A stretch of DNA of 37,633 nucleotides from Planctomycetota bacterium (GTDB taxonomy: Bacteria > Planctomycetota > Planctomycetia > Gemmatales > Gemmataceae), in the NCBI GenBank assembly GCA_016191165.1, contig JACPPF010000145.1, forward strand, positions 1-37,633. Direction: 5' to 3'. The position numbers were made by a program, and so were the translations under genes. Below are positions 1-37,633 of this stretch, piece after piece (the stretch's first letter is position 1; the number at the start of each line of letters is the position of its first letter). The notes under the pieces were generated by a model. It was not told where the DNA came from, searched no databases, and saw nothing but the letters and a program-made list of their open reading frames with translations.

Positions 1-144
1 AGGCCTCAAGATCGCCAATTCCGCGTCACCGTGGCCATCGCCACCGAAGAAACCGCTACCACGCCAAGCACCGTCGTCTGGCCATTTGTAAAATGGCCCA
101 AGCTGGGGGATCGCCAGCTGACAGTCCGGGAACTGCTGGCATGA
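1..144 (+). CDS. 3' end of an unrecognised protein
   Basis: An open frame runs from the first base to a TGA at 142-144 and gives 47 residues ending in LTVRELLA. It is rich in Thr and Val with a hydrophobic patch around VVWPFVKWPKL. No family can be named from this tail. The other two forward frames give less protein-like sequence over the same bases, but the stretch is short, so the coding call is tentative. The gene's start lies upstream of the window. It runs in the same direction as rfbA, which starts 235 bases later. The gap holds an inverted repeat (261-312) and the rfbA ribosome site. Confidence 0.4.
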   Translation, partial: RPQDRQFRVTVAIATEETATTPSTVVWPFVKWPKLGDRQLTVRELLA

Positions 145-260
145 TTGCGAGTTTTGCCTGTGTTTTGCGGGAGGCGCCTCGCGATGCACGCTCGCCTGTG
201 AGGTGCGGCCAGGCTAGAATAGTGCTTTGTCACAGTTAATAGTTTGGGTTGTACATTGCG

Positions 261-312
261 GAGCCTGAGCGCCAGAGAAGGGTACGGCCAGCGTTCGCGG
301 GCGCTCGGGCTC
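261..312. repeat. imperfect inverted repeat, GAGCCTGAGCGCC family
   Basis: The left arm at 261-274 (GAGCCTGAGCGCCA) pairs with 299-312 (GGGCGCTCGGGCTC) with two mismatches. A better conserved copy of the same element lies at 27940-28004. It occupies most of the gap upstream of rfbA and ends about 50 bases before its ribosome site. Confidence 0.65.
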
Positions 313-379
313 GACCTAACAATTCACCTGTGACCATGCACCAGATGACGTTCTGCCTGACCTACGTCGAGGAAACTTC

Positions 380-1264
380 ATGAAAGGAATTCTCCTGGCC
401 GGCGGCGCGGGCACGCGGCTTGATCCGTTGACGCGCACGGTCAGCAAACAGCTTCTGCCCATCTACGACAAGCCGGTCATTTACTACCCGCTTTCAGTGC
501 TCATGCTGGCGGGCATCCGCGACATTCTCATCATCAGCACGCCGCGCGATGTTCCCGCAATCGAGAGTCTTCTGGGCGACGGCAGCCAGCTTGGCCTGAC
601 TTTTTCGTATCAGGTGCAGCCGACCCCCGGCGGCATCGCTCAGACGTTCTTGATCGGCGCCGACTTCATTGCCGGCGAGCCGGTGTGCCTGATCCTGGGC
701 GACAACCTTTTCTTTGGCCATGAGTTGATGCAGCTTTTGATGGAATCAGCGAAGCTAGTAGAGGGCGCCAGCATTTTCGCCTATCGCGTCAACGATCCAG
801 AGCGCTTCGGCGTCGTGGAGTTTGACAAGGGCCTTCGCGCCTTGCGACTGGAGGAGAAGCCCAAGCAGCCGCGCTCGAACTGGGCGGTCACGGGGCTCTA
901 TTTTTACGACGCGCAAGTCGTTGACATCGCGCGTCAACTCACGCCGTCGGCGCGTGGCGAGCTGGAGATCACCGATGTCAACCTCCGCTACCTCAAGCAG
1001 GGGCAACTCGGCGTGAAAGCGCTGGGCCGCGGGGTCGCGTGGCTGGATAGCGGCACGCACGATTCGCTGCTGTCGGCCTCCGTGTTCGTGCAGACGCTCG
1101 AACAGCGCCAGGGATTGAAGATCGCGTGCATCGAGGAGATTGCGCTACGCAAGGGCTTCATTGACCAGGTGAAGTTTCAACGTCTCACCGAATCGTGTGG
1201 CGACACCGATTACGGCAAATACCTACAACGTGTTCTGCGCGAAATCCAGGATGAACAAGATTAA
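380..1264 (+). CDS. rfbA: glucose-1-phosphate thymidylyltransferase
   Basis: This 294-residue protein makes dTDP-glucose from glucose-1-phosphate and dTTP, the first step towards dTDP-rhamnose and other deoxysugars of surface polysaccharides. It acts in the cytoplasm. The N-terminus carries the nucleotide-binding signature ([18 protein letters not shown], then [17 protein letters not shown]). The metal/sugar site [10 protein letters not shown] is near residue 110, [19 protein letters not shown] near 160-180 and [10 protein letters not shown] near 225. The length matches the family. GAGGAA lies 8 bases before the ATG. The usual partners rfbB, rfbC and rfbD are not in this window; the next gene on the same strand is an unrelated secreted protein after a 414-base gap, so rfbA looks monocistronic here. 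Confidence 0.96.
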
Positions 1265-1384
1265 TCGAAAGCCTTCTGGCGTTTTGCTTGGCGGTTTCGC
1301 GGGCCGGACGAAAATCTGAAAACGGCTAAAAATGAGTCATTTGCCTGTTAATGTTCCAAAACTGCGCAACCTGCCAAGCTTTTT

Positions 1385-1466
1385 AGCCACGGAATCACAC
1401 GGAAAAAACACGGAAAACAGCAAGCCTCAATTTTTTTTCCGTGTTTTTCCGTGTGATTCCGTGGCT
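1385..1466. repeat. long inverted repeat, CCACGGAATCACACGG family
   Basis: The arms 1385-1416 and 1435-1466 are nearly perfect reverse complements (AGCCACGGAATCACACGG at both outer ends), differing by one A in an A-run, with an 18-base A/T-rich centre. Each arm repeats the unit CACGGAAAAA, so the RNA would fold into a hairpin of about 32 bp on either strand. It lies in the 414-base gap between rfbA (end 1264) and the DUF1549 gene (start 1679). Nothing else was recognised in that gap except the ribosome site of the second gene. The structure suggests a small non-autonomous mobile or REP-like element; it has no U-tract that would make it a standard terminator. Confidence 0.85.
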
Positions 1467-1678
1467 GATTTTTATCACTGTTTCATCGTTGTTGGACCCG
1501 TGGCCAATTGGATGCCATGATGCTAAACGGTCCGAAAAACCTGAGTTTCAAGTAGACGCGGGGCCGACGCCCTGTTATCCTTTTGTTTGTATTCCCATAG
1601 TGTCGGTCCCGCCGTATTGTTCCCGCCTACCGTGAATTTTTTCCTTTGGTGCTCCTTCTCGAGGGGAGTCCGATTCAG

Positions 1679-3625
1679 ATGACCCGCAAATGGAAAGCCT
1701 GGTCGATCCGTGGCATCGCCGTGCCAATCCTTCTGCTTGGGTCGGCGGTGTTTGCTCAGGCCCAGGAGTCGCTGCTGGAGCGTGACGTTTTGCCCATCCT
1801 GACCAAGCAGTGTCTCGGCTGTCATGGAGGGCTCAGGCAAAAGGGCGGGCTCGACATGCGGACCGTTCCCGCCATGCTCAAAGGCGGCAAGTCGGGGCCG
1901 GCGGTTAAATCTCACGATGCGAATGCGAGTGAATTGTGGAAGCGAATCCAGGCCGACGAGATGCCCCCTGGTGAAAAGAAACTGTCGCCCGCCGAGAAAG
2001 CCCACATCAAGCAATGGATTACGCGCGGATTGCCGACTGTCGCGAAAAGCCAAAAGGATGACGACCCGATTCTGAAGGCCGGGCAGAAGCACACGCCCAA
2101 AGAAGTGGCCGCGGCGATCGATCAGCACTTGAACAAGGCTCTGGCGTCGGCCAGATTGAAGGCGGCGCCGCGCAGTGAGGACGGCGAATTCTTGCGGCGC
2201 GTCTACCTCGACCTGACGGGCCGCGTGCCAACCGCCGAGCAAGCGGTGGCCTTCCTCGACAGCAAGGACCAGGATCGTCGGGCGAAGCTCATTGACACCC
2301 TTTTGGCGACGCCGCGTTTCGGCGAACATCTGGGCCGAACCTGGCGCGACTGGATTTGCCCGCCCGAACTCCCATCCGACGGCAATGGCGGCGCGCAACC
2401 TCACAAGCAAGCGCAGAACCTCGGCAAATGGCTGGGCGAACGCTTTGCCGCCGGCGATTCCTGGGCCAAGATCACGCGCGACATCATCACGGTTGACGGC
2501 CAAATCAACAACAAACCGCAGGTCATCTTCTTCGGCCTCGTCGGTCAAGGTGGCAGGCTCACGGCAGACGGGGCTGCTCGCGCCGTCGGTTCGCTTTTCC
2601 TGGGCGTGCAACTCCAGTGTGCCCAGTGCCATGACGACCCGTATCGCGACTGGTCTCAAAAGGAACACTGGGCCCTTGCCGCCTTCTTTCGCAAGATCAC
2701 CGGCGATTTCAACAAGGTCTCGGAGGGCAAGGCCGGCGGAGCTGCCAAGAACATCACCCAGATCACGATCCCGAACTCGGCGTTCAAAAACGTCGGCACG
2801 ACCGTCAACGCCGCCTTCCTCAAAGGCAAGGTCCTGAGCGTGAAAAAAGACGAAGCCCTGCGTCCGCACCTTGCCGACTGGTTGACCGCGAAGGACAATC
2901 CCTACTTCGCCCGCGCGTTCGCCAATCGCATGTGGTTCTACTTTTTCGCACGCGGGATCGTGAACCCCGTGGACGATTTCCGTGCGTTGAATCCGCCCAC
3001 GCACCCGGGGCTCATGAAACTACTCGCCAATGAATTTGGCGCGGCGGACTTCGATGTGAAGCATCTGATTCGCTGCATCTGCAATTCCGACGCGTACCAG
3101 CGCACGAGCCGCGTGCAAGGCAAGTTCAACGAGCACGACCTGGCCGCGCTGACGATGGCGTTCGGCCGCATGCCGCTGCGCGTGATGACGGCCGACGTCC
3201 TCTTCGATTCGCTCAAGCTGGCGTACGGCGACCCAGGTTTGGACCTGCGCGCGATCGAGTCCAAGGGCAGCAGCACTGCGGGAATGAGCGCGCCGGTCGC
3301 GGATGCCTACCTCGAATTCTTGCGCCGCTTCGGCACGAACAAGGAAGATGCCACCGATTTCACGCACGGCATCCCGCAAATGTTGACGATGATCAACCAT
3401 CCGCGCCTGCTGGCCGGCAGCAGGGCCCTCGACAGCCATCGCAAGAGGAAACCGGCGCCAACATCAGCGCAGACGGTGGAATGGCTGTACCTGTCCACGC
3501 TCTCGCGCCGGCCGACGAGTGAAGAACACGCCGAGGCCGCCCGCTATTTGGCACAGACGAAAGAATCGTACATCGGCGTCCTGTGGATGCTTGTGAATCG
3601 GAGTGAATACTTGCTCGTTCGTTGA
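1679..3625 (+). CDS. DUF1549/DUF1553 protein with cytochrome-type N-terminal domain
   Basis: This 648-residue exported protein has the classic planctomycete layout. A signal peptide (residues 1-28, hydrophobic GIAVPILLLGSAVFAQAQ) is followed by a cytochrome-c-like domain with the haem motif CLGCH at 45-49. DUF1549 covers roughly 145-340 and has a second motif CAQCH at 314-318. DUF1553 covers roughly 390-640 and has the typical NPYFARAFANRMW. The biochemical role of the family is not established; haem binding is inferred from the CxxCH motifs. An in-frame TTG exists at 1646, but ATG 1679 was chosen because GAGGGGAG precedes it and it places the signal peptide at the N-terminus. The DUF1501 gene follows after an inverted repeat, the usual pairing in planctomycetes. 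Confidence 0.93.
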   Translation: MTRKWKAWSIRGIAVPILLLGSAVFAQAQESLLERDVLPILTKQCLGCHGGLRQKGGLDMRTVPAMLKGGKSGPAVKSHDANASELWKRIQADEMPPGEKKLSPAEKAHIKQWITRGLPTVAKSQKDDDPILKAGQKHTPKEVAAAIDQHLNKALASARLKAAPRSEDGEFLRRVYLDLTGRVPTAEQAVAFLDSKDQDRRAKLIDTLLATPRFGEHLGRTWRDWICPPELPSDGNGGAQPHKQAQNLGKWLGERFAAGDSWAKITRDIITVDGQINNKPQVIFFGLVGQGGRLTADGAARAVGSLFLGVQLQCAQCHDDPYRDWSQKEHWALAAFFRKITGDFNKVSEGKAGGAAKNITQITIPNSAFKNVGTTVNAAFLKGKVLSVKKDEALRPHLADWLTAKDNPYFARAFANRMWFYFFARGIVNPVDDFRALNPPTHPGLMKLLANEFGAADFDVKHLIRCICNSDAYQRTSRVQGKFNEHDLAALTMAFGRMPLRVMTADVLFDSLKLAYGDPGLDLRAIESKGSSTAGMSAPVADAYLEFLRRFGTNKEDATDFTHGIPQMLTMINHPRLLAGSRALDSHRKRKPAPTSAQTVEWLYLSTLSRRPTSEEHAEAARYLAQTKESYIGVLWMLVNRSEYLLVR

Positions 3626-3630
3626 ATAAA

Positions 3631-3710
3631 AAGCCCCACCATGAGCGCAGCGAATGGCGGGGATATTGCAGCGTACACCCCCACCAATCGCTGCGCTCAT
3701 GGTGGGGCTT
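3631..3710. repeat. perfect 23-bp inverted repeat between DUF1549 and DUF1501 genes
   Basis: 3631-3653 (AAGCCCCACCATGAGCGCAG and three more bases) is the exact reverse complement of 3688-3710, with a 34-base centre. It starts 5 bases after the upstream stop and ends 11 bases before the downstream ATG, so it fills the gap between two genes that normally work together. The core TGAGCGCAGCGAA recurs at 29948-29960. It could slow transcription or protect the 3' end of the upstream message, but no T-run follows it. Confidence 0.85.
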
Positions 3711-3721
3711 GAGTACATCCC

Positions 3722-4999
3722 ATGTTCCAGCACAACCCGCCCCTCTCACGTCGCGACTTCGCCAGACTCTCCGCGGCCGGCGTTCTTTCGAGCGTCACGG
3801 TGCCGTGGTTTGAAACGCTTGCCCAGGCGGCAGCGATTCGTCGGCCACGCGGGAAATCGTGTATCCTTCTGTGGATGGACGGCGGCCCCAGCCAGCAGCA
3901 CACGTTCGACCCGAAACCCAACGGCGAGTTTCGGGCCGCCCCATCGTCGGTGCCAGGCATTCGCATTGTGGAGCAACTGCCCCAGCTGTCGCAGTGCATG
4001 AACGACATGGCCATACTTCGGTCCATGCAAACGCAGATCAACGACCACTACGACGCCAAGTATTTCCTGCACACCGGCTTTCGCCGCGTCACCGGCTTTG
4101 AGCATCCCGCCATCGGCTGTATCGCGTCGCACCAGCTCGGCCCGGTGAACGACGACATGCCGGGATTCGTCACGATTGACGCCGGCTACGATATCCGCAA
4201 CGACGGCGGCCGACTCTATCGCTCTGTTCCCGCCTACCTCGGGCCGCAGCATTCGCCGCTGGCAGTCAACGATCCGGGCCGCGGACTGGAGAACCTTCGC
4301 CAACCCGACAGTGACCTTGACGCCCGGCTAACCATGCTGGCCGGAAGCGAACGGCGCTTCGCTCAAGATTACCCGTCGCCCGCGGTCAGCGCCAGGCAGG
4401 CCGCCTTTAACCGCGCGGTGCGCCTGATGCAATCGCGGCGATCGCGGGCGTTCAACCTCGACGACGAATCCGCCAGCATGCGCGAAGCCTACGGCTCTCA
4501 CCGGTTCGGCCAATCATGCCTGCTCGCGCGGCGCCTGATCGAGTCCGGCGTCTCGTTCGTCGAAGTCTTCCATCGCGGCTGGGACGATCACAATGGCGCC
4601 GCTCGCAACATGATCCTGCGCGCCCCCTGGCTCGATCGCGCCATGGCCACACTGATCCGCGATCTCAAACAGCGCGGCATGCTCGATGACACGCTCATCG
4701 TCTGGATGGGCGAATTTGGCCGCACACCGGGCGACGGCAATGGCCATTTCTCCAACGCCTGGTCCACCATGTGGGCGGGCGGCGGCATCAACACCGGGCA
4801 GGTCATCGGACGCACCAGCGACACAGGCCGAAACCCCGGCGGAACCGTGACGCAGCGGCCCATCTCGCCGCCGGACTACATCGCGACCCTATGCCTCGCG
4901 CTCGGCATCGACATCCACCAGAACTTCCAGGCCCCCGGCCAGCGCCCGATGCCCGTCGCCGACCACGCCGCTCAGCCAATCCGGGAGTTGTTGCGATGA
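3722..4999 (+). CDS. DUF1501 Tat-exported protein
   Basis: A 425-residue DUF1501 protein, a sulfatase/phosphatase-fold family of unknown substrate abundant in planctomycetes. The N-terminus carries a twin-arginine signal (SRRDFARLSAAGV, arginines 10 and 11), so export as a folded protein through Tat is expected. Family landmarks are CILLWMDGGPSQQHTFDPKP near 50-65, the HDHNGAA-like segment (WDDHNGAARN) near 285 and VWMGEFGRTPGDGNGHFSNAW near 330-350. It follows the DUF1549/1553 gene, the arrangement expected for the pair. Its TGA overlaps the ATG of the LRR gene (ATGA), which implies translational coupling. No strong Shine-Dalgarno is visible because the repeat arm runs to within 11 bases of the start. 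Confidence 0.93.
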   Translation: MFQHNPPLSRRDFARLSAAGVLSSVTVPWFETLAQAAAIRRPRGKSCILLWMDGGPSQQHTFDPKPNGEFRAAPSSVPGIRIVEQLPQLSQCMNDMAILRSMQTQINDHYDAKYFLHTGFRRVTGFEHPAIGCIASHQLGPVNDDMPGFVTIDAGYDIRNDGGRLYRSVPAYLGPQHSPLAVNDPGRGLENLRQPDSDLDARLTMLAGSERRFAQDYPSPAVSARQAAFNRAVRLMQSRRSRAFNLDDESASMREAYGSHRFGQSCLLARRLIESGVSFVEVFHRGWDDHNGAARNMILRAPWLDRAMATLIRDLKQRGMLDDTLIVWMGEFGRTPGDGNGHFSNAWSTMWAGGGINTGQVIGRTSDTGRNPGGTVTQRPISPPDYIATLCLALGIDIHQNFQAPGQRPMPVADHAAQPIRELLR

Positions 5000-6171
5000 T
5001 TGATCTCACGCAAGGGCGCAAAAGCGTAAAACGAGGTAGCTCGAAATTTTGTCTTCGCGCCTTGGCGCCGTGGCGTGAGATTGTTTTTCTCCTGGTGGCC
5101 GCGACCCTGTCCACGAGCGTTCATGCACAGACCAAGGATGCCCCGCCGTACAAACCTGCGTTGAATGGGGATGACGCAGTGAAGCGCATCGCGGAACTCG
5201 GCGGCGCCGTGCGCCGTGTCGCGCTTAAGGGCGAGACGCTGGAGGTCGATTTCCGCAATAGCAGCGTCGCCGATGTTCACCTGCAACATCTGCTCCACCT
5301 CAAGATGGTGACGATCGTCCGGTTGCGCGAAACGCGCATCACCGACGCCGGCCTCGCTCATCTCGGCAAAATCGCCTCGCTCCAACGCCTGGACCTGGAA
5401 AAAACGGCGATCACGGATGCGGGCTTGCAGCACCTGATTGGCCTGAAGAACCTCGATTATCTCAACCTTTTCGGCACCAACGTCAGCGACACCGGACTGG
5501 ACCGCCTCAAGACACTTTCCTCGCTTCGATCGCTTTTCGTTTTCCAGACCAAGGTGTCCGCCGCGGGGATTGCCAAATTGCAAAAGGCGATCCCCGGCCT
5601 GCAAGTCGTCCCCGATCCGGTTCAAGATCGCGCCCGGGCCGAGGCGGCCTGGAAGATCGCCAAGTCGGCTCTCGACGACGCCGAGCGCAGACTCGCTATC
5701 GCCAGGGCTGAAGCGGACACCCTGGCCCCCAGGGCCGCTCAACTCAAAAAGGAACTGGAAGTGGCCACCAAAGAAACCAGTGCCGCCAAAAAGAAGTTCG
5801 ACGAGGAGCAGAAGAAAGCCGACGTTGCCAACCGCGAAGCGCTCAAGTTGAAAACGCAAGCGGCTCTTGCCGCGAAAAAATCCCAAAGCGCTCCCGCCGA
5901 CCTTGGCCTCAAGAAACAAGCCGATGAGATGCGCCTCAGCGCGGGCGCGGCAACTCAGCGCGCACGGGGACTGAGGAAAATATCCGACGCAAATCAACGG
6001 GCGTTCCAGGCGGCGAAAGCCCGTAGCGATGCGCTCCGTAAGCAATCCACTCAAGCCGGCAGCGCCAGGCAAAAGGCCGACGAGGCCCAGAAGCACCTGG
6101 AAGATTACCGCACACTTGAGAAAGACGCCCGCAAGAGACTGAATGAAGCTCAAATCGCGGCGCCAAAGTAG
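4996..6171 (+). CDS. exported leucine-rich-repeat protein with C-terminal coiled coil
   Basis: A 391-residue protein. The start is ATG 4996, overlapping the DUF1501 stop as ATGA, with GGGAG 8 bases upstream. A hydrophobic stretch (IVFLLVAATLSTSVHAQ, about 30-46) looks like a signal peptide but sits behind an unusually long basic n-region derived from a dispersed repeat (5003-5081). Residues about 80-215 hold about five LRRs of the planctomycete type, with units such as ITDAGLAHLGKIASLQRLDL and VSDTGLDRLKTLSSLRSLFV. Residues about 215-390 are Ala/Lys/Glu-rich with heptad character, predicted to form a long coiled coil. Function is unknown; LRR and coiled coil suggest protein binding in the periplasm together with the DUF1549/DUF1501 pair. 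Confidence 0.88.
   Translation: MIDLTQGRKSVKRGSSKFCLRALAPWREIVFLLVAATLSTSVHAQTKDAPPYKPALNGDDAVKRIAELGGAVRRVALKGETLEVDFRNSSVADVHLQHLLHLKMVTIVRLRETRITDAGLAHLGKIASLQRLDLEKTAITDAGLQHLIGLKNLDYLNLFGTNVSDTGLDRLKTLSSLRSLFVFQTKVSAAGIAKLQKAIPGLQVVPDPVQDRARAEAAWKIAKSALDDAERRLAIARAEADTLAPRAAQLKKELEVATKETSAAKKKFDEEQKKADVANREALKLKTQAALAAKKSQSAPADLGLKKQADEMRLSAGAATQRARGLRKISDANQRAFQAAKARSDALRKQSTQAGSARQKADEAQKHLEDYRTLEKDARKRLNEAQIAAPK
5003..5081. repeat. inverted-repeat element inside the 5' coding region of the LRR gene
   Basis: The ends ATCTCACGC (5003-5011) and GCGTGAGAT (5073-5081) are exact reverse complements, and the arms stay similar inwards (GGCGC, then GCG) over about 25 bases with purine mismatches. 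It belongs to the same family as 33268-33400, built from units like GACGCAAAG. It encodes roughly residues 3-29 of the LRR protein without breaking the frame. Confidence 0.75.
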
Positions 6172-6188
6172 ATCGTGCCCGGCCGGAA

Positions 6189-6250
6189 GTAGGTCAGGCT
6201 TTCCAGCCTGACAGTCACGCAAGAAAGTCGGGCCAGAAAGCCCGACCTAC
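6189..6250. repeat. GTAGGTCAGGCTTTCC inverted repeat, copy 1
   Basis: The left arm 6189-6212 reads GTAGGTCAGGCTTTCCAGCC followed by TGAC. The right arm 6227-6250 is a diverged reverse complement ending GCCCGACCTAC. The left arm alone can also fold (GTCAGGCT-TTCC-AGCCTGAC). It lies between the LRR gene and the M81 peptidase gene, directly after the former's stop. Two more copies are at 15115-15176 and 29317-29379. Confidence 0.9.
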
Positions 6251-6297
6251 GCTGCCGTCGCACGGCAAGGCGGAGGTTTCGTCCCAAGGGTAGGCTC

Positions 6298-7767
6298 ATG
6301 CGCGTCGGCATCATCGCGTTGCTACAGGAATCAAACACCTTCATCGCTGGCGCGACGACGTTCGCCCACTTCGAGGCCGACATGCTGCTCGAAGGCGAAC
6401 CGGTGCGGGCGCGCTTCGACGGCGCGCATCACGAGGTCGGCGGTTTCTTCGCCGGTTTAGCCGAGGAGAAGATCGACGCCGTGCCGATCTTCGCCGCACG
6501 CGCCTTGCCCTATGGAATCGTGGAAGCGGCAGCTTTCGACGCGCTCCTTACGCGGATGAGCGTGGCCATCGATCGCGCTGGTGCGTTCGACGGGTTGCTT
6601 GTCGCCCCCCATGGCGCCACGGTTGCCGCCAACTATCCCGATGCCGACGGCGAGTGGTTGACCCGCCTTCGCCAGCGTTTTGGCCGGGCGATGCCGATCA
6701 TCGGCACGCTCGATCTGCACGCCAATGTCTCGCCGAAAATGGTCGCCGCGTGTGACGCCCTGATCGGGTATCGCACGAACCCGCATTTAGACCAGCGTGC
6801 CCGCGGCATCGACGCGGCGAAGTTGATGGCGCGCACCCTGCGCGGCGAGGTCAAGCCGACGATGGCCGCTGCCTTTCCGCCCCTCGCGGTCAACATCGAA
6901 CGGCAACTTTCCAGCGAGCCGCCCTGCAAAACGCTTTACGATTACGCCGATGCCATGCACCAGGAGCCGGGCGTGCTGTCGAACAGTGTGATCCTCGGAT
7001 TTCCCTATGCCGACGTTGCCGAGATGGGCTCCTCCGCGATTGTCGTCACGGACAATGACTTCGCGAAGGCGGAGGCGTTGGTCACCGACTTGCAAAAATT
7101 CTGGTGGGACCGCCGCGAAGAATTCGCGGGCAAGATGCTCACGATCGAACAAGCACTCGAACAGGCCAGCAAGCTCGAAGGTCCGATCACGCTTCTTGAC
7201 ATGGGCGACAACGCCGGCGGCGGCTCGCCCGCGGATGGGACCGAACTTTTGTTCGCGCTCCACAATCGCCCCGACTTGTTGCCTGCGTTCGTTTGCCTTT
7301 ACGATCCCGAAGCGGTCCAGCAGGCAAAGAACGTTGGCGTCGGCGCGAGCGTGCGCCTGCGCGTTGGCGGCAAAACCGATGATCAGCACGGCAAGCCGTT
7401 CGAGGCCGATTTCGTCGTGAAAGGTCTGTACGAAGGCAAATTCCAGGAAACCCAGCCACGTCACGGCGGATTTCTCAACTTCGATCAAGGGCCGACCGCC
7501 GTCGTCGAGACGCCACACGGCCTGTCCATCATGCTGACCACCAAGCGCATGGTCCCCTTCAGCATCAAGCAACTGACGAGCTGCGGCCTCGATCCGAGCA
7601 GCTTCCGTATCCTGGTCGCCAAGGGGGTACACGCTCCGGTGGCGGCTTATGCGCCTGTCTCCAAACACCTGATCCGCGTCGATACGCCCGGTTGCACCTC
7701 GGCGGATTTGGCGCGTTTGACGTATCACCATCGCCGGCGGCCGATGTTTCCGTTTGAACGTGAATAA
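6298..7767 (+). CDS. M81 family metallopeptidase, MlrC-like
   Basis: A 489-residue protein of the family named after MlrC, which in sphingomonads hydrolyses linearised microcystin. In other bacteria the substrate is unknown, so a specific reaction should not be assumed. The N-terminal half shows the family pattern: VGIIALLQESNTFIAGATTF at 3-22, HHEVGGFFAGL near 45, APHGATVA near 103, GTLDLHANVSP near 138 and IGYRTNPHLDQRARG near 160. The C-terminal domain carries LLDMGDNAGGGSPADGT near 300. His and Asp in HANVSP and DMGDN are probable zinc ligands. No signal peptide is seen, so it is probably cytoplasmic. AAGGGTAGG precedes the ATG by 5 bases. It converges on the M32 carboxypeptidase across a perfect inverted repeat. 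Confidence 0.93.
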   Translation: MRVGIIALLQESNTFIAGATTFAHFEADMLLEGEPVRARFDGAHHEVGGFFAGLAEEKIDAVPIFAARALPYGIVEAAAFDALLTRMSVAIDRAGAFDGLLVAPHGATVAANYPDADGEWLTRLRQRFGRAMPIIGTLDLHANVSPKMVAACDALIGYRTNPHLDQRARGIDAAKLMARTLRGEVKPTMAAAFPPLAVNIERQLSSEPPCKTLYDYADAMHQEPGVLSNSVILGFPYADVAEMGSSAIVVTDNDFAKAEALVTDLQKFWWDRREEFAGKMLTIEQALEQASKLEGPITLLDMGDNAGGGSPADGTELLFALHNRPDLLPAFVCLYDPEAVQQAKNVGVGASVRLRVGGKTDDQHGKPFEADFVVKGLYEGKFQETQPRHGGFLNFDQGPTAVVETPHGLSIMLTTKRMVPFSIKQLTSCGLDPSSFRILVAKGVHAPVAAYAPVSKHLIRVDTPGCTSADLARLTYHHRRRPMFPFERE

Positions 7768-7842
7768 ACCAGCCCGGAGCGCAAGCGACGGGGTAGGGGT
7801 TGCTTGCCGCCGCATACCCCGTCGCTTGCGCTCCGGGCTGGT
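7768..7842. repeat. perfect 28-bp inverted repeat between convergent genes
   Basis: 7768-7795 (starting ACCAGCCCGGAGCGCAAGCG) is the exact reverse complement of 7815-7842, with a 19-base loop. It begins at the stop codon of the M81 gene and ends 4 bases before the stop of the convergent M32 gene, so either message would end in the same very stable hairpin. There is no T-run on either side. It may act as a two-way transcription barrier or be a mobile repeat tolerated between convergent ends. Confidence 0.88.
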
Positions 7843-7845
7843 CAA

Positions 7846-9411
7846 TCAAATGTTGTAAAGCGCCTCATACTTCCCGCGCAAATACGCGATCAACGGCTTG
7901 TGGCTCAACGCCGATCCCGTGACGCGCTGGCACAACTCCCCCGCGCGGTAACGCTGGCCGGGGCGATGAACCTTCTCGTTCAGCCAACCCTTCAACCGCT
8001 CGAAGCGCCCGATGCGAAAGTCGGCGTCGAGATCCCCCAGATCTTTGCGTGCTTGTTGAATGAATTGAGCGGCGTATAGGTTGCCGAGCGTGTAGGTCGG
8101 GAAGTAGCCCAGCCCGCCCATGCTCCAGTGGATGTCTTGCAGGCAGCCTTGCGTGTCGTCGGGCGGCGTCTGGTCTAGCATCGCCTTGAACCTCTCGCTC
8201 CACGCGCCGGGCACATCGCTCGGCTTCAAATCGCCCGTCATCAACGCCTGCTCCATGTCGAATCGCAGGATGATGTGCATGTTGTAGGTCGCCTCGTCGG
8301 CTTCCACGCGGATAAACGATTTCTCGACCTTGTTGGCCGCGAAGAGGAAGTCGTCGAGCGTCACATCGTCCAGCGTCCCGGGAAAGGTTTGCTTCAAGCG
8401 CGGGAAGAAGTGTTCCCAGAACGGACGGCCTCGGCCGACCTGGTTTTCCCAAAGGCGTGACTGCGATTCGTGAATGCCAAGTGACGCGAAGCTGCCGCAG
8501 GGAGTGCCGAAATGTTCGGGATCGAGCCCCTGTTCGTAGATGCCATGTCCGGCTTCATGGAGGATGCCCCAGAAGCCCTGATTGAATTCGCGTGGGTGGT
8601 AGCGCGTGGTGAGCCGGCAATCGCCCGGACCGATGCCAGAGCAGAACGGATGCACGGTGGTGTCGAGCCGGCCGGCCTGAAAATCGAACCCAATCGCGGC
8701 GGCGGCCGCCTGCCCGAAGATGTGCTGACGATCCACCGCGAACTCGCGCGTCAAAATGTCCTTTCGAGGTCTCTTGCCAGATTCGGCAATCGCGCCGACC
8801 AGCGGCACAAGGTCGGCACGCAACTCCGCGAAGACTCGCGTGATTTCAGCGGCAGTCGCGCCGGGTTCGTATTCGTCCAGCAGCGCGTCATAGGGCGAAT
8901 CCTTGTACCCGACGGCGGCTGCCTCTTCACGCTTGAGCGCGACGATCTTTTCGAGCCAGGGCGCGAAAGACGGGAAATCGTTCTGCTTGCGCGCCTCCGC
9001 CCAGACGTTCTGTGCCTGCGAAGTCGTCTTCGCGATCTCCTCGACGAGCGTGCCCGGCACTTTCACGGCTCGCTCGTACGCGCGGCGAATCTCGCGGACA
9101 TTGACGGCTTCATCTCCCTTCTCCCCTCCGGGGGACAGGGGTTGGGGGTGAGGGGGCAACGATCCTCCCCTCTCCCCTTGCGGGAGAGGGGCCGGGGGTG
9201 AGGGGGGGGCTAATTCGCCAAGCAATTCCCCGATGCGCGGCGACGTCAGCTTCTCGTGCCCGAGCTTGGCGAGATAGCCCATCTGCGCGGCGCGATGATT
9301 GGCGCCCTTGGGCGGCATGTAGGTGTGCTGGTCCCAGCCGGCGATCGCGCCGATCGATTCGAGCAGGCGGTATTCCTTGAAATGGGCGATCAACTTTTGG
9401 TACGAATCCAT
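7846..9411 (-). CDS. M32 carboxypeptidase (carboxypeptidase Taq family)
   Basis: A 521-residue cytoplasmic zinc carboxypeptidase that removes C-terminal residues from peptides. The family's HExxH motif is present as HEAGH at 285-289, followed by GIHESQSRLWEN near 312 carrying the third ligand Glu 315. HPFCSGIGPGDCRLTTRY near 254-271 and the C-terminal GLGYFPTYTLGNLYAAQF are also diagnostic. GGAGGAAA lies just before the ATG. Residues about 68-101 are a Pro/Gly-rich segment encoded by a dispersed DNA repeat (9109-9210). It falls in the loop between the helices ending IGELLGEL and beginning NVREIRRAYERA, and without it the protein is about 487 residues, near the normal length. The frame is intact, so the protein is probably functional. 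Confidence 0.95.
   Translation of the reverse strand: MDSYQKLIAHFKEYRLLESIGAIAGWDQHTYMPPKGANHRAAQMGYLAKLGHEKLTSPRIGELLGELAPPSPPAPLPQGERGGSLPPHPQPLSPGGEKGDEAVNVREIRRAYERAVKVPGTLVEEIAKTTSQAQNVWAEARKQNDFPSFAPWLEKIVALKREEAAAVGYKDSPYDALLDEYEPGATAAEITRVFAELRADLVPLVGAIAESGKRPRKDILTREFAVDRQHIFGQAAAAAIGFDFQAGRLDTTVHPFCSGIGPGDCRLTTRYHPREFNQGFWGILHEAGHGIYEQGLDPEHFGTPCGSFASLGIHESQSRLWENQVGRGRPFWEHFFPRLKQTFPGTLDDVTLDDFLFAANKVEKSFIRVEADEATYNMHIILRFDMEQALMTGDLKPSDVPGAWSERFKAMLDQTPPDDTQGCLQDIHWSMGGLGYFPTYTLGNLYAAQFIQQARKDLGDLDADFRIGRFERLKGWLNEKVHRPGQRYRAGELCQRVTGSALSHKPLIAYLRGKYEALYNI
9109..9210. repeat. two tandem G/C-rich repeat units inserted in frame in the M32 gene
   Basis: Units of about 43 bases at 9113-9155 and 9165-9207 are near-copies, both ending GGGGGTGAGGGG, and each contains a self-complementary CTCCCC/GGGGA core. 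On the coding strand they read PAPLPQGERG and PQPLSPGGEKG, the translation pattern of a repeat seen across many bacterial genomes. The insert is 102 bases (34 codons), so the peptidase frame is kept. Confidence 0.85.
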
Positions 9412-9420
9412 GTTTCCTCC

Positions 9421-9480
9421 GTTTAGCCGTTCGCCTTTGGTGAGCGCGGCCCCCCGCTCGCCAAAGGCGAGCGGCTAAAC
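9421..9480. repeat. 26-bp inverted repeat, GTTTAGCCGCTCGCC family
   Basis: 9421-9446 and 9455-9480 are reverse complements apart from two T/C changes, which still pair as G-U in the RNA that reads GTTTAGCC at its 5' end. The loop is 8 bases. It fills the gap between the DUF4440 gene (stop at 9483) and the start region of the M32 gene on the same strand. Shorter relatives lie at 9981-10006, 13287-13322 and 13767-13791. Confidence 0.9.
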
Positions 9481-9482
9481 AA

Positions 9483-9902
9483 TCACGCTGACGTATGATC
9501 ATGCACAATGCGCCATCCCGCGGGCGTCTTGCGCAGGATCAGCGTGAAGATCCCCGTCGGGTTTTCCTTTTTCAATCGCAAATGGTAACGGCCACGCACC
9601 AGTGCGTGATCGGTCCCGAGCAACTCGATCGACATTTCGTTGAACGACAGCTTGCCCATCTCCTTGTCCGCCGCCTGATAGGTCTTGCGATAGCGATCAA
9701 GCGTCGCCTGCCAGCCCTTGGTTTTCTTGTTGCCGGAAAAAAAGGTCAACTCCTCCGACTTCAAAAACCCCTTCATGAAGCCGGGCAGATCGCCCTTGTT
9801 CCACGCGACGGCCTGATCGTCGAGCACGCGCTGGATGGCGGTGTGGTCCTTCGCCTCATCGCCCGAGATTCCGAAGGCCACGACAAGTAAGAGCGAATAC
9901 AT
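9483..9902 (-). CDS. exported DUF4440 (NTF2-like) protein
   Basis: A 139-residue protein of the SnoaL/NTF2-like DUF4440 fold: IQRVLDDQAVAWNKGDLPGFMKGF forms the typical first helices, and the later strands include GTDHALVRGRYHLRL and a C-terminal GWRIVHDHTS. Family members are small cone-shaped dimers; the ligand or reaction of this one cannot be told. The start is taken as the codon for MYSLLLVVAFG because GGAG lies 10 bases upstream and this exposes a signal-peptide-like N-terminus. A frame extension to 9935 has no ribosome site. It lies upstream of the M32 gene on the same strand, separated by a long inverted repeat, so cotranscription is possible but not evident. Confidence 0.85.
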   Translation of the reverse strand: MYSLLLVVAFGISGDEAKDHTAIQRVLDDQAVAWNKGDLPGFMKGFLKSEELTFFSGNKKTKGWQATLDRYRKTYQAADKEMGKLSFNEMSIELLGTDHALVRGRYHLRLKKENPTGIFTLILRKTPAGWRIVHDHTSA

Positions 9903-9987
9903 GACAACGTTCTCCACGGTCCGTAAAACAGGCATGCTGCGACGATGATGATTTTACCGCGCCGCGCCGGAGACGGCGACGTTTAGC

Positions 9988-10006
9988 CGCTCGCGTTTGG
10001 CGAGCG
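9988..10006. repeat. half copy of the GTTTAGCC repeat
   Basis: GTTTAGCCGCTCGC (9981-9994) leads into a 7-bp hairpin, CGCTCGC (9988-9994) with GCGAGCG (10000-10006) and a 5-base loop. It ends 15 bases before the ATG of the Rpn-like gene, where no clear ribosome site is visible, so a hairpin in the mRNA could affect initiation there. Confidence 0.7.
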
Positions 10007-10021
10007 CGCTAGCACAATACC

Positions 10022-10978
10022 ATGCCCAAACGCGCTCAAAAGCCAGAGGAATTCGATAGCCCGTGGAAGGAGGCGCTGCACGCCTATCTTCCTCAGTTCC
10101 TCCTGTTCTTTTTTCCGGACATCCAAGCTGACATCGACTGGTCGCGCGGCTACGAAGATCTCGACAAGGAATTCCAGAAAATCGCTCGCCGGGCCAAGGT
10201 CGGCAAACGCCTGGCGGACAAGCTGTTCAAGGTCTGGCTCATGGACGGCACCGAACACTGGCTGCTCATCCATATCGAAATCCAGGGGGATCACGAAAAA
10301 GAATTCGAGCAGCGCATGTTCGACTACAACGCAGCCGCGCGCCAATTGTACAATAGGGATGTCATTAGCCTCTCAATCTTGTGCGACGACCGCCCCGATT
10401 GGCGGCCAACCACCTTCACGTATGGTCGCTGGGGCTGCAGGATGGAGTTGACCTTCCGCATCGCCAAGCTGCTGGATCATGCGGAAAAGGTCGAGGAACT
10501 GGACACGAGCGACAACCCGATTGCTACCCTTGTGCTCGCCCATTGCAAGACGCTCGAGACGCGCCGGGACCCGGAATCGCGGAAAGCGTGGAAATTGCGG
10601 ATCGTCAGGGGACCTTTTCAACGCAATTGGTCCAAAGAAAAAGTTCGTGAGGCGTTCCGCGTCATTGACTGGGTCATGGCCCTGCCTGATGACCTGGAAG
10701 CAGAATTTTTGGACGGGTTGGACGAGATTGAGGAGGAAGGCCGTATGGAATTCGTAACAAGTATTGAGCGTCGAGGTTTCAAGAGGGGCATCGAGGAGGG
10801 CATCCGCACTGGCTTGCTCGAAGCCGTTTCCGGTACGCTGAAGAATCGCTTCGGCGCCGCCGGGCGCAGGCTGCTCCCAAAAGTGCGAGCGTTCGCCGAC
10901 CTTGCCGCGCTGCGTCGGTTCAAGGATTTCCTCGACACGGCTGAATCGCTTGCCGAGGTTCGCGAATACCTTAGCTAG
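10022..10978 (+). CDS. Rpn/PDDEXK_2-family putative nuclease
   Basis: A 318-residue protein matching the cyanobacterial and planctomycete branch of the Rpn (recombination-promoting nuclease, formerly transposase-like) family. The opening SPWKEALHAYLPQFLLFFFP at 13-32 and IDWSRGYEDLDKEFQ are typical. The ADKLFKVWL strand and LLIHIEIQGDHE (about 80-92) give the PD-(D/E)xK-type core, with E-x-Q in place of E-x-K as is usual here. The C-terminal third is helical with RGFKRGIEEGIRTGLLEAVSGTLKNRFG, a variable region in this family. Rpn proteins are DNA endonucleases; a role in DNA mobility or defence is inferred only. It stands alone, flanked by hairpin repeats on both sides. Confidence 0.82.
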   Translation: MPKRAQKPEEFDSPWKEALHAYLPQFLLFFFPDIQADIDWSRGYEDLDKEFQKIARRAKVGKRLADKLFKVWLMDGTEHWLLIHIEIQGDHEKEFEQRMFDYNAAARQLYNRDVISLSILCDDRPDWRPTTFTYGRWGCRMELTFRIAKLLDHAEKVEELDTSDNPIATLVLAHCKTLETRRDPESRKAWKLRIVRGPFQRNWSKEKVREAFRVIDWVMALPDDLEAEFLDGLDEIEEEGRMEFVTSIERRGFKRGIEEGIRTGLLEAVSGTLKNRFGAAGRRLLPKVRAFADLAALRRFKDFLDTAESLAEVREYLS

Positions 10979-10985
10979 CCAATTA

Positions 10986-11002
10986 CACTCGCGGAGCGAG
11001 TG
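10986..11002. repeat. CACTCGC-GGA-GCGAGTG hairpin
   Basis: A perfect 7-bp stem with a 3-base loop just after the Rpn-like gene and 21 bases before the CstA start. A GTG at 11000, which could in principle start CstA, lies in its right arm. It resembles the other G/C-rich dispersed hairpins in this window. Confidence 0.6.
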
Positions 11003-11023
11003 CTCTACCTTGGAGCCGATTTG

Positions 11024-13276
11024 ATGGACCTGTTCACCGCCGAAGTCAACGGCCAAACCGTGTTGCGTGCGATGCCGCTGCTTTTGGGCGTCCTGTGCGC
11101 TTTGGCCATCGCTTATCGCTACTATAGCGCCTTCCTGGCAGCGAAGGTTGCGATGCTCGATGACGCCCGGATGACGCCGGCGCATCAGTTTAACGACGGG
11201 CAGAACTACCACCCGACCAACAAGTGGGTGCTCTTCGGCCATCATTTCGCTGCTATCAGTGGCGCCGGCCCGCTGATCGGCCCGGTGCTGGCGATCCAGT
11301 ATGGCTACATGCCGGGCTTGCTCTGGCTCGTCATCGGCGTCTGCTTGGCCGGCGCCGTGCAGGACATGCTCGTGCTCGCTGCCTCGGTGCGTCGCGGCGG
11401 CAAGTCGCTCGCCCAGATCGCCCTCACCGAGCTCGGCAAACCGGCGTCGATCATCGTCTCACTGGCGATCCTCTTCATCGTCGTCATCGCCCTCGCGGGC
11501 CTCGGCTTCGTCGTCGTCAAAGCGCTCGGCGGCGAGGAGGTGAAGTTGCCGGCCGGAATGGAGATTCGTCTCCCTGCGGGCAAGCAGCCGAATGGAGCGC
11601 CGCAAATGCAGCCGTTAGAGAGCCCCGCGGTCTGGTGGGGAACATCACTTGATTTTCCTGAAGGCTGTGAAATTCGCTATTCCAAGGCTGAGAAATGGAT
11701 TGTTCGCCCGGAGGGTTTCAAGACGGCGGCGCCCGGACCGTCCGTGAATGGGATCAAACATTGGAACGTTAAAATGATGCCAGCCGACGATCAAGGGCGC
11801 CAGATCTGTCGGCTGATTTCGGGTTGGTCGCAAGTCGTCCCCGGCTCCTCCTGGGGCACGTTCACCATCGCCGCGACAATTCCCATCGCCCTGTTCGTCG
11901 CGTTCTGGATGTATCGCTTCCGCAAGGGGCATGTCGTTGAGGCGTCGGCCATCGGGGCGGTCGGCGTGCTTTTCGCGACTGTCGCCGGCGGGTGGATCCA
12001 TGGCTCGCCGCTCGAAGCGATCTTCTCGCTGACGAAGAACCAGACGATCTTCGCCTTGTGCGCTTACGGCTTCATCGCGTCGGTGTTGCCGGTGTGGATG
12101 CTGCTGTGCCCGCGCGATTACATTTCGAGCTTTCTGAAGATCGGCACCATCGCTCTTTTGGTGCTTGGGACCATCTTCGCCAATCCGGTGTTGCCGTGCC
12201 CGATGGTCAATGAAACGTTTTCCGAGGGGGGGCCGACCTTTCCGGGCAACATCTTCCCGTTTGTTTTCATCTGCATCATGTGCGGGTCGATTTCCGGGTT
12301 TCATTCGCTCGTCTCCTCCGGCACCACGCCCAAGATGGTCAACAAGGAAAGCGACGTTCGCATGATCGGCTACGGCTCGATGCTAATCGAAGGCCTGGTC
12401 GGCGTCGTCGCCCTCATTGCGGCGGCGTCGCTGCCGGTCGATATGTACTACGACATCAACGTCGATCTCGACAAGGCGCCGACGTTTCAAGCGAAGCTCG
12501 ATGAGCTTTACAAGGACCTGAAGATTGACCGCAATGCCGAGAAAGCACGCATCGGCGCCGAGAACCTGCACAACCTCAAGGTCCAGGACGCCAACCTGGC
12601 GCAGATGGAGCAACTCGTCGGCGGCGAATCGCTGCGAGGCCGCACCGGCGGAGCGGTCACACTGGCGGTCGGCATGTCGCGCATTCTGACGCAAGCCAGC
12701 GAGGCCTTCATCGATCCGAGTCACACGTCGTGGCTCGTCAAATACTGGTATCACTTCGCCATCATGTTCGAGGCGCTCTTTATCCTGACGACCATCGACA
12801 CCGGCACGCGCATCGCGCGCTTCTTGATGCAGGAAACGATTGGTCAGGCGATCCCGCAGTTCGCGAAGACCGACTGGCTGCCCGGTTCGATCTTCGCAAC
12901 CGGAGTGGTGACGCTCGGCTGGGGCTCGCTGGTTGCCACAGGGTCGATCGGCACCATTTGGCCGATGTTCGGCATCGCCAATCAACTGCTGGCTGTGCTG
13001 GCGCTCTGTTTGATCACGACGCTGCTCATCAACACGGGGCGCGCGAAGTACGCGCCAGTGACGCTCGTGCCGATGTTGTTCGTGACGTCAACCACCATGA
13101 GCGCGGGCGTCATCATGGTGAACAATTTCGCGAGCCATCCGAGTCGATTGACGGGAATGCTGAATCTGAGCCTGACGGTGTTCGTGATGGCGTCGGTGGG
13201 CTTCATCGTCGTTTGGTCGGCGAGCCGTTGGATTTTGGTGTTGCGCGGCGCGGTTGCCGTGAAGACGGATGTGTAG
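11024..13276 (+). CDS. cstA: CstA-family carbon starvation protein (peptide/pyruvate carrier)
   Basis: A 750-residue polytopic inner-membrane protein. CstA-type proteins import peptides or pyruvate under carbon limitation; which substrate applies here cannot be told. Landmarks are YRYYSAFLAAKV, then TNKWVLFGHHFAAISGAGPLIGPVLAIQYGY, GFHSLVSSGTTPKM near 430, and the C-terminal FEALFILTTIDTGTRIARF and GSIGTIWPMFGIANQLLA. ATG 11024 was chosen because GGAG lies 8 bases upstream; an in-frame GTG at 11000 sits in a hairpin. Two hydrophilic insertions stand out: about residues 165-275 between membrane helices (with GGEEVKL and WWGTSLDFPEGCEIRYSKAE), and about 480-540 (Lys/Glu-rich LDELYKDLKIDRNAEKARI). 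YjbQ follows after a hairpin repeat. Confidence 0.92.
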   Translation: MDLFTAEVNGQTVLRAMPLLLGVLCALAIAYRYYSAFLAAKVAMLDDARMTPAHQFNDGQNYHPTNKWVLFGHHFAAISGAGPLIGPVLAIQYGYMPGLLWLVIGVCLAGAVQDMLVLAASVRRGGKSLAQIALTELGKPASIIVSLAILFIVVIALAGLGFVVVKALGGEEVKLPAGMEIRLPAGKQPNGAPQMQPLESPAVWWGTSLDFPEGCEIRYSKAEKWIVRPEGFKTAAPGPSVNGIKHWNVKMMPADDQGRQICRLISGWSQVVPGSSWGTFTIAATIPIALFVAFWMYRFRKGHVVEASAIGAVGVLFATVAGGWIHGSPLEAIFSLTKNQTIFALCAYGFIASVLPVWMLLCPRDYISSFLKIGTIALLVLGTIFANPVLPCPMVNETFSEGGPTFPGNIFPFVFICIMCGSISGFHSLVSSGTTPKMVNKESDVRMIGYGSMLIEGLVGVVALIAAASLPVDMYYDINVDLDKAPTFQAKLDELYKDLKIDRNAEKARIGAENLHNLKVQDANLAQMEQLVGGESLRGRTGGAVTLAVGMSRILTQASEAFIDPSHTSWLVKYWYHFAIMFEALFILTTIDTGTRIARFLMQETIGQAIPQFAKTDWLPGSIFATGVVTLGWGSLVATGSIGTIWPMFGIANQLLAVLALCLITTLLINTGRAKYAPVTLVPMLFVTSTTMSAGVIMVNNFASHPSRLTGMLNLSLTVFVMASVGFIVVWSASRWILVLRGAVAVKTDV

Positions 13277-13286
13277 GATTGTATTC

Positions 13287-13322
13287 GTTTAGCGCCCGCT
13301 CGGCGCTCGGCGGGCGCTAAAC
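13287..13322. repeat. GTTTAGCGCCCGC inverted repeat
   Basis: 13287-13299 (GTTTAGCGCCCGC) is the exact reverse complement of 13310-13322, with a 10-base loop TCGGCGCTCG. It lies 10 bases after the CstA stop and just before the YjbQ ribosome site. It is a sequence variant of the GTTTAGCC family and could serve as a 3' end structure; there is no T-run. Confidence 0.85.
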
Positions 13323-13338
13323 GAGGAAGGCGAGAATC

Positions 13339-13755
13339 ATGACACATCAAGATCAAATCACCGTGCATACGAAAAAACACGGCGACATGCACGACCTCAC
13401 CGCCGACGTGCAGCGCATCGTAGCCACATCCAAAGTCAAGATCGGCATCGGCCACGTTTTCGCGATCGGCAGCACCGCGGCGATCGGCGTCATCGAGTTT
13501 GAACCAGGCCTGCAACGCGATTTGCCCGAGACGCTCGACCGCCTGATGCCGCCGAGCCGAAACTATGGCCACGAGCAAGCCTGGCACGACGGCAATGGGC
13601 ACTCGCACCTGCAAGCAACCTTGATGGGCCCGTCGCTGACCGTGCCAATCACGAACGGGAAACTGCAACTCGGGACCTGGCAACAAATCATTCACCTGGA
13701 ATGCGATATTCACGCTCGCGAGCGCACCATCGTCGTGACGGTGCTGGGGGATTGA
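13339..13755 (+). CDS. YjbQ/UPF0047 family protein (secondary thiamine-phosphate synthase type)
   Basis: A 138-residue protein of the YjbQ family, whose members show weak thiamine-phosphate synthase activity; the physiological role is still unsettled. The C-terminal half has the family signature: NYGHEQAWHDGNGHSHLQATLMGPSL around 75-100 and a LGTWQQIIHLECD segment around 112-124. The conserved His and Asp residues of WHDGNGHSH are the probable metal site. IGIGHVFAIGSTAAIGVIEFEP near 36-57 is also typical. AGGAAGG lies about 10 bases before the ATG. It is downstream of cstA with a 62-base gap containing a hairpin, and converges on the FHA-kinase gene. Confidence 0.93.
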   Translation: MTHQDQITVHTKKHGDMHDLTADVQRIVATSKVKIGIGHVFAIGSTAAIGVIEFEPGLQRDLPETLDRLMPPSRNYGHEQAWHDGNGHSHLQATLMGPSLTVPITNGKLQLGTWQQIIHLECDIHARERTIVVTVLGD

Positions 13756-13766
13756 AAATCAAAACG

Positions 13767-13791
13767 CGCTCGCCATAGGCGAGCGGCTAAA
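13767..13791. repeat. half copy of the GTTTAGCC repeat, reverse orientation
   Basis: CGCTCGCC (13767-13774) and GGCGAGCG (13778-13785) form an 8-bp stem with a 3-base loop, followed by GGCTAAAC, the outer end of the family. The last bases of the repeat supply the stop codon (TAG on the minus strand) of the FHA-kinase gene, which ends inside it. Confidence 0.75.
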
Positions 13792-14959
13792 CGAGGAGCG
13801 CTTTGCGGAATGCCTCGGCGTCGGCGAAGCGCTGACCGGGCGTGCGCGCCAGCGCCTTCTCGATCGCAGCCGCCAGGGCCGGGGGAATCTCTCGCCGGTG
13901 CTCGCGCAACGGCACGTACTGCCGGCGAATCAGCGACGAGTAGCGTTTCTTCTCCTCCCTGGGCACATCGAGCACGGGTTTGCCCGTCAGAAGATGATAG
14001 AGTACCGCCGCCACCGAGTACTGATCCGCCACCGCGTTGACCTCCTGATAGTTGAATAACAATTCAGGCGGCATGAACGATGCCAGGCTCAAAAGCGACG
14101 CGGTCAGGCTCAGGCCACTGAAGGGCGCCGCCTGATAAACGCGGGCGGTGGCATAGTCGGCCAGCTTGGCGACCTCCTTGCCGTCGATCTCCGCGACGAT
14201 CACGTTCGTCGGCTTGATGTCGCAATGAATGAAGTGCTTGCCGTGCCCGTAGTGCAACGCCTCCAGGAGTTGACTGGCCCAGCGCACCCCGCGGGCGATG
14301 GGCAGCGGGCCGTCGCGTTCCAAAACCTGGGCGGCGTTCAGGCCCGGGAAGAATTCGGACAAAAGGTAAAACCCGCCCGAACACGTGCCGACCTCGCGCA
14401 GGCTGATGAGATGTGGATGATCGAGTTGCAACAGCATCCGCGCCGAACGCAGGAACTCGCTGATCTGCGTCGCGGAACCAGCAACGCTGGGGCGGACGAC
14501 CTTCGCCGCGTAAAGCGTTCCGTGACCTTCGCGGCGGACAAGATACGTGATTCCCATCGCGCCACGACCCAACTCGCGCTCGATCACGTAGCCGGGAATG
14601 GCGGGTGCGGCGCCGACGTCCCAAAACGGAACCGGTCCGTCGGTCGTGGAAGGAGCCTCGCGCAACACGTGGACGCGAAGGACGGTGTGCCCTGCGCGAA
14701 TTTGGTCCCCGTCTTTCAAGTCGGCGCTCAGCCGGGATTCGCCGTTGACGAACGTGCCATTGTGGCTGCCCATGTCGATCAGCCGGCATTCCGGGGGGTT
14801 GACTTCCATCATGAAATGAATGCGCGAAAGGTTCCGGTCCTTGGCAGGCAGCTGAAAATGCGCGTGCTTCGACCGACCGACCAGGAAAGTATCGTGCCGG
14901 TCAAAGGTGAACTTCTGTCCCTTGTGCGGTCCGGCGATCACCGTCAGAATTACACGCAT
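13787..14959 (-). CDS. FHA domain-containing serine/threonine protein kinase
   Basis: A 390-residue soluble signalling protein. Residues 1-100 form an FHA phosphothreonine-binding domain (LVGRSKHAHFQL, then LSRIHF, GSHNGTFVNG). Residues about 123-388 form a Hanks-type kinase: glycine loop ELGRGAMG near 129, ATP lysine 153 in YAAKVV, catalytic loop HCDIKPTN at 245-252, with Asp 247 kept but Cys in place of the usual Arg, and LADYATAR in place of DFG (Asp 268 kept, Phe-Gly replaced by Tyr-Ala). All catalytic Asp/Lys residues are present, so activity is likely, although the activation segment is atypical. There is no transmembrane segment. GGAG precedes the ATG by 7 bases. It is divergent from clpC. 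Its substrates are not evident from the neighbourhood. Confidence 0.93.
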   Translation of the reverse strand: MRVILTVIAGPHKGQKFTFDRHDTFLVGRSKHAHFQLPAKDRNLSRIHFMMEVNPPECRLIDMGSHNGTFVNGESRLSADLKDGDQIRAGHTVLRVHVLREAPSTTDGPVPFWDVGAAPAIPGYVIERELGRGAMGITYLVRREGHGTLYAAKVVRPSVAGSATQISEFLRSARMLLQLDHPHLISLREVGTCSGGFYLLSEFFPGLNAAQVLERDGPLPIARGVRWASQLLEALHYGHGKHFIHCDIKPTNVIVAEIDGKEVAKLADYATARVYQAAPFSGLSLTASLLSLASFMPPELLFNYQEVNAVADQYSVAAVLYHLLTGKPVLDVPREEKKRYSSLIRRQYVPLREHRREIPPALAAAIEKALARTPGQRFADAEAFRKALLV

Positions 14960-15114
14960 CTGGCCACTCCGCAGGATGGAGAAAACCTGCTGATGTTATA
15001 CGCCACGTGCCGTCACTTGACCCAAACGTCGCGGCGGGCGCCTGGCAACGGGCCGTTATGGACCTGGGGGATGAGGCGAGAGAGGCAGTCTGCCGGTAGG
15101 CGGCTCGGCTCGGC

Positions 15115-15176
15115 GTGGGTCAGGCTTTCCAGCCTGACGTTTTGCGCGTGCCGTCAGGCTGGAAAGCCTGACCTAC
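15115..15176. repeat. GTAGGTCAGGCTTTCC inverted repeat, copy 2
   Basis: The left arm reads GTGGGTCAGGCTTTCCAGCC plus TGAC, and the right arm GTCAGGCTGGAAAGCCTGAC plus CTAC ends at 15176. The arms match at all but one position, with a 14-base centre. It lies 155 bases upstream of the FHA-kinase start and 35 bases upstream of the clpC promoter, in the 395-base divergent gap 14960-15354. Confidence 0.92.
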
Positions 15177-15210
15177 GCTGAGGCGGTCCACCATCGACCC
15201 GCCGCTCGCC

Positions 15211-15239
15211 TTGATTTGTTTTTTTCCCCGGCATAGAAT
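15211..15239 (+). promoter_or_regulatory. sigma-70-type promoter for clpC
   Basis: TTGATT (15211-15216) and TAGAAT (15234-15239) are separated by exactly 17 bases and match the housekeeping consensus at 4/6 and 5/6 positions. Transcription would start near 15246, leaving a leader of about 110 bases before the clpC ATG at 15355. No CtsR-type operator was recognised. Confidence 0.6.
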
Positions 15240-15354
15240 GCCCGTACCAGACCTGCTTTGGAAAAACACGGCGACAGGATCGGAATCCTCTGGTGCAACC
15301 AGGTTCCGTGTGTCAAGGCGAAACGGTCCACCAAGGCCGGAGAGTGATTGGCCA

Positions 15355-17859
15355 ATGTACGAACGATTTACAGACCGGGCCCGCAAGGTGATGCAGCTCG
15401 CCAACCAAGAGGCGCAGCGCTTCAACCATGAATACATCGGGACCGAACATATCCTGCTCGGCTTGGTCAAGGAGGGAACCGGCGTCGCCGCCAATGTCTT
15501 GAAGAATCTCGACATCGATCTGCGAAAAATTCGCCTCGAAGTCGAGAAAATCGTTCAGGCCGGGCCCGACATGGTCACGATGGGAAAACTCCCCCAGACG
15601 CCCCGGGCCAAGAAGGTAATCGAGTATTCCATTGAGGAGGCGCGCAACCTCAACCACAACTACGTCGGCACCGAGCATCTCTTGCTCGGCCTGCTGCGCG
15701 AACAAGAAGGCGTGGCCGCTCAGGTTCTCATGAACCTTGGCCTGAAACTAGAAGACGTTCGGGAAGAAGTTCTCAACCTGTTGGGGCACAACATGGAATC
15801 CAGCGAAAGCGGCGGCGGCAGCGGCGGCGAACGCACCACCAGCAAGAACAAATCCAAAACCCCGGCCCTCGATTCCTTTGGCCGCGATCTCACCGAACTG
15901 GCGCGCGGCGGCAAGCTGGATCCCGTCATCGGTCGGCAGAATGAGATCGAACGCGTCATCCAGATCCTCAGCCGGCGCACCAAGAACAACCCCGTCCTCC
16001 TCGGCGAAGCCGGCGTCGGCAAGACCGCGATTGTCGAAGGCCTGGCCCAAATGATCGTCGACGGCAGCGTTCCCGAACTCCTGCGCGAACGCCGCATCGT
16101 GGTCCTCGATCTGGCCATGATGGTCGCCGGCACGAAATATCGCGGCCAATTCGAGGAACGCATCAAGGCGGTCATGAACGAGGTTCGCCGGGCCAAGAAC
16201 ACCATCCTCTTCATCGACGAATTGCATACCCTCGTCGGCGCCGGCGGCGCGGAAGGCGCCATCGATGCTTCCAATGTGCTCAAGCCTGCCCTGGCCCGCG
16301 GCGAAATCCAATGCATCGGCGCCACGACTCTCGACGAATATCGCAAATACATCGAAAAGGACGGCGCCCTTGAGCGCCGGTTCCAGCAAATCATCGTTAA
16401 CCCGCCGTCCACCTCGGAGGCGGTCGAAATCCTCAAAGGACTGCGCGACCGCTACGAGGCGCATCACCGCGTGCAAATTCGCGACGACGCTCTGGAAGAA
16501 GCGGTCGAACTTTCCGATCGCTACATCACGGGCCGCTGTCTGCCCGACAAGGCGATCGACGTGATCGACGAGGCCGGCGCTCGCGTCAGGCTTCGCGCGA
16601 TGACCAGGCCGCCCGACCTCAAGGAACTCGACGCCCAGATCGAAAAGCTCAACCAGGAAAAGGAATCCGCAGTCGCAGAGCAGGATTTCGAGAAGGCGGC
16701 CGACCTGCGCGACAAGGCCGACAAGCTCAAGAAACGCAAAGACTCGATCACCAAGGAATGGCGCGACAAGTCCAAAGAAATCGACGGCGTCGTCGATGGC
16801 GAGGTCATTCGCGAAGTCGTCAACAAAATGACCGGCGTGCCGCTGGTGCGCATCAGCACCGACGAAACCCAGCGTCTCCTGGCGATGGAAGACGAACTGC
16901 ACAAGACCGTCATCAGCCAGCACGAGGCCATCTGTGCCATCGCCAAGGTGGTACGCAAGAGCCGGGCGGGTATGAAGGATCCGAAGCGGCCCATCGGCAC
17001 CTTCATCTTTGCCGGACCGACCGGTGTCGGTAAAACCTTGCTGGCCAAACGCCTGGCCCAGTTCATGTTCGGCGACGAAAACGCCCTCGTCACGCTCGAC
17101 ATGTCCGAGTACATGGAAAAACACAACGTCAGCCGACTCACCGGCGCGCCTCCCGGCTACATCGGCTACGAAGAAGGCGGGCAACTCACCGAGAAAATCC
17201 GCCGCCGGCCTTACAGCGTCGTCCTCATGGACGAGATCGAAAAGGCCCATCCCGACGTCTGGAATATCCTCCTCCAGATATTTGAGGAGGGTCGGCTCAC
17301 CGACAACGTCGGCCGCACCGTTGACTTCAAGAACACCATCATCATCCTGACCACCAACATCGGCGCCCAGGAAATCGCCGGCAAGGCGTCGTTCAACGTC
17401 TTCCAGAAGAAAGACGCCGAGACGACCTACGAAAAAATGAAAGACACCCTGAAGGGCGAAATGGAAAAGACCTTCCGCCCCGAGTTCCTCGGCCGACTTG
17501 ACGACATCATCGTTTTCCGCAGCCTGAACGCGGACGACCTGAAGAAGATCATCGACATCGAACTCGGCAAGGTGCGCAAACGCCTCAAGGATAAGAAGCT
17601 GACGCTGGAGTTAAGCGAGGAAGCCAAGGACTTCATCATCAAGAACGGCAGCAGCCTCGAATTTGGCGCCCGCCCGCTGCGCCGCGCCATCGAAAATCTG
17701 CTCGAAGACCCGCTGGCTGAGGACTTGCTGCGCGGCACCTTCAATAACAAGACAACGATCACCGTTCGCGTCGAAGGCGAAGACAAGGAAAGGAAGCTCG
17801 TCTTCGAAGCGTCGGGCGAAGTGGTTGAACTCGCGGAGGCGATCACGGCGGAAAAATAA
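15355..17859 (+). CDS. clpC: ATP-dependent Clp protease ATP-binding subunit ClpC
   Basis: An 834-residue Hsp100 unfoldase that feeds proteins to ClpP. Two Clp-N repeats (about 1-145, each with N-H/Y-x-Y-(I/V)-GTEHxLLGL) are followed by AAA domain D1 with Walker A GEAGVGKT at 217-224 and Walker [16 protein letters not shown]. The UVR segment ([20 protein letters not shown], around 440-460) marks ClpC rather than ClpB. D2 has Walker A GPTGVGKT at 554-561, and the ClpB-D2-small domain ends near 820. The open frame extends upstream, but ATG 15355 fits the conserved [13 protein letters not shown] start and has GGAGAG upstream. It ends 16 bases from the stop of the convergent sigma-factor gene, with no terminator between them. 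clpP is not in the window. Confidence 0.97.
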
Positions 17860-17875
17860 CAACTCGCCGGAACGC

Positions 17876-18451
17876 TCAATTACGAACCAAACGCCACCGC
17901 GGCTCGCCGGCCCTGAGAAAGCCCTTGACCAGGTCCGGTATCGCCCGATCTTTGCGTTTGCGCGCGGCCTCAGCCGAAATGCCAAGAACATCGCCAATCT
18001 CGTTCCAGGTCCATCCGCCGATCCACAACCCGATGACAACTTTTTCCTCATCGGAAAGCAAGCGCAGCAGAAGGCGGAAGGTCTCGCGCGCCTCAACGTG
18101 CCACTTTGCTTCCCTTCCGTGAGCCACGATCTGTTCGAGGTGCTCGTCTTCCCGCCAGCGGCTCAAGTCGCGCACGTGGTTGGCGTGCAAATTGCCAAGT
18201 AAACGTGCCAGCCAGGCCTCCAGCTCCGCTTGCGAATGCCCGGCAAACTGTACGCCTTTCTCGAACGCGCGAACGTAGCCCGCCTGCACCAGGTCTGAGG
18301 GCCGATCCCGGCCAATCACCTTCCTTTTTGTCAGTCGCCGCGCCGTCTCCACCATGAACGGATAGGCGTAGGTCAGCAACTCACCCCAAGCCTCTTTGGA
18401 GCCGGCACGCGATTCTTGGAGCAAACGATCGAACACATCCTGCGGCATCAT
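17876..18451 (-). CDS. ECF-type sigma-70 family RNA polymerase sigma factor
   Basis: A 191-residue sigma factor with region 2 (SRAGSKEAWGELLTYAYPFM, then DRPSDLVQAGYVRAFEKGVQF, about 15-75) and region 4 (LLRLLSDEEKVVIGLWIGGW and the helix-turn-helix WNEIGDVLGISAEAARKRKDRA, about 120-175). It would direct RNA polymerase to a small regulon in response to an unknown signal. The start was placed at 18451 because GGAGG lies 8 bases upstream; the frame continues to 18547 without a ribosome site. No anti-sigma gene adjoins it. The divergent neighbour is the exported-protein cluster beginning at 18670, which is a possible target, but no shared promoter motif was identified. It converges on clpC with a 16-base gap. 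Confidence 0.9.
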   Translation of the reverse strand: MMPQDVFDRLLQESRAGSKEAWGELLTYAYPFMVETARRLTKRKVIGRDRPSDLVQAGYVRAFEKGVQFAGHSQAELEAWLARLLGNLHANHVRDLSRWREDEHLEQIVAHGREAKWHVEARETFRLLLRLLSDEEKVVIGLWIGGWTWNEIGDVLGISAEAARKRKDRAIPDLVKGFLRAGEPRWRLVRN

Positions 18452-18669
18452 GAGGTGATCCTCCAACTCAACGGGCGTCAAAAGGAAATGCGACGCCGAT
18501 TGCATTGTAGACGAAGTCGGGCAAAAAAAAGCCAAAAAAATTCTCATTTTGCGTCCGTTTTGGGCCTCGCCAAGTGTCTTACCGATAGGACGCCCATTTG
18601 TGCTTTGAGGCCAACCGGGGCCACGGGACCAATTTGGCCTTGTGAGCCAACTTGCAAAAGGAGGTCGGG

Positions 18670-19105
18670 ATGTGCGTCAAGAACTCCCTGTTGGTTTTCG
18701 CCGTCACGGCGGCCATTCACGGCATTATCCTGAGCTCAGCGGCTCAGGCGCAAACCGTGGTAAGCATCGAAGCCATTCAATTAGTTCCCGGAAAAAAAGG
18801 CAGGGACCAAAGGCATTGGCGTTGTCGGTAAGATTCTGATCGATGGTAAGGACAGCTTTGGCGCCATGGTGGTGACTTTCAAAGATCCAAAGGACAAAGT
18901 TGTCGGGACCGCGATTACCAAGATCGACCCGAACCCGCCAAAATCGGGTGGCCCGTCGTCGCTCTACTTGTCCGCATCCGAGGACATCACTCCGCAGACC
19001 CCTCCATTGACCTACAAGATCGAGGTCTTATTGACTTATTCCCAGGGCATGACGCCGAAAGAACAAAAGGTCACTGGCTCAATTACGGTAACATCAGTGC
19101 CTTGA
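18670..19105 (+). pseudogene. small exported protein, frameshifted at an A7 run
   Basis: An excellent AAGGAGG precedes ATG 18670, which opens a clear signal peptide (LLVFAVTAAIHG, then SSAAQAQ) and reads to LVPGKK. The frame then leaves the coding track at seven A residues (18792-18798) and stops at 18831. The +1 frame continues as AGTKGIGVVGKILIDG to KVTGSITVTSVP and stops at 19105. That frame has a TAG at 18782, so it cannot start earlier. Joined, the product is about 144 residues, with a beta-rich mature part reminiscent of an Ig-like domain. Either an A was gained (mutation or sequencing error), or slippage on the A7 run restores the frame. It is the first gene of the pilin/Cys-rich cluster, 61 bases before DUF1559. 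No family was recognised. Confidence 0.72.
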
Positions 19106-19165
19106 TTTCTAACCTCCAAGACCCAGAGCCTAAAGTCAGATTATGGAGCCCAGAGGAGCGAAGAA

Positions 19166-20047
19166 ATGAACCCCTATCTCCAACGTTCAATTAAACGGCG
19201 AGCGGCCACTTTGCTGGAACTGCTCATCGTCCTCACTGTCATCGCGATCCTGATCGCCCTGTTGGTTCCCGCGGTGCAAAAGGTCCGAAGCGCTGCGTAT
19301 CGGATGCAGAGCATGAATAACCTGAGGCAGATAATCCTTGCGACTCACCACTACGCCGATGCAAACAACGGCGCCTTGCCTTACCTGGACAGTTTCAGTT
19401 CTTCCTCAAGAGAACCTATTTTCATTTCCATCATGCCGTACATCGACCAGGGGGGCCTCTATCGAGCCTACCAAACGAACTTTCCGGCAAATACGACGGG
19501 CAGCGACTACCCGATTCCCGTTTACGCCAGTCCAATGGACCCAACCATCAGCGTGGTGGGGAACGGCTTCACCAGTTATGCGGCCAACGCGGTTGCCTTC
19601 TCCATCGTCCAGGCCAAGTTGCCTAGGTCATTCCCGGATGGAACGTCCAACAGCGTAGCCTACGCGGAGCATTACGCGGTCAAGTGCGGGGGTGAAACCT
19701 ATTTCATGTGGTTTAGGAGCGGCGCGAGTACCATCACCTTTGCCAATGGCTGGGGGCCTGTAACACTAAGGCGAGCTACTTTCGCCGACCGCGCGTTGGG
19801 GGATGTCTACCCTGTCACGCAGGATAACCCAGCAACATCGCGCGCCTCGGCACCCGGATTGACGTTTCAAGTCCGACCGAGCCTTGCGGAATGCGATCCG
19901 CGCCTGGCGCAAACGCCTCATGCTTCTGGCATGTTGGTGGCCCTTTTTGACGGCAGCGTGCGCAGCCTGGCGCCCGGCATGTCGGAACACACGTTTTGGA
20001 GCGCCGTCACGCCCAACGGCAACGAAGTGCTAGGCGACGGTTGGTGA
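19166..20047 (+). CDS. DUF1559 pseudopilin-like protein (copy 1)
   Basis: A 293-residue protein with a prepilin-type N-terminus (KRRAATLLELLIVLTVIAIL followed by [12 protein letters not shown]). Glu is at +5 after the presumed cleavage site, but Ala rather than Gly is at -1. The body is DUF1559, ending in the family's H-x9-DG motif ([20 protein letters not shown], near 255-275). Planctomycetes carry many of these; they are thought to be type II secretion/pilin-like surface proteins. GAGGAG lies about 8 bases before the ATG. The last 260 bases are almost identical to those of the second DUF1559 gene (23181-24059). The stop overlaps a GTG (GTGA), probably the ancestral start of the next gene. 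Confidence 0.95.
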   Translation: MNPYLQRSIKRRAATLLELLIVLTVIAILIALLVPAVQKVRSAAYRMQSMNNLRQIILATHHYADANNGALPYLDSFSSSSREPIFISIMPYIDQGGLYRAYQTNFPANTTGSDYPIPVYASPMDPTISVVGNGFTSYAANAVAFSIVQAKLPRSFPDGTSNSVAYAEHYAVKCGGETYFMWFRSGASTITFANGWGPVTLRRATFADRALGDVYPVTQDNPATSRASAPGLTFQVRPSLAECDPRLAQTPHASGMLVALFDGSVRSLAPGMSEHTFWSAVTPNGNEVLGDGW

Positions 20048-20086
20048 ACGCCCGCAGGCGCGGCGCTCAAGGCGTGGGGGCTGGGG

Positions 20087-20887
20087 TTGGAGCCGGTGGC
20101 GCGCATGGGCGTTCTTTCGACCGCCGAAGCGCAGCTGACGATCATCGCGTTTGAGGTCTTCCTCGGCCTGTGGCTTTGGATCAGCGCGGGCGGAGCAAAT
20201 GCGCTCGGCCCGTGGCTGGCGGCTGTTCTGACGTTCACCATTTTTGCCTGCGTCACGTTCTACCTGGGCTGGGTCGGCCAATCGTCGTGCAGGTGTTTGG
20301 GCCGCTACTCACCGAGCCCCTGGTACGCGTTCGGTCTGGACGTGTTCGTGCTGGCGTTGTTGCTGGTGGGCCGGCCTGACCTGACGGCGCTGCGTGCAAA
20401 TCCGCGTGTTGCGCTGGCGGCGAATGCCTATCCGGGCGCGTGCGGATTGGGGAGCGTGGCGCTCTTGACTCTGTTGCTGGCGCTCCTGCCCATGATGGGC
20501 TTTGGCCCGCTGGGGCAAATCATCGGCAAACTGGGCGCCCACCGCGTCACCATTCAGCCGGGCCTGGCTCAAGTTGAACCCGGCGCCCCGGGCCAGCAGC
20601 GAGAAATCTCCGTCGAAATCGCCAACTGGACCGACGAACCGATTCGCCTGATCGGCGGCACCGCGGATTGCTCCTGCACCGTACTCCATGATTTGCCGAT
20701 CACCATTGCTCCCAACGAAACCCGCAGCGTCGCGGTCCGCATTGCCCTTTCGGGCCAACCTGGAATCTTCACGCGCAAGGCGGCGTTTCTCGTGGACGAT
20801 CAGGGTTTCAAGGAGATCGGCTTCACGATGACGGGCCGCATACTGAAAAATTCTGAACGTCGAGACATGGCCGCCGAAGCACGTTAG
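20087..20887 (+). CDS. MauE-like membrane protein fused to a DUF1573 domain, N-terminus truncated
   Basis: About 266 residues from TTG 20087 (260 from ATG 20105; neither start is well supported). Three or four membrane helices (IIAFEVFLGLWLWI, WLAAVLTFTIFACVTFYLGW, AFGLDVFVLALLLVG, SVALLTLLLALLPMMG) contain the MauE-type cysteine pair SSCRCLG. A periplasmic DUF1573 domain follows (residues about 165-255) with GGTADCSCTVL. MauE takes part in maturing the disulfide-rich methylamine dehydrogenase light chain; here a related redox role is inferred. Homologues normally begin one helix earlier. In this gene the frame upstream reads AGAALKAWGLGLEPV straight back to the DUF1559 stop, so the first helix appears deleted. 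A terminator overlaps its 3' end. Confidence 0.82.
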   Translation: MEPVARMGVLSTAEAQLTIIAFEVFLGLWLWISAGGANALGPWLAAVLTFTIFACVTFYLGWVGQSSCRCLGRYSPSPWYAFGLDVFVLALLLVGRPDLTALRANPRVALAANAYPGACGLGSVALLTLLLALLPMMGFGPLGQIIGKLGAHRVTIQPGLAQVEPGAPGQQREISVEIANWTDEPIRLIGGTADCSCTVLHDLPITIAPNETRSVAVRIALSGQPGIFTRKAAFLVDDQGFKEIGFTMTGRILKNSERRDMAAEAR

Positions 20888-20903
20888 CTTCGCGGCTTTT
20901 TTT
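20870..20903 (+). terminator. rho-independent terminator or attenuator before the Cys-rich gene
   Basis: GCCGCCGAAGC (20870-20880) pairs with GCTTCGCGGC (20887-20896) with one bulged base and a 6-base loop, followed directly by seven T residues (20897-20903). The MauE-like stop codon (20885-20887) is in the loop. The next ATG is only 20 bases after the T-run. Confidence 0.8.
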
Positions 20904-20922
20904 CTTCAACAGGGAGACGATC

Positions 20923-21456
20923 ATGCGGAAGCTCGATGCGTTGCTGGCGTGGTTTTTCACGTCGCTGGGTTTTGCCCTGGTGGGGTTCGCCATCTTGATT
21001 GTGCCCGCGGACGCGTTCGCCGCTTACAACGGCGAGTGCGTGAACTGCCAGAATTCGTCAACTCCGTCCCAATGTGCGTCCGATTGTTGCTCCACGTTCA
21101 AGGACGACCTGACGGCGCGGTGCCAATGCTGCAACGACGCCTGCGGCGGCGATTTGGACTGCCTTGACCGTTGTGTCAAGGAAGCATGTGGGAGCGATCT
21201 GGAGTGCCAAGTCACATGCATGAACACTCAGGGAGGTAAATGCCCAGAAAAAGCTCCATCACTGGCGTGCAACGACAAATGTTTCCTAAAAATCAAGATG
21301 GTTGACGGCAAAGTGGTATTCGATTGCACCGACGGGGGAACAGGGGTTGGTACCTGTAAGAGTGATCCCAAGGCATGTTCGTCTTGCAAATGCAGAGTAG
21401 GTGTTATCACTAAGAATAAACAAATAATCTCGATTGGTTGTTATTGTGTCAACTGA
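20923..21456 (+). CDS. secreted 24-cysteine protein
   Basis: A 177-residue protein with a long signal peptide (FALVGFAILIVPADAFA, cleavage near 33). The mature part of about 143 residues contains 24 cysteines, an even number compatible with twelve disulfides. Spacing patterns include ECVNC, SDCC, CQCC, DCLDRC, ECQVTC, CSSCKC and GCYC. The first half has repeated acidic C-x(2-4)-C blocks; the second half has a beta-like stretch FLKIKMVDGKVVFDC. No known family was recognised. GGGAG lies about 7 bases before the ATG. It directly follows the MauE-like gene, whose relatives assist disulfide-rich substrates, so it is the obvious candidate client. The 3' half becomes visibly more A/T-rich than its neighbours. 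Alternatives are a metal-binding or surface toxin-like protein; there is no direct evidence for either. Confidence 0.88.
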   Translation: MRKLDALLAWFFTSLGFALVGFAILIVPADAFAAYNGECVNCQNSSTPSQCASDCCSTFKDDLTARCQCCNDACGGDLDCLDRCVKEACGSDLECQVTCMNTQGGKCPEKAPSLACNDKCFLKIKMVDGKVVFDCTDGGTGVGTCKSDPKACSSCKCRVGVITKNKQIISIGCYCVN

Positions 21457-21655
21457 GGCGGCGCGTTCCACTTTCAAAACATGGCACCCCGTTCTACCCA
21501 TACGAGGTGATCCGTAACGGCCGCGCGAAACAATCCGAAAATAGGTAAAACCCAGCGCGGAGAATCGCCGCGCGGAATCACCGAAGCGCCCGTTCAATGA
21601 GAAAACGCCTGTGCATTCTTCTTGGTCAAATTACGAAGCGACGAGGGAACCCACG

Positions 21656-22690
21656 ATGTCAAAAAAAGCCCTTTTTTCAATCACAGCGTTTGCATGTTTG
21701 GCACTCGCCGATAACCACTCGGCCACGGTCGTCCAAGACAAAACTGCAAAGGAATCATTCTTGCAGGAAGCGCCTGCCAAGTGGGCGGAATACTGCGAAC
21801 TCGCTCGTGATCTTCAGGTTACTATTAAAACGTGGAACGGGCCCGCTGGTACGGGTTTTGAAGGGCCACCCCATGAAATTTATGAGATGAAACGGAACAA
21901 ATCGGGGTCACTTCTCAGGTGGAGTTTTGAATCGGATTCTGGGAACAGATATTGTGTGGCCAACGAGAATTATGCGTTCGAATTGGGCAAAAGAAAAAAG
22001 AAGACCGATTCCTGGTTGATCAAACGAATATTCAAAAATCGTAGCCATCAGGACGCGCAGTCGTTTGTTTCGAGCGAGGTGGTTGACGAGAGCTTTGGTG
22101 GTGTCTTTGGAATTTACAAGGCGTCCATGCCTTCGGTCCTCAAGCAGGTTGGATTCAGAGTCACGAATGCCAAAACAATATGGCGAGATGGCAAGAGGCT
22201 CATCGCTGTCGGTTTTTCGTGTATTGAAGGCAAAAACGGTGGGGAAGGCCAATATGTCAACGGCGTGGTCAACTTCGACCCTGAACGATTCTGGGCGGTT
22301 GTTGATTTTCATGGAAAATACATTTGGCAGGGTGGAATGATACGATCCGAGATGCAAGGCACTTATGAATATGTCCTGAGCAAGACAGGCTTGCCAATTC
22401 CCAAATTGTCCCTGATCAAGGTCAGAGGTGTGCAGGCTGGAGAACCCTTGAATTTTGATGTCAAGAACGAATATGTGGCCGAGCAGCGTGAGCCATCGTG
22501 GGAGGAGTTTACGCTTACCGCCTTCGGGCTGCCCGAACCGCCAGGCATGCCGGCAGTGCGGTGCCGTTCGTACTGGTACCTTTGGGTTCTCGCTGCGGCC
22601 GCCGTGGCGATTGCCGTGGGTTGGGCCTTCCGCCGGCGCATGTTGCGCGGCGCGAATGCACCGGCGCCTGAGAAGGGAATAGAAATATGA
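21656..22690 (+). CDS. exported single-pass membrane protein of unknown function
   Basis: 344 residues from ATG 21656, chosen because GAGGGA lies upstream and a signal peptide follows (MSKKALFSITAFACLALA). The frame is open to 21611 with no better start. A soluble periplasmic domain of about 290 residues contains NGPAGTGFEGPPHEIYEM, FGGVFGIYKASMPSVL and VNGVVNFDPERFWAVVDF. A C-terminal membrane helix (YWYLWVLAAAAVAIAVGWAF) and a short basic tail RRRM follow. No family was recognised; the length and two-strand pattern recall the LolA/outer-membrane lipoprotein-sorting type seen in planctomycetes, but this is weak. Base composition is lower in GC than neighbouring genes until the last 200 bases. 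Its TGA overlaps the ATG of the DUF1573 gene (ATGA), implying coupling. Confidence 0.85.
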   Translation: MSKKALFSITAFACLALADNHSATVVQDKTAKESFLQEAPAKWAEYCELARDLQVTIKTWNGPAGTGFEGPPHEIYEMKRNKSGSLLRWSFESDSGNRYCVANENYAFELGKRKKKTDSWLIKRIFKNRSHQDAQSFVSSEVVDESFGGVFGIYKASMPSVLKQVGFRVTNAKTIWRDGKRLIAVGFSCIEGKNGGEGQYVNGVVNFDPERFWAVVDFHGKYIWQGGMIRSEMQGTYEYVLSKTGLPIPKLSLIKVRGVQAGEPLNFDVKNEYVAEQREPSWEEFTLTAFGLPEPPGMPAVRCRSYWYLWVLAAAAVAIAVGWAFRRRMLRGANAPAPEKGIEI

Positions 22691-23139
22691 TGGCGAGAGC
22701 CGACCAAATCCTGTCCTGGCTCTTCACTGTGACCGGCGTTACCGCGCTCGGCGTAGCGGGCTATTTCTACTGGACCGAGCTGCCGGTAGGCCCGGCCCTG
22801 GAATTCGAGGCAGTGGAGCTGGAACTCAACGATAGCGGGCCCGGACAACAGCGCGAGGTGGCGTTTCAGTTCCACAACCGTTCCGGAAAGCCGATGCGCC
22901 TTCTCGGCCTAAGCGAGTGCTGAAACACGAATTGCCGCTTCGGTTCGAAGCGAACATTCGAGGAACTCGGCAACCTGCCCGCGGGCCGTAGCGATTTCGT
23001 CACCGAGTTGAAGGTCGGCGAGTCGGGCAAGTTTGAAGGCCAACTCCACCTCTTCGTGGACGACGGCGGCACGCGCGAGATCGTCCTTGCCGTGAAGGGC
23101 AGCACGAAGCCCTCCGACAAGGAACCCGTTAAAAAATAG
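22687..23139 (+). CDS. DUF1573 membrane-anchored protein with one in-frame UGA (selenocysteine candidate or nonsense mutation)
   Basis: The frame starts with ATG 22687 overlapping the previous stop and has a signal anchor (ILSWLFTVTGVTALGVAGYF). A DUF1573 beta-sandwich follows: PGQQREVAFQFHNRSGKPMR, then LGLSEC, then UGA (22921-22923, codon 79), then NTNCRFGSKRTFEE. It ends with GKFEGQLHLFVDDGGTREIV and a TAG at 23139. No other stop or frameshift occurs across 150 codons, and the part after the UGA aligns with the DUF1573 half of the MauE-like protein (FLVDDQG versus LFVDDGG). Read through, the motif is C-U-N-T-N-C. A short hairpin sits 12 bases after the UGA. The next gene's GGAGGT follows the TAG closely. 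If the UGA is a stop, only 78 residues are made and the gene is broken. Confidence 0.65.
22936..22952 (+). promoter_or_regulatory. SECIS-like hairpin downstream of the in-frame UGA
   Basis: CGCTTC (22936-22941) pairs with GAAGCG (22947-22952) around the loop GGTTC; the closing G-C could extend it to 7 bp with loop GTT. The loop starts 18 or 19 bases after the UGA. Bacterial SECIS elements lie just 3' of the UGA, with the loop about 16-37 bases away and G near the loop start. The characteristic bulged U of the E. coli element is not evident. Confidence 0.4.
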
Positions 23140-23180
23140 CGGGGCAAGAAAAAACGCCGCGCACGCAACGGAGGTAAGCC

Positions 23181-24059
23181 ATGAATAGAAACATCCGTTC
23201 GTCAAAAAGGGATGGCGCGACGCTGCTTGAGTTGCTGGTCGTCATCACCATCATCGCTATTCTGATCGCGTTGCTGGTGCCCGCCGTACAAAAGGTGCGC
23301 GGGGCGGCTGCGCGAGTGCAGAGCATGAACAACCTTCGGCAAATCGTTCTCGCTTCTCATCATTTCTCTGAGGCGAACAACGGCTATCTACCAGACCTGG
23401 ACGGCTTTAACCAGGCCGCGGGCGTCCCCGACGGTTCCATTTTCCTGGCACTCATGCCCTTTATCGACCAGGGAAATCTGTTCCGCGCCTACACAGCGAG
23501 TTTCCCCGCGAACACGCGAGGGAGTGATTATTTGATCGCCGTTTTTACCAGCCCGCTGGATCCGTCGCTGTCCGTAAGCGCCAACGGTTCGTCGAGTTAT
23601 GCGGCCAATGCGGCGGTCTTCGGTCGGCAGATCAAGTCCGCGTTGCGTTTCCCTGACGGCATGTCGAATACTATTAGCTTTGCCGAACATTACGCGAACC
23701 GCTGTGGCGGCGGCACGTTTTTCAGCTGGGCGCCGAGCGGCTCAATTACCATCGACTTTGGCAACGGACCGCAGACACTTCGCCGGGCTACCTTCGCCGA
23801 CCGCGAGTTGGGAGATGTCTACCGCGTCACGCAGGAAAACCCAGCAACGTCGCGCGCCTCAATACCGGGACTGACGTTTCAAGTCCGACCGAGCCTTGCG
23901 GAATGCGACCCGCGCCTGGCGCAAACACCGCATTCCTCTGGTATGTTGGTGGCCCTTTTCGACGGCAGCGTGCGCAGTCTGGCGCCTGGCATTTCCGAGG
24001 CCACCTACTGGGCCGCCGTCACGCCCAACGGCAACGAGGTGCTGGGAGGGGATTGGTGA
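23181..24059 (+). CDS. DUF1559 pseudopilin-like protein (copy 2)
   Basis: A 292-residue DUF1559 protein with a good prepilin peptidase site: [20 protein letters not shown], cleavage after Gly, Glu at +5. The C-terminal H-x9-DG motif is [26 protein letters not shown] lies 5 bases before the ATG. It follows the UGA-containing DUF1573 gene by 41 bases. The region from about 23790 to the stop matches copy 1 almost base for base, including the GTGA overlap at the stop and the first bases beyond it, while the middle is more diverged. This indicates duplication or gene conversion. It is the last gene of the cluster on this strand; no MauE-like gene follows it. Confidence 0.95.
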
Positions 24060-24144
24060 ACGCGGGCCGAGGCGGCGCAGACGACAAAAAACCTCGCCTA
24101 AAGTACGAATTGCGTCAACCGCTTCCTTCGTGCGCGGTGCTACT

Positions 24145-24309
24145 TCAGAACATCACTGCATACGCCACAAACGAATAAAGCACGACGCCCGTGATGAAGA
24201 TGCCAAGCATCAAGGCGACGACGGCCCTGCCGGCGGCGAAATCTTCCGCTTGAAAGGTGTCCCATTCGGCGGCGGTGAAAACGTTCGTGGTAGGTGTATG
24301 ATCGGACAT
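24145..24309 (-). CDS. 54-residue single-helix membrane protein
   Basis: A short frame begins with ATG at 24309 preceded by GAGGA at 9 bases, and reads MSDHTPTTNVFTAAEWDTFQ, then AEDFAAGRAVVALMLGIF, then a membrane helix to AYAVMF and TGA at 24147-24145. The layout (soluble acidic N-terminus of about 25 residues, then one helix) is that of a small inner-membrane subunit or regulator. No family is named. It is convergent with the second DUF1559 gene and lies downstream of the FG-GAP gene (start of this gene 115 bases from the FG-GAP stop). Confidence 0.75.
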   Translation of the reverse strand: MSDHTPTTNVFTAAEWDTFQAEDFAAGRAVVALMLGIFITGVVLYSFVAYAVMF

Positions 24310-24423
24310 TTCTTGAATCCTCGCACCGAAAAAAACCCCTTGTTCATCCTTATTGTATCAAAAAAGCGCGTGCCCGCGCTCAACATCCCGCGGCCTTTTG
24401 GCCGCGGGCGTGGCAGCTGATTG

Positions 24424-26103
24424 TCAGCGTACTTGCAGGAATACGTGAACGCCTTTCTTGTTGGCGACGATCACGTCGGGCCGGCCGTCGCCGTTCATGT
24501 CGGCGATGGCAAACGAGGTGCCGATGCCGGAGTCAACGTCGATCAGGTGCGGGGTGAAGCTGACCATGCCATCCTTGTTTCGTTTGGCCTGGAACCAGTA
24601 GAGGCAAGCCGGGTCGTTGGGCCCAGCATCGCCGCGCGGACCGTGGGCCCACCAGCGCCGGCCCGTGACGAGGTCCGGCAGGCCATCGCCATCGATGTCA
24701 ACCATTTGCATGGCATGTGTCTGCGACGGCAACGAAAATCGCCCGCGGTCGGCGATGAGCAGCGTGTACTGCATCGAGCCGTCCGCCCGGGTGGCTGAGC
24801 CCACGCCAATCTCGAAATTCGGCAACACCAGGTCGCGATCCTTGTCGTTGTCAGGCAGGAGTGTCAGGGCGAAGCGCTGTAGCGCCGTCAGCGTGTTTTT
24901 TTTCCCCTTCTTTTCCTCGGCCGGTTTGGCGAATGCTTTGGAATTGACCACCAGAATCTTGCCGGGGAATTTGCCAGCGATGTTCGCTTCCTTGGCGTCT
25001 GATTTTGCCAGGCGTTCGGCGTGATCGCGCGCCATGGCGCACAGGGCGGGGTGAGCCGCGAACGGCGCGCGTTTGAGGTGATCGGTGCGAACGCGGGTAA
25101 TCGCGTCGTAAAGGGCGCGTTCGTCCGTGGAGAACTTCAAGCTATCGGGCAACTTCGCAAGTTCGAAGGGATTGCGGAACAGTTCATGCCGCACAAAGGC
25201 GCCAGGGTCCTTCTGCTGACTCCACCAGAAGCCGTAGTTGTGGGCGCTCGTGCTGAGGATGTCGGCCTTGCCATCGCCATCGACGTCGTAAGTGTACATA
25301 TCGGCGCACGGGGCCGTGATGTTGGCGGCATGAAACCTCCAGGGCGCGCCGTCAGGCTTGGCGGGTTGCTCCCACCAACCTTGCGGGACGATGATGTCGC
25401 CGCGCCCATCGCCATTGACGTCGCCGAAGCCCAGGCCATGATCGAATCGGCGGGTTCCGGGAATGCGTTTTTCCTTGGTGCTGAGGCCGCTGATGGAAAC
25501 ACGCTTCCAGGGTTGAGTTGGGTCTTTTCCGGGAAGGAAGTAGCACATCTCCCCGCGGTCGTCATAGCTGCCCTTTTTGTCCTCGCGCGGCGGGTTCCAG
25601 CCCATGACAAGCTGCTTTTTGCCCGTCTTAAACAGATCGACATAAATGGGGGTCTCGTTGCACGCGCTGTTGGTCAGCAAGTGTTCCTTCCAGAGTCCGC
25701 CCTTGGCGCCGGGGTTCTCATACCAGTAGCACGGGTCGCCGGGGAAAGGGATGACGATTACGTCGGGCCAGCCATCGCCGTTGAAATCGTCGGGGAAGCA
25801 GCAAAACGAGTGGGTGTAGACGCCAAGGTTGAACTTGCGGTCGAGGCGCAGGATATGGCGTTTCCACGGGCCGGCCGGATCCTTGGGAGCCTCATACCAG
25901 CAATCGCCAACGATGACATCGGGTCGGCCGTCCTTGTTGACATCGGCCACGCCGACACCTTCGGAGCGGAAGTTTTTGTCGAGGACGATGCGTTTCCAGG
26001 AAATCGTCGGCGTCTTACCCGCCCTGATCGGCTGGGCGTCAGCCCTTGCAACGAGGATGGCGGTAAGGAGCAACGCGAGAATGAGCCCGTTGGTGAGTTT
26101 CAT
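24424..26103 (-). CDS. exported VCBS/FG-GAP repeat protein with a possible CAP-like insertion
   Basis: 559 residues from ATG 26103 (GAGG 8 bases upstream; the frame extends to 26232 without support). The signal peptide is LILALLLTAILVARADAQ. Six calcium-binding FG-GAP type loops are visible: DVNKDGRPDVIV, DFNGDGWPDVIV, DVNGDGRGDIIV, DVDGDGKADILS, DIDGDGLPDLVT and DMNGDGRPDVIV, consistent with a beta-propeller. Between the fourth and fifth, residues about 300-440 break the pattern. The segment starts ALYDAITRVRTDHLKRAPF, continues ALCAMARDHAERLAKS, and ends NFEIGVGSATRADGSMQYTL, which resembles a degenerate CAP/SCP domain inserted in the propeller. Secreted or surface-located; the ligand is unknown. 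A candidate promoter lies at 26140-26168. Confidence 0.9.
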   Translation of the reverse strand: MKLTNGLILALLLTAILVARADAQPIRAGKTPTISWKRIVLDKNFRSEGVGVADVNKDGRPDVIVGDCWYEAPKDPAGPWKRHILRLDRKFNLGVYTHSFCCFPDDFNGDGWPDVIVIPFPGDPCYWYENPGAKGGLWKEHLLTNSACNETPIYVDLFKTGKKQLVMGWNPPREDKKGSYDDRGEMCYFLPGKDPTQPWKRVSISGLSTKEKRIPGTRRFDHGLGFGDVNGDGRGDIIVPQGWWEQPAKPDGAPWRFHAANITAPCADMYTYDVDGDGKADILSTSAHNYGFWWSQQKDPGAFVRHELFRNPFELAKLPDSLKFSTDERALYDAITRVRTDHLKRAPFAAHPALCAMARDHAERLAKSDAKEANIAGKFPGKILVVNSKAFAKPAEEKKGKKNTLTALQRFALTLLPDNDKDRDLVLPNFEIGVGSATRADGSMQYTLLIADRGRFSLPSQTHAMQMVDIDGDGLPDLVTGRRWWAHGPRGDAGPNDPACLYWFQAKRNKDGMVSFTPHLIDVDSGIGTSFAIADMNGDGRPDVIVANKKGVHVFLQVR

Positions 26104-26139
26104 GGGGTAACCTCGATTCAGCGAATTAGCCATCAGGCG

Positions 26140-26168
26140 ATTATGATGAGTTCGGGGGCTTCGTGCAA
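26140..26168 (-). promoter_or_regulatory. candidate promoter for the FG-GAP gene
   Basis: On the minus strand TTGCAC (26168-26163) and CATAAT (26145-26140) are 17 bases apart; the -10 box matches 5/6, the -35 box only 3/6. The leader would be about 30 bases. This sits in the 402-base divergent gap 26104-26505, where no other clear element was seen except a weaker candidate (TTGCGT, 17 bases, TAAGAT at 26379-26407) facing the next + strand gene. Confidence 0.35.
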
Positions 26169-26505
26169 TAGTCAACGTGGCGATTCTTTTTTTTCGTCGC
26201 TTGCAGCCGGATTCGGACAGGTTCTTACCCAATCCTCCACCGCATGGCTTACGGCGCCTCGGGCACGCGAGTTAGCATTTGACCTCTATCCCTCATTCCG
26301 AAATCCTTGCCTGAATTCTTGGTGCGGAACAATCCCCCTCGTTTCCAGGTGAATTTTCAATTCCTGCCGTCCGATTTTTTGCGTAGGGCTGGTCTGTGCA
26401 GTAAGATTTCGTGAACAGGGCGGAAACACCGCACATTCAAGACCGCGCAGCGTGACAATGGCGCGCGAAAGCCGCGCCCGCGAAATCAAACTGGGGAGAA
26501 TGGGA

Positions 26506-26883
26506 ATGTCCAAGCAACTCATGGAAATCGTTCTCCCTCGCCTTGCTCGTCCCCTCTACCAACACCTTGAGGCTTTCCAGCTTGGTCGACTCGATGAACT
26601 GCAATTCACCAAAAAATTTGAAAAAGAGCTGCAAAGACAGCATTGCTGGCTGGCGCAGCGAGGAATCGATGTAGCCAAGGCGGCGGTGGCGATCCACGCC
26701 GCAGTGATCGTGCTCAGTCTGCCGGGTTTGCGGTCTGAAGCGGATGAATCCAAGTTGCCGCTCGAAGTGCTCGAATTCCGAGCCATTCGCGAGGCCGCCA
26801 ATGACGTGGCCGAAAACTACGGCATGGACCGGGCTCGCGCTTTGCAATCCATCTCGCGCCTCGTGGCCCGCTATGCGGATTAG
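26506..26883 (+). CDS. small protein of unknown function
   Basis: 125 residues from ATG 26506, preceded by GGGGAG at 7 bases; the frame is open to a GTG at 26452 with another ATG at 26458, but those lack a ribosome site. The sequence is mostly helical: MSKQLMEIVLPRLARPLYQH, then LQFTKKFEKELQRQHCWLAQ, a hydrophobic helix AKAAVAIHAAVIVLSLPG, then LEVLEFRAIREAANDVAENY ending RALQSISRLVARYAD. There is no signal peptide and no recognised family. It converges on the methyltransferase gene with a 56-base gap. A functional link to the methyltransferase is possible but unsupported. Confidence 0.7.
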   Translation: MSKQLMEIVLPRLARPLYQHLEAFQLGRLDELQFTKKFEKELQRQHCWLAQRGIDVAKAAVAIHAAVIVLSLPGLRSEADESKLPLEVLEFRAIREAANDVAENYGMDRARALQSISRLVARYAD

Positions 26884-26939
26884 AAACGGTTCACGACACT
26901 TCGTGGAAGCGATCCTTTCGACGCCTCTGCGAAGCATCG

Positions 26940-27848
26940 CTACCGACGCACAAATCGTCTACGCTTTTTGTTTTCTTTCTCTTTCTCGTCAAGCCGCTTG
27001 CCGTTCTTGGTACTGGGTGCGCTGGTGAGCGGATCGTCCGCGCCATCGAGCGCCTGCCCAACAACCGTGGCATCGAGGCGCTCGCGAATTCGTGCTGCAT
27101 AATTCTCGGAAAACTCAAAACCAAGCCATTCTCGGCCGAGTTTCTTGGCCACGATCAGCGTGCCGCCCGACCCGGCGAATGGATCGAACACCAGGTCCCC
27201 GGGGTTGGAAGACACCTCGATGATGCGGCCAAGCAAACGCTCGGGCATTTGGCAGCCGTGAAAACCCGCCCGCTCCTTGAAGGTTCCGCACACGCGCGGG
27301 AAATACCAGGTATCCTCGTCCGGCGTCAATCCCGAGGGCAGGTCCTGGGGCCGAAGTATCCAGGTATCGTCGGGCAATCGCCCGCCGGCTTTGGCACGCG
27401 AATCCTGATAGACCAGCTGCCGTGCCGACGGAACCTTGATCGCCTCCGTGTTAAACGTAAAAGCTTCGGGATTTTTCACGAAGTGAAAAAGATGGGTATG
27501 GCTGCGGCTAAACTTTTTCGTGCAGTTGACGCCGAAAGTGTAATACCAGATCACCCAGCTTCGGCACGAAAAGCCGATGTCGCGCTGGAAAAGCACCTTC
27601 AGCTCGGCCGCAAAATCGTCCCCGATGGCAAGCCAGAACGTGCCATTCGGCTTGAGCACTCGATGCACCTGGTCAGCCCAGGTCCTGGACCAGGAGAGGT
27701 ACTCGTCGGCATTTTTTCGGTCTTCGTAAACGTCGTACTTGTAGCCGATGTTGAAGGGCGGATCAGCGAAAACCAGATCGACCGAACCCGCGGGTAGCTC
27801 GGTCATACCTGCGACGCAGTCACCTTGATGGAGGAGGTTGCGCTTCAC
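26940..27848 (-). CDS. site-specific DNA-methyltransferase, adenine-type, orphan
   Basis: A 302-residue amino-methyltransferase. The catalytic motif IV DPPF is at 29-32 ([13 protein letters not shown]) and the SAM-binding motif I is [10 protein letters not shown] at 221-230, the beta-class order typical of RsrI/MboII/CcrM-like N6-adenine enzymes. The [18 protein letters not shown] segment (61-78) is also typical. The last 40 residues are charged and Lys-rich. The GTG start has AAGGA 8 bases upstream. No restriction endonuclease or specificity gene lies nearby, so it is an orphan methylase, possibly regulatory or part of a lost restriction system. The target sequence cannot be predicted. It is divergent from kdsD. 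Confidence 0.93.
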
Positions 27849-27939
27849 GGTGCATCCTTGTTTGAACGGAACGATTTGAACTTAATATAGGTCGCGTTAC
27901 CGGGATTGAAAGGTCTGTGCCGCGATCCAGTTTGACGCA

Positions 27940-28004
27940 TCCGAGCCTGAGCGCCAGCGACGGGTTACCCGGTGCAACGCTGTTCGCTGGCGCTCAGGTT
28001 CGGA
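27940..28004. repeat. inverted repeat, GAGCCTGAGCGCC family, second copy
   Basis: 27940-27960 (TCCGAGCCTGAGCGCCAGCG plus A) pairs with 27984-28004 with a single G/A change and a 23-base centre. It matches the element at 261-312. It is in the 381-base divergent gap between the methyltransferase and kdsD, which also holds the kdsD promoter at 28129-28156. Confidence 0.85.
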
Positions 28005-28128
28005 CCGAAACAGGCCGCGCTTCTTGCCTAGCTTAACGGAGAGTCACCATCCTGCGTCTATTTTCAGGAAAATTGGCCATCTTGCCGGTGTTTGCCGATT
28101 GATGAAGAGAGGCGAAAGCGCCCTGCCG

Positions 28129-28156
28129 TTGCATTTCCTGGTCGGGTCGTTATAAA
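28129..28156 (+). promoter_or_regulatory. sigma-70-type promoter for kdsD
   Basis: TTGCAT (28129-28134) and TATAAA (28151-28156) with a 16-base spacer. The -10 matches 5/6. The leader to ATG 28230 would be about 65 bases. Confidence 0.5.
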
Positions 28157-28160
28157 CGAC
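28146..28160. promoter_or_regulatory. palindrome overlapping the kdsD -10 box
   Basis: GTCGTT (28146-28151), ATA, AACGAC (28155-28160) is a perfect 6+3+6 palindrome that contains the TATAAA box. Its position is that expected for a repressor operator; no regulator for it is known from the window. A chance hairpin is the alternative. Confidence 0.35.
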
Positions 28161-28229
28161 GGATAGCGCGACCAGATGCTTCTCTCTGTTTAATGAGAGG
28201 GAAGGTAAACGTAGGGCAAGGATGCTCCC

Positions 28230-29255
28230 ATGACGTTGCAAATTCATCCCATCGATGATCGGCTCGACTACGCGCGGCAAATCGTGCGCGGTGAGGCGGC
28301 AGCGTTGCTGAGTGTCGCAGATCGGCTGGACCAGTCGTTTCTCGACGCGGTCGAACTATTTCACCGCTGCCCCGGACGAATCTGCATCACCGGCACCGGC
28401 AAATCGGCGGATGTGGGGCAGAAGATCGCAGGCACGCTCAACTCCACCGGCACGCGCGCCTACACGCTTGACGCGACCCGCGCGGTGCACGGCGATCTTG
28501 GCATGATCCACCAGGACGATGTCGTCCTCGCGCTGTCCTTGAGCGGCGAGACCGAGGAAATCGTCAAACTGCTTCCCTCGCTGCGCCAGCTGGCGATGGC
28601 CATCGTCGGTTTGACCAGCAACGAGAACAGTACGCTTGCAAAGAGCTCCGACGTGGCGCTGGTTCTCGGCCCGCTGGAAGAGGTCTGCCCGTTGGGCCTG
28701 GCCCCAAGCACCAGCACCACCGCGATGATCACTGTCGGCGACGCCCTCGCCTTTGTCCTCATGCGCATGCGCGAATTCACCCACGAGGATTTTGCCCGCT
28801 TTCATCCCGCGGGGAGCCTTGGGCGCAAACTTCTCAAGGTCGAAGCGATCATGCGCCAGGGCGCGGAGTTTCGCATTGCCGCGGCCGACAAGACAATTCG
28901 CGAGGTGTTTGCACAGGAGAAGCGGAAGGGCCGGCGCACCGGGGCGGTGGTACTCATCGACGCCGAGGGAAAGCTGACCGGGCTTTTCACCGACAGCGAC
29001 CTGGCCCGACTCTTCGAGCAACACCGGGACGCGGCGTTCGACCGTCCGATTTGCGAAGTGATGACGCCCAGGCCGATCACTGTCCAGGTCGGCACGCGCC
29101 TGACCGATGCGCTCGACATCCTGCGCAACCGCAAGATCAGCGAACTGCCGGTCGTGGACGCGGCAGGCAAACCGGTCGGCATGATTGACATCACGGATTT
29201 GATTGGCCTGGTGTCGCGGGAGGAGGCAGATGCCTGCCTGCGAGCCGCGGGGTAA
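28230..29255 (+). CDS. kdsD: arabinose-5-phosphate isomerase, KdsD/GutQ type
   Basis: A 341-residue cytoplasmic enzyme that interconverts ribulose-5-phosphate and arabinose-5-phosphate, the first step of Kdo synthesis. The SIS domain (about 40-185) has CITGTGKSADVGQKIAGTLN, then AVHGDLGMIHQDDVVLALSL, SGETEEIVKLLPSL and the conserved CPLGLAPSTSTTAMITVGDA. EDFARFHPAGSLGRKLL leads into two CBS domains (about 210-335), including VMTPRPITVQVGTRLTDALD. AAGGA lies 8 bases before the ATG. kdsC follows after a dispersed repeat, so the two form a Kdo operon with the LptC/OstA-like gene behind them. Confidence 0.95.
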   Translation: MTLQIHPIDDRLDYARQIVRGEAAALLSVADRLDQSFLDAVELFHRCPGRICITGTGKSADVGQKIAGTLNSTGTRAYTLDATRAVHGDLGMIHQDDVVLALSLSGETEEIVKLLPSLRQLAMAIVGLTSNENSTLAKSSDVALVLGPLEEVCPLGLAPSTSTTAMITVGDALAFVLMRMREFTHEDFARFHPAGSLGRKLLKVEAIMRQGAEFRIAAADKTIREVFAQEKRKGRRTGAVVLIDAEGKLTGLFTDSDLARLFEQHRDAAFDRPICEVMTPRPITVQVGTRLTDALDILRNRKISELPVVDAAGKPVGMIDITDLIGLVSREEADACLRAAG

Positions 29256-29316
29256 TGGGAGGCTTCGGCTTCCCGGAACACCGCGGGAGGAGATGCCGAG
29301 TTTCCTTGCCACTCCC

Positions 29317-29379
29317 GTAGGTCAGGCTTTCCAGCCTGACGCTTTCGGCATCCGCGTCAGGCTGGAAGGCCTGGCCTAC
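29317..29379. repeat. GTAGGTCAGGCTTTCC inverted repeat, copy 3
   Basis: The left arm 29317-29340 is GTAGGTCAGGCTTTCCAGCC plus TGAC. The right arm ends GCCTGGCCTAC at 29379 with two differences. It lies between kdsD and kdsC, 28 bases before the kdsC start, where open frames through it read VGQAFQPD, a tell-tale spurious peptide of this repeat. Confidence 0.92.
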
Positions 29380-29407
29380 CGGAGAGGGGACGCATCGTGG
29401 AGAGCCC

Positions 29408-29932
29408 ATGAACCTGGTCCAGCGCTGCGCTCGCATTGAAGTGCTGGTGCTCGACGTGGACGGCGTGCTCACCGATGGCAGGATCGTTTACACCGATGCT
29501 GGCGAGGAGATCAAGGCGTTTCACGTGCGTGACGGGTCAGCCGTGAAGTTGTGGACTTCCCTTGGCAAGTATGCGGGGATTATCACGGGTAGAACGTCGG
29601 CCATCGTTGAACGCCGAGCGAAAGAACTGGGATTCCACGCCGTCGCGCAGGGGGTGGCCCACAAGAAGGCGGCGCTTCTGGACATGTTGGCGCCCCTCGG
29701 ACGAACGCGGGATGAAACCTGCGTGATCGGGGACGACATCGTCGATCTGGGCATGATGCGAGCGGCCGGATTGGCCGTCGCCGTCGCCGACGCCTGCGAG
29801 GAGGCAAGGCAGGACGCCCATTATGTAACCGACGCGCCTGGAGGGCGCGGCGCGGTTCGGGAAGTGATCGAGTTGATCTTGCGTGCGCAAGGGCATTGGG
29901 AAGCCGTGATTGCACGCTACCGCAGTGAATGA
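29408..29932 (+). CDS. kdsC: 3-deoxy-D-manno-octulosonate 8-phosphate phosphatase
   Basis: A 174-residue HAD-superfamily phosphatase that dephosphorylates Kdo-8-phosphate. Motif I DVDGVLTDG is at about 17-25 and motif II IITGRTS near 58. KKAALLDML follows near 86-94 and motif IV GDDIVDLGMM near 110. There is no cap domain, and the length is normal. GGAGAG stands a few bases before the ATG. The TGA overlaps the ATG of the next gene (ATGAATG context at 29929-29932). The kdsA and kdsB steps are not in the window. Confidence 0.95.
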   Translation: MNLVQRCARIEVLVLDVDGVLTDGRIVYTDAGEEIKAFHVRDGSAVKLWTSLGKYAGIITGRTSAIVERRAKELGFHAVAQGVAHKKAALLDMLAPLGRTRDETCVIGDDIVDLGMMRAAGLAVAVADACEEARQDAHYVTDAPGGRGAVREVIELILRAQGHWEAVIARYRSE

Positions 29933-32900
29933 ATGCAAGCCCAGGGGTGAGCGCAGCGAACCCCCGGGATCCTGAACAAGGACCCCCTATCGTGTGGACA
30001 GCCAAACGAAGCCTGATCTTCGCCGCCGCTCTGCTCGTGGCCGTTAGTGGATATACCACCTACTACACGTTCCTGGGTATCATCGATGGCTTGCGTGCCC
30101 TGCCTGAGCCCTATCTACCCGATCCCAATCCAAAAAACTCAGGGCCACGAGAAACGCGACAGCAACCGCCGCAACAGGATGTCAAGCTCGAACAGGGCTT
30201 CGGCGCGGGCAGCCAGGAGTTGCAGCGGCCGCTTCGTTTGTGGTTGCCGGACAAGGGCGTCGCGTTTTCCGCAGGCGATTTTGCTCTCGACAAGGCTGGC
30301 CGTGTGCGCCTGGCGCCCTTCAGCGCCGCCTTTTTCCACAAGACCAAGAAGCCGGGCGAATACCCTGAAATCAGCACGATCAAGTGCGACGTCGCCATCC
30401 TCACGCTCGACCAGCCCGCGACTTCCTTCAGCGATCTGAACAATCGCAAAGTCATCGCGGTCGAGATGATGGGCAAACGGCCCGGCATCGTGCTGACCAA
30501 CAACCGCCGCACCGCGGGCAAACACGACGACATTGATGTTCTGGTCACCAATGGCAACCTCATCTACGAGGAACGCCGCAACATGATCTGGACGCCTGGC
30601 GTCGTCTGCCTTACCGATCATCAATCCAGGCCGCCCACGGTGATTCGCGGGACGGGTATGGAAATGAACCTGGCGAAGGACTCCGGGCCGAACGCCAAAC
30701 GCGTGCCCCGCCCGCGCCCCGCCCAATCGGGCAGCGAAGCCGGAAGCGTTGAGGTCATCCGGCTAAAGGCCGATGTGCAGATGCATTTTTGGGTCGATTC
30801 GCGTGCGGGGTTCCTGGGCGGCGCGCAGGATGGAAAAAAAGTCGTCCTGCCCGCGCCGTCGCCGCTGGCAGGCCGCAAGGCGATCCCGCCAGAAAAGGCA
30901 CAGATCCACATTCGCACCGGTGGGCCGTTCGTCTACGACCTGATCAAGGAATTCGCATGGTTTGAGAGCCCGCCGACGCGCGAAAGCAAGACGGGAAAAG
31001 GCCACGCCGATCCCGTCGCGCCCGATCAGGTCCATGTCGAGCGCCTGCAAAACACCCGGGGCAAGGAAACCCTCGATCAACTCATCTGCGATCGACTCGA
31101 ACTGCAATTCCGCCGCAAGGTCAATCCGCAAGCGCCCGCCGGTAATACCGTCAACACCGGCGGCGACAAGGAGATCGAAACCGCACACGCCACCAAGCGG
31201 GGCGGAAACTTCGTCACCGTCGCCCTCGAAAGCGAAAAAACCGAGGCCTACGGCGCCGAACTCCTCTACCGCGTCGGCGACAACACCACCGGCCCCATGA
31301 CCATCCTCAAGGGCGATCCGCAGCGCCCTTTGCGCGCAGGAAAAGACGGCCACAAGCTCGTCTGCAAGGAACTGCACCTCTTCGCCGCCAACAGCGTGGG
31401 CGAGGGACAGCGATTCTGGGCCAAGGGCCCGGGGCAAATTGATTTGCTCGACACCAAGCACGGCGACAAGCACGCCTACCCGACCCATGTACTCTGGAAA
31501 GACACCCTCGACGTCGTCACCGAAAAGGAAGGCGGACAGGTCTTCGACCTGATGAAAGTAGTCGGCGAGGCGTCGTTCATCGACGATCTGCAGAAACAAG
31601 AGTTACATGGCGATCAGATTTTCGTCTGGGTGAGGCAACTGCAAGAATCCGCGAAAAAAGTCAACGCCGTCGGTGGTGGCAAGCACGAACTCCACCGCGT
31701 CATCGCCAAGAACAAGGTCCGCGCCCGTTCGCCCGAGTTCATCATCCGCGAAGCCAGTCAACTCACCATGATCTTCCTGCCTGAACTCGCACGCAATGAA
31801 CGCCTCCCGGACACGATCATCACCAAGAGTCCAGCCGACCGGCCCAAGGGGCCGGCAGTCATTCCGCAGAATACGCCTGGCTCATTGCAAAAGGAAGAAA
31901 TAATTCCCAGGAACGTCGCCGTCCCCGTGGAGGGGAAAAAGCCACGCCAGCCAATCGAATTACAGGCGATCGACATCACGGCGACCATCTCGACCTTGGG
32001 AACCAAGAAACAACTTCAGGAACTCGTGGCCGAGGGAAATGTCTATGTCTTCCAGGCCGGCGAGAAACAGGGAGAAAAAGGCATCGATATCACGGGCCGA
32101 TTGCTGACGGTCAAGCAGACCGACCGCGGCGCGACCCTCGTCGTTTACGGCGAAAAGGACAAGCTTGCGCGCCTCGAAGTGGGCGACAGTATCATTGTAG
32201 GCCCGCGCGTCACGGTCAATCAGCCGGAAAATCGCGCCGACGTCGAAGGCCAGGGCGCCATGGAAATGCCCACCAACAAGAATCTCGATGGCACGGAAAC
32301 CTCCAAGAAAAACACGCGCATCCGCATCTACTGGAAGAAGAACATGACCTTCGACGGCAAGTACGCCATGTTCCAGGGCGGTGTCCAGGCTCACGAAATC
32401 GGCGCGCATTCCTACGTCCTGTGCGAGGTGCTGCACACCATCCTCGATCGAACCGTCATCTTCAAGGAAGGCGGGAAGGAAAACCAGAAGGCCAAAATCG
32501 ACCGTTTGATCTTCGACAAGAACGTTTTTGTGGACGACGCCAAGGTCGACGAGAAAAAGAAACTCGTCCAGCACGCCCGCGCTCAGGCGCGCCTGTTGGT
32601 CAATTTGCAAGATGGCCCGACGCGAATGACCGGCCCCGGGGAAGTCCGCATCCTGGCCAAAGGGAGCGCCCAGACCGAGTTAGCCCCGCCTGTGGGGCCC
32701 GGTAAAGGAACTGCTCCCAAGGCTCTCGAATGGAAACTCACTCACGTCAAGTTCCGCGACAGCATGATGGCCACCACCAACCCAGGCAGCAAAACCGCCA
32801 CCTTCTACGGAAAGAACGAAGGCGTTGAAGTATTTCACTTCCCAACCATCAAAATCGACGACAAGATGGACGCCGATCGCCCTCCCAAGGACGGACTCTA

Positions 32901-33201
32901 CTTACGCTGTGAGATCCTCAACGTCGATAGTCGGCAACGCGGCGATCGCACCGTCCAGACGATGATTGCCAAGAAAAACGTGAACTTCAAGACCGATCAA
33001 TACTTCGGACAGGCCGACATCGTCAAGTTCGACGAAAGCACCGACATCGTCATTCTCGAAGGTCTCAACGGCCGCGATGTGCAGCTTTTCCAGTGGGTCA
33101 ACGGCACAGCGCAACGGGCAACCGTCCAGACGACGAAAGTGCTGTACAACCGCCGAACCGGTGAGTTGAAGACGGACGGCGTGAAGTCGCTCACGAATTA
33201 A
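29929..33201 (+). CDS. large LptC/OstA-like membrane-anchored protein
   Basis: 1090 residues from ATG 29929, or 1069 from GTG 29992 (AAGGA at 9 bases); the second is plausible because the first 20 residues (NASPGVSAANPRD) come from a dispersed repeat. A signal anchor (SLIFAAALLVAVSGYTTYYT) is followed by a very long periplasmic region rich in beta strands. It contains repeated asymmetric segments such as GFGAGSQELQRPLRLWLPDK, LQELVAEGNVYVFQAGEKQG, ITGRLLTVKQTDRGATLVVY and KKNVNFKTDQYFGQADIVKF, the style of OstA/LptA jellyroll repeats (transport of LPS across the periplasm). Its position directly behind kdsC matches lptC in other bacteria. A planctomycete LPS-bridge protein combining LptC and LptA roles is inferred. 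Confidence 0.8.
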   Translation: MNASPGVSAANPRDPEQGPPIVWTAKRSLIFAAALLVAVSGYTTYYTFLGIIDGLRALPEPYLPDPNPKNSGPRETRQQPPQQDVKLEQGFGAGSQELQRPLRLWLPDKGVAFSAGDFALDKAGRVRLAPFSAAFFHKTKKPGEYPEISTIKCDVAILTLDQPATSFSDLNNRKVIAVEMMGKRPGIVLTNNRRTAGKHDDIDVLVTNGNLIYEERRNMIWTPGVVCLTDHQSRPPTVIRGTGMEMNLAKDSGPNAKRVPRPRPAQSGSEAGSVEVIRLKADVQMHFWVDSRAGFLGGAQDGKKVVLPAPSPLAGRKAIPPEKAQIHIRTGGPFVYDLIKEFAWFESPPTRESKTGKGHADPVAPDQVHVERLQNTRGKETLDQLICDRLELQFRRKVNPQAPAGNTVNTGGDKEIETAHATKRGGNFVTVALESEKTEAYGAELLYRVGDNTTGPMTILKGDPQRPLRAGKDGHKLVCKELHLFAANSVGEGQRFWAKGPGQIDLLDTKHGDKHAYPTHVLWKDTLDVVTEKEGGQVFDLMKVVGEASFIDDLQKQELHGDQIFVWVRQLQESAKKVNAVGGGKHELHRVIAKNKVRARSPEFIIREASQLTMIFLPELARNERLPDTIITKSPADRPKGPAVIPQNTPGSLQKEEIIPRNVAVPVEGKKPRQPIELQAIDITATISTLGTKKQLQELVAEGNVYVFQAGEKQGEKGIDITGRLLTVKQTDRGATLVVYGEKDKLARLEVGDSIIVGPRVTVNQPENRADVEGQGAMEMPTNKNLDGTETSKKNTRIRIYWKKNMTFDGKYAMFQGGVQAHEIGAHSYVLCEVLHTILDRTVIFKEGGKENQKAKIDRLIFDKNVFVDDAKVDEKKKLVQHARAQARLLVNLQDGPTRMTGPGEVRILAKGSAQTELAPPVGPGKGTAPKALEWKLTHVKFRDSMMATTNPGSKTATFYGKNEGVEVFHFPTIKIDDKMDADRPPKDGLYLRCEILNVDSRQRGDRTVQTMIAKKNVNFKTDQYFGQADIVKFDESTDIVILEGLNGRDVQLFQWVNGTAQRATVQTTKVLYNRRTGELKTDGVKSLTN

Positions 33202-33267
33202 ATTCCCATTTCTCAATTTCTGCCCACGATGCGGAATATTGTTGGGGCAGCCGACATGGGGTCCTCG

Positions 33268-33400
33268 TTTCTCGCCAAGACGCAAAGTACGCAAAGCGAG
33301 GCAAGAGAACGGAAGTACGAAGACCACAAGTAACGAGGAGCGGCGTCCAGTTGGTTCCCGGTCTTGAATTCCTTGGCGTCCTTGGCGTCTTTGCGAGAAA
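33268..33400. repeat. imperfect 39-bp inverted repeat, GACGCAAAG family
   Basis: 33268-33306 (TTTCTCGCCAAGACGCAAAG onwards) and 33362-33400 are reverse complements at about 30 of 39 positions, built of units like CAAGACGCAAAGTACGCAAAG; the 55-base centre is unrelated. It lies between the LptC/OstA-like gene and psuG (241-base convergent gap). Same family as 5003-5081. Confidence 0.75.
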
Positions 33401-33442
33401 TCTGGCACTGAGTTCTCGGTCGCCCGGCTCCAGCCTGGTTCG

Positions 33443-34348
33443 TCAGGCGCAAAATTCCCGCGCCACCTGCGCCGCGAGCCGGGCATTCGCGATCACCAAC
33501 GCGTGATTGGTCCGCAGCGTCTGCCCTTCCGTGATCTCGGCCAACCGATTGAGCAGGTAGGGCGTCAACTCTTTTCCACGCACGCCGACGCCCAGGGCGT
33601 TTTGCTCGGCTTCGGATAGTGCGTTGAGGAAGGCGTTGGGATCGAGAGCGGCATGTTTTTCGACTGGCTGGGCCAGGACGATGCCGCCGCCGCCCAGGTC
33701 CCAGTGGACCCGCATCAGGTGTGCGGCCTGGACCGGGTTGTCCACGCGTGCGGAAACCGCTTCGCCGGAGGAATGGACGTAGAAAGCGGGAAACTCGTTG
33801 GTCCCATAGCCAACGACAGGCACGCCGTGCGTTTCCAGGATTTCAAGCGTGCGCGGAATATCGAGGATGCTTTTCGCGCCGGCGCAGACGACCGTCACGG
33901 GCGTGCGGGCCAGTTCGACCAGGTCGGCGGAAATATCCCAGGGGTGCGTGTCGCGATGCGCTCCGCCGATGCCACCCGTGGCGAACAGCCGAATGCCCGC
34001 ACGAAAGGCCAACGCCATCGTGGCGGCAACCGTGGTGGCGGCCGTTTTGCCCAGCGCGATCACGGCGGCGAGGTCGCGGCGACTGGCCTTCTCGGCGCGA
34101 CCCGTCCGGGCAAGCACCTGCAACTCTTCCTCGCAAAGGCCAACCACAGGCCGGCCATCGATCACGGCAATCGTCGCGGGCACGACTCCCTCGGCGCGCA
34201 CCGCCGCCTCGGCTGCGAGGGCGGTCTCCAGGTTCGACGGCCAGGGCAGCCCGTGGGCGATCAGCGTCGATTCCAGCGCCACCACCGGCCGCCCTTGGCC
34301 CACCGCCTGGGCGACATCCGGGCGCACGATCAACTGGAGAGCATTCAT
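33443..34348 (-). CDS. psuG: pseudouridine-5'-phosphate glycosidase
   Basis: A 301-residue cytoplasmic enzyme that breaks pseudouridine-5'-phosphate into ribose-5-phosphate and uracil. Family signatures are VVALESTLIAHGLPWPSNLE near 22-41, ATGGIGGAHR near 123-132, ISADLVEL, CAGAKSILDI near 154-163 (the Lys is the expected nucleophile) and TNEFPAFYV. VRGKELTPYLLNRL follows near 258-271. The length is normal. The partner pseudouridine kinase psuK is not adjacent. The start codon has only a weak ribosome site (GGTGG). It diverges from the TIGR03067 gene. Confidence 0.95.
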   Translation of the reverse strand: MNALQLIVRPDVAQAVGQGRPVVALESTLIAHGLPWPSNLETALAAEAAVRAEGVVPATIAVIDGRPVVGLCEEELQVLARTGRAEKASRRDLAAVIALGKTAATTVAATMALAFRAGIRLFATGGIGGAHRDTHPWDISADLVELARTPVTVVCAGAKSILDIPRTLEILETHGVPVVGYGTNEFPAFYVHSSGEAVSARVDNPVQAAHLMRVHWDLGGGGIVLAQPVEKHAALDPNAFLNALSEAEQNALGVGVRGKELTPYLLNRLAEITEGQTLRTNHALVIANARLAAQVAREFCA

Positions 34349-34547
34349 CGATCCACCCCGGCACTTTACGTTGGCGCAATCTGGCGAACCCGCCTTGAAG
34401 TGATGAATGGAAGGTAATAGGCGGCGCGCGGCATGTCAAGAAAAAATGCGCGCGATCTACTTTTTTCCCTTCCGACCGCCAAAATAACGACGCCAGTTCA
34501 ACGAAGTATCAAAGTCGCTGTCGCATTTCTCAAACCAGGGAGCCTCC

Positions 34548-34988
34548 ATGAAAAAGCTTGGAATGGCGTCGTTCGCCGGGTGTCTGTTTGTGGTCCTTGC
34601 CGCCCAGGGCGGTGACGACGCGGCGCAGAAAAAAGAAAAGGCTGCGCTTCAGGGTGTCTGGAAAATCACCGTCTTCGAGACCCCCAAGGGCAAGGACTCG
34701 AACCTCGAAGGGGCCACGCTTGAGTTTGCCAAAGATGGTCAGAACATCGTCTTCACGAAGGGTGGTGAAGCGAAGAAAGGCAAATTCAAATTGAATCCCG
34801 CAGGCAAGCCGAAGGAGATCGACATTTCGCCCAGCGATGAGAACAAGACGTTTGAGGGAATCTATCAAATCAAGAAGGACACGCTCAGGATTTGCCTGTC
34901 AACCGACTCGGGCGATGGTCGGCCCAGCGAGTTTGCGATCAAGGATGGCAAGAAATACGTGCTCATCACGCTCGAGAAAACTAAATAA
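34548..34988 (+). CDS. TIGR03067 domain exported protein
   Basis: 146 residues: a signal peptide (MKKLGMASFAGCLFVVLAAQG, whose Cys 12 is not in a clear lipobox) and a single TIGR03067 domain, a lipocalin-like beta-barrel family expanded in planctomycetes, function unknown. Typical features are LQGVWKITVFET near 34-45, LEFAKDGQNIVF, GKFKLNPAGKPKEIDISPSD, FEGIYQIKKDTLRICL and PSEFAIKDGKKYVLITLEK. GGAG lies 6 bases before the ATG. It is convergent with the PKD gene, sharing a hairpin at 35001-35023. Confidence 0.93.
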   Translation: MKKLGMASFAGCLFVVLAAQGGDDAAQKKEKAALQGVWKITVFETPKGKDSNLEGATLEFAKDGQNIVFTKGGEAKKGKFKLNPAGKPKEIDISPSDENKTFEGIYQIKKDTLRICLSTDSGDGRPSEFAIKDGKKYVLITLEKTK

Positions 34989-35000
34989 TCGGCCGGGTGC

Positions 35001-35023
35001 GGGGCACGTGGTGAACGTGCCCC
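35001..35023. terminator. hairpin between convergent genes
   Basis: GGGGCACG (35001-35008), a 7-base loop and CGTGCCCC (35016-35023) form a perfect 8-bp stem midway between the stops of the TIGR03067 gene (34988) and the PKD gene (35034). There is no T-run on either side, so it is at best a weak two-way terminator. Confidence 0.45.
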
Positions 35024-35033
35024 CCCCGGATCC

Positions 35034-36419
35034 TTACGGTCGTTTCTTGAGCAAAGGATTGCGCTCGAAGCCCGTGCGGCGAATAATGGGACCAACCGGT
35101 TGAGGCGATACGATGGTGGGGTCCGGGATCACGCCGCCCTTGGCGGTCGCCACCTTGAGCAGGAAGCCGTCGGTCTGGGGTAGGGCGGTCACCAGGCACG
35201 CCTGGCCATTCAAGGCCACGCTGGCGTTGGTGGCTTCCGTACTGGTTTCCCAGACCTTGCGGCCGGCGTCCCAGAGTTCGAGTTTGACCTGTTTGCGCGC
35301 GACCTCCCAGCCGGCGTGCAGGGGTTGGAAGGGAATGCGGATGGCGCTGTTGAGATTGATGGCCATCATCATGGCGCCGCGATCGATCTTCTGCGCCGGC
35401 GCACGCCGTTCCAGCGTCGCTTTCACGTGGGCCAGCCACCGCGGCGGCAAGGTCTTGGGCTTCAGGAACCCACTGGGCTTCACCGCTTCGCCCGTCAACA
35501 CGATCTTGGTTTTCTCAGGCGCGATTTCGACCTTGGCATTGCGAACCGGGCCTTCCCCTTCTTGCTGGTTTACCAACTCGACGGCGACCACGGTCCACCC
35601 CGGCGACGCAGGCCGTTCCCGGCGAAACGAGGCCGTGTCGCCTTTGGAGTCGGGACGCCACCCGCATGGGATGCGCCACTCTTTTGTGGTGCGCTCCACT
35701 TTTACGGCATCGTAAACAACGCGCAACTTCGCCAACGGCGCTCGGGCATCGCCTGGGCTGATGGATACGACCTGCGTTTTCTCCACGACCTGTTTGCCGT
35801 TCACGGCTGCGAAGCGAACGGTGTAGGTCCCCTTTTCATTGAACATGAGATAGCGTTCCTGCACAGGAGCGGCGTCGAGGATTTCCGTGGGCCGACTGTC
35901 ACCATACGAGAGGATGCAGAAACCCGCGTTCTTGACCTTGCTGACGAGGCGAAAAACGGCGGGGGCCTGATTGGTCGGCGAAACTGAGGCAAGCTGGAAG
36001 GCCTCAAACTCCGGTTGCGACGGGCCGCCTCCTTCGGTTGCCGTGATTGAAACGGAGCGATCGCTGTCGTCGCCGAACAGGCTTTGCACGCTCAACTTGG
36101 TGGCATAGGTTCCGGGCCTGGGATAGACGTGCTTGACGATCTCCGTCTTGGGGTCAAAGGGTTCCAGGGCGCTACCGTCGCCGAAGTCCCACCAGCCCTG
36201 GACTGCGCCCGTCGTGCGGTTGTTGAAGGTGACCGTCAACCCCGAAATCTGGGTCGAAAAATTGGCGACCGGCTTGGCGGGTTTGATGGCACTATTGACG
36301 ACTGGCGTCAGGTACATGATAAAGGCGCCGGAAGCCAGCCCCAGGAGGCTGGTTACCGCGCCCTTGAGCCAGCCCGCAATGCGTCCTTTCGTTCCTGCTG
36401 ATTTCTCGTCGTCGGACAT
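35034..36419 (-). CDS. membrane-anchored PKD-domain protein
   Basis: 461 residues. A short cytoplasmic N-terminus (MSDDEKSAGTKGRIAGWLKG) is followed by one membrane helix (AVTSLLGLASGAFIMYLTPV) and an external part. Residues about 50-130 form a PKD domain (VTFNNRTT, then WWDFGDGS, then VKHVYPRPGTYATKLSVQS). Residues about 145-225 look like a second, degenerate PKD-type sandwich ending KGTYTVRFAAVNG. The remaining 230 residues are beta-rich with no recognised family. PKD domains mediate protein or carbohydrate contacts on the cell surface. AAGGAGG lies 8 bases before the ATG. It is a single-gene unit. Confidence 0.88.
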   Translation of the reverse strand: MSDDEKSAGTKGRIAGWLKGAVTSLLGLASGAFIMYLTPVVNSAIKPAKPVANFSTQISGLTVTFNNRTTGAVQGWWDFGDGSALEPFDPKTEIVKHVYPRPGTYATKLSVQSLFGDDSDRSVSITATEGGGPSQPEFEAFQLASVSPTNQAPAVFRLVSKVKNAGFCILSYGDSRPTEILDAAPVQERYLMFNEKGTYTVRFAAVNGKQVVEKTQVVSISPGDARAPLAKLRVVYDAVKVERTTKEWRIPCGWRPDSKGDTASFRRERPASPGWTVVAVELVNQQEGEGPVRNAKVEIAPEKTKIVLTGEAVKPSGFLKPKTLPPRWLAHVKATLERRAPAQKIDRGAMMMAINLNSAIRIPFQPLHAGWEVARKQVKLELWDAGRKVWETSTEATNASVALNGQACLVTALPQTDGFLLKVATAKGGVIPDPTIVSPQPVGPIIRRTGFERNPLLKKRP

Positions 36420-36554
36420 GGGTGGTCCTCCTTGACCGAATCTGGAAGTTCGTTGCGGATTCTATGCGAAAACCAAAGACGAAGTCGAGAGCAGTTTGGC
36501 GAATTGAAAACTGGGTACCGGGACTTCGAGCCACGGTCGAGAGCAGCAGGGGTT

Positions 36555-36711
36555 AGTGAAGAGTGGAAAGTGGAGGGTGGTGTCTCACTTTGCTTCGGCG
36601 CATGGTAGACCTCACGCTCCGCGTGAGGAATTCCTCACGCGGAGCGTGAGGTCTACCATCAAACTGAGACACTACCAAGTGGAGGGTAGTACCTACTCGC
36701 CACTCATCACT
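36555..36711. repeat. three-level nested inverted repeat with a perfect 58-bp palindrome
   Basis: The centre 36602-36659 is a perfect palindrome with no loop (29+29; left half begins ATGGTAGACCTCACGCTCCG, centre GAATTC). It is flanked by GTGTCTCA (36580-36587) and TGAGACAC (36665-36672). Outside that, AGTGAAGAGTGGAAAGT (36555-36571) and its reverse complement (36695-36711) match at 14 of 17. Direct repeats AGTGGAGGGTGGT and AGTGGAGGGTAGT (36569-36581, 36678-36690) bracket the inner part. It lies in the 416-base gap 36420-36835, in which nothing else was recognised beyond the ribosome site of the PKD gene. Confidence 0.9.
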
Positions 36712-36835
36712 CGCCACCGCTCCAGTAGAGTTGAGCAAGTCAGAGCACAACGCAATCTCAACGCCACGGCGACAAAAACTCAACCGCCTCAAAGTTGCAG
36801 CGCTTGACCGAAATCCCTTGCAAGTCCCCAGTCGC

Positions 36836-37309
36836 TCAATGTGGGAGACGTTCGGACGGGCAAATACAGAACGTCACGCAGTTTCCCGCTCGGTTGTAGC
36901 GGATCCAGGCGGCGTAACAGTGCATGAGGAGCAAACCGCGGCCGCTGGGGCGCTCCCGGTTGTCCGTGGCCGTCGCATTGGGAATTCGCGCGGGATCAAA
37001 CCCCGGTCCCTGGTCTTCCACTTCCACCAGGAAGTAGTCTGCCTCGACGAGATAGCGAACCTCCACGACCTTGGTAGGGTCGCATCGATGGCCATGCTTG
37101 ATGGCGTTGCAAATGGCTTCTTCCAGGACCAGGCGGGTGGCGAACAAATCCTTGCGTGAATAGCCCAGATCGGCCAACAAGGCCAACACCACATCGATAA
37201 CCCTGGCCATCTCGTCGAACGAAGAAAGACAATGAACCTGCCAGGCGTCCTGCCTCGGCGGGCCCAGATCAGGAATCATCCGACTCGGGTCTATACAGGA
37301 GATTCGCAT
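36836..37309 (-). CDS. RsbW-like serine-kinase/anti-sigma ATPase
   Basis: 157 residues with a GHKL ATPase domain of the HATPase_c_2 (anti-sigma regulatory factor) type: the N-box LVLEEAICNAIKHGH near 60-74, G1 box VEDQGPGFDP near 97-106 and G2 box RPSGRGLLLMHCYA near 120-133. Such proteins bind and phosphorylate anti-anti-sigma factors or hold sigma factors. No STAS protein or sigma gene adjoins it (the ECF gene is about 18 kb away). GGAGG lies 6 bases before the ATG. The 289-base divergent gap to the next gene holds no clear element apart from a short direct repeat. Confidence 0.9.
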   Translation of the reverse strand: MRISCIDPSRMIPDLGPPRQDAWQVHCLSSFDEMARVIDVVLALLADLGYSRKDLFATRLVLEEAICNAIKHGHRCDPTKVVEVRYLVEADYFLVEVEDQGPGFDPARIPNATATDNRERPSGRGLLLMHCYAAWIRYNRAGNCVTFCICPSERLPH

Positions 37310-37560
37310 CGCCAGCCTCCCAAAAAAACGGTGAGAGCGTGGAGCTTGCCGTCCCTGTAAGGATTTCCCTTTCCAAAGCTCGATTCAAAAATGTAGAAAC
37401 GTGTCATCGGTCTTGGGCGACCGGCGGGAATTATACCGCACGCGCCATGAAATAAGGCCTATCGCAGGAAACGCTGACAGGCACAGTTTCGGAGGCTCTG
37501 CACCAAGTTTGCTGATTTGGTCGGTGTCGCGTTAACTTGCTAAAGTAGCAGCTGGCCGCC

Positions 37561-37588
37561 CATCGTCAAGGATCACGCATCGTCAAGG
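37561..37588. repeat. short direct repeat CATCGTCAAGG
   Basis: CATCGTCAAGG occurs at 37561-37571 and again at 37578-37588 with a 17-base period. The second copy runs into the AAGGGGG ribosome site of the following gene. It may be a replication-slippage duplication. Confidence 0.6.
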
Positions 37589-37598
37589 GGGATTTGTC

Positions 37599-37633
37599 AT
37601 GTGCGAGCAGGACCAACTGGCTTTCTGGACCGA
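37599..37633 (+). CDS. start of a gene cut by the window edge
   Basis: ATG 37599 has a strong ribosome site (AAGGGGG, 7 bases upstream) and opens MCEQDQLAFWT before the window ends. Eleven codons are not enough to name a family. It is divergent from the RsbW-like gene. Confidence 0.6.
   Translation, partial: MCEQDQLAFWT

Follow-up and report, generated by a model that had tools for sequence, protein, structure and literature searches.

The gene at 22687-23139 of the window, the 37,633-nucleotide stretch of planctomycete DNA, specifies a small membrane-anchored protein whose single in-frame UGA almost certainly encodes selenocysteine. Because the folding energy of a hairpin in a single sequence is only modest evidence, the case had to rest on comparison with relatives. 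The genome to which the window belongs as contig 136 measures 7.2 Mb and is 95% complete (G000); the gene and its surroundings comprise the following features.

19166..20047, + strand: DUF1559 pseudopilin-like gene, start of the cluster
20087..20887, + strand: MauE-like membrane domain plus DUF1573 domain, with a CxC in each; lacks the N-terminal segment of a paralogue
20923..21456, + strand: Cys-rich protein of 177 aa with 24 Cys, hydrophobic near the N terminus and ending in CxC
21611..22690, + strand: LolA/LolB/DUF1329-like gene with transmembrane anchor, likely start 21656, ending in TGA
22687..23139, + strand: selenoprotein gene, transmembrane helix plus ASH/PapD-like DUF1573-type domain, 150 aa across the UGA
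22921..22923, + strand: UGA codon 79, almost certainly selenocysteine, Cys in aligned homologues (column of 26 UGA and 60 Cys)
22936..22952, + strand: SECIS hairpin, core starting 13 nt past the UGA, supported by conservation, covariation and folding
23181..24059, + strand: DUF1559 pseudopilin-like gene directly downstream of the selenoprotein gene

The selenoprotein reading frame contains one TGA, at codon 79, and is otherwise open as far as a TAG stop, so that the continuity on both sides of the UGA described in the initial annotation is confirmed. The translated context of codon 79 is ...GLSECUNTNCRFGSK..., that is, C-U-N-T-N-C. The start codon ATG shares bases with the TGA that ends the preceding gene (21611..22690), and the locus presents no promoter-like site and no excess of terminator-like signal. 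Among the window copy and two paralogous copies on contig 176, dN/dS after the UGA is approximately 0.07-0.33. The region 3' of the UGA is hence under purifying selection among paralogues, and the codon-level check proposed with the initial annotation bears out its view of this part as real coding sequence.

Stop-tolerant searching of 59 relatives, followed by an order-wide search of 102 genomes and local re-alignment, located TGA at one identical column in 26 homologues from 17 genomes, 14 genera and two families of the order, extending down to 25% identity. Most of the better matches among the 59 relatives have exactly one TGA, as do three paralogues in the window genome (two on contig 176 and one on contig 34). 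In 60 other, more distant DUF1573-type sequences, the codon-79 column holds TGC or TGT. The initial annotation had pointed to Arg, Trp or Gly codons at this position as the mark of a nonsense mutation, and none of the three is present among the aligned homologues. Apart from gaps, the other rows comprise a single Tyr, an Ala whose alignment is poor and two outlying UGA rows (L123 and L124); the homologue in the genus-mate G003 carries an additional in-frame TAG. A phylum-wide search of 392 genomes returned almost no other DUF1573-type matches with TGA, which indicates that stop-tolerant searching is not the source of the UGA signal. On a tree of 42 sequences, about seven exchanges between Sec and Cys are needed and at least two are forced by well-supported branches. 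Repeated exchange of this kind is the usual history of selenoproteins.

The hairpin had been placed at 22936-22952, with its loop 18-19 nt from the UGA, and both assignments hold. The arms CGCUUCG (22936-22942) and CGAAGCG (22946-22952) enclose the loop GUU (22943-22945), and the core can be written as GCUUC (22937-22941), loop GGUUC (22942-22946) and GAAGC (22947-22951); a 45-nt stretch has a minimum free energy of -13.4 kcal/mol (z = -2.3 against shuffles). The pattern GCUUC-(5 nt)-GAAGC occurs exactly 13 nt past the UGA in 24 of the 26 UGA members and in none of the 60 Cys forms, an identical spacing that argues against the earlier reservation that such a short hairpin could have arisen by chance. 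Twenty-two of the 24 read GCTTC-NGTNN-GAAGC, one has the loop AGGTT and one a G-U stem pair. The two UGA members that lack the pattern, both from the same genome (G012), could instead form the stem TTGCT...AGCAA. Positions 1 and 4 of the loop covary (G-C in eight, C-G in seven, A-U in five and G-U in three members, with one exception), C pairing with G in 7/7 instances, and the outer hairpin pair is U-A or C-G in 13/24.

The reading frame divides the hairpin as NGC-TTC-NGT-NNG-AAG-CNN, and the residues it encodes at the variable codons are R/C/S, then G/S/R, then R/H/Q/P/L, sets united by their codon letters rather than by chemistry. Codon choice is correspondingly skewed relative to the rest of these genes: NGC goes from 35% elsewhere to 24/24 in the hairpin, TTC from 61% to 24/24, AAG from 51% to 23/24 and NGT, counted among G/S/R codons, from 13% to 23/24, in a binomial test that takes no account of relatedness. 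The family offers a clear instance of an RNA signal within a coding sequence dictating the permitted amino acids.

Loop size, G position and spacing agree with the published bacterial SECIS model, which calls for G among the initial positions of the loop and a spacing of 16-37 nt (PMC13188914). The stem sequence, however, is nearly invariant in this family, with the covarying pair at loop positions 1 and 4, and the bulged U of the E. coli fdhF-type element is absent, as previously noted. Scanning the 102 genomes of the order with the UGA-plus-hairpin pattern yielded 23 forward matches, 22 of them in the selenoprotein family, compared with two for a backwards control pattern. The remaining match (L167:2022-3233, - strand, G006 contig 185) lies in a gene for an unrelated 404-residue secreted protein with the motif GCGU and an identical hairpin 13 nt past its UGA. 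This protein has no Pfam match and weakly matches NF041383, a model for thioredoxin-like selenoproteins, making its gene a candidate of that class. The use of one hairpin at one spacing by two unrelated genes suggests that this hairpin is what the SelB of this group recognises, and it provides a defined target for the study of SelB-SECIS recognition in planctomycetes.

The search for selA, selB, selC and selD suggested by the initial annotation identified three of the four components in the window genome: SelA (474 bits), SelB (361.6 bits, against a cut-off of 242) and a tRNA-Sec (73 bits, against a tRNA-Ser background near 45) that ARAGORN calls SeC with anticodon TCA (UCA). Searches for selD with the family model and with the protein of a genus-mate found nothing above cut-off in the assembly, whose completeness is 95%. 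Of seven other genomes searched, five have selD. Since one of these is the genus-mate G003, a gap in the assembly would be the simplest explanation for its absence. Across genomes, tRNA-Ser reaches as much as about 56 bits in the tRNA-Sec model, and SelA was therefore used as the marker of the trait. SelA was found in 17/17 genomes with the UGA form and in 10/12 with the Cys form. This difference lies in the direction expected but falls short of significance (p = 0.16), the Sec trait being present in most of the order. Two genomes of one genus in another family of the order (G037 and G038) harbor the Cys form without SelA, and showed no selD match over cut-off and no tRNA-Sec in the true score range. 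The Sec trait has been reported earlier in planctomycetes, including Gemmata obscuriglobus (PMC4807772).

A nonsense mutation or a sequencing error in a decaying paralogue, accompanied by a fortuitous hairpin, would be in keeping with the damage to other copies, and the lesions in nearby genes raised earlier are real: the MauE-DUF1573 gene of the window is truncated, and on contig 26 of the same genome (L121, near 30930, - strand) a selenoprotein paralogue is broken by a deletion across the Sec site, in which the Sec codon was lost together with the hairpin's 5' half; this copy is a pseudogene formed by loss of the recoding site. Decay, on the other hand, does not explain the same UGA in 26 homologues from independent genomes, a hairpin kept at synonymous positions or purifying selection past the UGA, and we regard it as extremely improbable. 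That a suppressor tRNA or a reassigned one inserts another amino acid (Cys or Trp) at the UGA is, in our assessment, very improbable. A UGA-reading Cys tRNA would yield a working protein, given the Cys of the homologues, but Trp is never present at this column, and the neighboring genes end in TGA as a normal stop; these include the overlapping upstream gene, for which TGA acts as the true terminator. Moreover, tRNA-Sec, SelA, SelB and the SECIS hairpin already account for the read-through. Selenocysteine insertion is thus the reading that we adopt. SelB and tRNA-Sec would decode UGA 22921-22923 under the direction of the SECIS hairpin, with the spacing to its loop fixed at 18 nt.

The AlphaFold2 model of the selenoprotein (pLDDT 92) consists of an N-terminal helix (residues 2-30) and a beta-sandwich, with an ASH/PapD-like, DUF1573-type domain spanning about residues 36-144. 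In fold comparison this sandwich is of the ASH/PapD/HYDIN kind, with many ASH/PapD entries at Z 8-11 and rmsd 2.3-3.8, and a ciliary central-pair chain (VIA) aligning over 100 residues (Z 11.3, rmsd 2.3). In sequence comparison, the window protein has no Pfam match, and none to DUF1573 (PF07610) at its curated cut-off, while 6 of 19 family members match PF07610 weakly (E up to 0.1, best 1.3e-5). The selenoprotein is nonetheless related to DUF1573. No NCBIfam model covers the family, and a sequence search of the PDB recovered no relative. In the model, strands 70-78 and 83-87 have Sec79 and Cys83 between them or at their start. Cys83 is retained in most family members and Cys78 is missing from several, so that the adjacent Cys-Sec pair, to which a redox role had been tied, is not what the family conserves.

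The genes around the selenoprotein gene recur in other genera, with both Sec and Cys forms, in the order MauE-DUF1573, Cys-rich, LolA-like transmembrane, selenoprotein or Cys homologue, and DUF1559, although not all five are present at every locus, contig ends being part of the cause. The membrane half of the MauE-DUF1573 protein contains a CxC, and most members have a second in the DUF1573 half; the match of this protein to MauE (PF07291, cut-off 27) is 19.4 bits in the window and 23.3 bits in the contig 176 paralogue. The window gene (20087-20887) lacks an N-terminal segment present in the paralogue, and its remnant begins directly past the DUF1559 stop, as if recombined. Given this truncation, the cluster may be only partly functional in its window copy. 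Contig 176 holds two more cluster copies with the UGA gene; a region there at 54000-72000 (L120) contains MauE-DUF1573, Cys-rich and LolA-like genes in a tandem array of four units, and the selenoprotein gene is included in two of these units.

The Cys-rich family, with up to 24 Cys, is found beside the MauE-DUF1573 gene at L120, L121, L122, L149, L152, L154, L172 and L173 as well as in the window. Its small proteins, with a hydrophobic stretch at the N terminus, end in C-x-C in all genera compared, and the members scanned have no Pfam or NCBIfam match; we consider the protein a candidate redox substrate. The modeled product of 21611..22690 resembles LolA/DUF1329 in fold (Z 12.1, rmsd 5.7, 204 aligned residues) and has a conserved C-terminal stretch, F-x-L-[ST]-x-[FY]-G-x-x-E-P-x-G. 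At one locus (L040, G032 contig 160), the LolA-like protein is fused to a DUF1573-type domain without Sec or Cys at the site.

A Sec/Cys protein encoded with MauE-like and Cys-rich neighbors, together with the precedent of MauE, leads us to infer a disulfide system. For MauE, a part in forming the disulfides of methylamine dehydrogenase has been a matter of speculation (PMC7794033, citing van der Palen 1997). As in the MauE/MauD arrangement, the neighbors of the MauE-like membrane protein include a Cys-rich exported protein and a presumed redox partner, but here the partner is an ASH/DUF1573-type selenoprotein instead of the thioredoxin-like MauD, and the MauE match falls below the Pfam cut-off. 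The cluster showed no genes for methylamine dehydrogenase. The selenoprotein would be held by its one N-terminal helix with the beta-sandwich presumably outside the cytoplasm, where Sec79 and Cys83 could form a selenenylsulfide on a beta turn. It could then act as a thiol-disulfide oxidoreductase together with the MauE-DUF1573 membrane protein on the Cys-rich protein of the cluster, whose redox state may in turn affect a pilus-like surface structure.

A participation of the selenoprotein in thiol-disulfide exchange with its cluster partners has a prospect approaching, at best, an even chance, the partner and substrate being guessed from gene order. The fuller scheme is more tentative: a dedicated selenium-dependent disulfide system in which MauE-DUF1573 would exchange electrons with the ASH-fold selenoprotein, and the latter would form, reduce or shuffle the disulfides of a secreted 24-Cys protein of a pseudopilus-like structure. 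It is likewise conceivable, if somewhat doubtful, that the selenoprotein is not a disulfide oxidoreductase and serves in selenium or metal binding, as a peroxide sensor or as a structural part of a pilus-like assembly. Its fold is ASH/PapD-like and not thioredoxin, such folds often being binding or scaffold domains, and the cluster member at L040 manages without any Cys or Sec; the exchange of Sec for Cys, the second Cys four residues on in most members and the MauE-like and Cys-rich neighbors speak against a role of this sort. As a disulfide pathway, the conserved cluster is amenable to testing.

The suggestion of a new selenoprotein stands as to selenocysteine, yet the protein is not the first of its kind: a DUF1573 selenoprotein with the motif UGC (PF07610 entry) is included among the more than 110 families of reviews from 2022 and 2026 (PMC9312934, PMC13188914). 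In the alignment, the Sec of the present family takes the place of the leading Cys in the usual DUF1573 Cys motif, which is where a UGC motif implies Sec, and the beta-sandwich domains belong to the same superfamily. In contrast to the UGC protein, the present family carries C-U-x3-C (U-x3-C), possesses an N-terminal membrane anchor and its own conserved cluster, and in the genomes searched is confined to two families within a single planctomycete order. It is a distinct variant beside the known UGC protein, adding a membrane-anchored selenoprotein on a non-thioredoxin fold, and its redox motif U-x3-C does not appear in the available part of the published family table. Weak matches to the OS_HP2 family (seleno)protein model NF041425 (E 0.006 for one family member and 0.074 for the MauE-DUF1573 protein) are far below the model cut-off. 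Our literature search found no paper joining DUF1573 with MauE and no joint treatment of planctomycete SECIS elements, the supplementary list of PMC4807772 lying outside the comparison. Gene callers cut such proteins at the UGA or miss them, and the family is probably misannotated wherever it is present. In another planctomycete family, one DUF1573-type gene (L123, G389 contig 183) has its UGA in a U-G-C motif, with a possible hairpin of its own (GGUCG...CGACC), and is probably an instance of the known UGC-type DUF1573 selenoprotein.
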